Shown here piece after piece: positions 1 through 64,000 of a stretch of 64,000 nucleotides of DNA. A model generated the notes under the pieces. It ran no database searches, was not told the origin of the DNA, and was given only the letters and a program-made list of their open reading frames with translations. The first letter of the stretch is position 1. Each line of letters begins with the position of its first letter. Both the position numbers and the translations under genes were made by a program. The DNA comes from an uncultured Alphaproteobacteria bacterium (GTDB lineage Bacteria; Pseudomonadota; Alphaproteobacteria; Rhodobacterales; Rhodobacteraceae): positions 62,001 to 126,000 of the forward strand of contig CACBBC010000001.1 in assembly GCA_902537415.1 (NCBI GenBank), written 5' to 3'.

Positions 1-509
1 AAATAGGTCAAAAAAATACCACCAAATAAAGGTCCCAATATTCTTGTCGCGTGACTAGATAAAACATCTAAAGAAACACCGGCGGAAATTAAATCGTCGG
101 GAAGGGCATCAGCAAGCATAGGCCTTCGAAATGAAAAATCAATACTCCATAGTGCGCCACTCACAGTCGATAGTAGCCCCAATAAAAAAACATTTATATT
201 TTGGCCTGTTTGTGAGTAGACAAAAACAAGCAATGAGCATAAAGAACAGATTAAACTTGCACCTAAAACAACTTTCTTTTTTACTACAAATGCGCCAGCA
301 AAACTAAATGTTACCCCAGTTGCTGCAACACCTAGCAACCTGAGCATTATTAAAAGTGCTGCTATTGAAGCGTTCCCGGTGAGTTTCCATGCAATTACTG
401 AAAATAAGAATACTTCGAACCATCGGGCAACACTTGTAAGGAAACCTGCTAGAAATAAAATTGTAAAGGCCTTAGTTCGCCAAATCTCAAATAGAACACC
501 AATATTCAT
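1..509 (-). CDS. MFS transporter, N-terminal part (runs off window edge)
   Basis: The reverse strand is open from an ATG at 507-509 to base 1, giving 169 codons without a stop. The translation is strongly hydrophobic with several likely membrane helices. A conserved-looking stretch reads MLADALP, then an AGVSLDVLSS segment, then GPLFGG. This resembles the EntS/MFS_3 type of drug or siderophore exporter. It starts 15 bases after the stop of the deaminase gene, so it is probably the last visible gene of that operon. No good ribosome site is visible before the ATG, which suggests translational coupling. The substrate is unknown and the C-terminal part lies outside the window. Confidence 0.8.
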   Translation of the reverse strand, partial: MNIGVLFEIWRTKAFTILFLAGFLTSVARWFEVFLFSVIAWKLTGNASIAALLIMLRLLGVAATGVTFSFAGAFVVKKKVVLGASLICSLCSLLVFVYSQTGQNINVFLLGLLSTVSGALWSIDFSFRRPMLADALPDDLISAGVSLDVLSSHATRILGPLFGGIFLTY

Positions 510-524
510 TGAACAAAAAGGAGA

Positions 525-1799
525 TTAGCCTTTAAAAAGCAAATCTTCGCTCTCTGTGTTTGAGCCTAAGTTTAGTTTACAGTGTACTGGACTGGTAGAG
601 CTGATAACTTTTCCACGTCTAACAACAAATAGCCTTGCTGGCTTAAGTCTTATGGCCTCTATGGGGTCTTTACATTGCAAAACTACCAAATCTCCATTTG
701 ATCCCTTATTTATACCATAATTATCTAAATGAAGTATGGAGGCAGCATGGACCGTCACTGCATTGAAGCATGATTTCATCTCATCAATGCCAGTCATATG
801 ACAGCAGTGTAAAGCCATGTGTGCAACCTCGAGCATATCATGAGAGCCTAGTGGATACCAAGGATCCATAACGCAATCATGTCCAAATGCGACCTTAAGG
901 CCTGCATTGAGTTGCTCTGGTATTCTAGTTAAGCCTCTTCTCTTAGGGTAACTATCTTGCCTTCCTTGTATAGTTATATTAATTAAGGGATTAGCTATAA
1001 TGTTTAGATCAGCCTCAACGAGCAACGAGATAAGTTTTGTGAAATAGTAATTATCTATTGAATGCATAGAGGTCAGGTGAGAACCCGCTACACGTCCCTT
1101 TAGACCAAGTCTGGTAGTTTCAAATGCAAGCTTCTCAACATGCCTTGACATAGGGTCATCTGTTTCATCACAATGCAAATCTGTAAGAAGTCCGCGCTTT
1201 TCGGCAATCTCACACAGTATACGAATGGACTCATGACCCTCCTCCATTGTTCTCTCAAAGTGAGGGATTCCACCAACAACATCAACTCCCATATCGAGCG
1301 CTGTATTCAAATTGTCCAAACAATTGGCTCTGAGTAATCCGTCTTGTGGAAAAGCAACCAGCTGTATATCAATAAAATCTTTCATTGTTTCTCTGACATC
1401 TAGGAGTGCTTCAACGCCCACAAGGTTTTGTCCAGAGACATCGACATGACTTCGAATTGCCAAGGTTCCTCTAGCTATCGCCCACTTGCAAAACTTCAAG
1501 GCTCTCTCCTTTATAGCATCAGCAGTGAGATTTGGTTTCAATTCTCCCCACAATTTGATGCCTTCAAGTAAAGTACCACTTTTATTCACGCGGGGAAGAC
1601 CATAGCTTAGTGTTGCATCCATATGAAAGTGACTGTCAACAAATGGGGGAGTAACAAAGTGAAAATCGGCGTCTATGATGGGAATATTATCTGCTTTAAT
1701 TTTTGAAGCTATGTCTTTAATAACCCCTTCCTTAATTAAAATGTCTTGAGGGTCTTTGTTTTTTGATAATAAGCAGTTTTTTACTAATAAATCAGTCAT
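525..1799 (-). CDS. codA: Cytosine deaminase-type amidohydrolase (CodA family)
   Basis: A 424-residue amidohydrolase closely resembling E. coli CodA, which deaminates cytosine to uracil with a catalytic metal. Visible landmarks are the HxH metal motif (DSHFHMD, His57 and His59), HCDETDD, SHLTSMHS, NPLINITIQGR, YPKRRG and GHDCVMDPWYPLG. In E. coli the matching segment reads GHDDVFDPW. The first Asp, the metal ligand, is kept, but the second, which shapes substrate choice (Asp314 in E. coli), is Cys here. The ATG at 1799 is chosen over an upstream in-frame start at 1832 because GGGAGGA lies 5 bases before it. Neighbouring BMP-type transporter genes support a nucleobase substrate. Isocytosine, isoguanine or creatinine-like rings remain possible. 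Confidence 0.85.
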   Translation of the reverse strand: MTDLLVKNCLLSKNKDPQDILIKEGVIKDIASKIKADNIPIIDADFHFVTPPFVDSHFHMDATLSYGLPRVNKSGTLLEGIKLWGELKPNLTADAIKERALKFCKWAIARGTLAIRSHVDVSGQNLVGVEALLDVRETMKDFIDIQLVAFPQDGLLRANCLDNLNTALDMGVDVVGGIPHFERTMEEGHESIRILCEIAEKRGLLTDLHCDETDDPMSRHVEKLAFETTRLGLKGRVAGSHLTSMHSIDNYYFTKLISLLVEADLNIIANPLINITIQGRQDSYPKRRGLTRIPEQLNAGLKVAFGHDCVMDPWYPLGSHDMLEVAHMALHCCHMTGIDEMKSCFNAVTVHAASILHLDNYGINKGSNGDLVVLQCKDPIEAIRLKPARLFVVRRGKVISSTSPVHCKLNLGSNTESEDLLFKG

Positions 1800-1815
1800 G
1801 TAATTCCTCCCTGTT

Positions 1816-2763
1816 TTAATGTCTTTCACCACGTCGGAATGGGATCAAGAGTGCCTTTGGATACCTTGTTCTTTTGGCTGCAATTACCATTGCAACAATA
1901 CTCAACAAAAAAGGAAGCATTAGAAAAAATTGATAAGGAATAACAGCTCCGGCCAGTTGTTGAGCTCTAACTTGATAAGCATCCAGTCCAGCAAAAAGAA
2001 GTGCTCCCAAAAGAGCTCGTTCAGGTTTCCAAGATGCAAATATTACTAAAGCAATAGCAATCCATCCTCTTCCATTTATCATTCCAAAATAAAAAGCATC
2101 AAATGCAGATAATGTTAAGTAAGCTCCACCAACTGCCATTAAAGCGCTGCCGAGTACAACGGCAATTGTTCTAACTAAAAACACATCAATTCCCTGAGCT
2201 TCAAGTGCCATAGGATTTTCTCCCGCCATTTTTATTGAAAGGCCTAGCGGTGTGGAGTTCATTAACCAAAACGCGAATATTACTACTAAAATTGCTAAAT
2301 AAGTAAATGGTGTATGCTGAAAAAATGCTGGACCTAAAAACGGTAGCTCTGACAAAAAAGGGATATCAATCGGTTGGAATGGTTTGATTTTTGGGGGCGT
2401 GGTAGACGCAGGCAAAATGAGCTTGAAGCAAAAAAATCCTAGTGAGGATGCCAACATTGTTATTCCAATTCCTGTAACATGCTGGGAAGCACCCAAATAG
2501 ACAGTAAATATAGCATGGAGAAGGCCGAAAAGACCTCCAATAATAAGAGCAGCCAATATTCCAGTATATAGGTCTGCTCCAAGAAACACTGTCATCCATC
2601 CAACCATTGCTCCTATTGACATAATTCCCTCTATGCCCAGGTTCAAAACTCCCGCACGTTCACATAATACCTCTCCTATTGTAGCTAATATTAAAGGGCA
2701 GGCTATTCTTATGGTTGCCGCCCAAAAGCCGGCGGTAAAAATAATCTCGATAAATTCAATCAT
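1816..2763 (-). CDS. ABC transporter permease, BMP/nucleoside type (second permease)
   Basis: A 315-residue inner-membrane permease of the BPD_transp_2 group, the one that partners BMP-type binding proteins (NupQ/YufQ-like). About eight to nine hydrophobic segments are visible. The N-terminal part contains GEVLCERAGVLNLGIEGIM, a signature of this permease class. Its ATG overlaps the end of the upstream permease by four bases, typical of tight co-translation. It precedes the deaminase by 16 bases. Together with the genes at 2760-6392 it should form an importer for a nucleoside or nucleobase. The exact ligand cannot be read from the sequence. Confidence 0.93.
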   Translation of the reverse strand: MIEFIEIIFTAGFWAATIRIACPLILATIGEVLCERAGVLNLGIEGIMSIGAMVGWMTVFLGADLYTGILAALIIGGLFGLLHAIFTVYLGASQHVTGIGITMLASSLGFFCFKLILPASTTPPKIKPFQPIDIPFLSELPFLGPAFFQHTPFTYLAILVVIFAFWLMNSTPLGLSIKMAGENPMALEAQGIDVFLVRTIAVVLGSALMAVGGAYLTLSAFDAFYFGMINGRGWIAIALVIFASWKPERALLGALLFAGLDAYQVRAQQLAGAVIPYQFFLMLPFLLSIVAMVIAAKRTRYPKALLIPFRRGERH

Positions 2764-3833
2764 TCTTTTTTTACCCTGAAAAACAATATTTTGTAATTAA
2801 CGAATACAAGACTTAATAATATGCACAGCACAGTTAATGCAACTATCACATCTGCCAAATAAGTAGGTACGTTCATCGCTCTACTCATTGCATCAGCTCC
2901 GACATAAATAGATGCTAAAAACACACCTGAAAATATGACCCCGATAGGATTGAGATTTGCGAGCATTGCTACAGCTATTCCTGCGTACCCAAAGCCAGGG
3001 GATAGGTCTAAAGTAAGATAACCTTTCAAACCTGCGGTTTCAGTTACTCCTGCCATTCCAGCCATCCCACCGCTCAGAAGTGCTACAATCAATACTGTTT
3101 TAAAAATTGGTACCCCTGCATGCGACGCAGCCGCAGCATTTAAACCAACTGACTTTATTCGATACCCGATTACAGTTTTACTCAAAATAAACCAAACAGA
3201 GAAAGCAAAAAAGATAGAAATAATGAAACCAAGGTGGAGTCTGGTTTTGGAAAGAATTTGGGGTAACACTCCTTCGTCAACTACTGATTTTCCCTGAGGC
3301 CAACCCAATGACATGGGGTCCTTCCAGGGACCTTCTAATAAATAGCTTACAAGTAAAACCACAACAAAGTTTAATAGTAAAGTCGTTACGACCTCGTCAA
3401 CTTTATAATAAAGTTTCAAAAGAACCAAAGGTAAAAGGAGTAACCCACCAGCAAGCGCTCCCATGATAAATAAGAAGGGGATCATTAGTATACTTGGTAA
3501 AACAACTAATCCAGTACCAAACAATGTTGTTGCCAATGCCCCAAAATATAATTGGCCTTCCGCTCCTATATTCCAAAATTTTGCTCTAAAAGCTATTGAA
3601 GCAGCAAGACCTGTTAAAATTATTGGAGTTGCTCGAGCAAGCGTTTCTGCAAATGAGTTTTTTGATCCAAATGCCCCAATAATTAATTGATAATAAGATT
3701 CAAATGGGTTTGCTCCTGCGAGAACAATCAGAATACCAGCTAATATTATTGCGACTAATATGGCTATAAAGGGAGATAATATGATTAGCCAATAGGGGCT
3801 TTTAGCTCTTTCTTCAAGTCTAAATTTTATCAT
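2760..3833 (-). CDS. ABC transporter permease, BMP/nucleoside type (first permease)
   Basis: A 357-residue inner-membrane permease of the BPD_transp_2 family, comparable to NupP/YufP. It has multiple hydrophobic segments and the family motif FRAKFWNIGAEGQLYFGA near residue 85. The start overlaps the end of the ATPase gene by four bases, and its own end overlaps the next permease by four bases. The two permeases are paralogous and should form a heterodimeric channel. Length and gene order (binding protein, ATPase, permease, permease) match nucleoside uptake systems. Confidence 0.93.
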   Translation of the reverse strand: MIKFRLEERAKSPYWLIILSPFIAILVAIILAGILIVLAGANPFESYYQLIIGAFGSKNSFAETLARATPIILTGLAASIAFRAKFWNIGAEGQLYFGALATTLFGTGLVVLPSILMIPFLFIMGALAGGLLLLPLVLLKLYYKVDEVVTTLLLNFVVVLLVSYLLEGPWKDPMSLGWPQGKSVVDEGVLPQILSKTRLHLGFIISIFFAFSVWFILSKTVIGYRIKSVGLNAAAASHAGVPIFKTVLIVALLSGGMAGMAGVTETAGLKGYLTLDLSPGFGYAGIAVAMLANLNPIGVIFSGVFLASIYVGADAMSRAMNVPTYLADVIVALTVLCILLSLVFVNYKILFFRVKKE

Positions 3834-5338
3834 AGGAAACCGTCACCTGCCATTTGAAGTCCAATAGAAAGTTTATCTGTAGAACTAGTTTCTGTCGGAT
3901 CAGACAACATACCTTTATACATTACCGAAATGTCATCAGACATAGTCAGTAATTCATCTAAGTCCTCTGATATTAAAATGATTGCTGAACCATTCTGTTG
4001 GGCTTTAAGGAGTAAATTCTGGATAGAAGCTATCGCGCCTTCATCAAGTCCACGGGTCGGTTGACAAGCGATTATTATTTTAGGTTTTCTCATGAGCCAA
4101 CGCCCTAAAAGAAGCTTTTGTACATTTCCACCAGATAGTAATCTGCTTCGTTGTCTTATCGACTGCATTCGTACGTCATATGTTTCACAGAGATTTTCGC
4201 TTCTATCAAACGATGTTTTTTTGTTTATAATTCCAAGGCTATTCCTCAAGTATGGATCATCCATTTCGGTCATTATGGCATTTTCCCATATTTCCATATC
4301 TCCAACTATTCCATCACTATTGCGATCTTCAGGTATGTAGGCAACTCCCAAATCCATAAATGATTTTGGCGATGTAAGCACACTTTTAGCCTCATTAAAT
4401 ACTATCTTTCCCTGAGTTGCTTTAAAATGCCCTGAAAGGATTTTTGCTAATGTGGTTTGACCGTTTCCTGCAACACCCGCAATTCCAAGTATTTGACCAC
4501 CATATAAATCCAAATTGACTTTGCTTAAATTTGGGGCATCTGTTTTATTGTATGAAACATCTACTAGACTTAAGACCTTTGATTTCCTTGGTATTTTTTT
4601 TTTCTGAGGATAGTCTATTTTTTTTCCTACTATCATTTCAGCAATTTTTTTTCTATCCGCAGAATGGGTTTCGATTTCACCAACAGAGGAGCCATTTCGC
4701 AATACAATTATCCTATCGCTAACCGCAAGTATTTCATTGAGTTTATGTGAAATTAAAATTACCGATAAACCGGTTTCAATCATATTACGAATAGTTGAGA
4801 ATAAAGCATCTGTTTCTTGGGGAGTTAGGGCCGCAGTGGGTTCATCTAAAATAAGTAGTTTGCAGTCTAAAAATAGAGTTTTTAAAATCTCTATTCTTTG
4901 TTTTTCACTTACGGATAGGTTTGCTACCAGTTCATCAGGATTAATTGGTAACCCGAATTTTTTCGATAACTCTAAGATCTTTATTCTAGCTTGCCTTTTT
5001 GGTAATGACAGAGAGAAGATCGATTGTCTACCTATAATAATATTTTCTAAAACGGTCAAATTTTCAGCTAACGTAAAGTGCTGATGAACCATTCCAATTC
5101 CAAGCTTTATAGCATTATTTGTATTACCAAATTCTATTGCATTTCCTTCAAAATTTACGTTTCCAGCATCCGGTGTATAGTGACCGAAAAGGATATTCAT
5201 TAGGGTAGTTTTACCCGCTCCATTTTCACCTAGAACTGCTAAAACTTCGCTTTTATTTACTTCAAAGCTAATTCGGTCATTGGCATAAAAATCGCCAAAT
5301 TTTTTTGTGATTTTTTCTACTTTTAGAAGTGGAGTCAT
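3830..5338 (-). CDS. ABC transporter ATP-binding protein with two ATPase domains, BMP/nucleoside type
   Basis: A 502-residue protein with two fused ABC ATPase domains, as in NupO/YufO and sugar-type importers. The first domain has Walker A GENGAGKTT, an LSVSEKQRIEIL signature region and Walker B LLILDEPTAAL. The second has a modified P-loop GVAGNGQTT, signature LLSGGNVQKLLLGR, and ACQPTRGLD in place of a standard Walker B. Such asymmetry is normal in this class. The ATG at 5338 is preferred; a TTG at 5344 is in frame and closer to a GGGAG sequence. A strong hairpin lies just upstream, between this gene and the binding-protein gene. Confidence 0.94.
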   Translation of the reverse strand: MTPLLKVEKITKKFGDFYANDRISFEVNKSEVLAVLGENGAGKTTLMNILFGHYTPDAGNVNFEGNAIEFGNTNNAIKLGIGMVHQHFTLAENLTVLENIIIGRQSIFSLSLPKRQARIKILELSKKFGLPINPDELVANLSVSEKQRIEILKTLFLDCKLLILDEPTAALTPQETDALFSTIRNMIETGLSVILISHKLNEILAVSDRIIVLRNGSSVGEIETHSADRKKIAEMIVGKKIDYPQKKKIPRKSKVLSLVDVSYNKTDAPNLSKVNLDLYGGQILGIAGVAGNGQTTLAKILSGHFKATQGKIVFNEAKSVLTSPKSFMDLGVAYIPEDRNSDGIVGDMEIWENAIMTEMDDPYLRNSLGIINKKTSFDRSENLCETYDVRMQSIRQRSRLLSGGNVQKLLLGRWLMRKPKIIIACQPTRGLDEGAIASIQNLLLKAQQNGSAIILISEDLDELLTMSDDISVMYKGMLSDPTETSSTDKLSIGLQMAGDGFL

Positions 5339-5347
5339 TATCAAAAT

Positions 5348-5377
5348 ACCACTCCCACTCTGTTGAATGGGAGTGGT
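5348..5377 (-). terminator. Intercistronic hairpin between binding-protein and ATPase genes
   Basis: A perfect 10-bp inverted repeat (ACCACTCCCA at 5348-5357, TGGGAGTGGT at 5368-5377) with a 10-base loop. On the minus strand it is followed by TATTTT just before the ATPase start. It probably acts as a partial terminator or mRNA-stabilising hairpin. That would leave more binding-protein transcript than membrane-component transcript, a common arrangement in importer operons. Confidence 0.75.
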
Positions 5378-5384
5378 GTTTTAT

Positions 5385-6392
5385 TTAGAAGGTAGACTTT
5401 GGTTCGGCGTCATTTATTTCTACTGTGAACTTACCCTTCTTGATGTTATCCGCGAGGGTAGCTACTTGTTCTTTTACTGCAGAAGGTATTTTACTTTCAA
5501 ACTCGTAATATGGAGCTAAGGATGCACCTCCTTTTGCCATCATAGTCCAATCGTGATATTCTTCTGAAGAAAAGTTTCCTGATTTCACCTTTGCAATAGC
5601 ATGATCTATCGCACCTTCCATATGCCAAAGGGCCGAGGTGACAACTACATCTGTACCATTTTCTTCTTTGTTCATATCATTTACATTACCGAATGCTAAA
5701 ATGCCTTTTTCTCTGCACGCGTCAACTACACCTGCTCTTTCCGCATAAAGAATATCGCAACCAGCCTCAATCTGTGCAAACGCGGCTTCTTTTGCTTTCG
5801 GTGGGTCGTACCATGATCCAATAAAGGTAACTTTAAATTTTATGTCTGGCTTAACAGATTTTGCTCCATTCATAAAAGCATGAAATAGTCTGTTAACTTC
5901 ACCGATGGCATATCCACCAACCATACCTATCTTTTTAGCTTTTGTCATATGGCCAGCGACAATTCCCATCAAATAGCAAGGCTCATGTATGTAATTATCA
6001 AAAACTGAAAAATTATTTCCATGTGGCTTAAATGGATCTCCCATTAGAAATGCAATTTCTGGATAATCATCAGCGACTTTTCTGGCTTCTTTACTGATAC
6101 CAAAGGCTTCGCCGACAATCATGTTTACGCCACTGTCACAGTATTCACGCATAACCCTAACATAGTCTGTATTAGCTGTGCTTTCTGAATATACATAGTC
6201 AATTTCACCGCGCTTTGCTGCTGCATCTAATGCAAGGTGCAATCGAGCTACCCATTTCTGTTGTGTCGGCACTGTATATATACCAGCTACCTTAAGTTTA
6301 CCGCTCGCCATTACCGGCAAAGAGCTCATTGCAGTAACCAAAGCAGCACTTCCAACGGCGAACTCTCGCCTGTTTAAAATCAATTTAGGCAT
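5385..6392 (-). CDS. BMP-family ABC transporter substrate-binding protein
   Basis: A 335-residue periplasmic binding protein of the BMP (PnrA/Med) family, whose members bind purine nucleosides or related bases. The N-terminus has a twin-arginine-like signal: NRREFAVGS, then a hydrophobic stretch ending near MASG. This suggests Tat export in a folded state. Internal features include ESTANTDYVRVMREYCDSG and MVGGYAIGEVNRLFHAF, typical of the family. The gene is first in its operon and has a good ribosome site (AGGAGAG, 4 bases before the ATG). It is followed by a hairpin and then by ATPase, two permeases and the CodA-type deaminase. Confidence 0.93.
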   Translation of the reverse strand: MPKLILNRREFAVGSAALVTAMSSLPVMASGKLKVAGIYTVPTQQKWVARLHLALDAAAKRGEIDYVYSESTANTDYVRVMREYCDSGVNMIVGEAFGISKEARKVADDYPEIAFLMGDPFKPHGNNFSVFDNYIHEPCYLMGIVAGHMTKAKKIGMVGGYAIGEVNRLFHAFMNGAKSVKPDIKFKVTFIGSWYDPPKAKEAAFAQIEAGCDILYAERAGVVDACREKGILAFGNVNDMNKEENGTDVVVTSALWHMEGAIDHAIAKVKSGNFSSEEYHDWTMMAKGGASLAPYYEFESKIPSAVKEQVATLADNIKKGKFTVEINDAEPKSTF

Positions 6393-6512
6393 GATTCTCT
6401 CCTGAACTTGTTTTAATATGACAAAATGTTACTACACTTAGACCAGATTCTACTAATGAAATGTCTATACTTAACATGAGTTCAAGTTACGCCGATCATT
6501 AAAGTTTAAAAC

Positions 6513-6995
6513 TTATCCTGATAACTTGGGTGGGTCCTGCTGAACAAGAGTCAAAAGCCAATCAATTTGTTCCTCTTGGTGTATACTCCAGCTCTTAGGC
6601 GCTAAAGAAACTTTTTGGGCCCTACATCTAAATACAAATGCTTTAAAGGAGCTGACGAGTTTTTTAGAGGTTACTGCCGCTCTCTCCCCTTTGAATTGAT
6701 TAAAAAATACATTAAATCGTCTCGTACTTCCGTTTTCCTTAAATTTAATCCTATTAAATACAAATGATTTAACAAATCGAGCAGTAAATTCATCAATTCC
6801 TATATCATTCAACTCCGAAATTATGTCGTTTGCGGTATCATTCAAAAAATCCTTACTAATTTCTTCATAATGTTTGGATAAGCCATCACTAAATTTTTGG
6901 GAGTTAGCTAGGATTGAGGTGCTCCCCGTTAGAGCGTCTCCTACAATTACTCCTACCGCTACGCTCAATATCCATTCAGGGCAATAGTTTGACAT
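6513..6995 (-). CDS. Uncharacterised protein, paralogue of the gene at 7164-7652
   Basis: A 160-residue protein I do not recognise. It aligns end to end with the neighbouring 162-residue product. Shared elements are CPxWIL near the N-terminus, HYxEISxDF near residue 42, a basic KxKxxGSxR segment, FKGER, FRAF/FKAF followed by F and R, and a C-terminal W then IDW. The N-terminus is mildly hydrophobic but is not a clear signal peptide. The tandem copies point to local duplication followed by strong divergence. No catalytic motif is evident, and neighbours give no hint of function. Confidence 0.7.
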   Translation of the reverse strand: MSNYCPEWILSVAVGVIVGDALTGSTSILANSQKFSDGLSKHYEEISKDFLNDTANDIISELNDIGIDEFTARFVKSFVFNRIKFKENGSTRRFNVFFNQFKGERAAVTSKKLVSSFKAFVFRCRAQKVSLAPKSWSIHQEEQIDWLLTLVQQDPPKLSG

Positions 6996-7163
6996 AACTT
7001 AACAACCTAATATTCGAGTTTTGGAAGACAAAAACTTAACACTATAGTCATAGGAATCCAATTAATATTGATAAAGTATAGATATTTTTTTTTAAAAAAG
7101 GCTTTCCAGAGAGCTGGTTGATAAGGAACTAAAAATATTGAAACGAAATTAAAAATCTAATTA

Positions 7164-7652
7164 CTATACATCCATTATGGAAACTTTTTGCATCATGACT
7201 TCGCCAACCCAATCTATATCTTGAACCTGATCGACTTGCCAGCCTGGAGGAGGGAGGCCTTTTGCTCCTGATCTCATTGAAAACAAAAAAGCTCTAAAGT
7301 TGGTAACAATATATTTTTCAGTTCCTGTGGGTGTTCTTTCACCTTTAAATTCTGACGAAAATATTCCCGACAACTTTCTAGCCGAACCATCATCTTTGGA
7401 CTTTATTTTCTTATGAATATATCCACGAATTATCTCTTCCGCCGCGCTTCCCGCATCAACTTCTACAAGTGATGCAAGCATTTTTTCTGCACATACTTGT
7501 ATAAAATCAGGTGATATTTCGGAATAATGTTCATCTATTGCAACCGAATACTTTTTGACTATTGTGTTTATAGGGGCTGAGTATAGAAGGGTTTCTCTAG
7601 CGGCATTTGCACAAAAAATACAGAGTATCCAGCCCGGGCAGTGTAAAGCCAT
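7164..7652 (-). CDS. Uncharacterised protein, paralogue of the gene at 6513-6995
   Basis: A 162-residue protein of unknown function and the upstream member of a tandem pair. It starts MALHCPGWIL and shares with its partner the HYSEISPDF block, the KIKSKDDGSARK block, FKGERT, FRAFLFSMR and the terminal IDW. The 168 bases between the two genes are AT-rich and hold no evident terminator. Three cysteines lie in the first 15 residues (CPGWILCIFC), unlike the partner, which has one. The ORF is clean and base composition matches its surroundings. Confidence 0.7.
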   Translation of the reverse strand: MALHCPGWILCIFCANAARETLLYSAPINTIVKKYSVAIDEHYSEISPDFIQVCAEKMLASLVEVDAGSAAEEIIRGYIHKKIKSKDDGSARKLSGIFSSEFKGERTPTGTEKYIVTNFRAFLFSMRSGAKGLPPPGWQVDQVQDIDWVGEVMMQKVSIMDV

Positions 7653-7758
7653 TTATGTATTATCCTTACCTCAATAATTGTTACCGATATTGTTAGCATA
7701 TTTTTCTAAACATGAAAAATAAAAACCGATCCAGCCTGCGCAATTTATAATAAAAAAA

Positions 7759-8373
7759 CTAATTAAAACATTTAATTTTTTCAGAGATTTTTTCAGGAGA
7801 TTCTCTTCTGTTAAAATAAGATAGGACTTCTCCATTCTTGTTAACAAGATATGAGAAAGTCGAGTGATCAACTAAATATGATTGATCTTGGTAATCAATC
7901 TTATTTGATTTTCCAAAAACACCATATGCCTTCTTGAGGGCTTCTATTTGTTCGTTAGAACCAGTTAAAGCGATCATTGATCTATGTATGTACTCTGAGA
8001 AATCTTTCAATCGCTCTGTTGTATCTCTAGATGGATCAAGGGTAATAAAAACTAAATTAATATCTAATTTCTGTTCATCCATAATATCTTTTACATAAGC
8101 ATTTCTTTCTAAATCGTAAGGGCAGATATCAGGACAATAGCTGTATCCGAAGTATAATAATGAAAGGGAAGCTTTTTGTTTTTCTAAAGAAAAAGTAGTT
8201 TCATTCTGATCAATTAAATCTATTGGTCCCCCTAATCCCTTAAAAAAATTGGTTGATTTATTACAGGTTCCAGATTCTGATATATGCGTGTAGATGTTGT
8301 AGGAAAAAGAAAATATTATAAAGATGCCAGAAAGCAGCAATAAATAAAAAAATTTTTGGTTTTGGGAGAACAT
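7759..8373 (-). CDS. SCO1/SenC family copper-binding thioredoxin-fold protein
   Basis: A 204-residue protein with an N-terminal membrane anchor (hydrophobic residues about 8-25) and a periplasmic thioredoxin-like domain. The CxxxC copper motif appears in FGYSYCPDICPYDL, and the matching His lies in LVDHSTF. ITLDPSRDT is also typical. SCO proteins deliver copper or adjust thiols during assembly of the CuA site of cytochrome c oxidase. No oxidase gene is nearby. It is transcribed away from the carbonic anhydrase gene. Confidence 0.92.
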   Translation of the reverse strand: MFSQNQKFFYLLLLSGIFIIFSFSYNIYTHISESGTCNKSTNFFKGLGGPIDLIDQNETTFSLEKQKASLSLLYFGYSYCPDICPYDLERNAYVKDIMDEQKLDINLVFITLDPSRDTTERLKDFSEYIHRSMIALTGSNEQIEALKKAYGVFGKSNKIDYQDQSYLVDHSTFSYLVNKNGEVLSYFNRRESPEKISEKIKCFN

Positions 8374-8616
8374 TACTGATGCCCTTGGTAAATAATTATT
8401 AATTTCGTCAAAGTAATTTAAATCACTTGTAACTCAGGATCCCAGAAATTACTAAAAATCATTTTTTTTTATTGGACGCGTTTGACAATGAAAGTTTTGT
8501 ATGTCTCGAAAAGGTATAAATGTCAAATAGAATTGCACCAAACAAAGAAAACCAATAAAAGATAGAATACAAGTAGAGTTCAAGAATTTAAAGTGGGATT
8601 AAGGACACAATTATAT

Positions 8617-9258
8617 ATGGTTAAAGAGCTAGTGAATGGATTTAAAAATTTTCGGGAATCCTATTTTGAAAAAAGGAGTCAAGTTCTTCAACGGCTGGCT
8701 AAAAAAGGCCAGTCACCCAAAACGATGGTCATTTGCTGTTCTGACTCCCGCGTAGAACCATCTATTCTGTTTGGTACCGGGCCAGGTGACTTATTTGTTG
8801 TCAGAAATGTAGCAAATCTGGTGCCTCCATTCACATCAAAAGATAATGTAAGCATCGGCTCTGCATTAGAATACGCTGTAAAGATTTTAAGGGTAAAGGA
8901 TATTATTGTGATGGGACATGCTCACTGCGGAGGCGTTGCAGCCCTATGTAAAAGCATTAATAATGATAAAAAAGAAGAGGCTAAAGATAATCCGAGCGAT
9001 TTTATAAATAGTTGGGTTGATATTGCAAAACCGGCCTTATCGAAAATAGACATTGATCACAATGATGCAAATATTGAGGTTAATTCAGAGAGGGCGGTCG
9101 TACTATATTCCTATAGTAACTTGCTTACTTACCCTTGGCTAAATGATGCAGTAAGTAAAAATTATTTAGAAATCCATGCATGGTGGCTAGATTTCAAATC
9201 AGTAATGCTATGGAAAAAGGCTCAAGGGTCTGACTCTTTTATACCCATGGATTTTTAA
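8617..9258 (+). CDS. Beta-class carbonic anhydrase
   Basis: A 213-residue beta-carbonic anhydrase, interconverting CO2 and bicarbonate in the cytoplasm. Zinc ligands are visible as Cys41 in CCSDSR (with Asp43 and Arg45) and His101/Cys104 in GHAHCGG. The ATG at 8617 is preferred because family proteins start close to the KELVNGFKNFR segment; AAGGA lies 11 bases upstream. An in-frame GTG at 8593 would add eight residues. It is followed after five bases by a methyltransferase gene. Confidence 0.93.
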   Translation: MVKELVNGFKNFRESYFEKRSQVLQRLAKKGQSPKTMVICCSDSRVEPSILFGTGPGDLFVVRNVANLVPPFTSKDNVSIGSALEYAVKILRVKDIIVMGHAHCGGVAALCKSINNDKKEEAKDNPSDFINSWVDIAKPALSKIDIDHNDANIEVNSERAVVLYSYSNLLTYPWLNDAVSKNYLEIHAWWLDFKSVMLWKKAQGSDSFIPMDF

Positions 9259-9263
9259 CTTTA

Positions 9264-9863
9264 ATGAGCATTGATCGAAAAACTATAGATGTGTATGACA
9301 AGTGCATTTCGGAATATGAAAAACTAATATCAAAAGAGCTGAAAGATGCAAACTTAGATATTTTTATGAAAATGATAGAAAGAAATGGAAAGGTACTTGA
9401 TCTTGGTTGTGGCACCGGAACTGCATCACTCGAGCTTTTGAAAAATGGCTTTACACCTTTTCCCATTGATGCTTCTCTCGAGATGGTAAAGGTGGCAGAA
9501 ACCTTATTGGAAATTAAGCCAAAACAAATATCTTTTGATGAAATAGATGAGCATGATTTTTATGATGCAATTTGGGCTAACTTTAGTTTGCTTCATATAA
9601 AAAAGAATAAATTTAGTGATATCTTGAAGCAATTATTTTTTGCTCTTAAGGAAGGAGGAATTCTATTTTTTAGCCTCAAACGAGGCACGGGCGAAAGTCG
9701 TGACAAGTTAGGTAGGTTTTACAGCTACTATGAAAAAAGCGAGATAGAAAAACTTCTTGAAAAAGCAAGCTTTCGAACTAAAACTTTCTCCGTAGGTGCT
9801 AGTACTGGTTTGGCTGGCGAGAAAGAAAATTGGATGGGTTTTTTTTGCGAAAAGATAAGATGA
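9264..9863 (+). CDS. Class I SAM-dependent methyltransferase
   Basis: A 199-residue Rossmann-fold methyltransferase. The SAM-binding motif I is LDLGCGTGTASLELL near residue 46. It is followed by an acidic residue (PIDAS) for ribose binding, a DAIWANFSLLH motif IV region, and EGGILFFSLKRG. The substrate is unknown. It follows the carbonic anhydrase gene by five bases, and its stop codon overlaps the ATG of the small lipoprotein gene (ATGA), so the three genes are probably co-transcribed. Confidence 0.88.
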   Translation: MSIDRKTIDVYDKCISEYEKLISKELKDANLDIFMKMIERNGKVLDLGCGTGTASLELLKNGFTPFPIDASLEMVKVAETLLEIKPKQISFDEIDEHDFYDAIWANFSLLHIKKNKFSDILKQLFFALKEGGILFFSLKRGTGESRDKLGRFYSYYEKSEIEKLLEKASFRTKTFSVGASTGLAGEKENWMGFFCEKIR

Positions 9864-10153
9864 CTAAAGTTGCCATATTGTTACAACTCGCACTTATACT
9901 CTTTATTGGAATGGTAGGGTGTATGAGCAACGAAGAATATAATGCACAGTTAGAAAACACCTTTTCGGCCGAATGCCAAAGAGCGGGGTTTCAATTAGAT
10001 ACGAACGCGCATAAATTATGTATGGAAAACAAGAGAGACTTAAATAAATTAGACCAACGAAACAGGTTGAATTCGTCATTAAATGCTTCTACCACTCTGC
10101 CAACTACTTCCGGAAGTAACTTCTCTTTTTCTTACACTGTTAGGCTAAAATAA
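9860..10153 (+). CDS. Small lipoprotein, unknown function
   Basis: A 97-residue protein with an N-terminal hydrophobic segment ending in MVGC (Cys21), a plausible lipobox for signal peptidase II. The mature part is polar and has two further cysteines (SAECQRAG and HKLCMEN). The ATG at 9860 overlaps the methyltransferase stop codon; an in-frame upstream start at 9830 would spoil the signal. The family is unknown. The Cys spacing recalls the 68-residue lipoprotein at 40340. Confidence 0.7.
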   Translation: MTKVAILLQLALILFIGMVGCMSNEEYNAQLENTFSAECQRAGFQLDTNAHKLCMENKRDLNKLDQRNRLNSSLNASTTLPTTSGSNFSFSYTVRLK

Positions 10154-10218
10154 GCGTTTTTGAATAGATTATCGTCGCATTAATCGTATAATCGGGCATT
10201 TAACACTACTGGCCATAT

Positions 10219-11151
10219 ATGAGAGCAAATAACAATCAAATAGGAATGATTTTCATTGTTATTGGTATGCTAATTTACAGCTTTCATGATTTAGCTGTCA
10301 AAATGATAGCTAATGAAACAACTATATTTCAGCTCTTTATAACGCGAGCATTAGTTGGTGTAATGGTAACTTTGACTTGCCTAAAGTGTCTAAATTATAA
10401 AATTGGAGTAATCCCAGTTTATCCCAAGTTAACATTAATCAGGTGTGTGTTAATGCATTTTGGGTTCTTTATATTCTTTATAAGTTTAGAAAAATTATCA
10501 CTTTCCACTGTGACTGCTCTATTCTTTGTTGCTCCGTTTTTCATTACTATTTTATCTGCATTAGTTTTATCTGAGCGAATAGGCCTTATTAGAGTTTTGA
10601 TCATAGTTCTTGGTTTCATTGGGGTATTTCTTATAGTGAAGCCTTTTAAGGAATCTGAATTCAGCCTTTTTATGTTAGCTCCTTTATTCACTGCGGTTTC
10701 TTATGCTGTTGCAATGGTGATTTCTAAATATACCAAAGAGAATGAGAATGCATTTCTTCAATCATTTCAGCAGTATTCTGTCAGCCTTCTTCTTTCAGTA
10801 ATTACTTATACTATTATTTTAGTGTTTCCGTTAGACATGATAGATAAAGAGGAGTGGAGATTTATATTTGGTTCGATAAAATTTGATAATTATAATATTC
10901 TAATTTCAATAGCTATATTATCAATTTTTGGGACCCTCGGTATGACCTCATTGATACATGCTTACCAAGTTGGGTCTCCAATTACCAATGGGCCGACGGA
11001 GTATGTTTTGTTAATTTTAGCTATAATAAATGGATATTTCTTTTTTGGTAATATTCCAGATTACTTATCTTTAGCAGGAATTATGTTAATAATACTTGGA
11101 GGATGGGCTTTATTTTTTCGGGAACATAAACGAAATAAACTAGGCACATAA
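10219..11151 (+). CDS. DMT superfamily transporter (EamA domains)
   Basis: A 310-residue inner-membrane protein with about ten hydrophobic segments arranged as two EamA repeats. The first repeat contains ALVLSERIGLIRVLIIVLGF, and the second ends IMLIILGGWALFFREHKR. DMT exporters move amino acids, nucleobases or other metabolites. A TATAAT sequence lies at 10187-10192 in the short upstream region, although no convincing -35 pairs with it. Substrate unknown. It is one of three EamA transporters in the window. Confidence 0.9.
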   Translation: MRANNNQIGMIFIVIGMLIYSFHDLAVKMIANETTIFQLFITRALVGVMVTLTCLKCLNYKIGVIPVYPKLTLIRCVLMHFGFFIFFISLEKLSLSTVTALFFVAPFFITILSALVLSERIGLIRVLIIVLGFIGVFLIVKPFKESEFSLFMLAPLFTAVSYAVAMVISKYTKENENAFLQSFQQYSVSLLLSVITYTIILVFPLDMIDKEEWRFIFGSIKFDNYNILISIAILSIFGTLGMTSLIHAYQVGSPITNGPTEYVLLILAIINGYFFFGNIPDYLSLAGIMLIILGGWALFFREHKRNKLGT

Positions 11152-11231
11152 GTTTCCCCAAGGTAAACTTCTTGACTTATGTGAATTTAAATACAACAAT
11201 ATTTACGTTTGCATTTTTATGGATTCCCAAA

Positions 11232-11609
11232 ATGGATTTAAATGCTGTTGAACAATTAAAAAACGTGCTTTCTTCCATAACTATCGAAAAAGACCAGATT
11301 ATCTATGAAGAAGGCGAGCCTCTCGGTGATGGGTATATTTTGTCGCTAGGCAAAGTGCAGCTCTTTAAGAATACTAGCGATGGAAAACTAGCCGAAAAAC
11401 AAACTATTAACTCTATGCAGGTCTTTGGGGTTTGGAATTCTATATTAGGAAATAACGTACGACTATTTACCGCTAAGGCTTTGGAAAAGTCATCCGCGTT
11501 AATTATACCAAAAGCTACTCTGGATAAGAAATTGTCAACCCTCGACCCTTTTATCAGATTGCTTTTTAGGCAAGCACTGTCTAATAGCGAAAATTTCGGC
11601 TCACTGTGA
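11232..11609 (+). CDS. Cyclic nucleotide-binding-like domain protein
   Basis: A 125-residue protein resembling a lone cNMP-binding (CRP-like) beta-barrel. The hallmark stretch is KDQIIYEEGEPLGDGYILSLGKVQLF. The usual phosphate-binding GE...RSA motif is not well conserved, so it may not bind cAMP. There is no DNA-binding domain. The ATG at 11232 is preferred because an in-frame TTG at 11172 would add a hydrophobic stretch with no ribosome site. The stop codon abuts the stop codon of the convergent MFS gene with no bases between. Confidence 0.65.
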   Translation: MDLNAVEQLKNVLSSITIEKDQIIYEEGEPLGDGYILSLGKVQLFKNTSDGKLAEKQTINSMQVFGVWNSILGNNVRLFTAKALEKSSALIIPKATLDKKLSTLDPFIRLLFRQALSNSENFGSL

Positions 11610-12812
11610 CTAATGTTGAGATATTGAGTATGTTTTTAGTCTAAAAAATCCAAATTGACGAGAGAAGAATATTAAACCTAAGACCGGTCCAGGCAATAAG
11701 ATCCATACAAAATACAGGCCAAGAGATTCATGAAAGTGAGTGGTAAGAAAAATAGTGATCATACTGATCGAGAAACCAACACAATTCTGGGTAGTTAAAG
11801 CGGTTCCAACTAAATGTTGTGGACAAACACTTGCAGTAATAGCCGAAAATTGAGGTGAGTCAGAAATAACAAAAAATCCCCATAGCATCAGTAGAACTAG
11901 ATCAAGAAAAAAGCTAACATTGCCCAGCAGTGGATAAATTAAACAGATGGATAGACTAAAGGTTAACGATAGTGACGCAACTCTGCTGCTTTTTAAAGAT
12001 TTTGCTAAAATTCCACCTAAGACACAACTTATAAAACCTAATCCAATAATTAGGAAGCTTAATAATGAAACAATAAACTCTTGCTCTTTAATTTGATGTT
12101 GGGAGACTGATATTGCTATTAGAATAGGAACACAAGTCCAAAAAGCATATAACTCCCACATGTGTCCAAAGTAGCCAACTGCAGAAGCTACATATTTTTT
12201 GTTTTTTGACAGTTCGCTGAATTGGTCTAATAGTCTAAAAGAAGGTTTTTTGTTTATTGTTAAATGAGGCCCGTCACCCATGAGATATATTGTAATTCCT
12301 GCAATGTAGCATAGCCCAGAAGTAAGTATAACGGTATATTGCCAATCAAATGAAATACCTAAAGCTCTTATAAGATAAGGTAGAGATGAGCCTAGGACTA
12401 ACATGCCTACAAGGAGCCCCAACGTGTTGGGCGCCCTCTGAGGGTTCCAACTAATAATGAGTTTCATGCCAATTGGGTATATTCCTGCCAGTGCCGCCCC
12501 TACAATTAATCTAGAAAAAAGAACAAAGGTAAAAGAAATTTCTTCAAATACGACTAAAGCATTGGATGTTGCCCCTAAGAAACAGCAAAGCATTACAATT
12601 CGTGATGGTCTAAACTTATCCGCAAAACCAGTTACTGAAAAGAGCAGTGTACCAACAATAAAACCAAATTGAACAGAATTTGTTAACAAACCCAGATCAC
12701 CGGTTGAAAGCGACCATATTTGTTCAATCTGTTTCAAGACACCATTAGTGCTGAACCATAACGAAGTGCCAAACATTTGGGCTACTACTATCAGAAAAAT
12801 TGGATTATTCAT
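11610..12812 (-). CDS. MFS transporter
   Basis: A 400-residue major-facilitator protein with about twelve hydrophobic segments. The cytoplasmic loop 2-3 motif is GFADKFRPSR. Its start overlaps the end of the enoyl-CoA hydratase gene by eight bases, so the two form an operon. The pairing hints at transport of an organic acid processed as a CoA thioester, but the substrate cannot be read from the sequence. Confidence 0.9.
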   Translation of the reverse strand: MNNPIFLIVVAQMFGTSLWFSTNGVLKQIEQIWSLSTGDLGLLTNSVQFGFIVGTLLFSVTGFADKFRPSRIVMLCCFLGATSNALVVFEEISFTFVLFSRLIVGAALAGIYPIGMKLIISWNPQRAPNTLGLLVGMLVLGSSLPYLIRALGISFDWQYTVILTSGLCYIAGITIYLMGDGPHLTINKKPSFRLLDQFSELSKNKKYVASAVGYFGHMWELYAFWTCVPILIAISVSQHQIKEQEFIVSLLSFLIIGLGFISCVLGGILAKSLKSSRVASLSLTFSLSICLIYPLLGNVSFFLDLVLLMLWGFFVISDSPQFSAITASVCPQHLVGTALTTQNCVGFSISMITIFLTTHFHESLGLYFVWILLPGPVLGLIFFSRQFGFFRLKTYSISQH

Positions 12813-13623
12813 TTATCGAAAAACGTTTGTCTCTAAATTTTATAGCTTTTCGCATTCCTTCTTTTCTCGCTATTTCCATAAATTTTTTTTTGTCCGGTGA
12901 TCCAAGAGATTCTATCTGGTAATCTATCTCAAGACCATTTTCTAAAGACTCATGAATTCCTGCAGTCTCAAAACTTTGGTTAATAGCCTTTTTCGTTCCT
13001 TTGACTAACGTTGGGTCAATAATAGAGATATGTTTCGCAATTTGCATCGACCTATCCAATACCTGATCATTTTCGGTCACTTCGGTGACAATTCCTAATT
13101 CTAAAGCGGTCGATGCTGATATATCGTCTTTCCCCAGTAGAATTATTGCTTTCGCTGCTTTCATGCCAATTACCCAGGGCAATAGCATTGTAACAATTCC
13201 CGCTCCAAACTTTAGTTCAGGTTCACCGAAAAATGAGTCTTTCGAACAAATCGTAAAATCACAGGCAAGAGATAGTTCAAATCCCCCTGCCAAACAAGCA
13301 CCTCTTACAGCTGCTATCGTTGGCTTTGGGCTATTCCAAAAACGCATGATAGTTCGATGGTCTAATTCAAGGATTGGTTTCCACTGCTTACCTTGAGGCA
13401 CTTTTTCCATTTGATCTTTTAAATCAAATCCGGAAGAAAAGGTATCGCCTTGACCAGTAATTAATATAACCCGAACCTTTTCATCACTTTCTGCTGAGTC
13501 CATCAAGATATTTATCTGTTCTAAAGCTTCTGCATCAAGAGCATTCCGTCTTTCTGGTCTATTTATAGTAAGTTTGGCTATGTTACCACTAACCGAATAA
13601 AGAATTTTATTAGAATTTATCAT
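12805..13623 (-). CDS. Enoyl-CoA hydratase/isomerase family protein
   Basis: A 272-residue crotonase-fold protein. Oxyanion-hole segments are visible: SSGFDLKDQM near residue 65 and RGACLAGGFELSLACDF near residue 107. GEPELKFG follows, with Glu in the usual catalytic position. It probably hydrates or isomerises a CoA-linked acid. The ATG at 13623 is used here; an in-frame TTG precedes it directly. The start codon lies in one arm of a long inverted repeat (13616-13653), which may limit translation. It is followed by an overlapping MFS gene. Confidence 0.9.
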   Translation of the reverse strand: MINSNKILYSVSGNIAKLTINRPERRNALDAEALEQINILMDSAESDEKVRVILITGQGDTFSSGFDLKDQMEKVPQGKQWKPILELDHRTIMRFWNSPKPTIAAVRGACLAGGFELSLACDFTICSKDSFFGEPELKFGAGIVTMLLPWVIGMKAAKAIILLGKDDISASTALELGIVTEVTENDQVLDRSMQIAKHISIIDPTLVKGTKKAINQSFETAGIHESLENGLEIDYQIESLGSPDKKKFMEIARKEGMRKAIKFRDKRFSINE

Positions 13624-13653
13624 CAACTAATCATAACCCTTCTTGATGATAAA
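13616..13653 (-). promoter_or_regulatory. Inverted repeat covering the enoyl-CoA hydratase start codon
   Basis: An 11-bp perfect inverted repeat (13616-13626 and 13643-13653) with a 16-base loop. On the minus strand the loop contains GAAGGG, a possible ribosome site, and the distal arm contains the ATG. Folding in the mRNA would hide the start codon. There is no T-run, so it is not a normal terminator. Confidence 0.5.
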
Positions 13654-13676
13654 AGCGATGTTAACTGATCCAAAGA

Positions 13677-14558
13677 TTAGTTTTTGGTTATCAGATTATT
13701 TAAATCCTTATTCTGATTGGAAGAGGAGGTGTATGTTACATACAATGATGATAGTATGATCAATGCAGCGCCTATAGTGAACCATAAGCTAATTGTTTCT
13801 CCAAAGAAAATAAATCCTATACAGGATGCCCAAACTATTTGGACATAGGAGATAGGTTGAGTAATTGTAATAGGAGCCAGCTTTAGGGCCATGGTCATTG
13901 TAAAATGTCCGGCAGTCGCAAACAATGCCACAATACCCAAAAATAATATTTCTTGAAGGCTTGGGGTTACCCAAAAAGCTATTGCAAATGGAGCTAAAGT
14001 AAGGGTCACAATGAAATTCAGTGCAACAAGAATTTCCAAAGTGCTCTCTGTTGCTGATAATTTTTTTGCTAATATATACGATCCAGCAAAAAACAGTGTA
14101 GCGATTATCATCGACAACTGACCTGTCGCTATGCCACTAGTTGTAGGTCTTATAATTATAATCATGCCTATCATGCAAATAGCTAATGCACCAATAATAC
14201 TCGTAGAAAAGGTTTCCTTTAAAAAAATAAATGCAGCTATTGAAACAAAAATTGGAGTTATATAGCCTATTGCAGTAACTTCTGAGACGGGAATTCTTGC
14301 CATTGCAAAAAACCAAAGAATAACTCCAAAACCGTGTGCTAAACCCCTAGACCAATAAACCCGTCTATTGCTTCTATTTCGTTCTAAAATGAACATTTTT
14401 AATATTAATGGAATAAAGAATAGCGTGCTAATTATGTATCGAATAAATGCAGCTACTGGCGCAGGAATATCACTACCAATATATCTTACTATGCCCGTAA
14501 CAATTGCAAAAAGCAGAGTAGTAACTACCATCCAAAAAATTGCCTGTAGATTTTTCAT
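13677..14558 (-). CDS. DMT superfamily transporter (EamA domains)
   Basis: A 293-residue inner-membrane protein with about ten hydrophobic segments in two EamA repeats. Typical elements are IARIPVSEVTAIGYITPIFV and FLKETFS in the first half, and ITQPISYVQIVWAS with FFGETIS in the second. The SAM-exporter-like (RhaT/YdcZ-type) layout does not define a substrate. It is divergent from the SRAP gene, with a 69-base shared upstream region. Confidence 0.9.
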   Translation of the reverse strand: MKNLQAIFWMVVTTLLFAIVTGIVRYIGSDIPAPVAAFIRYIISTLFFIPLILKMFILERNRSNRRVYWSRGLAHGFGVILWFFAMARIPVSEVTAIGYITPIFVSIAAFIFLKETFSTSIIGALAICMIGMIIIIRPTTSGIATGQLSMIIATLFFAGSYILAKKLSATESTLEILVALNFIVTLTLAPFAIAFWVTPSLQEILFLGIVALFATAGHFTMTMALKLAPITITQPISYVQIVWASCIGFIFFGETISLWFTIGAALIILSSLYVTYTSSSNQNKDLNNLITKN

Positions 14559-14627
14559 TTATCTTCTTTCTGCTTTGTTGTTATTCTCTTTTACACAAAT
14601 GGTCAAAGTTTAATATTAGGGGTAACA

Positions 14628-15212
14628 ATGTGTGGAAGGTTTGTACTTTCAAATTTTACAGATGTTAAAGGCTTTCATAATGTTTTAATTGAACCGTCCT
14701 ACAATATTGCCCCCTCACACTGTACATTAATTTTAAATCAGGAGATGATGCCAGATTTTTTAGACTGGGGTTATTCTCCTATTTGGGCAAAAAAGCCCAT
14801 GAATTTAATAAATGCCAAATATGAGAGTTTGGATATTAAACCGAGTTTTAAGAATTATGAAACTTGCGTATTTGTTGCGGATGGCTGGTTTGAATGGCAA
14901 AAAAACTCTAGGGGTGAAAAACATCCAATATTCATACATGCTGATAATGAAATTTTTTATTTTGCCGGTATTAAAAATTCTTCTGGAGCAGCTATAGTCA
15001 CGATAGATGCCCACCCAAGCTTGGCTAATATTCACCACAGACAGCCTATGTTCTTAGATCGAATGGAAATATCTCATTGGTTAAAAAAAAGGCAAAGAAT
15101 TTCTTCCTCTAATTTATTAGAAAACATCAAGTCTTACCCAGTCAGCAAATATGTTAATTCTCCAATAAATAATGACCAAAGATGCATTTTGGAAACGCAT
15201 ATGGAAAGATGA
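14628..15212 (+). CDS. SRAP domain protein (YedK/HMCES family)
   Basis: A 194-residue SRAP protein. The family protects abasic sites in single-stranded DNA by forming a thiazolidine link through the N-terminal cysteine after Met1 is removed. Visible residues are Cys2 in MCGRF, YNIAPS, INAKYES, the catalytic Glu in GWFEWQ, and the His in NIHHRQPMFL. Family members usually read HxRMP, so Gln here is a small deviation. It ends nine bases before the convergent aminotransferase gene. Confidence 0.92.
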   Translation: MCGRFVLSNFTDVKGFHNVLIEPSYNIAPSHCTLILNQEMMPDFLDWGYSPIWAKKPMNLINAKYESLDIKPSFKNYETCVFVADGWFEWQKNSRGEKHPIFIHADNEIFYFAGIKNSSGAAIVTIDAHPSLANIHHRQPMFLDRMEISHWLKKRQRISSSNLLENIKSYPVSKYVNSPINNDQRCILETHMER

Positions 15213-15221
15213 AAATTATTT

Positions 15222-16355
15222 TTACAGTATTTTCTTTAACGTTTCAGTAAAACGTTCAAAATCAGTTGAATTATTCCATAAGTGAGGTGTAATTCTTAAA
15301 TTGCCACCTCTCTCAGAAACAAATATTTGGTTTTCTGCCAAAGTTTCAAGAATATTTTTTGGAGCTTTAGAAGGAAGTTTTGCACCTATAAAATGAGGCC
15401 CTCTGTTTTCAGGCCTCGGAATTTGTAACCCCAAATCACTAAGCTTTTTACCAAGATTAAGATTGGAGTTATAGAGAGTATTCTGAATATTGGGTATACC
15501 CCATTTCTGTATTTGACGGAGCGCCGCTAGTACACCGGGAATAAGAGAAAAATTTGATCTTTGTCCCATATCATACCTTATTGCTCCAGGTTCATAATAA
15601 TCCTGGTAATCGACGAGGTTTGCAAAATCCTTACTGTTTTTTCTTGTTATCCAGCCTTCTTCGAGTGGCTCCCCATTATGGAATTTAGGAGAAACATAAA
15701 GAAATCCAGTTGAGTAGGGGCCAAGCATCCACTTATAATTTGCTACAATTGCAAAAGCAGGATCTATTTTACTTAGGTCAATATCAAAAGCGCCTGCCGA
15801 TTGGGTGAGGTCAATAACAAGTTCGGTTTTACATTCCAAGCATTTTGCTTTCACTTTTTCTAAATCTATTAATGATCCATTGGTCCATAATACATTTGCA
15901 GTTGCGCAAACGCTAACCCGTTCATCTAAAGCGTCGATTATATGATCTGTAGCTGCTTCACCATCAGGGACATTTACAGTTTTGATCTCAGCACCTTTTT
16001 GCTTAGCGGTACGACGCCACGGATAGACATTAGATGGAAACTGATCAGATAGAACAAGTATTTTTGATCCTGCTGAAATCTGTAAATTTTTTGCGGCAGT
16101 CTGAACACCATAAGAAGCAGAGGGAATAATAGCTATATTGGTTCCAACTGTATGCATAAGGTTTGAAAATAAATTTCGAGCCTCTTCTATATCATCAAAA
16201 AAATTGCTTATCTTGAGTTTCCATGGATTGGCTTTTAAACGACTTCCGCTATCTATGGCAGTGACAACGCTGTTCAAAAGGGGGGACATGTATGCAGTAT
16301 TTAAATATGCGACGTCTTCAGGAATATCAAAAAGATGTCTTTGGCAAGGGATCAT
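15222..16355 (-). CDS. Class V aminotransferase-fold PLP enzyme
   Basis: A 377-residue PLP-dependent protein of the class V aminotransferase/cysteine desulfurase fold. The Schiff-base lysine is expected in NYKWMLGPYSTGFLYV, and VIDLTQSAGAFDID carries the PLP-binding Asp. An arginine in GGNLRITPHLWN near the C-terminus matches the substrate carboxylate site. The active loop lacks the cysteine expected of IscS/SufS, so a role in FeS assembly is unlikely. It is the last gene of the long minus-strand run and lies 15 bases after the class III aminotransferase. Substrate unknown. Confidence 0.85.
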   Translation of the reverse strand: MIPCQRHLFDIPEDVAYLNTAYMSPLLNSVVTAIDSGSRLKANPWKLKISNFFDDIEEARNLFSNLMHTVGTNIAIIPSASYGVQTAAKNLQISAGSKILVLSDQFPSNVYPWRRTAKQKGAEIKTVNVPDGEAATDHIIDALDERVSVCATANVLWTNGSLIDLEKVKAKCLECKTELVIDLTQSAGAFDIDLSKIDPAFAIVANYKWMLGPYSTGFLYVSPKFHNGEPLEEGWITRKNSKDFANLVDYQDYYEPGAIRYDMGQRSNFSLIPGVLAALRQIQKWGIPNIQNTLYNSNLNLGKKLSDLGLQIPRPENRGPHFIGAKLPSKAPKNILETLAENQIFVSERGGNLRITPHLWNNSTDFERFTETLKKIL

Positions 16356-16370
16356 GTGTTATTGTTTAAA

Positions 16371-17654
16371 CTAGGATATTGCTGCAATGCCCTCAGCCGC
16401 TTTTTTAAATGCGCTATCAGTTTTCTGAAGATCTTCTTCGGTAAGCGCAAGGTGTGTATAAAGTTTAGCATCTGCTTTGAGTATTCCAAGTTCTCTAACT
16501 ATTTGATTAAAAGTTTTTGAATATTCAGCCTTATTTTTCTTTGTATCACGGTAATTAATAACAGGTGTTTCAGAAAAAATTATATCGAAAAGTGTTGGAT
16601 CACCAACAATTTGAAACTCTATATTGTTACTCTTAAGATGTTTTGTAATGCTATCGATTAAAAATTGCCCGTTTTCTCTTATCCTATTATAAGCACCATC
16701 TCTTCTAAGTATCTCCATCGTTTTTAAACCAGCTACTGCTGCCAATGGATTTCCACTAAGGGTACCGATTTGGAAAGTAAACTTTTCTTCTCCAACAATA
16801 TTTTTATCAAAATGATTCATAATTTCTTTTTCACCGGCTATAGCCGCCAAAGGTAAGCCACCTCCAATGATCTTCCCAAGCGTGCATAAATCAGGCACTA
16901 CGCCGTACAGTTCTTGTGCACCACCGTAGGCCAACCTAAAACCAGTTACTATTTCGTCAAAAATCAAAAGTGCACCAATTCTTTTTGTTTCAGCCCTTAG
17001 ATGCTCTAAAAATCCTCTTATTGGCGGAATTATTCTTTGAAGTGGTTCTACAATTACCCCGGCAATTTGATCTGAATACTCATTCATTATTTCCGTAGCG
17101 ACTTGAGGGTCGTTGAATGGTGCGACCAAGATATCATCTCTAACGGCTTCAGGTATGCCCGCTGAATCCGGTACTGCTAATGGAAAATTTACCATTTTGT
17201 TAGGTGCAAGACTCATCAATGAGTCTCCACTCATCCCATGATACCCACCCTCAAACTTGAGGATTTTATTTCTACCTGTATGTGCTCTTGCCAATCGCAT
17301 CGCATACATATCAGCTTCACCACCAGAGCTTACAAATCTTATCTGTTCGGCACATTTCACTGCGTTACAAATTTCTTCAGCTAACTCAACTCCTTTTGAA
17401 TTATTGGTGAAAAAAGTGAGACCTTCACTGAGTTGTGCTCGTATTGCATCTAATACTTCTTCATTTCCATGGCCCAGTATCATTGGCCCTGATCCAATTA
17501 AAAAATCTATATATTCTTTGTTATCTTCGTCCCATACTCGTGAACCTAAACCTCGTTTTAGACTGATATTAGGGTCGAAATTACCAAAACCAGCGCCTGG
17601 AAGTACCTTCTGTGCTCGGCTTTGCCACTCTTTTAGAGAAATATTCTTATTCAT
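16371..17654 (-). CDS. Class III aminotransferase (HemL-like fold)
   Basis: A 427-residue PLP-dependent enzyme of the class III group. LLIFDEIVTGFR carries the PLP-pyridine Asp, and TLGKIIGGGLPLAAIAG the Schiff-base Lys. It resembles glutamate-1-semialdehyde aminomutase, but the N-terminal PGGVNSPVR element of true HemL is replaced by PGAGFGNFDPN. A catabolic omega-transaminase is therefore more likely. In this operon the attractive substrate is beta-alanine or 3-aminoisobutyrate from pyrimidine breakdown. That is inference from position only. Confidence 0.85.
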   Translation of the reverse strand: MNKNISLKEWQSRAQKVLPGAGFGNFDPNISLKRGLGSRVWDEDNKEYIDFLIGSGPMILGHGNEEVLDAIRAQLSEGLTFFTNNSKGVELAEEICNAVKCAEQIRFVSSGGEADMYAMRLARAHTGRNKILKFEGGYHGMSGDSLMSLAPNKMVNFPLAVPDSAGIPEAVRDDILVAPFNDPQVATEIMNEYSDQIAGVIVEPLQRIIPPIRGFLEHLRAETKRIGALLIFDEIVTGFRLAYGGAQELYGVVPDLCTLGKIIGGGLPLAAIAGEKEIMNHFDKNIVGEEKFTFQIGTLSGNPLAAVAGLKTMEILRRDGAYNRIRENGQFLIDSITKHLKSNNIEFQIVGDPTLFDIIFSETPVINYRDTKKNKAEYSKTFNQIVRELGILKADAKLYTHLALTEEDLQKTDSAFKKAAEGIAAIS

Positions 17655-17671
17655 TATGTTCTTCTGTAAAA

Positions 17672-17699
17672 GAAAAGGCGGAGGAATTTCCGCCTTTTC
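17672..17699 (-). terminator. Hairpin between the ABC binding-protein gene and the aminotransferase gene
   Basis: A perfect 11-bp inverted repeat (GAAAAGGCGGA at 17672-17682, TCCGCCTTTTC at 17689-17699) with a six-base loop. On the minus strand it is followed by TCTTTTA, so it can act as an intrinsic or partial terminator for transcripts from the transporter genes. The two downstream aminotransferase genes may thus be expressed at a lower level or from their own promoter. Confidence 0.8.
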
Positions 17700-17723
17700 A
17701 AATTTTAATTTATTTAAGTAACA

Positions 17724-18710
17724 CTAATTCAGCGCTGCGTTTGTAATTTCGTTAGTCCAAGCGCCTGATGGCTTCTTTGTTATTACAGGGTCAGAATCAC
17801 CGGACATTAGCACTTTTACTGTTCTTTCGTAATCTGCAGGATCAAGTGACCCATTAGATCCAGCTGTAAGTTTTGCAATTTCGCCCATCATTCTAACTTG
17901 ATGCTTCTCGGTTTGTACACCCGCATCATCGTTATCTAGAATAATCATCGCGGCTTCTTTCGGATTTGCTTCTGCATACTTCCAACCTTTCATAGATGCT
18001 CGAACAAATCTTACCATTTTATCTTTGAACGCAGCGTCGCTTAGGTTTTTCTCGTGTACATATAACCCATCTTCAAGAGTTGCGGCTCCTTCCGACTGGT
18101 ATTTGAAAACTGTTAGCTGTTCAGGAGAGTAGCCAGCGTCTCTAACAACCCAATACTCATTATAGGACATAGTAGATACACATGCAGCTTGACCCTCTGT
18201 TAAAGGCTCAACACCCCAACCTTGTCTTAATACAGTCACTCCATTGGCACTACCGTCGGTCTTCAAGCCTAGTCGGCTCATCCAACTCAGGAATGGATAT
18301 TCGTTTCCATAGAACCAAACTCCCAACGTTTTTCCCTTAAGATCAGCGGTAGAATTAACGCCCATATCTTTTCTGCAAGTAAGCATCATACCAGAGCTTT
18401 TAAATGGTTGTGCTATGTTTACCAGTGGAAGACCTTTTTCTCTAGCTGCTAGAGCAGAAGGCATCCAGTCAACCATAACATCGGCCCCACCACCAGCCAA
18501 AACTTGTGCTGGAGCAATATCTGGCCCGCCTGGTTTAATTGTAACATCTAGGCCTTCAGCGTCGTAAAAGCCTTTATCTTTTGCTACATAATATCCAGCA
18601 AATTGAGCTTGAGTAACCCATTTTAACTGAATTGTGACCTTGTCAGCAGAAAAAACGGCTGATGCACTTAATATAAAAGCACAGGTCAATACAGATAGAA
18701 TCTTCTTCAT
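17724..18710 (-). CDS. NMT1/THI5-like ABC transporter substrate-binding protein
   Basis: A 328-residue periplasmic binding protein with a clear Sec signal peptide (cleavage near ASAVFSA, residue 21). The mature start KVTIQLKWVTQAQFAGYYVAKDKGFY is typical of NMT1/THI5-like proteins. These bind pyrimidines, hydroxymethylpyrimidine, sulfonates or related ligands. No TPP riboswitch elements are visible upstream, which argues against thiamine-precursor uptake. With the dihydropyrimidinase and amidohydrolase genes in the same run, a pyrimidine, hydantoin or dihydropyrimidine ligand is likely. Confidence 0.9.
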   Translation of the reverse strand: MKKILSVLTCAFILSASAVFSADKVTIQLKWVTQAQFAGYYVAKDKGFYDAEGLDVTIKPGGPDIAPAQVLAGGGADVMVDWMPSALAAREKGLPLVNIAQPFKSSGMMLTCRKDMGVNSTADLKGKTLGVWFYGNEYPFLSWMSRLGLKTDGSANGVTVLRQGWGVEPLTEGQAACVSTMSYNEYWVVRDAGYSPEQLTVFKYQSEGAATLEDGLYVHEKNLSDAAFKDKMVRFVRASMKGWKYAEANPKEAAMIILDNDDAGVQTEKHQVRMMGEIAKLTAGSNGSLDPADYERTVKVLMSGDSDPVITKKPSGAWTNEITNAALN

Positions 18711-18770
18711 TTTTTTCCCTCTTAGTAATCGTTTCTATAATTGTTAATCAAATTCAGTTGATACGCAATG

Positions 18771-19613
18771 TTATTTTTGTTGACTAGGATGCCAAAAAGT
18801 TGTGCGTTTTTCAATTAACGCAATTAAGCCATAAAAAAGGCAGCCAGCAATTGCTGCAACAAAGATTTCTGCCCATACCATGTCCAATGCAAATCGACCA
18901 ACTTCCGAGGATATTCGAAATCCCATTCCCTTAATAGGAGATCCAAAAAACTCAGCAACAATTGCCCCGATTAGTGCAAGGGTTGAGCATATTTTTAAGC
19001 CATTAAAAATAAAGGGCAATGCAGATGGCAAACGAAGTTTAATTAGTGTTTGAGTATAGGACGCGCTGTATGTTCTCATAAGGTCTTGTCGGCTAGGATC
19101 TACAAGCTCTAATCCTTGCACGCTATTTACAAGCATTGGAAAATAAACCATAACTACAACGATAGCGCACTTTGATTGCCAATCGAACCCGAACCACATT
19201 ACAAAAATTGGGGCCATTCCCACAATTGGTAGCGCCGAGATAAAATTACCTAAAGGTAATAGACCTCGTTTAAGAAAATTAAACTTATCAATCGCAATAG
19301 CTGTAAGAAAAGCTGCGCCACAACCCAATATGTAACCAGACAGAGCACCTTTTACCAAGGTCTGTACAAAATCAATCCACAGAATGTCTAAAGAACGAGA
19401 AAACTTTAGAGCTATTGCCGATGGAGCAGGTAACAAAATAGGATTTATTTGTAATCCGATGACAGCTAACTCCCACATTAAGAGAATAACAATCCCGAAT
19501 AGAGATGGGACTATAAATCTAGGCAAATTAGCGTCCTTGTGGTTGGATATTTTTATATTAATCCACCATCCCCCAAGCCAAATAATGAAAAAAAGAATTA
19601 GAAAAGTATTCAT
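18771..19613 (-). CDS. ABC transporter permease (NMT1/taurine-type), second
   Basis: A 280-residue inner-membrane permease of the BPD_transp_1 type with about six hydrophobic segments. The EAA-like cytoplasmic loop reads RTYSASYTQTLIKLRLPSALPFIFNGLK. Its ATG overlaps the end of the first permease gene by four bases. It partners the ATPase at 20493 and the binding protein at 17724. Confidence 0.92.
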   Translation of the reverse strand: MNTFLILFFIIWLGGWWINIKISNHKDANLPRFIVPSLFGIVILLMWELAVIGLQINPILLPAPSAIALKFSRSLDILWIDFVQTLVKGALSGYILGCGAAFLTAIAIDKFNFLKRGLLPLGNFISALPIVGMAPIFVMWFGFDWQSKCAIVVVMVYFPMLVNSVQGLELVDPSRQDLMRTYSASYTQTLIKLRLPSALPFIFNGLKICSTLALIGAIVAEFFGSPIKGMGFRISSEVGRFALDMVWAEIFVAAIAGCLFYGLIALIEKRTTFWHPSQQK

Positions 19614-20503
19614 CTAATTATAGCCATTCTTTTAAGCGTGATTTTTTGTAAGAAATCTATTGTAAAAACTAAAAGTGCGGCAAGAAAAGCGGCAGCAAAC
19701 AAAGCGCTCCAAATCATAATTGTCTGACCGTAATAAGTGCCTGCTAGCATTCTCGCTCCCAAACCGGCAATGGCACCCGAAGGAAGTTCTCCAACTATGG
19801 CCCCAACCAGCGAAGCAGCAACCCCGACCTTTAATGAAGCAAAAAGAAAGGGTAGGGAAGAAGGAAACCTCAAATACCATAGGATTTCCCTTGAGGATGC
19901 AGACCATGTTTTCATTTGATCTAGCTGAATCTGGTCAGGTGATCTCAAACCTTTCACCATTCCTACAACAACTGGAAAAAAAGAGAGATACATAGAAATA
20001 ATTGCTTTTGGTAACAAACCTGTTACCCCAACCGAATTCATCACAACTATTATCATTGGTGCTATAGCAAGAATGGGTATAGTTTGACTTGCAATTACCC
20101 ATGGCATAACACTAAGGTCCATTGCCTTATTATGTACTATGCCTAAAGCTAGTAAAATTCCAAGGAGTGTTCCCAAGAAAAATCCAGCTAAGGTTGCCTG
20201 CAAAGTAATCCATCCATGGTAAACAAGAGAGCGCTTTGAACTGATTTTTTTAAAAAAAGTTGTATTTACCATTTCATTAATTATCTGATGTGGGGTAGGG
20301 AGCTTTGGTTTTTTTAAACTCCAGCACTTTAGTATATGCTCACTGGCTGTAAGGTTTTTAAATTGTCTTGAAACCTTATCAGAGTTCATTGGAACCGCGA
20401 CAAGATACCAAAATAATCCGATTAGGATTACAATTGTAGAAACGGGAATAAATTTATTTGCAAGATAAGATGTTTTCATTTCTATCAATCTTTCAAAAAA
20501 CAT
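19610..20503 (-). CDS. ABC transporter permease (NMT1/taurine-type), first
   Basis: A 297-residue permease of the same family as the next gene. The EAA loop reads [28 protein letters not shown]. The N-terminal region holds one extra hydrophobic segment and a long hydrophilic stretch before the core domain. The start overlaps the ATPase stop by 11 bases; an alternative ATG lies eight codons further in. The presence of two different permeases implies a heterodimer, whereas many NMT1-type systems have only one. Confidence 0.92.
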
Positions 20504-21266
20504 CTTCGCTTTGACCAGCCTTTAAGCCTTCTCTTACTCTTTGTGCAATTTTTATAAACTCCCTACTATCTCTTATATTTAAATCACGTTTTTTTGGTAG
20601 CGTACTTTCTATTATGTCAGTAATTCTTCCTGGTCTCGGAGACATAACAACAATTTTTGTTGATAAGAAAACTGCTTCTGGAATTGAATGCGTCACAAAA
20701 CATATAGTTTTTCTTGTTCTAGCCCATAAATTTAAAAGTTCTCCGTTCAATCTATCTCTAACAATTTCGTCTAGAGCTCCGAAAGGTTCATCCATTAATA
20801 GGATGTTGGCGTCAAATGCCAAAGCTCTCGCAATCGACGCCCTTTGTTGCATTCCTCCAGACAACTGCCAAGGGAATTTTTTTTCAAACCCGTTTAATTC
20901 TACTAAGTCTATTACTTTTCGTGTTCGGTCTTCTTTCTCACTGGTGGAGTATCCCATGATTTCCAAGGGTAGTTTAATGTTTCCACTCACCGTTCTCCAC
21001 GGATATAAACCTGCTGCCTGAAAAACATACCCATATTGTCTAGCTTTTCTGGCTTCATCAGGTGTCATATTATTTACAGTCACCCTGCCTTCCGTAGGGG
21101 TCTCAAGTGCTGCAATTACTCTCAGAAGAGTTGTTTTACCACATCCAGATGGTCCAATAAAGGATACAAAATCTCCTTCATTAACTTCCATAGATACATT
21201 CTTCAAAGCATTTACAGGACCGTCATTTGTTTCAAAAGTTAGGTTAACATCAGATACGCTTATCAT
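20493..21266 (-). CDS. ABC transporter ATP-binding protein (NMT1/taurine-type)
   Basis: A 257-residue ATPase with Walker [10 protein letters not shown] near residue 38, Q-loop [11 protein letters not shown], signature [15 protein letters not shown], Walker [13 protein letters not shown] and H-loop CFVTHS. It belongs to the SsuB/TauB/ThiZ-like group. It lies 21 bases downstream of the dihydropyrimidinase gene on the same strand and overlaps the first permease gene. Confidence 0.94.
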
Positions 21267-21287
21267 AAGTTTTCCTTCGTGTAGATT

Positions 21288-22748
21288 TTATACTCCTGCT
21301 GGTATATTTAAAGGATCACGTTCTATTTTTCTTGGTGTGTTTAGAGCCTTCCACTTTGATACTGCACTATGCAATGCTGGGAAAGCAGGTCTTGGGACAA
21401 ATCTACCCCTTCCTGGTTGTGGACTAGAGTTCTTGCCCCATGCCCATATTACATCTCCTCTAGATAATGTGTATCTTGGTTGTGCTGTGACTTTGAAACC
21501 TTCGAAAACATTGTAGTCTAAAATTGATTTGTGGGTACTTGTCGAAATTGTTTTAGAAATCTTTGGGTCCCAAACAACAATATCTGCATCTGCGCCTTCT
21601 AAAATTGCTCCTTTTTTTGGATAAATGTTTAGTATCTTAGCAATATTACTTGAAGTAATTGCGACAAACTCCTGTCGAGTTAAACGCCCCGTTTCTACGC
21701 CTTCTGTCCAAAGAACGGATAACCTTTCCTCAAGCCCGTTGCTACCATTCGGAATCTTAGTGAAGTCATTTACTCCCATTCTTTTTTGTTCCGTCGAAAA
21801 CGCGGCATGGTCTGTAGCGACAACTTGTAGAGATCCTGACTGAAGACCAGCCCATAACCCTTCCTGATGCGATTTGTCTCTAAAGGGAGGCGACATGACC
21901 CGTCTTGCGGCATGCTCCCAATCTTTATTAAAGTATTCGCTTTCATCTAGCGTTAGAAATTGAATAAGGGGTTCACCAAAAACTCTCATACCTTTTTGCC
22001 TAGCTCTTCTAATAGCCTCATGAGCCTGCTCACAAGATACATGAACAACATATAGCGGTACTCCTGCGGCATCGGCTATCATTATCGCTCTATTAGCTGC
22101 CTCACCCTCTACCTCCGGAGGTCTTGAGTAAGCGTGCCCCTCAGGACCAGTCACTCCTTCTTGAAGGTATTTTTGTTGAAGCTCCGCAACAATATCACCA
22201 TTTTCGGCGTGAACCATAGGCAGAGCGCCGATAGCTGCACATCTTTTAAAGGATGCAAACATTTCATCATCTTCAATCATTAGGGCTCCTTTGTAAGCCA
22301 TAAAATGTTTGAATGAATTTACTCCCATCTCAACTACCTTTGGCATATCATCAAAAATCTGTTCAGACCAACCTGTGACTGCCATATGATAACCGATGTC
22401 AGAACAAATTTGAGGCTCTGACTTTCTATGCCACTCCTTAACTGCATTTACCAAACTGCCATCCTCACCTGGAAGACAGAAGTCTACTAACATTGTTGTT
22501 CCACCGACTGCGGCTGCCCAGGTGCCTGTTTCAAAAGTCTCGGCAGCGGTGGTCCCCATGAATGGCATCTCAAGGTGCGTATGCGGGTCTATTCCGCCGG
22601 GGATCACATAAGCGCCTTCGGCGTCAATGGCCTCATCCCCCTTTAGATTTTCCCCAATCTGCTTAATTGTTTCATTTTCTATTAATACATCAGCTTTCCA
22701 CTCTCGATCAGCTGTTACAATGGTTCCACCCTTTATTACTTTAGTCAT
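21288..22748 (-). CDS. Dihydropyrimidinase / D-hydantoinase
   Basis: A 486-residue amidohydrolase that opens dihydrouracil, dihydrothymine or hydantoin rings to N-carbamoyl amino acids. Metal-site landmarks are GGIDPHTHLEMP (HxH), the carbamylated Lys in HFMAYKGALMI, MVHAENGD, YVVHVS and VVATDHAAFS with the catalytic Asp. Substrate-site PNGSNGLEERLSVL is typical of dihydropyrimidinases. GGGAGG lies just before the ATG. The next gene upstream encodes the amidohydrolase that would act on its product, giving the second and third steps of reductive pyrimidine catabolism. Confidence 0.94.
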   Translation of the reverse strand: MTKVIKGGTIVTADREWKADVLIENETIKQIGENLKGDEAIDAEGAYVIPGGIDPHTHLEMPFMGTTAAETFETGTWAAAVGGTTMLVDFCLPGEDGSLVNAVKEWHRKSEPQICSDIGYHMAVTGWSEQIFDDMPKVVEMGVNSFKHFMAYKGALMIEDDEMFASFKRCAAIGALPMVHAENGDIVAELQQKYLQEGVTGPEGHAYSRPPEVEGEAANRAIMIADAAGVPLYVVHVSCEQAHEAIRRARQKGMRVFGEPLIQFLTLDESEYFNKDWEHAARRVMSPPFRDKSHQEGLWAGLQSGSLQVVATDHAAFSTEQKRMGVNDFTKIPNGSNGLEERLSVLWTEGVETGRLTRQEFVAITSSNIAKILNIYPKKGAILEGADADIVVWDPKISKTISTSTHKSILDYNVFEGFKVTAQPRYTLSRGDVIWAWGKNSSPQPGRGRFVPRPAFPALHSAVSKWKALNTPRKIERDPLNIPAGV

Positions 22749-22761
22749 TTTACCCTCCCAA

Positions 22762-24009
22762 TTAAACTATTTCAGCAGCTTCTAGTACTGCATGCAATAA
22801 AACATCGGCACCTGCTGAAGCCCACTTTTCAGATATCTCTTCTGCTTCATTGTGACTCAAACCATCAACGCAAGGGCACATAATCATCGCCGTTGGCGCT
22901 ACTTTATTTATCCAACACGCGTCATGCCCCGCTCCCGATATAATATTTTTATGTGAATACCCTAATCTTTCAGCGGCTCTTCTAACTTTGTCTACACATC
23001 CTTCATCAAAGGTCACAGGGTCAAAATGCCCAACCTTTTCAAATTCCACAGTCAATCCCAAATCAGAAGCAATTTTTTTTGCTCCCTCATACAAGCGTTT
23101 TTCCATATCATCTTGGACATCAAATGATGGAGATCTAAAATCTATAGTAAACACAACTTTCCCAGGTATTATGTTTCTACTATTAGGAAACACATCGCAC
23201 TGCCCTATCCCACCAACTGCTGATGGCTGGTGACTCATAGCGATCTCTTGAACTAGCTCTGTAATTTTAGCCATACCTAGACCGGCATTTTTACGCATCG
23301 GCATGGGTGTTGATCCCGTATGGCTTTCCCGACCATTAAGAGTTACTTGTATCCAATTAAGCCCTTGTCCATGGGTCACAACGCCAATATCTTTATTTTC
23401 AGCCTCTAATATTGGTCCTTGCTCAATGTGGAGTTCAAAAAAAGCATGCATTTTTCGTGACCCTACTTCTTCGTCACCAATCCATCCGATGCGCTTGATT
23501 TCTTCTCCAAACGTTTTTCCTGCTGCATCCCTTCTATCATAAGCCCATTGGAGTTCATGTACTCCTGCAAAAACTCCCGATGCCATCATTGGAGGAGCAA
23601 AGCGAGTCCCTTCTTCATTTGTAAAATTTACGACTACAATTGGGTGCTTTGTTTTTATATCAAGCTCATTGAGAGTTCTTATTATTTCCAATCCACCCAG
23701 AACTCCTAAAACTCCATCATACTTACCGCCAGTTGGCTGCGTATCAAGATGGCTTCCAACGTAAACAGGTAAAGCATTTGGGTCTGTTCCTTCACGTCTA
23801 GCAAACATTGTTCCCATTTTGTCAACACCCATTTCCAAATTTTCTTTATCACACCACTTTTGGAACAATTCTCGTCCTTCGGCGTCTTCGTCTGTGAGTG
23901 TTTGTCTGTTGTTTCCACCTGCGATACCGGGACCTATTTTTGCCATCTCCATTAGGGAGTCCCAAAGACGAGATGAGTTAATTTTTAAATTAGCTGCTGG
24001 TGTTGACAT
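22762..24009 (-). CDS. M20-family N-carbamoyl amino acid amidohydrolase (beta-ureidopropionase type)
   Basis: A 415-residue zinc hydrolase of the hydantoinase/carbamoylase group. Motifs are GSHLDTQPTGGKYDGVLGVL, NFTNEEGTRFAPPM, FELHIEQGPILE and SGAGHDA, carrying the dimetal ligands and the catalytic Glu. The likely reaction is N-carbamoyl-beta-alanine to beta-alanine, CO2 and ammonia. Allantoate and L-carbamoyl amino acids are alternative substrates of the family. GAGGATCG precedes the ATG. It lies 13 bases before the dihydropyrimidinase gene. Confidence 0.92.
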   Translation of the reverse strand: MSTPAANLKINSSRLWDSLMEMAKIGPGIAGGNNRQTLTDEDAEGRELFQKWCDKENLEMGVDKMGTMFARREGTDPNALPVYVGSHLDTQPTGGKYDGVLGVLGGLEIIRTLNELDIKTKHPIVVVNFTNEEGTRFAPPMMASGVFAGVHELQWAYDRRDAAGKTFGEEIKRIGWIGDEEVGSRKMHAFFELHIEQGPILEAENKDIGVVTHGQGLNWIQVTLNGRESHTGSTPMPMRKNAGLGMAKITELVQEIAMSHQPSAVGGIGQCDVFPNSRNIIPGKVVFTIDFRSPSFDVQDDMEKRLYEGAKKIASDLGLTVEFEKVGHFDPVTFDEGCVDKVRRAAERLGYSHKNIISGAGHDACWINKVAPTAMIMCPCVDGLSHNEAEEISEKWASAGADVLLHAVLEAAEIV

Positions 24010-24028
24010 TCGATCCTCTTAACAAATT

Positions 24029-24940
24029 TTATATCCTCGCTTTTGTATTATCACTAATTAGCACTAATAATGCAAAGGCAATTATAAAGCCTCCAAAAAT
24101 TATGTTTGTATTTGGAAAGCTAGAGTTAATAATTATCTCGCCTAATGCAACCCAAAAAGGAACAGCATAGGTGTAGGCCATTACTTTTGAAGCGCTTATT
24201 CTTTTCGCTGCAAACTGGATTAAGAAAAAAGTAAATGCTGTCGCAATTGTAGCCAAGTAAATTATAGTTGTCCAAATCAATGGAGATAGGTTAGTCCAAT
24301 TTGTTTCTACCACATCATTGGTAAAAATTAAAATAAGTAGTAGGAATCCAGCACTCAAAGTTCCTAAGGTTTGCGATGCTGCATTCTCCCCTTTGTTGAG
24401 AACTGGGATTAAAATAGCGTATAAAGCATGGCCAACACACCCCCAAAAAAAGAGTAGTTCACCATAGCCTATTCTAAATGTTAAAAGGTTTTCTAGATTG
24501 CCTTCAAAAATTACCCAAATTGCTCCCATTGCGCCAAGAGAAATCGCCAGGAACGCCTTGACTGTCACTTTTTTCTTTAAAAAATATTCAAAAAAAAGTG
24601 CAATAAAAGGGGTAAGCGTGAAAACTACAGCCAGTGATAGAGAAGAAGCTGTTTTTAGTGCTTCGAACATTAAAACAAAATAGATAACTATGCTTGATCC
24701 TAGAATAAGAAATCGCCATGGTTTTTTGAAATCATCTTTCTTTAGGTTTTTTGAAACAAATAATAATGTTCCCATTACACTTGCCCCTATCAAAAACCTT
24801 GCTGCTGTTATAGCTCCTGGTTCTATATCATTTGCAACCATTGCTCCTAAAATATAAGACACTGATACACATAAGGAGAAAAGGAGCATTGCTCCGTGTC
24901 CCCAAACCTCTGATGTCTCTACTGATATTTTTTTTATCAA
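24029..24940 (-). CDS. DMT superfamily transporter (EamA domains)
   Basis: A 303-residue inner-membrane protein with about ten hydrophobic segments and two EamA repeats. The first has AVVFTLTPFIALFFEYFLKKK, and the second contains RISASKVMAYTYAVPFWVAL. It lies between the F420 genes and the pyrimidine genes on the same strand, 19 bases before the amidohydrolase. Export of an end product such as beta-alanine, or uptake of a base, is conceivable but unproven. Confidence 0.9.
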   Translation of the reverse strand: MIKKISVETSEVWGHGAMLLFSLCVSVSYILGAMVANDIEPGAITAARFLIGASVMGTLLFVSKNLKKDDFKKPWRFLILGSSIVIYFVLMFEALKTASSLSLAVVFTLTPFIALFFEYFLKKKVTVKAFLAISLGAMGAIWVIFEGNLENLLTFRIGYGELLFFWGCVGHALYAILIPVLNKGENAASQTLGTLSAGFLLLILIFTNDVVETNWTNLSPLIWTTIIYLATIATAFTFFLIQFAAKRISASKVMAYTYAVPFWVALGEIIINSSFPNTNIIFGGFIIAFALLVLISDNTKARI

Positions 24941-25038
24941 GAGCTAATTTTCCTAAAAGATATCCTGAGCTTTATTTGTTATGCAATTTTTTAAAGCTGA
25001 GAATGGAAGAAAGTCTTTTTTACAATATCTGAGTCATC

Positions 25039-26040
25039 TTATGAAAAAGCTGGTATAACATTTTCGCCGTATTCTGCGATAATTCTTTCCTCGTCTCCAC
25101 TATCCAGATAAATATTGAATTGGGTTACTCCGAGATCTTTCAACGTTTTTAGTTTTTTTACATGTTGATCAGCGGTTCCCAAAACACAAAACTCTTCAAC
25201 TATTTCATCTGTGATAAACTCTAAATAGGGATTGTCGCTCTGGCCATGCTTAGAGTAATCATAGCCGCGGCGATCTTTAATGTAGTCCGTAAGGCTGTTG
25301 GGAATGTCTTTATTATCTTCACCATACTTTTCAACTATATCAGCTACGTGATTTCCAACCATTGCTGGGAACCACTTTACTTTTTCAATACTTTCCGCTC
25401 TGTCTCCAAAGTAAGCAGGTGCGGCCACCATTACCTTGTAGTCTGACATATCACGTCCGTGTTCTTCTCCCGCCTTTACCGCTTGATCTCTGAGCCACTT
25501 GCAAACGGTTGGAGAAGCAATTTGAAGCACCAAACCATCTCCAACTTTTCCTGCAGACGTAAGAGCCTTTGGGCCGTATGCAGCTACCCAGACCGGTAAA
25601 TCATATCCTTCAGCCCATGGGAATTGAATTGGGTTTGGAACATCACCATACTGAACTTCATCCCCCTTCACCATTGCCTTTACTTTTAAAATAAATTCCT
25701 CCATTCGTGCTAGGTTAGAAGGCTTCTTTCCCATTACGCGAACAGCGCTATCGCCTCTTCCAACACCGATATCAAAACGTCCATTCGATTGTAAAGCAAG
25801 TGAGCCAAACATTGATGCCGCTAAAGACCAGTCTCTAGTGTTGGGGTTTGTTACACACGGTCCGAACCTCATTTTTTTTGTGTGTTCCATACACATAGCC
25901 ATTTGAGCAAAGCTTTCTCTCCAAAGTATGTGGCTATCATAGAACCAGCAATAGGTGAAGCCAGCGCTTTCTGCCAATCTTACCAGTGCTTTTGCGCGAT
26001 CTGGTTGAACAAACCCTTTGAAACAAATTGCAAATTCCAT
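25039..26040 (-). CDS. LLM-class oxidoreductase, probably F420-dependent
   Basis: A 333-residue TIM-barrel protein of the bacterial luciferase-like superfamily, close in style to methylenetetrahydromethanopterin reductase and, from memory, to the CPS_4043-like group. Visible elements are WFYDSHILW near residue 32, MRFGPCVTNPNTRDW, GRFDIGVGRGDSAVR and LPVWVAAYGPKAL. F420 rather than FMN is inferred because an F420 reductase and two F420 biosynthesis genes lie directly upstream. A strong AAGGAGG precedes the ATG. The RutA-type FMN pyrimidine oxygenases are in the same superfamily, so a role on pyrimidines has structural precedent. The true substrate is unknown. Confidence 0.88.
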   Translation of the reverse strand: MEFAICFKGFVQPDRAKALVRLAESAGFTYCWFYDSHILWRESFAQMAMCMEHTKKMRFGPCVTNPNTRDWSLAASMFGSLALQSNGRFDIGVGRGDSAVRVMGKKPSNLARMEEFILKVKAMVKGDEVQYGDVPNPIQFPWAEGYDLPVWVAAYGPKALTSAGKVGDGLVLQIASPTVCKWLRDQAVKAGEEHGRDMSDYKVMVAAPAYFGDRAESIEKVKWFPAMVGNHVADIVEKYGEDNKDIPNSLTDYIKDRRGYDYSKHGQSDNPYLEFITDEIVEEFCVLGTADQHVKKLKTLKDLGVTQFNIYLDSGDEERIIAEYGENVIPAFS

Positions 26041-26055
26041 TTCTTCCTCCTTATT

Positions 26056-26724
26056 TTATTCCTCTGGTGGCCAAATTTTTATTCCAGCATGTGAAAAGGG
26101 CACCGCTTTGGACATGTTTATTCTTATTAATATAGGCGTTAGAGCCTCTAAACATCTTGCTGAAGTTGCATCACCAGCATTGTAAGCTTGGACTTCTAAA
26201 TTTTTCAACAGTTCTATAGTTTCTAATCGAGCATCCAAATTATTTCCGCATACCAAGATATCACAATTAATTTTCTTCTCTAAGTGATTTAGTGTATTTG
26301 CAGAAACATTATGAAGAGTGCCAACTACTGGTATATCAGGCCCTAATATAGCTTGGGCTGCTTCTGTAGCTGAGCCTTCAGGGGGCATAGCTACTTTTCT
26401 AGGGTTTCCGTCTTCTAACGGAACTACTATGTCAACAAGTATCTTATCGGCTAGCATGCCTTTGATTTCAGAAAGCGTATTGTTGTGACCTGTCCAAGGT
26501 ACCGAAAATACCACAAACTTGTCTGTGAATGCTACTGCTTCGCTATTCGAGAGCCCAGTTATCGATCCCATGATGCTTGGATTTTGTGATGATAAACTAT
26601 CTGCAACTTCGATAGCTCGGGATTTATCGCGAGATCCCAAAGCGACTTCAAAACCTGCCTTAGCAAATCTAAGAGCAAGGCCTTTCCCTTGAGGTCCAGT
26701 TCCTCCAATAATTGATAACTTCAT
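26056..26724 (-). CDS. npdG: NADPH:F420 oxidoreductase
   Basis: A 222-residue Rossmann protein. The N-terminal NADP-binding motif is [20 protein letters not shown], followed by GSRDKSRA, whose Ser-Arg suits NADP phosphate. FSVPWTGHN and the [12 protein letters not shown]-like segment are typical of F420-dependent NADP reductases. The reaction is NADPH plus F420 to F420H2, or the reverse. It overlaps cofE by four bases and precedes the LLM oxidoreductase by 15 bases, so it probably supplies or recycles F420H2 for that enzyme. Confidence 0.9.
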
Positions 26725-27500
26725 CTAAACATATCCTCATTTTGTTTACGCAGAATGTCATTTGCACAGCCATGCTTGCCACTCCAGCTAAGTCCTCTCA
26801 ATAAAATAGCAGGACATTTCCCTGCTTTGCTCATAAGAAGCCCTGAAGATGCAGCTATTTCATCACAAAAAGCTGGTTCTGTCACGTATAATTGATTTCC
26901 CCAAGCATCGCTAGTTCCCTGCTTTTTTTTTGTTGCGGGTAGTCCTGACACACCAATAGCGACATTGACCTGTCCAATTCTCCATGGTCTTCCAAAGGTA
27001 TCGCTCATAACTATCCCCAAGTTCTCCAAATTAAAGTAATTTTTAAGTTTTTTTCTTAAAACCTGAACACTAAGATCAGGATTTTTTGGGACGGTAATCA
27101 CTGTTTCCTGACATTCTATATTAGACTCATCAACTCCTGCATTAGCGCAGATAAATCCAAGTTTATGCTGGCAGATGAGAGTTCCTTCATTTTGTTCCTC
27201 TCTTTTAAAGGAGCGAATAATATTGTTACTTTCTTGCAATACGACTTCGATCTTTCTTGGGTCCTTGTTAAGGCTTTTCGCGAGTTCGATTGCTTTTCCC
27301 GAGGGAGAAATTTCTTTTAATTTTATTATGCATCCCTCAGCTTTTGAAAATATTTTGTGTGCTATACAAATAACGTCAAATTCTTTGAGACACATAGAAG
27401 ATTTGTTTAGAGCAGAAATTAGGATGCCACTAATGTCGTCACCTATTTCGATGTCAGGAATATTCGGAATAATATTTAAATTTAAAGTTGAATTTGACAT
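26721..27500 (-). CDS. cofE: Coenzyme F420-0:L-glutamate ligase
   Basis: A 259-residue CofE protein that adds glutamates to F420-0 using GTP. Visible parts are [18 protein letters not shown] at the N-terminus, [30 protein letters not shown] in the middle and [16 protein letters not shown] near the C-terminus. The length matches single-domain CofE rather than the two-domain actinobacterial FbiB. The 95 bases before it contain a small dyad (27540-27555) and no gene. No cofC or cofG/cofH (fbiC) is in the window. Confidence 0.93.
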
Positions 27501-27595
27501 TTTCTCTAATAGCTACTCTAAATTGCAATTATGCAAGTTACAGATCCAAATCTGTTATTAACCTTTTCTAAAAAGTTCTAAAGTTTTTTTGAAAA

Positions 27596-28537
27596 TCAAT
27601 CAATAGGTTGGTTAATAATAAACTTAGCTAGTCTTTTCTTGTCTGCAAGAGATGTCATCAGGGTATTGGTAAATATAGGTTTCTGATTTAGCGAGACAAA
27701 TTGTTTCTCCAGTCCTCTATCGGACCTATCGAGAATGAATGATTTGCAAATATCCTTGTATATCTGCATACAAGAAAAAGAATTTGGCTTGAAACCTAAT
27801 TGTTTAAGCATTTTTGTTGCAGGCCCTTTTACAGCCTTTCCTTGGATCAACGGACTTATTGCTATCACCTTCTTATTATTTTTTTGAATGATCGATTTAA
27901 ACCCAGGTATTTCAAGTATTGGTTTTATGCTTACTAAAGGATTTGAGGGAGCAATAATTATGAGTTCAGCGTTAAAAAGTGCTTTTTTTGCCTCTTTGGT
28001 AATTTTGGCTGATTTAATTCCGGTGTATTTAAGTTTTATAATTTTCGGTGAACACCGTTTTTTGACAAAATATTCCTGAAATGATATCCAACCTGTCTTA
28101 GTTTGCACCTCTGTTCTTATCTTGTCGTCAGTCGGTAAGATTATATCTGCCGTTATCCCAAATTTTTTAGCGATCTCGTTCGCGATAATTGTCGGACGGT
28201 GATCTTTTAATAGTCTAAGCTGTCTGTAAATATGAAGACCAAAGTCGAGGTCACCTAAAGACATCCAGGTTTCTTCGCCTAATTTATTTAACATTGAGAG
28301 CGTTTTATAAGTGTCATTCTTTACTCCCCATCCTTGCTTACGGTTCACCATTCCTGAAAGTGTATACGTTAGGGTATCTATATCTGGAGAAACTCTTAGC
28401 CCATGGAACTCATCGTCATCTGCAATGTTACCAATGATAGCGAGATTTATATTTTTTATGGAATGCAGTCCCTCTGCTAATTTTGCACCGCCTACACCTC
28501 CTGCTATGAGAACGATATTTTTGATAGATCTTTTCAT
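27596..28537 (-). CDS. cofD: 2-phospho-L-lactate transferase (F420 biosynthesis)
   Basis: A 313-residue CofD protein, which joins the activated lactyl (or related) phosphate to the deazaflavin Fo. Family motifs are LIAGGVGGAKLAEGL at residues 10-24, GLRVSPDIDTLTYTLSG, WMSLGDLDFGLHIYRQLRLL, APSNPLVSI and SPLIQGKAVKGPATKML. The pattern separates it from YvcK, which lacks the WMSLGDLD-like element. It is the first gene of the long minus-strand run and is divergent from the TPR gene at 28699. Confidence 0.94.
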   Translation of the reverse strand: MKRSIKNIVLIAGGVGGAKLAEGLHSIKNINLAIIGNIADDDEFHGLRVSPDIDTLTYTLSGMVNRKQGWGVKNDTYKTLSMLNKLGEETWMSLGDLDFGLHIYRQLRLLKDHRPTIIANEIAKKFGITADIILPTDDKIRTEVQTKTGWISFQEYFVKKRCSPKIIKLKYTGIKSAKITKEAKKALFNAELIIIAPSNPLVSIKPILEIPGFKSIIQKNNKKVIAISPLIQGKAVKGPATKMLKQLGFKPNSFSCMQIYKDICKSFILDRSDRGLEKQFVSLNQKPIFTNTLMTSLADKKRLAKFIINQPID

Positions 28538-28698
28538 TTTTGTTAAAGTCGGTAATGTTTATTTTTTAGTTTTCGAAAATGAGTACAACTAACTCAGCTG
28601 AAGTTAAATGTAAACAGTTGATAGAGTTTTCAAATTCTTGCTTGAAAAAAAGAATATTATGCTAATTTAAGAAGGAATTAATTTGTACCTACATTTCA

Positions 28699-29265
28699 AT
28701 GGCAAAAAAACTAATATACATATTCTGCTTTGCTATCTCCTTTACCTTTTCAATCATGTCACTTTCTCTGTCATCAAATGAGAAAAGCAGAATAGAAACA
28801 CTCCTTGATAGATTAGCCTATTCATCAAGCCCCTCTAACTCAGGGCTTATAAGAAGAGAAGTTTGGAGTTTGTGGTTAGAAGGGTATATCGATAAAACAA
28901 ATAAGAGCAAGATCGATGAGGCATTAGACTTATTCAATACTGGGAAACTAGAAAAAGCAAAGATTGCATTCAGCAAGATAATTGAATTAGATCCGGATTA
29001 TGTCGAAGGATGGAATAAAAGGGCGACGGTAAAATTTTTATTGGGAGATTTCTATGGATCACTTAAAGATATTGAGGAGGTGCTTAAAAGACAGCCACGT
29101 CACTTCGGAGCAATATCTGGTTCTGGGCTTATTCATATTCACAATAGTGATTTTCTTGAAGCGTATAAATCATATAAGAGGCTGGCGCAGATCGATCCCC
29201 ATAATGAGGATAGTAAAAGGTTTTTGCCTATGCTAGAAAATAAAATATATGGAAAGAGCTTGTAA
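28699..29265 (+). CDS. Secreted TPR-repeat protein
   Basis: A 188-residue protein with an N-terminal signal or anchor sequence (about residues 1-25). It then carries at least two to three TPR units: ALDLFNTGKLEKAKIAFSKI, WNKRATVKFLLGDFYGSLKD and a third ending LAQIDPHNED. Such proteins scaffold other periplasmic proteins. It precedes the SMR transporter gene by three bases. No specific partner can be named. Confidence 0.85.
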   Translation: MAKKLIYIFCFAISFTFSIMSLSLSSNEKSRIETLLDRLAYSSSPSNSGLIRREVWSLWLEGYIDKTNKSKIDEALDLFNTGKLEKAKIAFSKIIELDPDYVEGWNKRATVKFLLGDFYGSLKDIEEVLKRQPRHFGAISGSGLIHIHNSDFLEAYKSYKRLAQIDPHNEDSKRFLPMLENKIYGKSL

Positions 29266-29268
29266 AAA

Positions 29269-29607
29269 ATGCAACCAATAACGGCATATCTCTGCCTGCT
29301 AGCTGCGATTGTCTTTGAGGTAAGTGGCACTCTTTTGTTACCCGCGTCTCAAAATTTTACGAACGTAAAAGCTACTATATCTCTGGTGTTACTCTACGGA
29401 GTTTCCTTCTACTTTTTGTCAATTGTTGTGAACTTTATTCCTATTGCGATCATGTATGCTACTTGGAGTGGATTAGGAATTTTCACTTTGGCTCTAGTAT
29501 CCTATTTTGCTTTCAATCAATCTCTTAACTTTTTGTCTATGATTGGATTAGCTCTAATAGTTATTGGTGTTGTTCTCGTAAATACGAATATAACATTACC
29601 CAAATAG
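29269..29607 (+). CDS. Small multidrug resistance (SMR) family transporter
   Basis: A 112-residue protein with four hydrophobic helices. The essential membrane glutamate of EmrE-like proteins is Glu16, within AAIVFEVSGTLLL. YATWSGLGIFTLALVSYFAF matches the helix-3 motif. SMR proteins exchange protons for cationic drugs, guanidinium or polyamines. It follows the TPR gene closely and ends ten bases before the convergent thioesterase gene. Confidence 0.9.
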   Translation: MQPITAYLCLLAAIVFEVSGTLLLPASQNFTNVKATISLVLLYGVSFYFLSIVVNFIPIAIMYATWSGLGIFTLALVSYFAFNQSLNFLSMIGLALIVIGVVLVNTNITLPK

Positions 29608-29617
29608 ATTACTAAAA

Positions 29618-30049
29618 CTATTTATTCATTCCGTGCGTATCCAAAAGAAACCCAGTATGAAGACAGGAAGCCACTAATGTATTCTTTTCTTTAAAAATCT
29701 TACCCTCTACCGAAACAATATTTCTGCCCATTTTCAAGATGGATGCCTTTATTGTTGCAGGTTCTAAAGACAATGGCCGATGGAATGTTGTGTGGAAGTC
29801 CGTCGTGTTGGGAAATCTTTTGCCTTGAGTAGAAAACAAAACACATAGCGCAGTGCAATCATCGAGTACGCTAGTGATCATTCCACCCTGTACATTTCCG
29901 TTAGGGTTTAAACAATCAGAAGGAAAGCGCACCTCAAAAACAAATTCGCCATCCGTTTCCACCAAAAATTTAATTGAGAAAAATTTCCCAACACCTTTGC
30001 TTTGGTAGACCTTCATAACTGCGTCAATCAGAGCTCTCTCAATAGACAT
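29618..30049 (-). CDS. Hot-dog fold thioesterase (PaaI-like)
   Basis: A 143-residue hot-dog domain protein. The signature GNVQGGMITSVLDDCTALCV includes the helix-start Gly-Gly and an Asp in the usual catalytic region. TDFHTTFHRPL follows. Such enzymes hydrolyse aromatic or medium-chain acyl-CoA thioesters. No phenylacetate genes are adjacent. It is divergent from the short ORF at 30193. Confidence 0.87.
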   Translation of the reverse strand: MSIERALIDAVMKVYQSKGVGKFFSIKFLVETDGEFVFEVRFPSDCLNPNGNVQGGMITSVLDDCTALCVLFSTQGKRFPNTTDFHTTFHRPLSLEPATIKASILKMGRNIVSVEGKIFKEKNTLVASCLHTGFLLDTHGMNK

Positions 30050-30127
30050 CTCGACTTATCCAATGGGCTATGCTGTTTTCTTAAAGTGTTATTTCTGATC
30101 TTTGAACCAATTATAAAATTTTATAGT

Positions 30128-30157
30128 TTGAGAAGAATATAAAGTACCTTACATTAT
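30128..30157 (+). promoter_or_regulatory. Candidate sigma-70-like promoter before the 26-codon ORF
   Basis: TTGAGA at 30128-30133 and CATTAT at 30152-30157 with an 18-base spacer. Four of six bases fit the -10 consensus. A start near 30164 would give a leader of about 30 bases before the ORF at 30193. This is a weak sequence match only. Confidence 0.3.
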
Positions 30158-30176
30158 TACTTAGAGTTTAACAACT

Positions 30177-30192
30177 GAAAGGAGGTGGTCCA
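30177..30192 (+). promoter_or_regulatory. Extended anti-16S ribosome-binding site
   Basis: GAAAGGAGGTGGTCCA differs by one base from the full reverse complement of the canonical 16S rRNA 3' tail, and that base can form a G-U pair. Sixteen continuous pairs are thus possible, far more than the usual four to six. It directly precedes the ATG at 30193. Confidence 0.75.
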
Positions 30193-30273
30193 ATGTCTAG
30201 TGATTATTCGATGATGGTGGCAGACATAGATACCCTCTCGACAAAAATTTTCGAGGGGCAAAAAGGGGTCTGA
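30193..30273 (+). CDS. Putative 26-codon leader or small-protein ORF upstream of pobA
   Basis: ATG to TGA encodes 26 residues beginning MSSDYSMMVAD and ending EGQKGV. No family is recognised. AGGAGG lies seven bases before the ATG, inside a 16-base anti-16S match. A weak 7-bp hairpin (CTCTCGA with TCGAGGG) falls within the coding region. An intrinsic terminator follows 18 bases after the stop. It could be a small protein, a translation-sensing leader for pobA, or the 5' part of a small RNA. Too short for standard gene finders. Confidence 0.55.
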   Translation: MSSDYSMMVADIDTLSTKIFEGQKGV

Positions 30274-30291
30274 CACTAAATCGTCAGTCAC

Positions 30292-30324
30292 CGAAGGAGG
30301 CTTAACAGCCTCCTTCGCTTTTTT
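30292..30324 (+). terminator. Strong intrinsic terminator immediately before pobA
   Basis: A perfect 10-bp stem (CGAAGGAGGC at 30292-30301, GCCTCCTTCG at 30308-30317), a six-base loop, then C and six T. It ends six bases before the pobA ATG. Its 3' arm contains CCTCCTT, complementary to AAGGAGG in the upstream ribosome site, so an alternative antitermination pairing is possible. Confidence 0.88.
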
Positions 30325-30330
30325 ATAAAT

Positions 30331-31512
30331 ATGGTAAATTTTAAAACACAAGTAACAATTATAGGTGGTGGTCCATCGGGCCTATTATTATCCCAGAAGC
30401 TTATGAATGAGGGTATAGACACCATCATTTTGGAAAAACACACTAAAAGCCATGTATTATCAAGGATAAGAGCTGGTGTTTTGGAGAGTGGGACCGTAGA
30501 AATATTGAAGCAAGCTGGTGTAGGTGAAAGAATAGATACTGATGGGTTTGTTCATGAAGGTACTTATCTTTCATCAGAAAATAAAGGTTTCAGAGTTTCT
30601 TTTTCACAGACCGTGGGTAAGAATGTTACAATTTTTGGACAAACTGAAGTAACAAAAGATTTATACCAAAAGCAGGAGGAGAGAGAAGCTAAAATCTTTT
30701 TCCAGGTAAAAAACGTAAATATAATTGACCCAAAATGTTCAAAGACGGAGGTAATATTCGAAGATGAAATTGGGAAAGAAATTAAAATTGTGTCTGACTT
30801 TGTTGTAGGCTGTGATGGTTTTCATGGCGTTAGCAGGCAGCGAATCCCTCTAAACCAAAGAAAAGAGTATGAAAGAATATATCCATTCGGCTGGTTAGGT
30901 ATTTTGTCTGAAACCCCTCCAGTCAGTGATGAGTTGATTTATGCCAACACTAGTGATGGATTTGCCTTATGCTCCATGAGGAATAATAATCTTTCAAGAT
31001 ACTATCTTCAGTGTGATGTGAATACTAAAGCAGAGGACTATTCGGACGATTATTTTTGGAAGGAATTAATTAAACGACTACCCGAGAATTCAAAGGATAA
31101 TTTAAGGACTGGCCCATCAATTGAGAAATCTATTGCTCCGCTGAGGAGTTTCGTGGTCGAGCCGCTTCAATACGGCAATCTTTTTCTTGTTGGAGACGCT
31201 GCTCACATTGTGCCTCCAACTGGAGCTAAGGGTTTGAACCTAGCAGTGTCAGATGTGCATTATTTATCAGAGGGCCTTACAGCCTTTTATAGAGGAGAGG
31301 GTGATAAGAAATTATTTAACTACTCTAAAACGGCTTTGAATAGAATATGGAAAGCGGTGAGGTTTAGTTGGTGGATGACTACTTTGATGCACGAGTTTCC
31401 TGAGACTAAAGAATTCGATAGGAAAATAAAAATAAGTGAATTAGAATATTTGTCTCATTCAAATTTTGCACAAGCGCATTTTGCCGAAAACTATGTAGGC
31501 ATACCATTATGA
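30331..31512 (+). CDS. pobA: 4-hydroxybenzoate 3-monooxygenase
   Basis: A 393-residue FAD monooxygenase converting 4-hydroxybenzoate to protocatechuate with NADPH and oxygen. Motifs are IIGGGPSGLLL (residues 9-19), SRIRAGVLE, the DG motif VVGCDGFHG, YPFGWLGIL, ELIYANTSDGFALCSMR with the PobA substrate-site Tyr, Ser and Arg, and GDAAHIVPPTGAKGLNLA. It matches PobA over its full length. There is no ribosome site between the upstream terminator and the ATG, which suggests unusual control. It overlaps the next deaminase gene by four bases. No protocatechuate genes are in the window. Confidence 0.93.
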   Translation: MVNFKTQVTIIGGGPSGLLLSQKLMNEGIDTIILEKHTKSHVLSRIRAGVLESGTVEILKQAGVGERIDTDGFVHEGTYLSSENKGFRVSFSQTVGKNVTIFGQTEVTKDLYQKQEEREAKIFFQVKNVNIIDPKCSKTEVIFEDEIGKEIKIVSDFVVGCDGFHGVSRQRIPLNQRKEYERIYPFGWLGILSETPPVSDELIYANTSDGFALCSMRNNNLSRYYLQCDVNTKAEDYSDDYFWKELIKRLPENSKDNLRTGPSIEKSIAPLRSFVVEPLQYGNLFLVGDAAHIVPPTGAKGLNLAVSDVHYLSEGLTAFYRGEGDKKLFNYSKTALNRIWKAVRFSWWMTTLMHEFPETKEFDRKIKISELEYLSHSNFAQAHFAENYVGIPL

Positions 31513-32090
31513 AAAATTTCATAGAAAGAGCTCTGAGGGTAATCGAGGAAGAAATAATTCCAGAAACAAAAAAAGGTGTTGCTAGAGGTAATAAAGTTTT
31601 TGGAGGCGCTATTCTAACTAAAAGTGACTATGCAACCATGACTATTGGAGTTAATCAAGAAACTGAAAACCCGCTCTTTCATGGTGAAATATCTACGTTA
31701 AACAAATTTTTTGCCGAAAACAAAAATAGGTCCACAGGAGATCTAATATTTTTGTCAACACATGAACCTTGCCCAATGTGTTTATCAGCTATTACTTGGG
31801 CCGGGTTTAATACTATTTACTATTTTTTTAATTACCAAGATACAAAAAAGGCTTTTAAAATAGCTCATGATTTAGACATTCTGTCGGAAGTATTTGGAAG
31901 GTCGGATGGAGCGTATAGTAAAGAAAATTATTTTTGGAAATGTTATGCAATAAAAGAGCTGATCAATATGCTAGAGCCAGCAAGTAGAGATAATTTATTG
32001 AAAATGTCAGAGCGTATATCATCAACATATGAGAGTTTATCGGAAGAGTACCAAAATAAGAAAAATGACAATAGTATTCCGCTCAGCTAG
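31509..32090 (+). CDS. Cytidine/deoxycytidylate deaminase-fold zinc protein
   Basis: A 193-residue protein of the nucleoside deaminase superfamily. Zinc ligands and the catalytic Glu are seen as HGE (near residue 58) and STHEPCPMC (near residue 87). The fold is followed by an unusual C-terminal extension of about 60 residues with no recognised motif. Its ATG overlaps the pobA stop codon, so the two are translated together. The pairing with an aromatic hydroxylase is unexplained; it may act on a small amine or a purine-like base rather than a nucleoside. Confidence 0.85.
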   Translation: MKNFIERALRVIEEEIIPETKKGVARGNKVFGGAILTKSDYATMTIGVNQETENPLFHGEISTLNKFFAENKNRSTGDLIFLSTHEPCPMCLSAITWAGFNTIYYFFNYQDTKKAFKIAHDLDILSEVFGRSDGAYSKENYFWKCYAIKELINMLEPASRDNLLKMSERISSTYESLSEEYQNKKNDNSIPLS

Positions 32091-32166
32091 ATATAATTCT
32101 GGGTTGGTCTATTTATTTATATGTTACAAAAAATAGAACTTAATAGGTTTTTAAGGAGAATGAAAT

Positions 32167-32565
32167 ATGTTCGATGAAAAAGAGTACTTTGACCCAAGAA
32201 AATCACAAACAAATGTAATTGGTACTACACTCGAACCCTGTTCTAGTGACCCATTAACTGGGTTTTTGAGAGACGGTTGTTGTAGCTGGGATCCTAGAGA
32301 CATCGGAAGTCACACTGTTTGTGCAATAATGACAACGGAGTTCCTTGAGTTTTCAAAAGAAAGAGGAAATGACTTATCTACGCCTAGACCAGAATATCAA
32401 TTTGAAGGTTTGAAGGATGGGGATCGTTGGTGTCTCTGTGCAGCGAGGTGGGAAGAAGCTAGAATGGCAGGAAAAGCACCTAAAGTTGTTCTTGAAGCAA
32501 CGAATATCAAATGCCTAGATATTTGCGATTTGGAACACTTAAAAAAACATGCTGGAGGAAATTAG
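32167..32565 (+). CDS. DUF2237 family protein
   Basis: A 132-residue protein matching the DUF2237 family from memory. Conserved elements are NVIGTTLEPCSSDPLTGFLR, DGCC, GSHTVCAIMT, FSKERGNDLSTPRPEYQF and DGDRWCLCAARW. It holds eight cysteines, several in CC and CxC pairs, suggesting metal binding or redox chemistry. The function of the family is unknown to me. A good AAGGAG lies eight bases before the ATG. It is followed with no gap by a membrane-protein gene. Confidence 0.9.
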   Translation: MFDEKEYFDPRKSQTNVIGTTLEPCSSDPLTGFLRDGCCSWDPRDIGSHTVCAIMTTEFLEFSKERGNDLSTPRPEYQFEGLKDGDRWCLCAARWEEARMAGKAPKVVLEATNIKCLDICDLEHLKKHAGGN

Positions 32566-32976
32566 ATGTCTGAAAATACTCATAATACCCAAGATTTTAG
32601 GGTCTTCTCGTTATCTATAGAGCTTTTAACAACACTTTATGGCTTGTTTATGGTCATTTGGGGTATTTCTATATCATTGATTTCTGGGAGTTCTTCTATG
32701 ACGTCTATGATACCTGCCTTCATTGGGGTACCACTTGCGTTTATTGGCTTTATATCAATGATAAAACCGAAATTTAGGAAGGCTTTGATGCATATAGCAG
32801 TAGTTATTGGCATAATCGCTTTTTTGGGTGGGCTCGATTTTTTTAGAGGCATGTTTAATAATTATTATGCTGGATTATCAAAGCTTATGCTTTTGATCAC
32901 AGGATTTGTTTATGTATATTTTTGCGTCCAAAGTTTCCTATTTGTGCGACGACAAAAAAAACTGCAGTCTAATTAA
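32566..32976 (+). CDS. Small integral membrane protein, four helices
   Basis: A 136-residue protein with four predicted membrane helices (approximately residues 15-40, 48-66, 72-90 and 103-125) and a basic C-terminal tail RRQKKLQ. The ATG directly follows the DUF2237 stop codon, so the two are co-translated. Start of the fourth segment is preceded by DFFRGMFNNYY. I do not recognise the family. Confidence 0.75.
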   Translation: MSENTHNTQDFRVFSLSIELLTTLYGLFMVIWGISISLISGSSSMTSMIPAFIGVPLAFIGFISMIKPKFRKALMHIAVVIGIIAFLGGLDFFRGMFNNYYAGLSKLMLLITGFVYVYFCVQSFLFVRRQKKLQSN

Positions 32977-33071
32977 AAATAATCTCCTTGGGTTTTTATA
33001 TTTTTGGTTGACACCACTTAAATTTACTCCATGTTACACCTTGTGGGTTACATATTGTATAGGAGGATAAT

Positions 33072-33512
33072 ATGAGACTTTTTTCATTAACGGTAACATT
33101 GTTGGCTAGTTTTTTAGTATCTGCTTCTGCTTTCGCAGCTGACATTGAAGTAAAAATGCTTAATAAGGGCGAAGAAGGAAAAATGATTTTCGAGCCTTCC
33201 TTTATAAAAGCTCAAGTAGGCGACAACATAATTTTTCTACCGACGGATAAGGGGCATATGGCTGCGTCCATAAAAGGATTAATCCCAGAGGGGGCAAAAA
33301 AGTTCAAGAGTAAAATTAACAAGAAATTTAGTTATACGGTCGAAGTCGAAGGACTTTATGGAATACGGTGCACACCTCATTATGCGAATGGAATGGTGGC
33401 TCTAATCCAAGTTGGCGACTCTGCAGATGCTACTGATTTTCTTAAAGGGCAAAAAGTTCCAAAAAAATCTAAAGAGCGGCTCGAAAAATATTTGAGTCAA
33501 GTTGGTTCTTAA
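33072..33512 (+). CDS. Pseudoazurin-type blue copper protein
   Basis: A 146-residue secreted cupredoxin with a Sec signal peptide (cleavage near AFA-AD, residue 22). Copper ligands are His62 in TDKGHMAAS, Cys100 and His103 in YGIRCTPHYANGM, and Met108. It should carry electrons in the periplasm, for instance to nitrite or nitrous-oxide reductase or to an oxidase; none of these is in the window. The ribosome site AGGAGG is strong. TTGACA at 33008 is a possible -35, but no convincing -10 pairs with it. Its stop abuts the convergent pcs stop. Confidence 0.93.
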   Translation: MRLFSLTVTLLASFLVSASAFAADIEVKMLNKGEEGKMIFEPSFIKAQVGDNIIFLPTDKGHMAASIKGLIPEGAKKFKSKINKKFSYTVEVEGLYGIRCTPHYANGMVALIQVGDSADATDFLKGQKVPKKSKERLEKYLSQVGS

Positions 33513-34250
33513 TTAAGTATTTTGTTTAAAGGATCTCCTGAGGGAGATCCACACAAAATAAGCTGTGCTTGTTAGCCATAGACCAAAAATCATCGCATGA
33601 AATTGGTGTAATAAGAAATTGTGTTTGTGCAGTATCAGAAAAACAGCGCTTATGGACCATACTCCTACCATCATTATTGAAGAATTACGCAGCTCTTTAA
33701 CTCTGAATGGATGAATGATCTTGATCGGAACGAACGTTAATATTAAACATAGACAGATAGTGCCGAAGTTAAACCAAAGTCCAAGGTCTAAAATAAAAAG
33801 AAAGAAAACCAGCAAATTCCAAAGCGCAGAAAAGCCCTTAAAGTAATAATCTGTTGTTTTCATATTCTTATCAGAAAACGTATAACAACTAGCCAATAAA
33901 ATAGAAATGCAGGTTAGATAAACAAGATTATATGGAACCATTGAAAACCAATAAATCATCAATACAGGTAGGATTGAGTAATTAAACATGTCTATCACGT
34001 TGTCTAAAGTACTCCCGTCTACTTCTGGAAGTGCTTCCTCCACGTTGACGTATCTAGCTAGTGTACCATCGACGCCATCAATAACTAAAGCAAAACCCAT
34101 AAACAAAAATGCCAAAGTTTGTTCACCATTTAATATAGCTATAAGGCCTAGAAAGCCAAAAATTAGTCCTGATGCAGTGAAAATGTGAGCCGCCCACGCG
34201 AAGGCTTTATTTATTTTTTTTGATTTAAAAACAATATCTTTTAACTTCAT
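33513..34250 (-). CDS. pcs: Phosphatidylcholine synthase-type CDP-alcohol phosphatidyltransferase
   Basis: A 245-residue membrane enzyme with about seven helices. The CDP-alcohol motif appears as DGVDGTLAR, then a spacer, then DGSTLDNVID, giving the DG..AR...G..LD...D pattern. The spacing and overall length fit Pcs, which condenses choline with CDP-diacylglycerol. That route is common in alphaproteobacteria. The gene is convergent with the pseudoazurin gene and starts from a short intergenic region. Confidence 0.88.
   Translation of the reverse strand: MKLKDIVFKSKKINKAFAWAAHIFTASGLIFGFLGLIAILNGEQTLAFLFMGFALVIDGVDGTLARYVNVEEALPEVDGSTLDNVIDMFNYSILPVLMIYWFSMVPYNLVYLTCISILLASCYTFSDKNMKTTDYYFKGFSALWNLLVFFLFILDLGLWFNFGTICLCLILTFVPIKIIHPFRVKELRNSSIMMVGVWSISAVFLILHKHNFLLHQFHAMIFGLWLTSTAYFVWISLRRSFKQNT
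33531..33550. terminator. Short hairpin at the convergent pseudoazurin/pcs ends
   Basis: GGATCTCC (33531-33538) and GGAGATCC (33543-33550) form an 8-bp stem with loop TGAG. It lies within the last codons of pcs and just past the pseudoazurin stop. There is no long T-run on either strand, so it would be a weak or Rho-assisted bidirectional terminator. Confidence 0.45.
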
Positions 34251-34296
34251 GCCTTAAAAATAAATAAAAGTGGATATATGTCAAATAATTAGAAAG

Positions 34297-35511
34297 TTAA
34301 GATTTTTCCATTATTTCTGACACCTGAAACCCGTCTTCCCTTAGTGCCTTGATGATAGAGGCAATATGTTCTACGCTTAACGCTTCGATAATAGCATCAA
34401 TTTTTGCATTCTTAACTGGAACGTCATTAAACATTCTTTGGTGATAGATTTCAATAATGTTGCCCCCATACTTAGCAATTAAATTTGAAATTCTAGCTAA
34501 CATTCCAGGCTCATCAATTATATCGATCCGCACTTTTGTCATCCTTCCATCCATCAAGAGCTTTCGGTTTAATATGCTTGCAAATAGCCTAGCATCAATG
34601 TTACCTCCACAAATAACTGTTCCTACTTTTTTACCAGAAAATTTGTCTTTATTGTTCACTATTGCTGCTACACCTGCCGCGCCTGCTCCTTCAGCAATAA
34701 CTCTCTCGTTTTCAAATAAAGAGCTAATCGCTTTTTCAAGCTCAAATTCGTTAATGAGCAAAATATCATCAACATGATCTTTTATTATCTCCGAAGTAAT
34801 TTCCCCGGGCCTTTTTACAGCTATACCATCAGCTAAGGTATCTCCCAAAATTGCAAGATCCTTTTTGTGAAGCACATTATACATCGAGGGAAATTTTTCA
34901 GTTTGCACTCCATATATTTTTATGTTGGGGTTTAAAGCCTTGGCCACTATTGATACGCCTGATATCAATCCACCCCCTCCAATAGGGATGACTAATAGGT
35001 CTAAATCTTTAATATCCTCCATGAACTCTAATCCAAGGGTGCCCTGTCCAATTACAACGTTAGAATCGTCATATGGATGTATAAGGGTCAATTTTTTATC
35101 GTTTGCCAATTCGGAAACATAAGTTTGAGACTCATTTAAAGTGCGTCCCCTCAGGATAACGTTTGCACCTAAACTTTTTGTTTTCATTACTTTGAATAAA
35201 GGAGCATGCTCTGGCATAACAATTGTCGCATTAACGCGTTCTTTTCTTGCCCACCAAGCTACAGCTTGGGCATGGTTACCCGCAGACATAGCAATTACGC
35301 CCATTTTTTTTTGTTCTTCTTTTAAACGTGTTATGGAAGTGTAAGCTCCTCTAACTTTGAAAGAAGATGTATATTGAAGGTTTTCTAGTTTAAGAAAAAC
35401 CTCTCCATTGATTTCACTACTTAAATGCTGAGATCGAATAGTAGGTGTTCTAATTATATTACCTATCAATTCCTTACTAGCGTGCGTTATTGTGTCAATG
35501 TTGATTTTCAT
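34297..35511 (-). CDS. ilvA: Threonine ammonia-lyase (threonine dehydratase) with ACT domain
   Basis: A 404-residue PLP enzyme converting threonine to 2-oxobutanoate and ammonia. The Schiff-base Lys lies in TSSFKVRGAY near residue 53, and the PLP phosphate site is IPIGGGGLISGV. The C-terminal 80 residues form an ACT-like domain (VRIDIIDEPGMLARISNLI), a probable amino-acid sensor. One ACT-like domain and this length place it between short TdcB and long biosynthetic IlvA. It stands alone between divergent and convergent neighbours. Confidence 0.92.
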   Translation of the reverse strand: MKINIDTITHASKELIGNIIRTPTIRSQHLSSEINGEVFLKLENLQYTSSFKVRGAYTSITRLKEEQKKMGVIAMSAGNHAQAVAWWARKERVNATIVMPEHAPLFKVMKTKSLGANVILRGRTLNESQTYVSELANDKKLTLIHPYDDSNVVIGQGTLGLEFMEDIKDLDLLVIPIGGGGLISGVSIVAKALNPNIKIYGVQTEKFPSMYNVLHKKDLAILGDTLADGIAVKRPGEITSEIIKDHVDDILLINEFELEKAISSLFENERVIAEGAGAAGVAAIVNNKDKFSGKKVGTVICGGNIDARLFASILNRKLLMDGRMTKVRIDIIDEPGMLARISNLIAKYGGNIIEIYHQRMFNDVPVKNAKIDAIIEALSVEHIASIIKALREDGFQVSEIMEKS

Positions 35512-35694
35512 TTTTTTGTCAAAGCGTTTTTAAGCTCTTTATTTACCATTTCAATCTGAAAATAAAGAAAAATTATTTACGAAGATCAGAATGATAATAG
35601 CGTAGACATGGTATAAGCCACCGTCTGATTTTTAACAAACGCTATTTTTTTTTATGAATTGATATATAATAAAATTTAGGAGCGTGGATTAAAT

Positions 35695-36318
35695 TTGAAT
35701 ATAAAAATAGTTGGAAAAAATATTGAACTTGGAGAATCGTTTCAAGCTTACAGTAGTGCTAGGATAGGCGAAGTTCTTCACAAATATTCATATGACGCCG
35801 TTAGTACTCAAATAACTTTAGAAAAAAGAATTGGGAACTTCAAAGCTAAGTTAAAAGTATATCTCAAGAACAAAATTGAATTAGATGCAACGGGTAGAGG
35901 AAAGGATGCAAATACCAGTTATGAGGATGCCTTAGATCATATAGAAAAAAAACTAAGGCGCTACCATAGAAGGATGAAAAGCCACAGGAATATTGCAAAT
36001 AAAAATATTTCATCAACTGATGAACCATTAAGGGTTTATCAAAGTGTTTTGAATTTAGATGAAGATGAGATAGATGGTAACGATGTTGATAGTATGCCTG
36101 TGATTGCAGAATTATCTTACAAGGTAGACGAAATGACAGTTGAACAAGCTGTTATTCGCCTAGAATTAGAAAATGAAAGTTGCATATTTTTCAGAAATGC
36201 TTCGCATTCAGGATTAAACTTAGTTTACTATAGGAAGGATGGTAACATTGGTTGGATTGATCCAAGGGGAAGTCGAGAGAAAACCATAGCCAAAAACCAC
36301 AACTCCTCGGAGAGTTAG
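35695..36318 (+). CDS. hpf: Long-form ribosome hibernation promoting factor
   Basis: A 207-residue protein with the HPF/RaiA N-terminal domain (NIKIVGKNIELGESFQAYS at its start) and a C-terminal dimerisation domain (MTVEQAVIRLELENESCIFF onward). Long HPF dimerises and joins two 70S ribosomes into inactive 100S particles. The start is TTG at 35695; AGGAG lies 12 bases upstream, and homologues begin at this residue. TATAAT at 35665-35670 is a candidate -10. In many relatives ptsN follows; here a Sel1-like gene does. Confidence 0.92.
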   Translation: MNIKIVGKNIELGESFQAYSSARIGEVLHKYSYDAVSTQITLEKRIGNFKAKLKVYLKNKIELDATGRGKDANTSYEDALDHIEKKLRRYHRRMKSHRNIANKNISSTDEPLRVYQSVLNLDEDEIDGNDVDSMPVIAELSYKVDEMTVEQAVIRLELENESCIFFRNASHSGLNLVYYRKDGNIGWIDPRGSREKTIAKNHNSSES

Positions 36319-36334
36319 TAAAAACGAGTGCATT

Positions 36335-36781
36335 ATGAATGAAGAGGACATCATATCCCTTTTTTACGCAAAGAGTCATTTGGAAACTTATGAAGTATTA
36401 TTTCCCCTAGCACAAAGAGGTAATAAATTTGCTACTTATTTTATAGGTAATATGCTTATTTCACCTATAGATCAGACTGTTGATGCAGACATTCTTGAAG
36501 GGCTCAGTTACTTAAAATTGTCTGCAAAAGCTGGTTATTTACCGGCGCTTGAATTTTTGGGCAATCTCTATGCTTACAATGAAAAGGTAAAAAATGACTC
36601 TGTTGCCGCACATACTTTTTTTTATCTTGCAGCTTTAATCGATAATAAAGTTGATATAGGTTATCATTTAATGATTGAAGATGAGTTTGGCATTTCTGAG
36701 GCTAATATAAATAAATCTAAGGAACTAGCTGTAGCTTGTATTGCGGTTGGTCTAGAAAACTGTGAATTACTTAAAGAATGA
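36335..36781 (+). CDS. Sel1-like/TPR-like helical repeat protein
   Basis: A 148-residue cytoplasmic protein without a signal peptide. At least two Sel1-like units are visible (GLSYLKLSAKAGYLPALEFL and AHTFFYLAALIDNKVDIGY). It resembles the C-terminal half of larger Sel1 proteins. It follows the hpf gene by 16 bases and is probably co-transcribed. Function unknown; binding of a protein partner is the general role of such repeats. Confidence 0.72.
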   Translation: MNEEDIISLFYAKSHLETYEVLFPLAQRGNKFATYFIGNMLISPIDQTVDADILEGLSYLKLSAKAGYLPALEFLGNLYAYNEKVKNDSVAAHTFFYLAALIDNKVDIGYHLMIEDEFGISEANINKSKELAVACIAVGLENCELLKE

Positions 36782-36835
36782 CCGATTTATATAATACATC
36801 ATGGCGAAACTGAAGGTTTTTAATAATCAAAGAAG

Positions 36836-37990
36836 ATGAAAAGTTCCAAGAGAAGTATAATAAATCCCTTCATTGTGATGGATATCATGGAAAGAGCTAA
36901 TTCAATTGAGCAAAAAGGACAAACGGTGGTTCATATGGAAGTTGGGCAGCCAGGAACCTCAGCGCCAGAAGCTGCCAAGGATTTCTTAAAGAAAGCTATG
37001 GGAGATAATCCAATGGGTTATACAGTAGCTCTAGGGCTACCTGATTTACGAAAAAAAATTGCTGAATTATATGGCGATTGGTATGGATTGGATGTCGATT
37101 GGAACAGGATCATAATAACTGGTGGTTCATCGGCAGGGTTTATCCTTGCTTTTACTGCACTCTTTGACAAGCTTGACAAGGTGGGGTTAGCTAACCCAGG
37201 CTATCCCAGTTATCGGCAAATTATGAAAACTCTCGATTTAGATCCTGTACTTATAAATACTACTGAAAAAAATAAATTTCAACCAACTCCGAGTGATCTA
37301 AGCCGCCATAATATTAATGGCTTATTAATTGCTTCACCGGGAAATCCTACTGGCTCTATGATTGATAGAGAGCCTTTAGAGGCTTTAGTGAATTATTGTG
37401 CAGATAGAAAGATCTCACTGATAAGTGATGAAATATACCATGGCATACAATACGATATGCAACCTTCAACTGTCTTAGAGTTCAGTGATAACTGCTATAT
37501 CATAAACTCGTTTTCAAAATATTTTTCGATGACAGGCTGGAGAATAGGTTGGATTGTTGTTCCTAAAGAACATGTAAGGATAGTTGAAAGAATACAGCAA
37601 AATATGTTTATATGTGCTTCTCACGCCAGTCAAATTTTAGCAATTGGAGCGTTTGAGGGCAAAGTGGAATTAGAAAAAAACCTCATGACTTACAGAGAGA
37701 ATAGAGAGAATTTATTAAACGCGTTACCTGAATTTGGTTTTAACAATATAGCGCCGCCAGACGGCGCCTTTTATTTATACATAGATATCAGTGAATTTTC
37801 GTCTGATAGCTATGATTTTGTAAAAAAAATGCTAGATGTTGGGGGGGTAGCTATAACACCTGGGATAGATTTTGATCCGATAAATGGAAACTCAAAGATC
37901 AGGTTATCTTATGCTAGAAGCACACCTGAAATATTAAATGGTATAGAAAGAATTAAAATATTTATGAAAGAGAAGAAATATCTTCAATAA
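36836..37990 (+). CDS. Class I/II aminotransferase
   Basis: A 384-residue PLP-dependent aminotransferase. Motifs are ITGGSSAGF near residue 99, SPGNPTGSMID with the PLP-binding Asn, ISDEIYHG with the Asp/Tyr pair, SFSKYFSMTGWRIGW with the Schiff-base Lys, and RLSYARS with the substrate-carboxylate Arg. It fits the AspC/AlaA-like group. It is followed after 13 bases by an SDR gene on the same strand. Amino donor not identifiable. Confidence 0.92.
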   Translation: MKSSKRSIINPFIVMDIMERANSIEQKGQTVVHMEVGQPGTSAPEAAKDFLKKAMGDNPMGYTVALGLPDLRKKIAELYGDWYGLDVDWNRIIITGGSSAGFILAFTALFDKLDKVGLANPGYPSYRQIMKTLDLDPVLINTTEKNKFQPTPSDLSRHNINGLLIASPGNPTGSMIDREPLEALVNYCADRKISLISDEIYHGIQYDMQPSTVLEFSDNCYIINSFSKYFSMTGWRIGWIVVPKEHVRIVERIQQNMFICASHASQILAIGAFEGKVELEKNLMTYRENRENLLNALPEFGFNNIAPPDGAFYLYIDISEFSSDSYDFVKKMLDVGGVAITPGIDFDPINGNSKIRLSYARSTPEILNGIERIKIFMKEKKYLQ

Positions 37991-38003
37991 AAAATAAAGG
38001 TAA

Positions 38004-38861
38004 ATGATAGGATTAGTTATGGTAAAAAGATTACTGGATAAAGTGGTTGTTATTACAGGAGCAACAAGTGGCATCGGGCTTGAAATAGCAAAATATTCAA
38101 TCTCTCAAGGAGCTGAAGTAGTGATTTCTGGTAGAAGAGAAGATGAAGGAAAAAAAATAGAAACGGAGCTAGGAAAGAGGTGCCGATTTATCAAGTGTGA
38201 TGTATTATACGAAGATCAGATTTGCTCACTCGTTGGAGAAGTATCTAGTCACTATGGAAAAATTGATGCTATGTTCAATAACGCAGGCGCACCAGATTTT
38301 GTTAGAAATATCGAAGATATTTCTTATGATAAAATAAAGCATAGTCTGGATCTTCTTCTGACCAGTGTCATTATTGGGACGAGAGAAGTGGCAAGAATTA
38401 TGAGTAAGCAGAACAATGGCAGTATAGTGAATACAGCGAGTATTGCAGGGCATTGGGGAGGCTGTGGTGGTTCCGTTTACTCGGCAGCCAAAGCGGGTGT
38501 TATACACTTCAGCAAGGTTACCTCTCTTGAGTTAGCAAAATATAATATACGAGTTAACTCAATTTCTCCTGGAGCAATAATAACCGAAATATTTGGTGTT
38601 GGTCAGAAATTATCGGGCGAAAAGCTCTCTTTGAGTGATGAGCGTCTTAAATCAAGTGAAGCCTTTAATGATTTTCAACCAATATCCCGAGCAGGATTGC
38701 CAGAAGATATTGCTAACTTGGCTATATATCTCGCTAGTGACGAAAGTACATTTGTAACTGGCCAAGATTTTATCGTGGACGGAGGCTTATTGGCTGGTCG
38801 ACCTCTCAACGTAGCAAGTGAGTCCTTTAAAAAGATTAATAGGTCTCTGAAATCGATTTAA
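38004..38861 (+). CDS. Short-chain dehydrogenase/reductase
   Basis: A 285-residue Rossmann oxidoreductase. The cofactor motif is TGATSGIG, followed by SGRREDEG, whose basic residues suggest NADP. NNAG, the catalytic Ser in NTASIAG and YSAAKAG with Tyr and Lys are all present. The C-terminus has FVTGQDFIVDGG. Two starts are possible: ATG at 38004 (AAAGG four bases upstream) or ATG at 38019. Substrate unknown. Confidence 0.9.
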   Translation: MIGLVMVKRLLDKVVVITGATSGIGLEIAKYSISQGAEVVISGRREDEGKKIETELGKRCRFIKCDVLYEDQICSLVGEVSSHYGKIDAMFNNAGAPDFVRNIEDISYDKIKHSLDLLLTSVIIGTREVARIMSKQNNGSIVNTASIAGHWGGCGGSVYSAAKAGVIHFSKVTSLELAKYNIRVNSISPGAIITEIFGVGQKLSGEKLSLSDERLKSSEAFNDFQPISRAGLPEDIANLAIYLASDESTFVTGQDFIVDGGLLAGRPLNVASESFKKINRSLKSI

Positions 38862-38886
38862 GAGTAACAGTATGCTAATTAGTTTT

Positions 38887-39309
38887 TTAACCAAGAAGTT
38901 GGCTAAAGAGCAAAGGGTTTTCTATTAAAAACATTGCGACAGCAGTAGCACTTATCGCAGAGCCAATCATAATGGCTCTATCGCCCCACTGCATACCTAC
39001 ATAAATCCATCCTATAGCGCTTATCAAGTAGGCTAGCTGTCCAAAAAGGTATACTTCGGCAGAGATAAGAAATACTCCCATGACTCCTAATATCATAGAG
39101 CTCCATTTCACATACCAATCTCTTGTTCCTGTTGGTGTCAGGGGTTTAATATCATCGTATTCTCCCTGTAATTCTTCAAGTTCTTGTGCAAGACGCTTTT
39201 TTTCTGCTGCTAATTCCATAGCCAGTCTTCCAGCTTTTGAAGTAATATTGTGCATCTTGCCAGATTCTGCTGCTTCACTCATTTCATCATGCTCTATTTC
39301 TTTGACCAT
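38887..39309 (-). CDS. Membrane protein with N-terminal coiled coil
   Basis: A 140-residue protein. The first 50 residues are charged and helical, with a likely coiled coil (LAMELAAEKKRLAQELEELQ). Three hydrophobic segments follow between about residues 70 and 138. No family is recognised. The layout suggests an inner-membrane protein with a cytosolic oligomerisation helix. It is divergent from the Sel1 gene across a 261-base AT-rich region. Confidence 0.75.
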   Translation of the reverse strand: MVKEIEHDEMSEAAESGKMHNITSKAGRLAMELAAEKKRLAQELEELQGEYDDIKPLTPTGTRDWYVKWSSMILGVMGVFLISAEVYLFGQLAYLISAIGWIYVGMQWGDRAIMIGSAISATAVAMFLIENPLLFSQLLG

Positions 39310-39380
39310 ATTGCTACTCCAAATCTAAATATTGCATAACTACAAAAATTATTTTCTTTTTCAAGTATAAATTTTTATGG

Positions 39381-39397
39381 TGCCTAAGTTTTAGGCA
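39381..39397. repeat. Short dyad in the 39.3-39.6 kb intergenic region
   Basis: TGCCTAA (39381-39387) and TTAGGCA (39391-39397) form a 7-bp dyad with a three-base centre. It lies upstream of the minus-strand membrane-protein gene and may be an operator for either divergent gene. Confidence 0.4.
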
Positions 39398-39458
39398 TAT
39401 AGGGTGAAGTTATTATCGAACAGAGGTTTAGTGGAATATTTTCTTACTAATTCACAGG

Positions 39459-39483
39459 GTTTTCCACAGATTATATGGAAAAC
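39459..39483. promoter_or_regulatory. Dyad containing a DnaA-box-like sequence
   Basis: GTTTTCCA (39459-39466) and TGGAAAAC (39476-39483) are perfect inverted repeats. TTTTCCACA at 39460-39468 differs by one base from the DnaA consensus TTATCCACA. The following 90 bases are very AT-rich. Only one good box is seen, so this is at most a DnaA-regulated promoter, not a demonstrated origin. Confidence 0.35.
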
Positions 39484-39570
39484 ATTCAATAAAAGACAAA
39501 ATAAATAAAAATATGATTTAAAGATATTTATCTATATAACTAAAGGACCTCACAACGGAATAACGAATAC

Positions 39571-40338
39571 ATGTCAACAATATTTGCTAAAAATGACTTT
39601 TCAAAGATAACCACTATCGTTTTATTCTTTTGGCTTTATATGTACAGCGGGCTTACTCTCGCAGACTCGCCCAAAAGCTTAATAAGGGAAGGACTGACTT
39701 TCTATGATGAAGGAAACTATGCTGATGCGTTGCAGAGTTGGAAATCTGCCTCTGAAGTGGGCAGTAGAGAGGCTGATTTTCTTTTGGGCTTCTTGTATGA
39801 TGGAGTTTTGCAGAATGATAAAGAAGCATTATTTTTTTTCACAAAAGCAGCTTCGTCTGGTCACATACAGGCACAAATCAATGTTGGACTGAAGTATGAA
39901 AAGGGTGAAGGAATAAAGATTGATAAAGAAAAAGCTCTTTATTGGTATTCGCAAGCGGCATTTAATCAACACGATATTGCTCAATTTCGGCTTGCATCTT
40001 TATTACAAGAAGAATTTAAAAATTTTAAAGAAAGTCACTTCTGGTTTTCAAAATCAGCTCAACTAGGGAATCCAGAGGCACACTTAGCGCTAGCTACAAA
40101 TTTTATTTTAGGACGTGGCGTAGACAAAAACTTAACTCTTGCACACGTCAGTTGCAATTTGGCAACTTTACTTTCAAGAGATATTGGAGGTATTAGTAGA
40201 AGTATTCAGTTAAGAACTGAGCTAGAAACTAAGATGTCCGTAGATCAAATAAAGAGAGCAGAAAAGCTTTCGAGAAAATGTATTGAAAAAAAGTTTAAAG
40301 AGTGTATGAATTATGCGGAGTTGGATGTAAGGCAGTAA
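39571..40338 (+). CDS. Secreted Sel1-repeat protein
   Basis: A 255-residue protein with a hydrophobic N-terminal segment (residues about 15-31, ending near LADS) that is probably a signal peptide. At least three to four Sel1 repeats follow (EALFFFTKAASSGHIQAQIN, ALYWYSQAAFNQHDIAQFRL and SHFWFSKSAQLGNPEAHLAL). Sel1 proteins scaffold partners in envelopes or signalling. It is followed after one base by a small lipoprotein gene. Confidence 0.85.
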   Translation: MSTIFAKNDFSKITTIVLFFWLYMYSGLTLADSPKSLIREGLTFYDEGNYADALQSWKSASEVGSREADFLLGFLYDGVLQNDKEALFFFTKAASSGHIQAQINVGLKYEKGEGIKIDKEKALYWYSQAAFNQHDIAQFRLASLLQEEFKNFKESHFWFSKSAQLGNPEAHLALATNFILGRGVDKNLTLAHVSCNLATLLSRDIGGISRSIQLRTELETKMSVDQIKRAEKLSRKCIEKKFKECMNYAELDVRQ

Positions 40339-40339
40339 A

Positions 40340-40546
40340 ATGAAAAAAATAATTTGTGGTTTGATCACCTTAAGCGTGATCGCATGTTGTTCTGGACCAA
40401 GTTATTTCAATAGTCCCGCCGACTATGTAGGTGGAAATAGGGCAGCTGCTGTTGAAACGCACTGCGCTAGAAAGGCTGGGGAGGGCAAGGATAGCTTGGC
40501 CTATAAACTGTGCCAACAGGGATTTAACACCCACTATGGAAATTAG
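40340..40546 (+). CDS. Small lipoprotein
   Basis: A 68-residue protein with a short signal and lipobox VIAC (Cys16) followed by CSGPSY. The mature part has two further cysteines (ETHCARKAGEG and AYKLCQQGF). It is probably lipid-anchored in the envelope. It follows the Sel1 gene by one base, and its end is one base from the convergent AEC transporter gene. Family unknown; the Cys pattern resembles the lipoprotein at 9860. Confidence 0.72.
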   Translation: MKKIICGLITLSVIACCSGPSYFNSPADYVGGNRAAAVETHCARKAGEGKDSLAYKLCQQGFNTHYGN

Positions 40547-40547
40547 T

Positions 40548-41489
40548 CTAGGATAAGAAGTAGATCCAGAAAGACGAAGTAAAAATGGTAAGTCCAGTTG
40601 AAACTAAAATAGTAGTGGCAACTATCTCTCTGCATTGTCCGTAAATATTAGCAAAAAAGTATGCATTTAATCCAGGAGCCATAGCAGCCATAATTACTGC
40701 ATTTCTTATTAATTCTATTTCAATATCCCAGGAATATACTCCGAGTAGATAAACTACTGCAGGCTGAATAAACAAAGAAGTTAATATTATTGTAAAAGGT
40801 ATTTTGATAGAGTTGGTTATTCTATAGTAATATAAAACGCCTCCCATTGTAAAAAGTGAAATAGGTATGATCCATACTGTTCCTCTTTTTAATAAATCCT
40901 CAGTATGTGTTGAAAATTCTAATTTTAGTAAGTTAAAACTTATACCTAGTAAAATTCCGATGGCTAGGTTATTTAGAACAATTGCTTTGAAAGCACTTTT
41001 TAGGGAATCTAGAATTGTGTTTTTTTTATTATTAGCATTAGCGACCTCTATAAATGCTATGCCAACTAAATAGCATAGTGGCGCGTGGCCAATTATAATT
41101 GTATAATTTATGAAAAGACTGTCGGCTCCATAGGCAAGTTCACTAATTGGTAGACCCAACAAAACTCCATTAGAAAACATTGCACAAAATCCCAGTATTA
41201 TGGAACTTTTGTAAGGTTGCTCAAATATGAAATAGCTAGCACAGCTTATTATAAAAAATGAAATTACCATTGAGCTGTAGAAACAAATTAAGATTCTTAA
41301 ATCGAAGGCTTTATCTAGGTCAAGTATTGCTAAGTTAAAAAATAAAAGAAAAGGTATACCAAAATCTTGACAAAATTTCGTCAGGCCATCAACTGAGCGC
41401 CTTCTCAATATCTGGAAATAAGAAGAAATGAAGCCCATCGTTACTAATAAGAAAACTGGCAGAATTAAAAGAGCTATCCCGAGAAGCAT
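40548..41489 (-). CDS. AEC family transporter
   Basis: A 313-residue inner-membrane protein with about ten helices, of the auxin efflux carrier family. The start LPVFLLVTMGFISSYF and the GLTKFCQDFGIPFLLFFNLA segment are typical. Members move organic acids such as malate or malonate. It starts at the end of the MBL-fold gene (one-base overlap of stop and start), so it is at the tail of the housekeeping operon. Confidence 0.88.
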   Translation of the reverse strand: MLLGIALLILPVFLLVTMGFISSYFQILRRRSVDGLTKFCQDFGIPFLLFFNLAILDLDKAFDLRILICFYSSMVISFFIISCASYFIFEQPYKSSIILGFCAMFSNGVLLGLPISELAYGADSLFINYTIIIGHAPLCYLVGIAFIEVANANNKKNTILDSLKSAFKAIVLNNLAIGILLGISFNLLKLEFSTHTEDLLKRGTVWIIPISLFTMGGVLYYYRITNSIKIPFTIILTSLFIQPAVVYLLGVYSWDIEIELIRNAVIMAAMAPGLNAYFFANIYGQCREIVATTILVSTGLTIFTSSFWIYFLS

Positions 41490-42283
41490 TATTTCAGTTT
41501 TACTTCAAGCCCATCAAATGCTGGTTCAACGTTTTTGGGTAGCTCTTTTTTCAGTTCAGAATAATCTAGATCATTATGTAAGTTAGTTAAAATAGCTCGT
41601 TTCGGGTCCAACTTTTTTAGCCAGGTGAGTGTTTTTTCTAGGTGAGTATGAGATGGATGAGGATCTCTACGAAGCGCATCAATTATTAAGATGTCAAGAT
41701 TTTCTAATTCCTTCCAAGTGGTAAGCGGTATATTTAGAACATCAGGAATATATGCCAACTTATCTATTTTAAAACCCAAAGACTCTATATCACCATGATT
41801 AACTGATAAAGGTCGAAAGGTGATTTCACCTCCGGCACCCTGAATTTTTACATCTTTTGCCTTAATTAGATTCAATTTACAAATAGGTGGATACTTACTT
41901 TTTATTGGAGTTTGAAAAATATATGAGAAACCTTGTAATAATCTTTCCTGGGTTATTTTATCTGCCCATACAGGAATTTTTTCTCTTTTTCTGTAGGCTA
42001 GTGTCCTTAAATCATCTATACCATGAACATGATCGGCATGCGAGTGGGTGTATAGTACTGCATCTAAATTAGTAACTTTCGCTTGTAAAAGTTGTTCCCT
42101 CATATCTGGACCAGTATCTATGAGCACTGTTGTTTTTTTTGAGTTTGTAGTTCTTTCTACAAGCAAAGAGCATCTTAATCGCCTATTTTTTTTATTCATT
42201 GGATCACAATTGCCCCAACCAAAACCGACTCTTGGAACTCCACCAGATGACCCACAACCCAAAATTCTAAATTGATATGACAC
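41489..42283 (-). CDS. MBL-fold metal hydrolase (PhnP-like)
   Basis: A 264-residue metallo-beta-lactamase-fold hydrolase. The metal motif HSHADH lies at residues 80-85. The N-terminus LGCGSSGGVPRVG followed by a CDP segment is the mark of the PhnP/cyclic phosphodiesterase-like group. It follows tatD by two bases. This order (tatD then MBL) is common in alphaproteobacteria. The likely activity is hydrolysis of a phosphodiester. Confidence 0.9.
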   Translation of the reverse strand: MSYQFRILGCGSSGGVPRVGFGWGNCDPMNKKNRRLRCSLLVERTTNSKKTTVLIDTGPDMREQLLQAKVTNLDAVLYTHSHADHVHGIDDLRTLAYRKREKIPVWADKITQERLLQGFSYIFQTPIKSKYPPICKLNLIKAKDVKIQGAGGEITFRPLSVNHGDIESLGFKIDKLAYIPDVLNIPLTTWKELENLDILIIDALRRDPHPSHTHLEKTLTWLKKLDPKRAILTNLHNDLDYSELKKELPKNVEPAFDGLEVKLK

Positions 42284-42285
42284 AG

Positions 42286-43086
42286 CTAAAATGCTTTCTT
42301 GAAAAGAGTGAAAAAATTTTTTGTAGTTTGAGTTCTGAAAAAGTCTTCGTCAACATCAAGAACCTCTGCCCCCTTTTTAGCAATAAAGGAAACAAAAGCT
42401 GGTTCGTTTGATTTTCCACGATGTGGAACAGGGGCTAAATATGGACTGTCAGTTTCAACTAAGACTTTATCTATCGGTACCTTTGCAAATATTTCTCTAA
42501 GATTTTGAGAATTTTTAAAAGTAATAATGCCTGACATTGAAAGATAAAAACCTAAGTCAATTACCTCCTCTGCTAGATAGGAACCGGAAGAAAAGCAGTG
42601 CATAACACATTGAAAAGAACTTTTATGATATTGCTCAGATAAAATTTGCCCAATCTCCTTATCTGCATTTCTTGCATGAATGATAACTGGTAGATCTGCT
42701 TCTTTTGCTACTTCAATATGTTGTATCAATGATTTTATTTGCTCTTTTTTACTATCTAGAGAATAGTGAAAATCTAAACCAGTTTCACCCACTCCAATCA
42801 TTTTTTTATGCGCACAAATCGATAGTAAATCGTCGCTGTTAAATTTTAGATCATCTGATGGCCGGTTTGGATGTACACCCGTTGCAAAAAATATTTCTTC
42901 GAACCTTTCGCTTAAAGAAATGGTTTCATCTATCTCTCTATAGTTTGTCCCAATAGTTAACATCTTATGAACACCCTCAGACTTTGCCCTGCTCAGAACA
43001 CCAGATAGATCATTGTTCAAAGTCCTGAAATCTAAATGACAATGGCTGTCCACTATAACTGATTTATTATTTTTTGTATTTTTCAA
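42286..43086 (-). CDS. tatD: TatD family metal-dependent hydrolase
   Basis: A 266-residue TIM-barrel nuclease-like hydrolase. Metal ligands are visible in DSHCHLDF (HxH), GVGETGLDFHYS, IIHARNAD, MHCFSSG and VETDSPYLAP. TatD has 3'-5' DNase activity. Its start overlaps the end of holB by 20 bases, an unusually long overlap that suggests coupled translation. Confidence 0.93.
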   Translation of the reverse strand: MKNTKNNKSVIVDSHCHLDFRTLNNDLSGVLSRAKSEGVHKMLTIGTNYREIDETISLSERFEEIFFATGVHPNRPSDDLKFNSDDLLSICAHKKMIGVGETGLDFHYSLDSKKEQIKSLIQHIEVAKEADLPVIIHARNADKEIGQILSEQYHKSSFQCVMHCFSSGSYLAEEVIDLGFYLSMSGIITFKNSQNLREIFAKVPIDKVLVETDSPYLAPVPHRGKSNEPAFVSFIAKKGAEVLDVDEDFFRTQTTKNFFTLFKKAF

Positions 43087-44128
43087 AGGCCAAATCTATC
43101 ATGTTTAGGGCTAGAAAGAGAACTTTTTTAGGTTCAACATTGTACTCTATTGATTGATGTCTCAAAAGTGAAATTTGTGGATACAAATGAGCTGCTAAAA
43201 GATTGATCTCTTCTTTAACTGATTTATTTCTAATTAACAAATCGATTTCATTTTTTGCGAGAGACGCGAGTAACTTTAAAAGAACGCCAAACGCGGATTT
43301 ATCAGGATCGTCGTTACCTAGGTATTCTTTGTTACCTGTTAACAATTTAATGGCTTTTCTTTTATTAAGGTTTGGTAGATCAAACAATAACTCCTTCATG
43401 CCATTAAAAAATTTTATATAATCTTTGTCTTGAAAGTTAAGAAGCTTTTTTACAGATCCATCGCAAGATGTCAGAGCACCAGTCCTCTTGAGCAGATCAA
43501 AGTGATTTTCTTCAAATAAGCCCACAGATATGTTCCGAAGGTCATCCTCACTTAGTCTTTGGAAGCTAATTTTTTGACATCTGGAAAGAATGGTTGGCAG
43601 GATAGATTGCTCATTGTTTGACACTAAAATAAATAGAGTATTTTTTGGTGGTTCTTCAAGCATCTTTAATAGGGAATTTGATGCAGAAATGTTTAGATCT
43701 TCAGTCGTATCAACTATGCAGACTTTGTATGAGTAGTCAGTCGAAGATAAATAGAATTTTCTACCGAGTTCTCGTATATCATCAATAGAAATATTCTTTT
43801 GAAACTGCTTCTTTTTGTCATCCCATTTTCTTTTGCAGAAAAAAATATTTGTTACTTTTAAGGAAACATTTGGATTTCTTATATCTTTTTCAGAAAGATA
43901 ACTCAGACTGTCTTTTTTGAATACGCTGTTACTCGATAACACTTTTGCCACATTTAATGCAAGAGAAGCTTTACCAATCCCCACCGGTCCGTGAAAAAGC
44001 CACGCGTTAGGAATTTGGTCAGTCCTAATACAATTAAGCAGAAAAGCTATCTGTTCTTTATGCCCAAAAAGAAAGGAATTATCCCCATCTGACGGTCTTG
44101 TAAACTTATGATTTTTTTTTTCTATCAT
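43067..44128 (-). CDS. holB: DNA polymerase III subunit delta'
   Basis: A 353-residue clamp-loader subunit. The modified P-loop is GPVGIGKAS near residue 50. DTTEDLNISASNSLLKMLEEPPKNT carries the delta' sensor region, and LSRCQKISFQ the SRC motif. It is part of the loader that puts the beta clamp on DNA. It follows tmk by one base, the normal order in alphaproteobacteria. The metG gene often found after holB in related genomes is absent. Confidence 0.93.
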   Translation of the reverse strand: MIEKKNHKFTRPSDGDNSFLFGHKEQIAFLLNCIRTDQIPNAWLFHGPVGIGKASLALNVAKVLSSNSVFKKDSLSYLSEKDIRNPNVSLKVTNIFFCKRKWDDKKKQFQKNISIDDIRELGRKFYLSSTDYSYKVCIVDTTEDLNISASNSLLKMLEEPPKNTLFILVSNNEQSILPTILSRCQKISFQRLSEDDLRNISVGLFEENHFDLLKRTGALTSCDGSVKKLLNFQDKDYIKFFNGMKELLFDLPNLNKRKAIKLLTGNKEYLGNDDPDKSAFGVLLKLLASLAKNEIDLLIRNKSVKEEINLLAAHLYPQISLLRHQSIEYNVEPKKVLFLALNMIDLAFEKYKK

Positions 44129-44129
44129 A

Positions 44130-44747
44130 TCACTTAACTAGGGTCTCTATGTTCTCGATTATTTGGGCCGCTACTTTCTGTGGTGATCGATTTCCATCGA
44201 TTATCTTTATTCTGTCACTATGTATGTTTGCAATATCTAAAAAGTTTTGTCGTAGTTTGCGTTGAAAGTTAATCCCATAGTTTTCAAATCGATCTTCGTC
44301 AGTTGCCCGATTCAATGCACGGTCTAAAGCGATTTCAGGGTCCATATCAATCAGAAATGTGATGTCTGGATTAATGCCTATAAGTTCAAATAATATTAGG
44401 CTCAATTTTTTAGCCTGAGGGCTTCGCATTCCTTGATAAACTATCGTGCTATCCATGAATCGGTCACATATAACAATTTTTTTGTCTTCAATGGCTGGTT
44501 TAATAACTTTTTCGACATGATCATTTCTTGCAGCCATGAAAAGTAATGCTTCTGACTCTACTGACCACTGAAAATTATTCTCTCTGAGAAGGATTTTTCT
44601 TATTTCATTTGCCCCTGCAGTGCCTCCCGGTTCCTCGGTCTTAACAAAAGATTTTTTCTGCTTTGCAAAGTGTTTTGCAAGAAGATTTATTTGAGTAGAT
44701 TTTCCACAACCATCAATTCCTTCAAAACTAATAAAAATACCTTTCAT
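44130..44747 (-). CDS. tmk: Thymidylate kinase
   Basis: A 205-residue kinase converting dTMP to dTDP. The P-loop is FEGIDGCGKST at residues 8-18. The DR motif lies in VICDRFMDSTIVYQG, and the lid region in RATDEDRFE. The gene's first base overlaps the last base of the dac gene, and holB follows after one base, so the three are one operon. Confidence 0.95.
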   Translation of the reverse strand: MKGIFISFEGIDGCGKSTQINLLAKHFAKQKKSFVKTEEPGGTAGANEIRKILLRENNFQWSVESEALLFMAARNDHVEKVIKPAIEDKKIVICDRFMDSTIVYQGMRSPQAKKLSLILFELIGINPDITFLIDMDPEIALDRALNRATDEDRFENYGINFQRKLRQNFLDIANIHSDRIKIIDGNRSPQKVAAQIIENIETLVK

Positions 44748-45913
44748 TAATTAGATCCGAGAAGGGAAAAAAGTTTAGATTTCAAAAGATCCAGATTAGT
44801 TGATAATTTATTTGCCAAACCTCCTCTTTCTAAATCTTCACCAACCTCTATTGGGAAAATCAATTGTTTTTTCTCAAGACCCGGTTCGGCGAGGGGAGTT
44901 GTTTTGATTACCAAGTGACCATTTATTTTTTGCCCTTTCTTCAGAGGCGCCACTAGGGGTTCTTTTAAAACAATTTGAATCTCAGTATCTTCTTTAGCAT
45001 CAGAAGCAAGGAGTGTCTGAACATCATTTGTCGCAGATATCTTCACGCTTTCTTTTTTCCCTCTCCAAACGGGGGCTTCCAAAATGATAGAGTTCTTTTT
45101 GAAATATGTGTTCAATTTAAATTTCTTGAAAGCCCATGTCGTTATGCCTTTAGCTTCGCGTGCCCTTTGCTCAACCGAGTTAAGACCGGTAATAACAAAA
45201 GTTACTCGTCTTTTGTTTTGTCTTACTGAAGCAATTAATCCATAACCAGCCTCCTCTGTATATCCGGTCTTCAGCCCATCAGCACCTAGGTTCATGAAAA
45301 GTAGAGGATTTCTATTTTTTTGAGAAATATTATCCCAGGTAAACTCTAGGTCATCAAATATTGTATAATAAGAAGGATATTCTTCCCTTATTTTATTTGC
45401 CAAGGTAACAAGATCTTTCGAAGACATTTTGTGTTCAGGGTCAGGCCAACCTGTCGAATTTGTAAAGTTTGAGCTTCTCAACCCAATTTCTTTCGCTCTT
45501 ATGTTCATTAGTTCTGCAAAATTCGCTTCTGTTCCAGCTATTCCCTCGGCTAATACGATGCATGCATCATTTCCTGATTGGATAATAACCCCCTTAATTA
45601 GGTTTTTAATTGTGACGTATTCCCCTTCTCTGAGAAACATCTTAGACCCACCCTTTTTCCAGGCTTTTTTTGATACTCTGAAAGTGTCATCCAGTTCTAT
45701 TTTGCCTTCGTCCAAACTTTCAAATACCATCCACAGTGTCATTAATTTTGACATTGAAGCTGGGGGAATCGGTCGATCAATATCCTTAGAGAGTAAAACT
45801 TCGCCAGTCGTGTTATCAACAACCAATGCTGTCTTAGCAGTCGTGGAAAAACCAAGAGCTATTGTACTCCAGACACAAATTAGAAAAGTGGTAAAAATAA
45901 ATAATTTCGCCAT
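44747..45913 (-). CDS. dacC: D-alanyl-D-alanine carboxypeptidase
   Basis: A 388-residue penicillin-binding protein of the S11 family. A signal peptide covers about residues 1-20. Catalytic motifs are SMSK (SxxK, near residue 55), SGNDAC (SxN) and LKTGYT (KTG). A C-terminal beta domain and a likely amphipathic anchor end the protein (NLDLLKSKLFSLLG). It trims the pentapeptide of peptidoglycan in the periplasm. The name dacC is used loosely; DacA and DacC cannot be separated here. Confidence 0.92.
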   Translation of the reverse strand: MAKLFIFTTFLICVWSTIALGFSTTAKTALVVDNTTGEVLLSKDIDRPIPPASMSKLMTLWMVFESLDEGKIELDDTFRVSKKAWKKGGSKMFLREGEYVTIKNLIKGVIIQSGNDACIVLAEGIAGTEANFAELMNIRAKEIGLRSSNFTNSTGWPDPEHKMSSKDLVTLANKIREEYPSYYTIFDDLEFTWDNISQKNRNPLLFMNLGADGLKTGYTEEAGYGLIASVRQNKRRVTFVITGLNSVEQRAREAKGITTWAFKKFKLNTYFKKNSIILEAPVWRGKKESVKISATNDVQTLLASDAKEDTEIQIVLKEPLVAPLKKGQKINGHLVIKTTPLAEPGLEKKQLIFPIEVGEDLERGGLANKLSTNLDLLKSKLFSLLGSN

Positions 45914-45943
45914 AAATTGATTTCTTTAACTTTTAATTCAGTA

Positions 45944-45964
45944 TTATTATAGAGCCTATAATAA
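45944..45964. promoter_or_regulatory. Palindrome between divergent dac and acyl-CoA ligase genes
   Basis: TTATTATAG (45944-45952) and CTATAATAA (45956-45964) form a 9-bp perfect dyad with a three-base centre. It sits in the 93-base region between two divergent genes and could be an operator. It is AT-rich, so chance is possible. Confidence 0.4.
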
Positions 45965-46006
45965 ATTATAAATATTGCTATTAATATTAAAATCGGAGTC
46001 TTAAAC

Positions 46007-47545
46007 ATGATTGATAATACCCATTTCGATATTTTAAATGTAATTGAGACCCACGGTACTTATCAACCTGAGAAGCCAGCTATATGTTGTGGTGAAATAA
46101 CAAGGCTGTGGAAACATTTTAGACAAAATATTAACAAGGTAGCAAATTTTTTTAAGAAAATGGGTGTTCATAAGGGAGATAATGTCGCGCTCTTAATAAG
46201 TAATCGGCCCGAAATACTTGAGCTAATTTTTGGTATAGTAAAAATGGGAGCGTGTGTCGTGCCTCTTTCTGGACTTTTAACTAAAGAACAAATTACTGTT
46301 TTAGTAAATAATAGTGATGCAAAATTATTTATCGTAGATAATGACCTTATAGATTTAGTCACTCCAGATTTATCACAATTTAAAAATATTGACGAAGGTA
46401 AGTTACTTTTATTAGGTGGCGAGTTAGATTGTTGGGAAAAAATTTCTTCTGAAGAGAAAGACTATGGTTTCGATTATAATTGCAAGCCAGAAGATAATTT
46501 TAATATCATTTATTCATCAGGAACAACTGGTGTTCCAAAAGGTATAGTTCAAACGCATAGGGCAAGAAGTCATTGGGCAACATCTAATGCGATCGAAATG
46601 TCATTCAATTCAGAATGTAAGTCTCTCACGACAACAGCACTTTATTCAAATGGCACATGGCTAATGATGCTTCCCACATTATTTGTCGGAGGCACCCTTC
46701 ATGTTATGACTGGTTTTGATCCAAAAGCTTTTGTAGATTTGGTCCAGAGAGAAAGAATTACTCATACGTTCCTTGTTCCACCACAATTTAGTGCAATCTT
46801 ATCTTTAGAAAACCTAAAAAAAGATATTTTCAGTTCTTTAAAGACGATCTTGTCAGCAGGGTCTCCGCTAAGGCTTGACGTAAAGGAAAATATTTTAACC
46901 AGTATGAGTGAAAACCTATTTGAGCTTTACGGATTTTCTGAAGGGTTCGCTACAATGTTAAAACCTCATGATCAAAGGAAAAAATTTGGTTCTGTTGGCA
47001 CTCCCGTCTTAGGGTTTGAAATTAAAATTATTGATGAAAAAGGCAATGAGTGTTCTCCAAATGTAGCGGGAGAGATAGCGGGTTATGGAGCCGGAATGAT
47101 GAAGGAATACTATAGTGAAGTCGATCTAACAAATAGCCTTATCTGGACTGATAATAGGGGTAGAAGTTTTATAAAATCTGGAGATATTGGTAGCTTGGAT
47201 GAAGATGGGTTTTTGACCATCCTGGATAGAAAAAAAGATATGATAATATCGGGAGGCCTAAACGTATTTCCCGTAGACATTGAAGAGGTGGTTGGCAAGC
47301 ACCCCGATATAAATGACGTTACAGTCATTGGAGTTCCTCATGAAAAATGGGGGGAAACGTGCGTAGCACTTATTATTCCTAGGGATGGGGTAGAAATAGA
47401 TTGTGATGAAATAAAAAATTGGTCAAACGAAAAGTTGGCCAAACATCAGAGATTATTTAAGGTTGAAACTAGAGAGGAATTTCCAAGAAATGCCTTGGGG
47501 AAAGTCTTGAAAAGAGTTCTAAGAGAGCCTTACTGGTCTCAGTGA
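46007..47545 (+). CDS. AMP-dependent acyl-CoA synthetase/ligase
   Basis: A 512-residue ANL-superfamily enzyme that activates a carboxylic acid to its CoA thioester through an acyl-AMP. Motifs are IIYSSGTTGVPKGIVQTH (P-loop), LFELYGFSE, SGDIGSLDEDGFL, DRKKDMIISGG (hinge) and PRNALGKVLKR with the catalytic Lys. The substrate may be aromatic or fatty. Its end overlaps the convergent thiolase gene by seven bases. Confidence 0.93.
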   Translation: MIDNTHFDILNVIETHGTYQPEKPAICCGEITRLWKHFRQNINKVANFFKKMGVHKGDNVALLISNRPEILELIFGIVKMGACVVPLSGLLTKEQITVLVNNSDAKLFIVDNDLIDLVTPDLSQFKNIDEGKLLLLGGELDCWEKISSEEKDYGFDYNCKPEDNFNIIYSSGTTGVPKGIVQTHRARSHWATSNAIEMSFNSECKSLTTTALYSNGTWLMMLPTLFVGGTLHVMTGFDPKAFVDLVQRERITHTFLVPPQFSAILSLENLKKDIFSSLKTILSAGSPLRLDVKENILTSMSENLFELYGFSEGFATMLKPHDQRKKFGSVGTPVLGFEIKIIDEKGNECSPNVAGEIAGYGAGMMKEYYSEVDLTNSLIWTDNRGRSFIKSGDIGSLDEDGFLTILDRKKDMIISGGLNVFPVDIEEVVGKHPDINDVTVIGVPHEKWGETCVALIIPRDGVEIDCDEIKNWSNEKLAKHQRLFKVETREEFPRNALGKVLKRVLREPYWSQ

Positions 47546-48792
47546 GATCCTTCTAAAATTATTACAGAACACGCAGCCTCTTCAAAGCCAATTACGCCTC
47601 CACCATTTTCTGCAAGCCCAATCTTATTTCGTTCGCTTTGCCTTTTTCCTGCTTCTCCCCTTAATTGCACAGCTAGTTCATGTATCATAGATAATCCAGT
47701 TGCACCTACAGGATGGCCCTTCGACACCAATCCTCCCGATAAATTAACGGGTAATTTGCCGCCAAGTTGAGTATGACCTTCCTCAACAAATTTTCCTCCT
47801 GAACCAATCTCACAAAAACCAAGCATTTCAAGCTGATATATTTCACAAAACGATGTTGCGTCATGGACTTCAACAAAATTAATATCTTTTGGTTCTAGAT
47901 CAGCCTGGCTATAGGCCTTTTTTGCAGCCACTCTGGATAATCCTGTTTCTTGAGGGGTTCGGTACTTTCCACCAGAAAGTACACTTGCCTTGATTTTTAT
48001 AGCCCTTTGTTGAATTTCTGTTGGAAAGTGATTTAGACCTTTTTCGGAACAAATAAGAGCTGCTGCTGCTCCATCTCCAATGGGCGCACACATTGCCCTT
48101 GTTAGTGGATATGAAATTTCTCTATCTTTTAAAACATCCTCTACGCTTACTTTAAATTGATATTGAGCTTTTTCATTTAAGGAGCCATGAAAATGATTTT
48201 TTGAGGCAGCAAAAGCAATTTGCCTTTGAGTGGTTCCATAGGTCTTCATATGCCAGAGGGCCTGAAGACCATACGTATCCATAAAAATTGTCCCTCTTTT
48301 ATTTTCAGGGTCAAAAGGTTTCCCAAGTTCATTACCGATTGATTGATAAAATTCTAGCCAGTCATTCCGATCAAATTGATCAATGCCTCCATCATATATT
48401 TCTTGAATTTTCTCCGGTTGATTTGGCTGATATATTTTTTCAACACCTATTGCTAACGACACATCCTCTGTTCCAGAAATAACATCTTTCCAAGCTCCAT
48501 GAAATGCCATTGACCCCGTAGCACAACCTCCTTCTACATTGATAATGCCTACTCTTTCAGGGAATAGTTTTTTTTGTACCAGAGGAGTAAAGCAAACTTG
48601 ACCTCTAATATTATTTTGTCCGAAAGTACCCATTCCACAATTACCAAACCATGCTTGTCCAATCATATTACCCTTTTCTACTTTAGCTGATTTTAGTAAG
48701 TCGCAATAAACCTCCTCCGTAAGGCTTTTAAATGTCTGATCTGCTTTTTTCTCGAACTTAGTGCATGCGGTGGCAATGAGATAGGCTTCCAA
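47539..48792 (-). CDS. Thiolase-family protein (SCP2/acetyl-CoA acetyltransferase type)
   Basis: A 417-residue thiolase-fold protein. The nucleophilic Cys is expected in NVEGGCATGSMAFHGA, and the catalytic His in GLVSKGHPVGATGLS. The usual C-terminal CxG motif is replaced by ENGGGVIGFEEAA, the pattern of the SCP2-thiolase-like group. These cleave or form branched or steroid-type acyl-CoAs. It is followed in the minus-strand unit by no further gene, and upstream lie P450 and OYE genes. Confidence 0.9.
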   Translation of the reverse strand: MEAYLIATACTKFEKKADQTFKSLTEEVYCDLLKSAKVEKGNMIGQAWFGNCGMGTFGQNNIRGQVCFTPLVQKKLFPERVGIINVEGGCATGSMAFHGAWKDVISGTEDVSLAIGVEKIYQPNQPEKIQEIYDGGIDQFDRNDWLEFYQSIGNELGKPFDPENKRGTIFMDTYGLQALWHMKTYGTTQRQIAFAASKNHFHGSLNEKAQYQFKVSVEDVLKDREISYPLTRAMCAPIGDGAAAALICSEKGLNHFPTEIQQRAIKIKASVLSGGKYRTPQETGLSRVAAKKAYSQADLEPKDINFVEVHDATSFCEIYQLEMLGFCEIGSGGKFVEEGHTQLGGKLPVNLSGGLVSKGHPVGATGLSMIHELAVQLRGEAGKRQSERNKIGLAENGGGVIGFEEAACSVIILEGSH

Positions 48793-48806
48793 TTTATCCT
48801 CCTTTT

Positions 48807-50012
48807 TTAGGTCAAATTAACGTCCAACTTTTTAAGACCACGGGGCACCATTGCATCAATCCATTCAAAGGAATTCTCCGCTTTCAGCCTAGTTGTTGGA
48901 TATTGCTTGAAGAAATTTAATATAGCGATACGTCCTTCCTCTCTGGCGAGGGCAGCACCAATACAAAGATGAGGACCATACCCAAATGTTAAATGCCTGT
49001 TCGGTGAGCGATCAATTTTAAAAACATCTGGTTTGTCAAAGATATTTTCGTCTCTGTTTGCACTAGAAACCATGGCAAACACCCTATCACCTTTTTTGAG
49101 TGTTTTATTATGAAGCTCATGTTCTTTTTCCACATTTCTCACGAGCGAGTTTGTTGGCCCGTCATATCTCATTATTTCTTCTATGGTAAGATCAAGTAGA
49201 TCAGGGTTTTTAAGAAGTTTTGATAGTTCTGATGGATTTTTAATCAGAGTGAGAATCCCGTTTGATATTAGATTGGTAGTAGTTTCATGACCAGCAAATA
49301 AAATTAACATGCAAGTCGCAATCAATTCATCATCAGAAAACTTATCGTTTTCATAAGATGCATTTATCAAATCCATTAGAAAACCTTCGGAAGGATTTGT
49401 TCTCCGCTCTTCGATAATTTCCCTAAAGAAAGAAACCATTTTTCTACATCCACGAGATGCTTTCTCATACTTATGCTTATCATTCCTAGCGCCGCCAATA
49501 AATTTTGACATATCATCTGACCATGATTTAAATTCGTCTAGCATGTTTATTGGAACGCCTAGTAGGTGCATTATAGTAAGTGCAGGAATGGGAGAAGCAT
49601 AATGATTAACTAAGTCAGTTTCCCTTATATTTTTTAGTTTAGATAATGTGGCATCCGTTATTGCATTTATTTTTGGCTGCATTTCGTTAATAGATTTTCT
49701 TGTAAACGCAACCATCATTATCTTTCTCATTCTAGTATGATCGGGGGGATTTCTGAATGCAGCCCATAGATTTAAATATTTTACAATTTCTGCTAATAGC
49801 TTTGCTTCCTTGGTAGGGAGTTTACTATAAAAGTTGTTTAACCTATCAACAGTAATATTATCACTGGAAAGTATAGATCTAACGTCATCGTATCTCGTAA
49901 TTATCCATGATTTCAATTTCGTGTGCCAATGTATAGGATCTTCGTTTCTAAGTGCTAAGAAATAGGGATAAGGATTAGCCAAAGTTTTTGGATCAGATGG
50001 GTCGTAGTTCAT
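48807..50012 (-). CDS. Cytochrome P450
   Basis: A 401-residue soluble bacterial P450. The heme Cys is Cys350 in FGYGPHLCIGAALAREE. The oxygen-binding helix motif AGHETT covers residues 240-245, and the ExxR pair is Glu279/Arg282. It resembles class I bacterial P450s that need a ferredoxin; none is encoded nearby. It overlaps the end of the flavin oxidoreductase gene by four bases and precedes the thiolase by 14 bases. Likely a hydroxylase of a terpenoid, steroid or fatty substrate. Confidence 0.93.
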   Translation of the reverse strand: MNYDPSDPKTLANPYPYFLALRNEDPIHWHTKLKSWIITRYDDVRSILSSDNITVDRLNNFYSKLPTKEAKLLAEIVKYLNLWAAFRNPPDHTRMRKIMMVAFTRKSINEMQPKINAITDATLSKLKNIRETDLVNHYASPIPALTIMHLLGVPINMLDEFKSWSDDMSKFIGGARNDKHKYEKASRGCRKMVSFFREIIEERRTNPSEGFLMDLINASYENDKFSDDELIATCMLILFAGHETTTNLISNGILTLIKNPSELSKLLKNPDLLDLTIEEIMRYDGPTNSLVRNVEKEHELHNKTLKKGDRVFAMVSSANRDENIFDKPDVFKIDRSPNRHLTFGYGPHLCIGAALAREEGRIAILNFFKQYPTTRLKAENSFEWIDAMVPRGLKKLDVNLT

Positions 50013-51091
50013 ACTAAGTCACTTACAAAATTTTTCCATGTAGCCATATAGTTGACAAATGTTTCTGATAAACCTTCTTTCAAAAGATGATCCCTTGTGA
50101 CAGGAGCAGAGTAGGGCTGAAAGTTTGATCCTTCAGCCTTTAGGCGGTTTGGAAATCGATGATCTAAAATCGCAGCTCTCCCTAAACAGAAAAAGTCGAC
50201 TTTATTATTTTGTAAAATCTCTATATCTTCATAAGAAAAAATCTTTCCTGCTACGGTTAATAACTTTGAACCTCTGTCGATAGTTGTAAATAGTTTTAAC
50301 AAGCTCTTACCTGTGAAAGGTCCATCATCAACCAATTTAAACGAATCCCAGAGTGAAATATCGATAAAATGAATATTATTATTTTCACAAAGCGTTTTAT
50401 ACAGTGTTATCATTTCGTTAGTATCTAAACCAAACCTTTCTGGAGAAATCCTCACACCAATCAGAAAGTTGGAGGAAGTCTTTTCTTTAATTTCCTCGAT
50501 AATATCTATTAGAAACTTGGCTCTGTTTTTGAAAGAACCTCCATAATCGTCTTCTCTTTTATTGAACTTTTTAGAAAGGAATTGACCGATGAGATAGCCG
50601 TGAGCAGCATGCAGTTCTATGCCATCATAGTTACATTGGTGTGCTCTAATGGCACATTCTACAAACGCCACTTTCATTTCTTCAATTTCTGCTATCGACA
50701 TCTCTCTTGCAGACTTTTCTGAATTCATACTCGGACCTATTTTATCTCCTGAATAATTTATGTCTGCCCTTATCCCTGCATGGAAAATTTGTGCTATAGA
50801 AAGTGCCCCTAAATTGTGTAATCTCTCATTTAAACGATGGTGGCCATCTTCGTGTTTAGGATCATATATGCCAAGTTGTCCTTTCCAACCAATTCCAGAT
50901 TTTAACACTGGCATGGCGCATGTCATTGTTATTCCAAAACCTCCTTCGGCCCTTTTTGTAAGCCAAATAAACTCATCATCAGAAATTCTCCCTTGGTCAG
51001 GACTTTGCATATTGGTGAGTGGTGCGAGCAGAAATTTATTTTTTGCTTTTACACCGTTTGAAAATGTGAGGTCTTTAAATAATTGCTCCAT
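50009..51091 (-). CDS. Old Yellow Enzyme-like NADH:flavin oxidoreductase
   Basis: A 360-residue FMN TIM-barrel ene-reductase. Elements include KNKFLLAPLTNMQS near the start, LSIAQIFHAGIRAD, GIELHAAHGYLIGQFLS with the substrate His pair, and KKFNKREDDYGGSFKNR. The length lacks the C-terminal domains of 2,4-dienoyl-CoA reductase. It is the first gene of the unit with P450 and thiolase, and it is divergent from the YceI gene. Confidence 0.92.
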   Translation of the reverse strand: MEQLFKDLTFSNGVKAKNKFLLAPLTNMQSPDQGRISDDEFIWLTKRAEGGFGITMTCAMPVLKSGIGWKGQLGIYDPKHEDGHHRLNERLHNLGALSIAQIFHAGIRADINYSGDKIGPSMNSEKSAREMSIAEIEEMKVAFVECAIRAHQCNYDGIELHAAHGYLIGQFLSKKFNKREDDYGGSFKNRAKFLIDIIEEIKEKTSSNFLIGVRISPERFGLDTNEMITLYKTLCENNNIHFIDISLWDSFKLVDDGPFTGKSLLKLFTTIDRGSKLLTVAGKIFSYEDIEILQNNKVDFFCLGRAAILDHRFPNRLKAEGSNFQPYSAPVTRDHLLKEGLSETFVNYMATWKNFVSDLV

Positions 51092-51135
51092 AGTTATATA
51101 TTAAAACAGACTCTCTTTTGATCAAAGGTCTATTA

Positions 51136-51711
51136 ATGCATTTAAAAAATTTATTGCGGTTTGAAATTGTATTAATTTTTTTTGCATCTCCTTTATTTAT
51201 AAATAACCTTTTTGCAAGTGAAAGATATACAATTGCAAATTCAAAAGCACTTAAATTTACCTACTATGTGAGTGGCGTTCCTTTATATGGTCAGTTTTAT
51301 GTAGACTCATCGTATTTCACTATCGATTTTACTGAAGAACAGCAATCTAAGTTTTACATTAAAGTAGATATCAGAAAAAGTACTGCAGGTTTTCCTTTGG
51401 CTACCAGCGCCATGCTGGGACAAAGTGTATTAAATGCAAACAAATACCCATTTATGGAGTTTAAAAGCACTAGTATTTCTAAAAAAGATAAGGGATATCG
51501 AGTAAGCGGCCTACTCGAACTGAAAGGAGTACAGAAAAATATTGTTATTATGGTTTTTACCAAAGACAAATACAGAAAAAATGCAAAAACTCTTTTGTTT
51601 GAAATAGTGTCTTCTATTAACAGATATGACTTTGGCGCCAATGGATTTCCTTTTCTTGTTGGCAAGGAAATTAAATTAAATTCTAGTATAGAGTTAGTAA
51701 GAGGGGATTAA
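51136..51711 (+). CDS. YceI-family periplasmic lipid-binding protein
   Basis: A 191-residue protein with a signal peptide (hydrophobic to about residue 25, cleavage near LFA-SE). A YceI-like beta-barrel follows, with NANKYPFMEFKSTSISK and SGLLELKGVQKNIVIMV as family segments. YceI proteins bind polyisoprenoids. The ATG at 51136 is chosen because AAAGG lies seven bases upstream; an in-frame TTG at 51118 would place residues before the signal. It precedes the nuclease gene by one base. Confidence 0.85.
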   Translation: MHLKNLLRFEIVLIFFASPLFINNLFASERYTIANSKALKFTYYVSGVPLYGQFYVDSSYFTIDFTEEQQSKFYIKVDIRKSTAGFPLATSAMLGQSVLNANKYPFMEFKSTSISKKDKGYRVSGLLELKGVQKNIVIMVFTKDKYRKNAKTLLFEIVSSINRYDFGANGFPFLVGKEIKLNSSIELVRGD

Positions 51712-51712
51712 T

Positions 51713-52486
51713 ATGGCAAGGCATCGAGGAAAATTTGATAAAAATAAGATTGAGCCCTATGAACTAAGTAGAAGCAGAATTGAAAACTTTGTCAAATGTA
51801 AAGCTTGTTTTTTCATGGAACAAGTGGAAGGCATAAAGTTCCCTTCTATTCCGGGATTCAATATAAATGAGGCTACTGATATATTGCTCAAAAGGGATTT
51901 TGATAAATACAGAGAAATTGGAGAGCCTCATCCTTTTTTGGTTGCCAAAGGACTAGACTTTCTCATTCCCTTCTATCATGAACACTTTGAATTATGGACG
52001 CAAAGCTTGCATTTTGGGGCAAAAGATAGGCTTAACTTTGTGGATCCTAAAACAAATCTAAAAGTTGGTGGTGGTCTCGACGACGTTTGGTTAAATATTA
52101 ACACTAATTGTTTGCATATAGTTGATTATAAAAGTACGTCGCAAAAATCGGACAAAGGACCTATTACATTGGATGATCCCTGGAAAGCTTCTTATAAAAG
52201 GCAAATGGACCTCTATGTCTGGGTTTTAAGAAAAAAAGGCTTTCATGTTGATGATGTGGGTTACTTCTTATATTGCGATGGCGATAGGTTTAGCGACTAT
52301 GATTTTTTATCAAGTACTACCGCATCTATGAATTTTAAGATGACTTTAATTGACTATAAAACTAACGACACCTGGATAGAGCCGACCTTGCAAGATATAA
52401 GCGAGTGTTTGAACGAGAGCAACAGACCTCAGCATTCAGATTATTGTGAATATGGAAAATTTCTCACTCAAAGTTTAAATCAATGA
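51713..52486 (+). CDS. PD-(D/E)XK nuclease-superfamily protein (RecB/Cas4-like)
   Basis: A 257-residue stand-alone nuclease-fold protein. The core reads GGGLDD (Asp123/Asp124), HIVDYKS (Asp138, Lys140) and YKRQMDLYVWV (Gln164, Tyr168), matching RecB-type motifs II, III and the QxxxY helix. Cys29 and Cys32 near the N-terminus and Cys232 and Cys245 near the C-terminus may hold an iron-sulfur cluster, as in Cas4 and AddB. No CRISPR array or helicase gene is nearby. It follows yceI by one base and its end overlaps the convergent FAD monooxygenase gene by 12 bases. Confidence 0.82.
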   Translation: MARHRGKFDKNKIEPYELSRSRIENFVKCKACFFMEQVEGIKFPSIPGFNINEATDILLKRDFDKYREIGEPHPFLVAKGLDFLIPFYHEHFELWTQSLHFGAKDRLNFVDPKTNLKVGGGLDDVWLNINTNCLHIVDYKSTSQKSDKGPITLDDPWKASYKRQMDLYVWVLRKKGFHVDDVGYFLYCDGDRFSDYDFLSSTTASMNFKMTLIDYKTNDTWIEPTLQDISECLNESNRPQHSDYCEYGKFLTQSLNQ

Positions 52487-53734
52487 ACTCAAAATACTAT
52501 CTGTATTATTAAGAATCTCAATGTTAAGACCAGCGACTGATTTATATTTTTCCGAGTGATTTTTAAGTTCGCTCTGGCTAATGATTTCTTGGATATTATT
52601 AAAAGTTCCTCCACAACGGTCTTCAACTACTTGTAAAAGAGCATCGGGACCAGAACTTCTATTTGCTAATGTTATTTTGGCGGTTAGGGGAAGCATCTCT
52701 CTTTCATAGCTCAATAAAGCTTTTTCATTGAGTCCATTTACTTTTAAATGAAACGCAAGTTTTCTAGCATCAATGATAGCTTGGCTGGCACCATTTGATC
52801 CAACTGGATATGTTGGGTGGGCAGCATCACCTAACAGTGTTGTTCTTCCAAACGTCCATTTTTCTAATGGATCTCTGTCAACCATTGGATACTCATAGAT
52901 TGAGCTTGTTTCTGAGATAAGGCTTAAAGGATTTATCCATTCAAAGGACCACTCGGTAAAGCTACCTATAAATTTTGATTTATCTACCTTTTTACTCCAG
53001 TCACTTTTCATATATATTTTTTCAGGATTGAATTTTAGTTCCGCTATCCAGTTTATTTTTGCATTCCCATGATCGTCTTTTTGAGTTATTGGATATGAAA
53101 CAAATCTTTGCGTATCATGTCCAATCATCACCATAGAAGCACCAGTCCTAAAAGGAGGAGCAGATGTTAGTCCGCGCCATAAAATTGCTCCGTTCCAGAG
53201 AGGGTCGCCTTCATCTGGGAATAACTGTTTTCGAATATTTGAATTTATCCCATCACAAGCAACGAGAATATCGCCATTAAAGACTTCATTTTTTTTTGTA
53301 TTCTTATTAAAGTATTGCAATTCTACTGAAGAGGATAAATTTTTGAAGCCAGTAGCTCTAATACCCAAACTAACAGAGCTTTTTTTCGAGCGCTCAATAA
53401 GAGTATCATAAAGTAACTTTTGGAGTTCTCCTCTATGGACAGAAAATTGTGGTACATTGTACCCTGCTTTTAAGCCCCGTTCTTCAGTCCAAATTTCCAA
53501 ACCCTTTTTTGAAAATAATCCAAATTCCTCGGTTTGCACCCCAATTCTTGTCAGATTATCATTTAATTCTAATGCAAAAAGCTCCCTTACGGCATTAGGT
53601 TGTAGGTTTACTCCAACTCCTAGGGGTTCAATAGATACTGAGGTTTCAAATATTTGAAATGGTATTTTAAGTTGTTGTAGGGATAGTCCCAAACACAATC
53701 CACCTATTCCCGCTCCACATATTAGAACTGTCAT
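52475..53734 (-). CDS. FAD-dependent aromatic monooxygenase (salicylate hydroxylase-like)
   Basis: A 419-residue flavoprotein. Motifs are CGAGIGGLCLGLSLQQ (FAD-binding GxGxxG, residues 6-21), VACDGINSNIR (DG motif) and LLGDAAHPTYPVGSNGASQA (GD motif). It fits the group that hydroxylates aromatic or quinolone-like rings with NADH or NADPH. It stands alone on its strand and the substrate is unknown. Confidence 0.92.
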   Translation of the reverse strand: MTVLICGAGIGGLCLGLSLQQLKIPFQIFETSVSIEPLGVGVNLQPNAVRELFALELNDNLTRIGVQTEEFGLFSKKGLEIWTEERGLKAGYNVPQFSVHRGELQKLLYDTLIERSKKSSVSLGIRATGFKNLSSSVELQYFNKNTKKNEVFNGDILVACDGINSNIRKQLFPDEGDPLWNGAILWRGLTSAPPFRTGASMVMIGHDTQRFVSYPITQKDDHGNAKINWIAELKFNPEKIYMKSDWSKKVDKSKFIGSFTEWSFEWINPLSLISETSSIYEYPMVDRDPLEKWTFGRTTLLGDAAHPTYPVGSNGASQAIIDARKLAFHLKVNGLNEKALLSYEREMLPLTAKITLANRSSGPDALLQVVEDRCGGTFNNIQEIISQSELKNHSEKYKSVAGLNIEILNNTDSILSSLI

Positions 53735-53785
53735 TTAAAATAAATCTCTGTTGGATGATATATATAAACCATAATAAGTCTCTAC

Positions 53786-55297
53786 TCAATTAACGTACAA
53801 TGGTAGTGCCGTGGAAAATGTCCAAGCTAATGTAATTCCATTAGCAAGGCCTGACGAAAGAGTATTATTGTACTTTCTACCTATGATATTTGCTAAAAAT
53901 CCAAATATTAATGCAAAGGCAAGAAATAGAAGTATTGCGTATCCCATGATAAACAGTTGGGAAATATTTAATAAGATTGAGGCTGATAAGGAGATTATTA
54001 GAAACAGTTTAAATATATTTCCTACGATCCAACCATTTGAATAATTATCGTAATACATTTGCATTAGTACCATCAACGGGATAGATCCAATTAAGCAAGA
54101 GAAAAACACAGTTACTCTGGTTCCGGTCAAAAGAAACGAGCTCACGTAGTTATCCAAAATGAATCCAAAGACAATACAAAACAAAATAAATAAAAAGGCA
54201 AATAATGGAAAATTAAATGATTTTGTTAACTCCTTAAACTGGGTAGGCGGTAAGCTGAAAAACAGAACTATGGATATTAGGATCATTTGATTAATGAGAT
54301 GATTGTGGGCGGGGAAATTAACAAATTTAAATGTAAAGTTATACAATATAAGTGGTGGGAGTGCACAAGCGATAATATTTATGGAAAAGAACCGCATATA
54401 ACGAAACTGATATTTTCCTGAGGTTTTTTTAGGTAGGAACTTGGTCAGCGATATAATAAGAAAGAAAACACTAAAAAATAAAATACCTGTCCATATTCCA
54501 ATATTGTTTCCAATAAATATCTGCTTATCCTTTTTAAGGAAATTAATCCAGTCCACCAGCTCTCTCTGAGTGCGAACAGAATATAAAACTCCTACATGGT
54601 CCGCGTTCCCTATAAAATCCACTTTTCTAATAGTATTATCATCAAGAGCTCCATAAAATCTTCCCTCCTTTGGATTATCAACTCCAATATCTTGTAAAAT
54701 TTCTAAGGATTTCAATCTCAATTGAGGTTCCCACTGACCATTAAGAATGAGGACATTTTTAGGTTCTTTTGCTTTTAAAGCGTCAGTATAAGCTGAAATA
54801 GCAACTGCGCTATTAAGACTAGGATTCAAAGAGGCTGACCTGATTATTATATCGGATGCCATTGAATGGCCAATTATCATTGAAAAGCTGGGGCTAAGTT
54901 TTAATAAATAATGAGAGATTATCTCATTCGTTTGATTAACGAATTTCTGCGTCGCTCCCTCAATTGTTGTAATATCTCCTGAGTACGGTAAAGGATGACG
55001 CCCATGCCCTAAAAAATCAAAACGAACCGTTAAATAGCCAGCCTCTGCAAGAGCTACAGCTATTGGTCTCATAAAACTAGTAGATCCAGCAAATCCATGT
55101 GCTAAAAATACTATGCCCTTAGTTTTTATATTGTCCTTGAAAGTTAGAGTGACGGGAGTTTTGTTGACGAACTCTCTGACACTCGTCAAATTTCTTTCAG
55201 CAAAATTGAGTTTCCAAAACGCAAATAGGGCTATTAAAATCAATATAAGGCAAAAAGCTTTATATATAGAGTTCTTAGAGCTTTTTAACAAATACAA
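53786..55297 (-). CDS. Alpha/beta hydrolase fused to a polytopic membrane domain
   Basis: A protein of about 503 residues. One N-terminal membrane anchor is followed by an alpha/beta hydrolase domain with AHGFAGS (oxyanion region) and the nucleophile elbow GHSMAS. The last 230 residues hold about seven hydrophobic segments with no known catalytic motif. The hydrolase domain should face the periplasm if the anchor has the usual orientation. TTG at 55297 is preferred: AAGGA precedes it and it lies right after the upstream stop. A GTG at 55357 would overlap the ATC hydrolase gene by 59 bases. Confidence 0.78.
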   Translation of the reverse strand: MYLLKSSKNSIYKAFCLILILIALFAFWKLNFAERNLTSVREFVNKTPVTLTFKDNIKTKGIVFLAHGFAGSTSFMRPIAVALAEAGYLTVRFDFLGHGRHPLPYSGDITTIEGATQKFVNQTNEIISHYLLKLSPSFSMIIGHSMASDIIIRSASLNPSLNSAVAISAYTDALKAKEPKNVLILNGQWEPQLRLKSLEILQDIGVDNPKEGRFYGALDDNTIRKVDFIGNADHVGVLYSVRTQRELVDWINFLKKDKQIFIGNNIGIWTGILFFSVFFLIISLTKFLPKKTSGKYQFRYMRFFSINIIACALPPLILYNFTFKFVNFPAHNHLINQMILISIVLFFSLPPTQFKELTKSFNFPLFAFLFILFCIVFGFILDNYVSSFLLTGTRVTVFFSCLIGSIPLMVLMQMYYDNYSNGWIVGNIFKLFLIISLSASILLNISQLFIMGYAILLFLAFALIFGFLANIIGRKYNNTLSSGLANGITLAWTFSTALPLYVN

Positions 55298-55298
55298 C

Positions 55299-55805
55299 TT
55301 ATCCTTGCGCGCTGGGCTTTTCAAAAGTGTATCTAAAAGTACAGCATTTTCCACCACTCATGATAGTGGTTTCTCGATTAAGTCTTGCATCTTGGTTGAA
55401 TCCTTCAATCATTGAGGCATCTCTATTGCAAGACAAAACAGCCCCAAGGTCTTGTATTCCTAACGCCTTATACATTTCGGCATATCTACACCTTGTTACA
55501 TTGAAATCTAGTTTTGTATCATTCTTCTCCAGCAAGTCTATTTCCAGCGCTCCATCTTGAGTCCAGAACTTTAACGTTTCAAGAAAAGAAGAAACATCAT
55601 TTCCATATTCTTTCGCCAGAGATGAGCCTTGATTGCGAGCTAGCTCCATAACTGTTTTTTCTAAAATCGGTATTATTTTTTCTTTTCCAAAGGTTTTTAT
55701 TAGGGCATCTACAAAAGGTGCGATGATTCTAGCTTCTGTTTCGCGCCGGGTTAAAACTCCAATTTTTTGCGTTAGTTCATCTTTTAACTTTCTGTCGCTT
55801 TCCAT
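55299..55805 (-). CDS. L-2-amino-thiazoline-4-carboxylate hydrolase-like protein
   Basis: A 168-residue protein resembling the ATC hydrolase family. The segment RCRYAEMYKALGIQDLGAVL followed by SCNRDASMIEGF is the family core, with a terminal KCCTFRYTF. In Pseudomonas, ATC hydrolase opens the thiazoline ring to give carbamoyl-cysteine. Related proteins have unknown roles. It lies between the hydratase gene (29 bases upstream) and the membrane hydrolase gene (one base downstream). Confidence 0.8.
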   Translation of the reverse strand: MESDRKLKDELTQKIGVLTRRETEARIIAPFVDALIKTFGKEKIIPILEKTVMELARNQGSSLAKEYGNDVSSFLETLKFWTQDGALEIDLLEKNDTKLDFNVTRCRYAEMYKALGIQDLGAVLSCNRDASMIEGFNQDARLNRETTIMSGGKCCTFRYTFEKPSAQG

Positions 55806-55834
55806 TTATTATCTCCAAATTAAACAGTTACTTC

Positions 55835-56611
55835 CTAAATCACTGCAATGCTAACTTTCCCATGATCAGAAAGAATATGGTTTATCTTATCCCCCACTTT
55901 TGCTTGTCTTACTTTAAAGACACTTCCCGTTATTATAATCATTCCAGGTTTCAGTTCACTTTTACGCGAGTTTAGCTCATTGATCAACCAGCACAGATTT
56001 TCAAAAGGCTTCGCGTCAAGCACGCCAGTTGTTAATCTTGGTTCATTATTCCATTCACAGGTCGATTGTATGTCTAGGAAATTTTTTTCCTGCCAATTAT
56101 TTATTGGATCTCCTAAAACTAGGCCACCAGACCACGCATTATCACAGGCTAGAGAAAGTGGATCTAGACCATCATAATTTGCACCCCTATCATCTATGAG
56201 CTCGATAGCGGGTAAAACATTTAGAATATCGTGAACAATATTTTCTGAGTTTCGTTGGATAGAGGGATCTATAATGCGTTCGGATAGTTCAAAGGCTAAT
56301 TCAAACTCGACACTCATTCTATGGTAGTTCTTTAGAACTATTGTCTTAGGACTATTAAAAATCTCATTCTTAAAAAGCCCACCATAAACTGGGTGACTGA
56401 TTTTGTGATAGTCTTGTTGTATTTTAGAAGATAGGGCAATTTTGTACCCTCCAAGTGATCCTCGGGGTAACTTTTGCCGCAATTGCGTCTGAACTTTGTA
56501 AGCTTCATCGAAATCTTTTGGTTTCATATCTTTTTCAAGATTTACAAATCTATCACCGGCTTCGTGCGCCTCAAAAAGAAAATCACTTATTTTGTCAACA
56601 TTTGATTTCAT
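55835..56611 (-). CDS. 2-keto-4-pentenoate hydratase/FAH-type decarboxylase-hydratase
   Basis: A 258-residue protein of the MhpD/hydratase family. Metal-site segments are VEFELAFELSERI and LPAIELIDDRGANYDGLDPL; SLACDNAWSGGLVLGDPI and MIIITGSVF complete the fold. Such enzymes hydrate 2-oxo-pent-4-enoates from meta-cleavage of aromatics. No other meta-cleavage gene is near, so the substrate is uncertain. Confidence 0.88.
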   Translation of the reverse strand: MKSNVDKISDFLFEAHEAGDRFVNLEKDMKPKDFDEAYKVQTQLRQKLPRGSLGGYKIALSSKIQQDYHKISHPVYGGLFKNEIFNSPKTIVLKNYHRMSVEFELAFELSERIIDPSIQRNSENIVHDILNVLPAIELIDDRGANYDGLDPLSLACDNAWSGGLVLGDPINNWQEKNFLDIQSTCEWNNEPRLTTGVLDAKPFENLCWLINELNSRKSELKPGMIIITGSVFKVRQAKVGDKINHILSDHGKVSIAVI

Positions 56612-56633
56612 GTACCTTATGTAACATTTTTTT

Positions 56634-57446
56634 TCAACTTTCCAAAAGCTTTAGTATCCATTGCGTTCTAGCATTCGCCTGAGCGATCATTGCTATTGCA
56701 ACCTGTTCCAATATTTTCGCTTTTGCCAATTTCATACTCTCCGCGGCAAAATCTGCGTCTTCAATAGTACTTCTGGATTTAATCAAGTTGACTTTACTAT
56801 TATCCAGGTTGGACATTATGAAATCCAGTCTATTTGATAATGCGCCGGCTGCACCCCTTTTTTCATTAATATCTTCTATCGCAGTATCAATGATGCCCAA
56901 ATAGTTCTGGGCGTTGCTTCTCGTCGTTAAATCTTGTGTTAATCCCAGTGTAGAGGCGCTCAGAGTATAGGCTTGAACTTCCAGCGTGTTACCGGATCGA
57001 GGTCCAATCTGAAGATAATGCAGGTTTCCATCAAATACTGGTTTGCCCCCGAAAGAGGTAGTGCTACCGATGCGAGTAATTTCCAACTCTAGTTGCGATA
57101 ACTCGGAGTCTAACGCCAATCTATCAGCGGCAGAATTCGTATCACTTATAGCTTGGATAGTAAGCTCGCGCATTCTTAGCAAGATAGATTGCACTTCAGA
57201 TAAACTTGTTTCCAAAGTGTCTATTAAAGATTGTCCGTCTTTTGCATTTTTCGAAGCGGTCTCTATTCCTTGGATCTCCGCATTCAGTCTCATTACTTGA
57301 TGAATTCCGGCAGGATCATCAGATGCCTTGTTAATTCTTTTACCAGTGGACAAACGTTCCATAGCTTCATCCATCAAACTTGATGAACGACCCAATGCAA
57401 TCAATGCAAATCCAATTGCACTGTCATTATTTATAGTTAATGACAT
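56634..57446 (-). CDS. Flagellin
   Basis: A 270-residue flagellin. The N-terminal D0/D1 block has MERLSTGKRINKASDDPAG, and the C-terminal block has TIEDADFAAESMKLAKAKIL followed by EQVAIAMIAQANA. The central variable region is short, giving a small flagellin compared with the typical alphaproteobacterial length. It stands alone, without chaperone, hook or motor genes in the window. Whether it is the main filament protein or a spare copy is not known. Confidence 0.94.
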   Translation of the reverse strand: MSLTINNDSAIGFALIALGRSSSLMDEAMERLSTGKRINKASDDPAGIHQVMRLNAEIQGIETASKNAKDGQSLIDTLETSLSEVQSILLRMRELTIQAISDTNSAADRLALDSELSQLELEITRIGSTTSFGGKPVFDGNLHYLQIGPRSGNTLEVQAYTLSASTLGLTQDLTTRSNAQNYLGIIDTAIEDINEKRGAAGALSNRLDFIMSNLDNSKVNLIKSRSTIEDADFAAESMKLAKAKILEQVAIAMIAQANARTQWILKLLES

Positions 57447-57560
57447 ACCAACCCCATTATCCCAATTCTATAAACGACAAAAATTACTAAATTTATATTT
57501 ATATATTTTGTTTAATTCAAAATATGAACTAAGCTTTCCCTCAAAAAAAAGGAAAAATTA

Positions 57561-58193
57561 ATGAAACTTTACCAATTTGATTTAGCTCCAGCCTCTAAGA
57601 GAGTTACTTTCTTTCTCGAAGAAACAGGAATTGAGGTACCTATAGTGCAACTTAATGTTAGAGATGGGGATCAATTTGAAGAGCCTTATAATTCACTTAA
57701 TCCATTCCATTGCATTCCTTTTCTTGAATTAGAGGATGGGACTGTAATTACCGAAAGTGTGGCAATCTGTCGATTTTTAGAAGACATTAATAACACTTCA
57801 AAAAAGTTATTTGGAAAGACTTCTAAAGAAAGAGCAACTATTGAAATGTGGAATAGACGATTAGAAATTGATGGGTATATTCCCCTTATTAATGGCATCA
57901 GAAATAAATTTGAGAGATACAAAGGAAAAGTTTTACCCGGAACGCGTAACGATTTACCACAAGTTCCTGCAATAGCAAAAAGAGGAATAGACTCTTGCCG
58001 AATTTTGTTTGAGAGACTAAACGCTCATTTAAATACGTCCCCCTACGTAGCCGGTGAAGCCTTAAGCATCGCTGACATAACCGGCCACGAGGTAGTACAG
58101 CTTGCTATTGCTATTGAAATGAATTTCGATGAATTTGAAGAAGTCAAAGCGTGGCATGAGAAACTGGATAAAAGGTTCAAGTTAAATGAATAA
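57561..58193 (+). CDS. Glutathione S-transferase family protein
   Basis: A 210-residue GST. The N-terminal thioredoxin-like domain begins MKLYQFDLAPASKRV, with the glutathione-binding cis-Pro region HCIPFLELEDG and TESVAICRFLE. The C-terminal helical domain includes SPYVAGEALSIADITG, the N-capping box. Ser12 is a candidate thiol-activating residue. Its end overlaps the SDR gene by eight bases. Confidence 0.92.
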   Translation: MKLYQFDLAPASKRVTFFLEETGIEVPIVQLNVRDGDQFEEPYNSLNPFHCIPFLELEDGTVITESVAICRFLEDINNTSKKLFGKTSKERATIEMWNRRLEIDGYIPLINGIRNKFERYKGKVLPGTRNDLPQVPAIAKRGIDSCRILFERLNAHLNTSPYVAGEALSIADITGHEVVQLAIAIEMNFDEFEEVKAWHEKLDKRFKLNE

Positions 58194-58896
58194 AAAAATA
58201 TGTATATTAACAGGAGTTGGACCAGAAACTGGTACAGGTGCTGAAATTGCACGTTACTTTTCGGAGAATGGGTATCATGTTGCCATGATTGCTCGAACTG
58301 AAGAAAATCTCAAATATTTAGAAAGAAAGTATGACAATACCTCGGCCTATCCTTGTGACGTGGGGAAAATAGTGGATTTTCAAAAAACAATAAATAAAAT
58401 ACAAACCGAGCTTGGACCGGCCAACGTTGTTATACATAATGCCCCCCTGGGAACGCGAGGACCCATCCTTGATTTAAGCTATGAAGATTTGGAAAAAAAT
58501 TTTAGAGTTAACACAACCGCCTTACTTATTTTATCACAAGCGACACTTCCAAAAATGTTAGAACGAAAGAGCGGAACGATTATTGTCACTGGCAATACGG
58601 CGGCGGAAAGAGGAAAAGATGGATGGGGGTTTTTTGCTGCTTCTAAATCAGCTCAGAAGATATTAGCAGAGTCTATGGCTAGGGAATTTGGGCCAAAGGG
58701 TATACATGTAGCATATATTATCATAGATGCCTTAATTGATACCCCAAGAACACGACCTCGTCTTGCCCCAAATAAGCCAGACAAATTTTTTGCTTCCCCA
58801 AAAAATATAGCAAAAGAGATTTTTAATGTGGTCAAGCAGGACAAATCTACGTGGTCCTTTAGAGTGGAATTACGTCCTTATGGAGAGTATTGGTAA
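58186..58896 (+). CDS. Short-chain dehydrogenase-fold protein lacking the catalytic tyrosine
   Basis: A 236-residue Rossmann protein. The cofactor region is atypical: TGVGPETGTGAEIARYF, then ARTEENL. The Ser is seen in VTGNTAAERG, but the YxxxK motif is FAASK in GWGFFAASKSA, so Tyr is replaced by Phe. The usual proton transfer should be impaired, or the protein has another role. It overlaps the GST gene and ends in a 13-bp hairpin. Confidence 0.85.
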   Translation: MNKKICILTGVGPETGTGAEIARYFSENGYHVAMIARTEENLKYLERKYDNTSAYPCDVGKIVDFQKTINKIQTELGPANVVIHNAPLGTRGPILDLSYEDLEKNFRVNTTALLILSQATLPKMLERKSGTIIVTGNTAAERGKDGWGFFAASKSAQKILAESMAREFGPKGIHVAYIIIDALIDTPRTRPRLAPNKPDKFFASPKNIAKEIFNVVKQDKSTWSFRVELRPYGEYW

Positions 58897-58910
58897 TCTC
58901 TCCATAAGGA
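58875..58910. terminator. Long hairpin at the end of the SDR gene
   Basis: A perfect 13-bp inverted repeat (58875-58887 and 58898-58910) with a ten-base loop spans the SDR stop codon. It lies between convergent genes. No T-run follows on the plus strand, so it may stabilise the transcript or work as a bidirectional Rho-assisted stop. Confidence 0.6.
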
Positions 58911-58933
58911 AAAGAATAATGCATTAACAAGAA

Positions 58934-59203
58934 TTAATTATAACCTACAAGGTCAAGGGCTTTTTTGCATTTTTCTGTTTCATATGTTGATAGGCCCAGA
59001 TTAACCTCATGATGACACAGCATTGTAAGCTCATCTACTTTTAGTAAGGTTTCCCTGTCAAGAGATGCAGTTTGAATTCCGTTACTTATTTTTTCAGAAA
59101 ACCATGCTGATTTAGGATCACACGAATGGGTCCAAAGCCCTTCAGCAAAAGATGTCGTACTAAAACAAAAAAGCAAGATTGCTCCTAATAAATTTAGTTT
59201 CAT
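58934..59203 (-). CDS. Small secreted protein of unknown function
   Basis: An 89-residue protein with a signal peptide (MKLNLLGAILLFCFSTTSFA, cleavage after Ala20). The mature part has three cysteines (HSCDPK, TMLCHHE and TEKCKKA). It may be periplasmic. No family is recognised. It is convergent with the SDR gene. Confidence 0.7.
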   Translation of the reverse strand: MKLNLLGAILLFCFSTTSFAEGLWTHSCDPKSAWFSEKISNGIQTASLDRETLLKVDELTMLCHHEVNLGLSTYETEKCKKALDLVGYN

Positions 59204-59280
59204 ACCTATACTCCTTTAAACTTTCGTATTCTATCATATCAAATAAATGATATTTTGGAAAGGTATAAATTTTGAACCTT

Positions 59281-60132
59281 TTATTTAAGAAGATTTAAGA
59301 AAATAAGCTTATCAAATTCCCAGTCAATTATCACTTTTCGTTCAGGTAAACTATCAAAAATATGAATTATTTTTTTAAAGTTTTTTTTGTGAAATCTTAC
59401 TGTCAATTTAGGAGAATTGCGTGTGTTGAAATCAACAATTAACGTTTTAACCAAATTCAAAAAGTTTTTTTTAAGTTTTATATTCTTAATTTTAGTAACT
59501 AAAAATATTCCGAGTGAGAGCATAACAAAAAATTGCTCTACATACCCGAAACCGTGGATATTTTTCCCCGAAAAAATATTTGTGGACATAATTTTTGTTT
59601 CTTTCAAAGTTAAACTGCCTTGATTTAAATTTTTTAGAAATTTTACTTGCTCAAACGTTTCACGAATTGTGGATTTTTCTCTATAAAGAGGGACTAAAAC
59701 TGAGTTTAGAAAATTCGTCTTATTGTTTAGTGGAAACTCGATAGATTTCCCTAGCTTTACATACAATAGGATCATGTCCACATTTGTGCTCACCAACCAA
59801 GACTTCTTGCCACTTAGTAACAATATTTTTTTTTTATTATCAAAAGTAGTTTTCAAAGGGGCATCAGAGATTTCTCTAACTGCTAGAGAAATAGTTGCTC
59901 TTATTTTTTGCTTGAAATGATATCTAATTGCACATTGATAAGCAGAGAAAAAAATCCACGAAAGATTATTTGAAACTGATGCTACGGTAACCAGTGTTCT
60001 TATATAATCGACTTTTGATAAATCTTTTTCATTCCAAAAATGTAGAAAACGCTCCTCTTTTTGGAGCCGGGAAGCAAGGATTTTTTTGTCAACAAGCTTA
60101 TCAATTGAAGGTATTTTTAATTGGCAAGTGAT
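59281..60132 (-). CDS. Open frame without standard start codon, distant acyl-CoA dehydrogenase-like
   Basis: The minus strand is open for 283 codons from after a TAA at 60133-60135 to the stop at 59281. No ATG, GTG or TTG occurs in the first 92 codons; the first usable start is TTG at 59856, inside a continuous region. AGGA lies eight bases before an ATC at 60132. The middle ISLAVREISDAP, then LLLSGKKSWLV, weakly recalls the acyl-CoA dehydrogenase core, and the C-terminus ends IDWEFDKLIFLNLLK. It may use a rare start codon, be a recent start-codon mutant or be a decaying gene. The family call is a guess. Confidence 0.45.
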   Translation of the reverse strand: MTCQLKIPSIDKLVDKKILASRLQKEERFLHFWNEKDLSKVDYIRTLVTVASVSNNLSWIFFSAYQCAIRYHFKQKIRATISLAVREISDAPLKTTFDNKKKILLLSGKKSWLVSTNVDMILLYVKLGKSIEFPLNNKTNFLNSVLVPLYREKSTIRETFEQVKFLKNLNQGSLTLKETKIMSTNIFSGKNIHGFGYVEQFFVMLSLGIFLVTKIKNIKLKKNFLNLVKTLIVDFNTRNSPKLTVRFHKKNFKKIIHIFDSLPERKVIIDWEFDKLIFLNLLK

Positions 60133-60161
60133 TTAATCAGTCCTAACAAAATTTTTATATT

Positions 60162-60217
60162 CTATCTAAATAGAGAAAACATGCTTTACATGTTTCTCTA
60201 AAGTCCATATTAGATAG
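60162..60217. promoter_or_regulatory. Nested inverted repeats upstream of the SulP gene
   Basis: An outer 8-bp pair (CTATCTAA at 60162-60169, TTAGATAG at 60210-60217) encloses an inner 12-bp stem (60171-60183 with 60189-60200, one bulged A, five-base loop). It lies between the start-less ORF and the SulP gene. It could be a double operator, an RNA leader structure or the remnant of a mobile-element end. No T-run follows. Confidence 0.5.
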
Positions 60218-60252
60218 TACAAATTTTTTTTAAACCATTAAAGAGGCAGGCA

Positions 60253-61851
60253 GTGATAAAAACAGCAATATCGATATTAGCTGAGCGCTATCAAAATAAT
60301 TCTCTTAGTAACCAGCTCTCTATCTCGCTACTGAGGGTCGAGATACTTGCTGGACTGACGGTAGCGATAGCATTAGTACCTGAGGCAGTTGCATTTGCTT
60401 TTGTAGCTGGAGTAGAGCCGCTTGTTGGATTATATGCCGCTTTTATTGTTGGTTTGGTTACCGCTCTTTTTGGTGGAAGGCCAGGGATGATCTCGGGTGC
60501 GACGGGTGCTTTGGCTGTAGTTATGATTTCACTTGTATCGGAGCACGGTGTTCAATACCTATTTGCGACTGTAATCCTTATGGGTATACTTCAGATATTT
60601 GCTGGTGTTTTTAAGCTAGGAAAATTTATTCGGATGGTTCCTCAACCAGTGATGTTGGGTTTTGTTAATGGGCTCGCAATAGTAATAGGCCTCGCCCAAA
60701 TAAGACAATTCCAATTTGAAACTGCAGAGGGCAATTTGGAATGGATGAGCGGTATGTTATTAAGCACTTCGGTCTTAATAGTCTGTATTACAATGGTTTT
60801 AATTTGGCTTACTCCAAAAATAACACGACTATTGCCTGGACCTTTAGCAGCAATAATAATTGTCAGCCTAGTTGTTATTTATTTTGATATTCCTGTTCCA
60901 TCCGTGGGAGATCTCGCCCCGGTAGCTGGTGGTTTACCACTTTTTTCTATTCCGACGGTTCCTCTTAACATAGAAACTTTATATATAATTTTCCCCTACG
61001 CGATAGTGCTGTCTGCTATTGGACTAATTGAAAGTCTTTTAACTCTGAACCTTGTTGGGGAAATCACAAATAAAAGAGGTGGAACAAGACAAGAATGCAT
61101 GGCGCAAGGCGCTGCAAATACCATTACGGGGTTTTTTGGTGGTATGGGTGGATGTGCAATGATTGGTCAGTCTATGATTAATGTTAAATCGGGCGGAAGA
61201 ACAAGAATTGCCGCTACGGCAGCCTCTCTTTTTCTACTTTTCTTTATTTTGTATGGCAGTGCGCTTATTGAAGCCATTCCGATAGCCGCTTTAGTGGGCG
61301 TTATGTTCATGGTGGTAATTGGTACCTTTGCTTGGAATTCTATCAGCTTAATCACAAAAATCCCAAAATCTGATGCTCTTGTTATCGTCTTAGTAACTGT
61401 TGTCACAGTTCTCGAAGACTTAGCTGTTGCTGTTTTAGTAGGTGTTATAGTTTCTGCTTTAGTATTTGCCTGGAACTCTGCTATAAGGATACGAGCCGTC
61501 GAACGCCCCTCTATAAGAACAAAGGGAGCTAAGGTTTATGATATTGAAGGACCTCTTTTTTTTGGATCTGTCGAAAGTTTTGTTGAAATTTTCAAACCAG
61601 ATAATGACCCGAAAACAGTTATTCTAGATTTTGCTAAGTCAAAGGTAGTTGATCAATCGGCGTTGAAAGCCATTGAAGATATTGCTGAAAAATATCAAAG
61701 TTCTGGAAGAGAGGTGAAATTACGTCACTTAAGCCGTGATTGTCATGACCTCTTGACAAAAACTGGTCAGCTTATGGTAGACAGCGATGACGATCCAACT
61801 TACCAGATAGCTGTTGATTATAATGTAAAGACAGGCGTCCTAGCTAAATAA
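60253..61851 (+). CDS. SulP-family anion permease with STAS domain
   Basis: A 532-residue transporter. The membrane part begins LAGLTVAIALVPEAVAFAF, a SulP signature, with about 12 to 14 helices. The C-terminal STAS domain begins near GPLFFGSVESF. Substrates in the family include sulfate, bicarbonate and dicarboxylates. The start is GTG at 60253 with AGAGG six bases upstream. A carbonic anhydrase gene lies elsewhere in the window but is not adjacent. Confidence 0.93.
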   Translation: MIKTAISILAERYQNNSLSNQLSISLLRVEILAGLTVAIALVPEAVAFAFVAGVEPLVGLYAAFIVGLVTALFGGRPGMISGATGALAVVMISLVSEHGVQYLFATVILMGILQIFAGVFKLGKFIRMVPQPVMLGFVNGLAIVIGLAQIRQFQFETAEGNLEWMSGMLLSTSVLIVCITMVLIWLTPKITRLLPGPLAAIIIVSLVVIYFDIPVPSVGDLAPVAGGLPLFSIPTVPLNIETLYIIFPYAIVLSAIGLIESLLTLNLVGEITNKRGGTRQECMAQGAANTITGFFGGMGGCAMIGQSMINVKSGGRTRIAATAASLFLLFFILYGSALIEAIPIAALVGVMFMVVIGTFAWNSISLITKIPKSDALVIVLVTVVTVLEDLAVAVLVGVIVSALVFAWNSAIRIRAVERPSIRTKGAKVYDIEGPLFFGSVESFVEIFKPDNDPKTVILDFAKSKVVDQSALKAIEDIAEKYQSSGREVKLRHLSRDCHDLLTKTGQLMVDSDDDPTYQIAVDYNVKTGVLAK

Positions 61852-61866
61852 TTTAGTCTTATTAAT

Positions 61867-63033
61867 TTAATTGGTGGGCAATTGCTTTTCTACTAGCCTA
61901 GCTAAAACTGATGCACCCACCGGAATTATATCTGGATCTAGTCTAAACTTAGGGCTATGCAGTGGTTGTGTTTCACTGTGGCCAATCCTACAGTATGCCC
62001 CTCTAACATGTTTCAACATATCTGCAAAGTCTTCAGAGCCAGTAGCTGGCCGTGCAGTTCTTATAATATTTTCTTTTCCAACAATTTCTTCTGCGGCATC
62101 CATATAACAATCACTTAGTTTATTATCATTATGTAGAACATCAAAAGTATTTCGAAGATCAGGAATTACCTCAACATTATAGGTTGCTTCAAGCCCTCTG
62201 CATATCGCTTTTACACGATCTTCAACTAACGCATAAACTTCTTCGGAAAAATACCGTATCGTTCCACAGATGGTAGCTTCCTCAGGAATTACATTGTACG
62301 CCGAGCCAGAATGGATCTGAGTTATTGATAAGACAACGCTTTCTAGAGGTGGCGTATTTCTTGAAACTATAGCCTGCATTTGGTCAATCATGTTTGCGCA
62401 AATAATAATCGGATCTATTGATTGGTGAGGCATAGCAGCATGACTTCCTTTTGCATTTATTGTGATATCAAAAAAAGAAGCACCAGCCATGGCTTTGCCT
62501 TTGCATATTGAAATCTCACTATGTCTACCATTTGGAGAATTATGTATTCCATAAATTTCAGAGCATGGAAACTTTTCAAATAAACCCTCTTTTAGCATAA
62601 GTCGTGCTCCACCCAGGCCTTCCTCAGCTGGTTGAAAAATTAAGATAGCCTTACCTTTAAAATTGCGGGTTTCACACAGATGCTTTGCTGCCCCCAGCAA
62701 CATTGTAGTATGTCCGTCGTGCCCACAGGCATGCATTATGCCTCGATTTTTTGAAGCATAATCTAGGTTAGTTGTTTCCTCAATTGGAAGCGCATCCATA
62801 TCTGCTCTCAGCCCAATTTTATTAGCACCTTGTTGTTTGCCATTTATAACAGCTACTACTCCCGTCTTCCCTATTTGCGTGTGTATCTCGTCTACACCAA
62901 AGTCTAGAAGCTTTTCTTTTACTATTTCAGATGTTCTTACCTCTTCAAACCCTAATTCAGGATGCTGGTGAAGGTCTTTAAAGATTTTTTTTAGTTCATT
63001 GGATATTTTGTCTATTTCTGGTAAAATATTCAT
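61867..63033 (-). CDS. M20-family amidohydrolase (hippurate hydrolase/aminoacylase type)
   Basis: A 388-residue metallopeptidase-like amidohydrolase. Metal-ligand motifs are RADMDALPIEE, MHACGHDGHT, FQPAEEGLGGARLM and GIHNSPNG, with GSEDFADML near the C-terminus. It probably cleaves N-acyl or N-aroyl amino acids. It is convergent with the SulP gene, 15 bases apart, and divergent from the quinone oxidoreductase gene. Confidence 0.93.
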   Translation of the reverse strand: MNILPEIDKISNELKKIFKDLHQHPELGFEEVRTSEIVKEKLLDFGVDEIHTQIGKTGVVAVINGKQQGANKIGLRADMDALPIEETTNLDYASKNRGIMHACGHDGHTTMLLGAAKHLCETRNFKGKAILIFQPAEEGLGGARLMLKEGLFEKFPCSEIYGIHNSPNGRHSEISICKGKAMAGASFFDITINAKGSHAAMPHQSIDPIIICANMIDQMQAIVSRNTPPLESVVLSITQIHSGSAYNVIPEEATICGTIRYFSEEVYALVEDRVKAICRGLEATYNVEVIPDLRNTFDVLHNDNKLSDCYMDAAEEIVGKENIIRTARPATGSEDFADMLKHVRGAYCRIGHSETQPLHSPKFRLDPDIIPVGASVLARLVEKQLPTN

Positions 63034-63129
63034 ATATTAATTCCTGCTTTAATAAATTGCGATAACTAGCATGCAGAGAATATGAGCTTAAATTATTTAT
63101 AAATTTTAACAAGCTAATTGGAGAAAAAA

Positions 63130-64000
63130 TTGTCAAAGGCAATCATTGTAAGTGAATATGGTTCCTCAGAAGTCTTGTCCCACCAGGAAAGAGACATCAG
63201 GGAACCTTCTGCTAATGAAATTAGAATTAGAAATACGGCTATAGGTGTAAACTACCATGACGTATATGTACGATCGGGACTTTACAAAACATTGACTTTA
63301 CCCGGTATTCCAGGGTGCGAAGCCAGCGGTATAGTCGAAAAGATTGGGGATAATGTTCAAGGCTTTGTGATTGGAGAAAGAGTAACGTTTTGCACAAGAG
63401 AATATGGTGCCTACGCAACGCACATAAATATATCACATGATAAAGTAATTAAGATCCCTGATTTTTTAAGTGATGAATTAGTTGCGACAAATTTCCTAAG
63501 AGCGATGACAGTAGAAATGCTTATGAATCGAATAACATTAGTTGACTCATCAAAAACAATTTTGGTAACAGCCGCGTCTGGGGGTGTTGGTCGCCTACTT
63601 TGCCAATGGGCAACCGCAATGGGTGTGAAGGTAATAGGCAGTGTAGGATCACAAGAGAAAATTGAGGAAACGAAATTGAATGGATGTATTGAAACTTTAG
63701 TTTCGAGTGACAAAAATTTTAGTGAGAAAGTGTTAGATATTACTAATGGAAAAGGTGTGGATATCGTTTTCGACTCTGTGGGGAATGACACCTTTGCGTC
63801 TTCTCTATTATCATTGGCGAATTGTGGATATCTCATTAATTTTGGTCAATCATCAGGTCCCGTCGAACCCGTTTTAATGAGTACATTAGCTGAGAAATCA
63901 CTATCTATTTCTCGCCCTATACTTTTTCATTATTTTGGTAATCGGAAAAACTATGAAAATATGGCAGCTTCGGTATTTAAAGCTTTTGAAGATGAAATAA
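63130..64000 (+). CDS. Zinc-independent quinone oxidoreductase (MDR family), truncated by the window edge
   Basis: An open frame from TTG at 63130 (GGAG six bases before it) to the window end, 290 codons. It matches NADPH:quinone oxidoreductases: NEIRIRNTAIGVNYHDVYVR near residue 35, PGIPGCEASGIVEKIG, the Rossmann motif AASGGVGRLLCQWA and DIVFDSVGND. The C-terminal end lies outside the window. No zinc ligands are present, as expected for the QOR group. Confidence 0.88.
   Translation, partial: MSKAIIVSEYGSSEVLSHQERDIREPSANEIRIRNTAIGVNYHDVYVRSGLYKTLTLPGIPGCEASGIVEKIGDNVQGFVIGERVTFCTREYGAYATHINISHDKVIKIPDFLSDELVATNFLRAMTVEMLMNRITLVDSSKTILVTAASGGVGRLLCQWATAMGVKVIGSVGSQEKIEETKLNGCIETLVSSDKNFSEKVLDITNGKGVDIVFDSVGNDTFASSLLSLANCGYLINFGQSSGPVEPVLMSTLAEKSLSISRPILFHYFGNRKNYENMAASVFKAFEDEI

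Follow-up and report, generated by a model that had tools for sequence, protein, structure and literature searches.

A candidate F420H2-dependent dihydropyrimidine dehydrogenase in proteobacterial pyrimidine catabolism operons

Which enzyme reduces the pyrimidine ring in a gene run that joins the hydrolases of reductive pyrimidine catabolism to genes for cofactor F420? The run lies at 15222-28537 on the minus strand of the window, by which we mean the whole 64,000-nucleotide stretch of DNA from an uncultured Rhodobacteraceae bacterium that was analysed. A first-pass annotation had proposed that an LLM protein in the run uses F420H2 to supply the first, reductive step. We find this interpretation supported: it is genetically strong and, biochemically, a proposal. 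In our reading, to which we give a probability of roughly 0.83, the run would be an operon for reductive pyrimidine catabolism in which the first step falls to an LLM protein of the TIGR03842 family, acting as an F420H2-dependent dihydropyrimidine dehydrogenase. We infer this activity because a block of F420 and LLM genes is exchanged for preT-preA among related loci. The annotation knew of no such route and our literature search found none in print; the nearest idea in the available texts is the Chloroflexota yanthine reductase discussed below.

Open reading frames, curated models and Pfam matches bear out a single minus-strand run containing every gene that had been named, and the coordinates place neighbouring genes -11 to +98 bases apart, in keeping with the mostly short gaps or overlaps first described. 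The run begins with cofD, for the 2-phospho-L-lactate transferase of F420 synthesis (27596..28537; TIGR01819, 263 bits, cut-off 257), and cofE, for F420-0:L-glutamate ligase (26721..27500; TIGR01916, 226 bits, cut-off 181). These are followed by npdG, whose NADPH:F420 oxidoreductase is the proposed source of F420H2 for the LLM enzyme (26056..26724; TIGR01915, 172 bits, cut-off 150), by the gene for the LLM protein, the proposed uracil/thymine reductase (25039..26040), and by a DMT/EamA transporter gene to which we assign no substrate (24029..24940; PF00892). The carbamoylase (22762..24009; TIGR01879; NF006769, 688 bits) is probably an N-carbamoyl-beta-alanine amidohydrolase (beta-ureidopropionase). 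An enzyme of this name, 8c46, is among its top three solved relatives (675 bits), and the two that score higher are named N-carbamoyl-L-amino-acid hydrolase. Together with the adjacent dihydropyrimidinase (21288..22748; TIGR02033, 591 bits, cut-off 393), it makes up the hydrolase pair of a Pyd cluster, with specificities predicted from sequence.

The next genes encode an ABC importer. Open reading frames for an ATPase (20493..21266) and two permeases (19610..20503 and 18771..19613) have counterparts in five of six PreA-linked loci, with 72-77% identity for the ATPase and the same position for each permease. The NMT1/THI5-type substrate-binding protein (17724..18710; PF09084) has the aminopyrimidine-binding protein 3ix1 as its nearest solved structure (E 4e-17) and probably binds a pyrimidine. 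The run ends with a class III aminotransferase that may act on beta-alanine or beta-aminoisobutyrate (16371..17654; PF00202), relatives of which (60-62% identical) lie downstream of the LLM gene at two other loci, L082 and L083, and with a class V aminotransferase-like protein to which we assign no role (15222..16355; PF00266). These two genes may form a separate transcription unit, since a terminator-like hairpin at 17672-17699 separates them from the binding protein gene. Across the window, a terminator scan returned no more sites than shuffled sequences and a promoter scan was likewise at chance. RutR-type operators were no commoner than chance (4 matches at three or fewer mismatches, 3.3 expected).

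As a pathway, the run would work as follows. The importer would take up pyrimidines. NpdG would reduce F420 with NADPH, and the LLM enzyme would pass a hydride from F420H2 to C6 of the pyrimidine, turning uracil into dihydrouracil and thymine into dihydrothymine; reaction, position and substrates are all predictions. Once dihydropyrimidinase had opened the ring, the carbamoylase would split off CO2 and ammonia to leave beta-alanine or beta-aminoisobutyrate, from which an aminotransferase would remove the amino group. The cofactor can be accounted for within the same genome: cofG, cofH and cofC form one operon (G000:C1:45904-48999, minus strand) 13 kb before the window start, and with the window genes they complete the F420 synthesis set. 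The idea that the window's clade had lost these three genes, which are not beside cofD, was rejected, as they lie on the same contig about 41 kb away.

Evidence for the proposed first step comes from an exchange of genes at one operon position. Five PreA loci (L104-L108) share the order preT-preA-TetR-carbamoylase-dihydropyrimidinase-ATPase-permease-permease-binding protein. Their final six genes stand in the same order as in the window and are 56-83% identical to their window counterparts; upstream of the carbamoylase, the window has cofDE-npdG-LLM in the place of preT-preA. A sixth PreA locus, L113, reads preT-preA-TetR-carbamoylase-dihydropyrimidinase, with the importer absent from the stretch fetched. 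Three of the loci (L105-L107) come from the window's own family and from genomes with no LLM match, and the other three (L104, L108 and L113) from genomes that also have LLM. The conserved neighbourhood that had been asked of relatives is therefore there, with family members carrying preT-preA before the same downstream operon. The window carbamoylase is 70-77% identical to the six PreA-linked copies and the dihydropyrimidinase 64-83%. In a dihydropyrimidinase tree of 38 rows, the six PreA-linked rows are interleaved among LLM-linked rows, and well-supported branches force the PreA label to change at least five times. Rows that were near-duplicates or of low identity were excluded from the trees. 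A carbamoylase tree, with weak support and two forced label changes, was set aside as evidence.

Beta- and gammaproteobacterial operons offer a second, looser case of exchange. Burkholderia has TetR-carbamoylase-preT-preA-NCS1-dihydropyrimidinase; Marinomonas, Vibrio xiamenensis and genome G508 have dihydropyrimidinase-NCS1-carbamoylase-TetR, divergent from a cof-npdG-LLM operon. The carbamoylase of Burkholderia resembles that of the window (53%) more than that of Marinomonas, so the comparison holds by function and not gene by gene.

Our survey drew on the best 80 of 175 LLM loci found, twelve of which (L013-L024) have LLM proteins 97-100% identical to the window's. Counts of dihydropyrimidinase, RutA and cofD cover a 53-genome set, made up of the genomes of 50 of the 80 loci plus G000 (the source assembly), G258 and G288; the other 30 genomes were searched for PreA only. 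G288 and G326 have identical coordinates and are one genome, and the same holds for loci L010 and L073. PreA (NF006183) occurs in 17 of 83 LLM genomes (13/53 and 4/30; 17/82 counting G288/G326 once) and was not found in 66 of 83, or 65 of the 82 distinct genomes, many of them partial assemblies. RutA scores above cut-off in one of 53 genomes. The source assembly, which is 65% complete, has a single PF01180 protein, a quinone-type PyrD on another contig, and matches neither PreA nor RutA. Because of this incompleteness, we judge PreTA absence from relatives and not from the source genome alone. The searches for PreTA/DPYD and for rutA that had been suggested thus came out in favour of the proposal.

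Dihydropyrimidinase is present in 51 of 53 LLM genomes, within 20 kb of cofD in 30 of 53. In each of the 13 PreA carriers of this set, a dihydropyrimidinase lies no more than 6.1 kb from PreA, and 12 of these genomes have a second one. A Pseudovibrio strain has a single dihydropyrimidinase, and PreA was not found there. Among genomes of the class that lack LLM and whose dihydropyrimidinase scores 575 bits or more, 43 of 47 have PreA; this threshold was picked post hoc, and the fraction is 43/54 at 564 bits and 45/79 with no threshold. G057, G178, G274 and G285, which reach 575 bits, have neither PreA nor LLM, and dihydropyrimidinase is therefore not always the sign of a dehydrogenase. In G258 (98% complete), a full F420 operon and LLM are present, the dihydropyrimidinase search gave no match, and two proteins resemble RutA with scores below cut-off. 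We counted against the main reading the 17 genomes with both LLM and PreA, G258, these four dihydropyrimidinase genomes, and the often partial state of genomes without PreA.

The arrangement recurs across alpha- and gammaproteobacteria and is therefore more than chance. Leisingera plasmids carry a symporter, hydA, carbamoylase, omega-aminotransferase, PntAB, cofGHDCE, npdG, LLM and a RutR-like TetR, which by gene content would be a near-complete pathway that includes a transhydrogenase. In Paracoccus denitrificans (L055), the LLM gene shares its neighbourhood with F420 genes and with genes for a carbamoylase, a dihydropyrimidinase and a nucleobase symporter, and in Streptomyces a dihydropyrimidinase gene is immediately upstream of an LLM gene (46% identity). 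A locus titled Nocardioides marinus (L047) was dropped as an actinobacterial case; it has the Leisingera arrangement, and PreA is in its genome. Neighbours in the best 80 of 175 loci include RutR-like regulators (39/80), NCS1 symporters (14), omega-aminotransferases (7) and cytosine deaminases (2); at 17 of these 80 loci, eight with full 10-kb flanks, the flanks examined hold no pyrimidine marker. The TetR proteins score 182-198 bits against the RutR model, below its 368-bit cut-off. The marker-less loci, these sub-cut-off scores and the absent RutR box were also counted against the main reading.

The LLM protein itself is well above the TIGR03842 cut-off (504 bits against 295, aligned over 1-329 of 329), a family with the status of hypothetical equivalog only. 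Its sole Pfam match is PF00296, and the dihydroorotate-dehydrogenase-type FMN domain of PreTA/DPYD is unmatched. By both sequence and fold, its nearest solved structures are F420-dependent Mer: in a search with the predicted structure, Mer chains fill the first eight places (TM by query 0.80-0.83), matches 1-18 are F420 enzymes, and bacterial luciferase is 19th among the 50 matches listed. The protein is thus closer to F420-dependent (Mer-like) than to FMN-dependent LLM members. It falls outside Mer proper (TIGR03555, 116 bits against a cut-off of 349). Val62, the cis-peptide residue of Mer, and Asp96 correspond to Val63 and Asp97, conserved in 40 of 40 aligned sequences; Lys8, His37, Trp40, Arg95, Asp97, Asn230 and His231 are also invariant. 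The catalytic residue of Mer is Glu6 (PMC11094777, available text), and this position is Cys in 25 and Thr in 15 of the 40 sequences, never Glu, which makes a tetrahydropterin reductase role unlikely. Gln178 of Mer, in the numbering of the available published text, does not match residue 178 of the alignment. We propose F420 use from genome content as well: cofD is matched in 53 of 53 LLM genomes (49 above cut-off), and at 73 of the best 80 of 175 loci fewer than 200 bp separate the end of npdG from the LLM gene that follows it.

Could the LLM protein instead depend on FMN, perhaps as a RutA-like oxygenase, and stand near F420 genes through shared transfer? RutA is an LLM protein that acts on uracil. 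Enzymes of both kinds, FMN and F420, occur in the superfamily (PMC6279831, available text), but the RutA model TIGR03612 is absent from the 17 families that the LLM protein matches, and two FMN/monooxygenase models that do match give 25-29 bits against cut-offs above 400. The kinship with Mer and the constant presence of cofD, which in G288 is on a different contig from the LLM-hydrolase locus, further make FMN dependence very improbable. A passive neighbourhood, in which F420 and pyrimidine genes travel together with no functional link, would fit the rare and patchy occurrence of LLM (4/289 class and 2/398 phylum genomes, the window's own included) and its plasmid location in Leisingera and Paracoccus. 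Yet the link is repeated with two hydrolase lineages, different transporter sets and different gene orders, and at L033, L038, L050 and L073 LLM is linked to hydrolases with F420 genes absent from the flanks examined; we regard this explanation as scarcely credible.

The substrate leaves somewhat more room. LLM might use F420H2 to reduce a ring other than plain uracil, which would not be its substrate; candidates that these hydrolases could process include hydantoins, modified bases and xenobiotic pyrimidines. Hydantoins are also opened by dihydropyrimidinases, many solved relatives of the window enzyme are named D-hydantoinase, and the four class genomes with dihydropyrimidinase alone would fit. 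A putative F420 LLM protein near HyuA in a uric acid pathway has also been proposed for yanthine (PMC12507026, available text). We nevertheless consider this reading unlikely, given that relatives have the same hydrolase and importer genes after preT-preA, that the carbamoylase lies near N-carbamoyl-beta-alanine amidohydrolase, and that the neighbours counted above include RutR-like regulators, NCS1 symporters, omega-aminotransferases and cytosine deaminases. Alternatively, LLM could serve a later step, such as malonate semialdehyde reduction, with uracil reduced by an unrecognised dehydrogenase elsewhere. A malonic semialdehyde reductase branch, PydE, is known (PMC7332683, available text), and our search for other dehydrogenases covered the PreA and RutA families. 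However, where LLM is present the usual absentee is PreTA, the F420-LLM block holds the preTA place before the carbamoylase, and the Vibrio xiamenensis cluster already has a semialdehyde dehydrogenase (TIGR01722, fragment) and an omega-type aminotransferase, so a later step seems quite improbable.

If LLM is the dihydropyrimidine dehydrogenase, it would share its reaction, pathway step and operon place with PreT-PreA/DPYD/PydA. Those enzymes belong to the dihydroorotate dehydrogenase family and use FMN, FAD and iron-sulfur clusters (PMC7332683, available text), whereas LLM is a non-homologous barrel with no known metal site, which would use F420. The ferredoxin-dependent PydAc of Clostridium chromiireducens also changed its electron donor at this step but, in the same text, remains a PydA homologue with iron-sulfur clusters. 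Like LLM, the Chloroflexota yanthine reductase is a PF00296 luciferase-family protein, putatively F420-dependent, proposed from its gene neighbourhood to reduce a ring beside HyuA (PMC12507026); unlike LLM, it belongs to uric acid breakdown, and the available text, our only basis for comparison, describes no assay and no pyrimidine or proteobacterial case. Also compared by description only is SSGG-03002/NpsU, a putative F420/FMN-dependent oxidoreductase of uridyl peptide antibiotics. Genetics and NMR showed that it reduces C5-C6 of a uracil moiety, the cofactor is unproven and an in vitro assay failed (PMC10714638, available text); its role, unlike that of LLM, is biosynthetic.

We think it likely that a non-homologous F420H2-dependent dihydropyrimidine dehydrogenase, bringing its own cofactor genes, repeatedly replaced iron-sulfur PreTA in proteobacteria, many of them marine, and that pyrimidine catabolism is the main reason for F420 there. 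The gain might lie in saving iron or in avoiding oxygen-sensitive clusters, which is speculation; CofG and CofH are radical-SAM iron-sulfur enzymes, required only for making the cofactor. The classic pathway would acquire a second enzyme class, and TIGR03842 a substrate. The human version of this pathway controls the breakdown of 5-fluorouracil. Oxidation of F420H2 raises absorbance at 420 nm, and LLM activity is open to a simple assay at that wavelength. A 2021 review named the reason for F420 production in Proteobacteria as an unanswered question and, noting only trace F420 in Paracoccus denitrificans, suggested a minor or niche role (PMC8498797, available text). As the LLM gene of P. denitrificans lies among F420 and pyrimidine genes, the question is directly testable there: reductive growth on pyrimidines should depend on F420, which pyrimidines may also induce. 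If the proposal is true, this rare cofactor would have its long-sought role in proteobacteria.

The luciferase-like (LLM) protein encoded at 25039-26040 on the minus strand of the window matches NCBIfam model TIGR03842, a hypothetical equivalog, with 504 bits against a cut-off of 295; the TIGRFAMs authors reportedly assigned this family to F420. Its nearest solved relatives, whether ranked by sequence or by predicted fold (pLDDT 86), are the F420-dependent methylenetetrahydromethanopterin reductases (Mer), and the first 18 matches of a fold search are all F420 enzymes. In 40 of 40 aligned relatives, the position of the catalytic Glu6 of Mer is Cys or Thr, and the residues at its cis-peptide Val62 and at Asp96 are kept. 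Asp96 of Mer touches the pyrimidine ring of the pterin in a ternary model (PMC11094777). Given these relatives, the replaced Glu6 and the retained Val62 and Asp96 sites, the protein is probably a reductase that uses F420 on a substrate other than that of Mer. The predicted substrate is a pyrimidine.

The gene lies in a minus-strand run at 15222-28537 that the first-pass annotation had described, and ORFs and profile matches confirm its content: cofD, cofE, npdG, LLM, a DMT transporter, a carbamoylase, a dihydropyrimidinase, an NMT1-type ABC importer and two aminotransferases, with adjacent genes spaced by -11 to +98 bases. The window corresponds to G000:C1:62001-126000 of a genome assembly (1.61 Mb, 65% complete) in which a search for family PF00296 found two proteins, the LLM protein included. 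The F420 gene set of this assembly is complete: the window's cofD and cofE are joined by a separate cofG-cofH-cofC operon 13 kb before the window (G000:C1:45904-48999, minus strand; also L135:5905-9000). Some 41 kb separate this operon from cofD-cofE-npdG; at the sister locus L025 the two adjoin, with cofG, cofH, cofD, cofC, cofE, npdG and LLM all together. The cofH gene of that single-cell genome (G290:C2:64006-64713) is interrupted by a TAA stop, which is either an assembly error or a real loss.

Four loci carry ABC transporter genes only 58-71% identical to those of the window at 17724-21266 (L013, L015 and L022 at about 14.7-18.5 kb; L017 at 5.4-9.2 kb), yet on either side of them dihydropyrimidinase and class III aminotransferase share 97-99% identity with the window's copies. 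This pattern points to a cassette exchange within an otherwise syntenic operon. Beyond the run, at 30331-32090, a 4-hydroxybenzoate 3-monooxygenase gene (TIGR02360) shares 4 bases with an ORF of 193 aa; to the eye the ORF resembles CMP/dCMP-type deaminases, and at 1e-40 it has no match among the NCBIfam models.

The proposed neighbourhood is conserved in relatives. Related loci in named genomes numbered 175, and the 80 most similar to the window were compared. In 73 of the 80, fewer than 200 bases lie between the end of npdG and the LLM gene; at least one F420 gene is present in the fetched DNA of 75, and a carbamoylase or dihydropyrimidinase occurs in 44 (31/44 among loci whose flanks both exceed 9 kb). 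Recurring neighbours include a RutR-like TetR regulator (39 loci; two that were scanned scored 182-198 bits, below the RutR cut-off of 368), an NCS1 symporter (14), an omega-aminotransferase (7), a transhydrogenase (6) and cytosine deaminase (2). No pyrimidine-type marker was found in the fetched DNA of 17 loci, 8 of them with full flanks. At four loci (L033, L038, L050, L073), the LLM gene adjoins carbamoylase, dihydropyrimidinase and ABC genes, and the fetched DNA contains no F420 gene; cofD lies elsewhere in all three genomes searched (G296, G300, G326). It is thus the LLM gene that ties F420 to the hydrolases.

Sampling by taxonomy rather than by similarity yielded four further LLM carriers. 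G508 holds dihydropyrimidinase, symporter, carbamoylase, TetR, cof operon and LLM in one place, and G288 has LLM-carbamoylase-dihydropyrimidinase-ABC. The alphaproteobacterial G196 has npdG followed by a tandem LLM pair, with tandem dihydropyrimidinases on a separate contig (L011, L012, L114); it yields four TIGR03842 matches, two over cut-off. The fourth, G258 (L009; 98% complete), speaks against the proposal: it carries cofGHDCE-npdG-LLM and no dihydropyrimidinase match; its LLM protein may be used otherwise, or the dihydropyrimidinase gene may be missing through assembly.

Some clusters hold nearly the whole pathway. In Leisingera aquaemixtae and L. caerulea, plasmids encode an NCS1 symporter, hydA, a Zn hydrolase, an aminotransferase (742 bits to omega-aminotransferase model NF052567), PntB and PntA, divergent from cofG-H-D-C-E, npdG, LLM and a RutR-like TetR. 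PntAB could supply NADPH to NpdG, which would fit electron flow to the pyrimidine. A similar F420-LLM locus, L047, comes from a record titled Nocardioides marinus, an assembly that is probably mislabelled or contaminated. In Vibrio xiamenensis the cluster also includes an omega-type aminotransferase and a semialdehyde dehydrogenase, the latter recognised from a scanned fragment (TIGR01722), and on a Streptomyces plasmid a dihydropyrimidinase gene immediately precedes an LLM gene that is 46% identical.

The usual dehydrogenase, PreTA, was sought by its PreA subunit. PreA was found in 13/53 and 4/30 LLM genomes, that is, in 17 of 82 distinct genomes (the set of 53 comprises 52 distinct), and was not found in the other 65. 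Many of these 65 are partial single-cell or metagenome assemblies, but they also include isolates: Pseudovibrio, Cohaesibacter, Paracoccus denitrificans, Roseibium, Marinomonas, Marinobacterium and Vibrio. The oxygenase RutA, also proposed as a check, exceeded its cut-off in one genome of the 53, with two weaker proteins in G258. Within this set, cofD matched in 53/53 (49 over cut-off) and dihydropyrimidinase in 51; 21 genomes have only one dihydropyrimidinase, located within 20 kb of cofD, and no PreA found. Counting against the proposal, 17 genomes hold both routes (by record title Shimia, Leisingera, Ruegeria, Epibacterium, Limimaricola, Thalassovita, Tritonibacter and one Nocardioides marinus). 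In the 13 PreA carriers of the 53-genome set, a dihydropyrimidinase lies at most 6.1 kb from PreA in 13/13, and 12/13 have a second copy. A class sample of 289 genomes contained PreA in 48, dihydropyrimidinase in 82 and LLM in 4. Among its non-LLM genomes, PreA accompanies dihydropyrimidinase in 43/47 at 575 bits or more, 43/54 at 564 bits (both thresholds picked afterwards) and 45/79 with no threshold; also against the proposal, four class genomes with a high-scoring dihydropyrimidinase have neither PreA nor LLM. A further point against it is that predicted alphaproteobacterial F420 producers encode Fgd too, according to a 2021 review (PMC8498797), so F420 may have other uses in these bacteria.

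Replacement of PreTA by the LLM protein is suggested by six PreA loci, three from the window's family with no LLM match (L105-L107) and three from genomes that also have LLM (L104, L108, L113). All have the order preT-preA-TetR-carbamoylase-dihydropyrimidinase, which five of them continue with ATPase-permease-permease-binding protein; in these five, the six genes from carbamoylase through binding protein keep the order seen in the window and share 56-83% identity with its genes. The window's dihydropyrimidinase is 82-83% identical to two PreA-linked copies, versus 67-68% to LLM-linked Pseudovibrio and 49-50% to LLM-linked Marinomonas copies. On a dihydropyrimidinase tree of 38 rows, the six PreA-linked rows need five label changes, all forced by well-supported branches, a scatter about that of shuffled labels; the carbamoylase tree has weak support and adds nothing on the exchange. 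A looser second case may be seen between Burkholderia (TetR-carbamoylase-preT-preA-NCS1-dihydropyrimidinase) and Marinomonas, V. xiamenensis and G508, in which dihydropyrimidinase-NCS1-carbamoylase-TetR runs divergently to the LLM gene and the cof operon. The dihydropyrimidinases of this case are related (62%). The Burkholderia carbamoylase is nearer to the window's (53%) than to that of Marinomonas, so what is exchanged here is the function rather than the individual genes.

That the LLM enzyme is an F420H2-dependent, non-homologous replacement of PreTA is a well-supported prediction from these comparisons. The first-pass annotation knew of no description of such a route, and we likewise found none in a search of mostly open-access literature on F420, uracil or pyrimidine degradation, dihydropyrimidinase and TIGR03842. 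The nearest published ideas are a yanthine reductase of Chloroflexota that putatively depends on F420 (PMC12507026) and a putative F420/FMN oxidoreductase reducing uracil in mureidomycins (PMC10714638). PMC8498797 lists the reason for F420 production in Proteobacteria as an open question. The predicted F420-LLM route would be a variation on the known reductive pyrimidine pathway.
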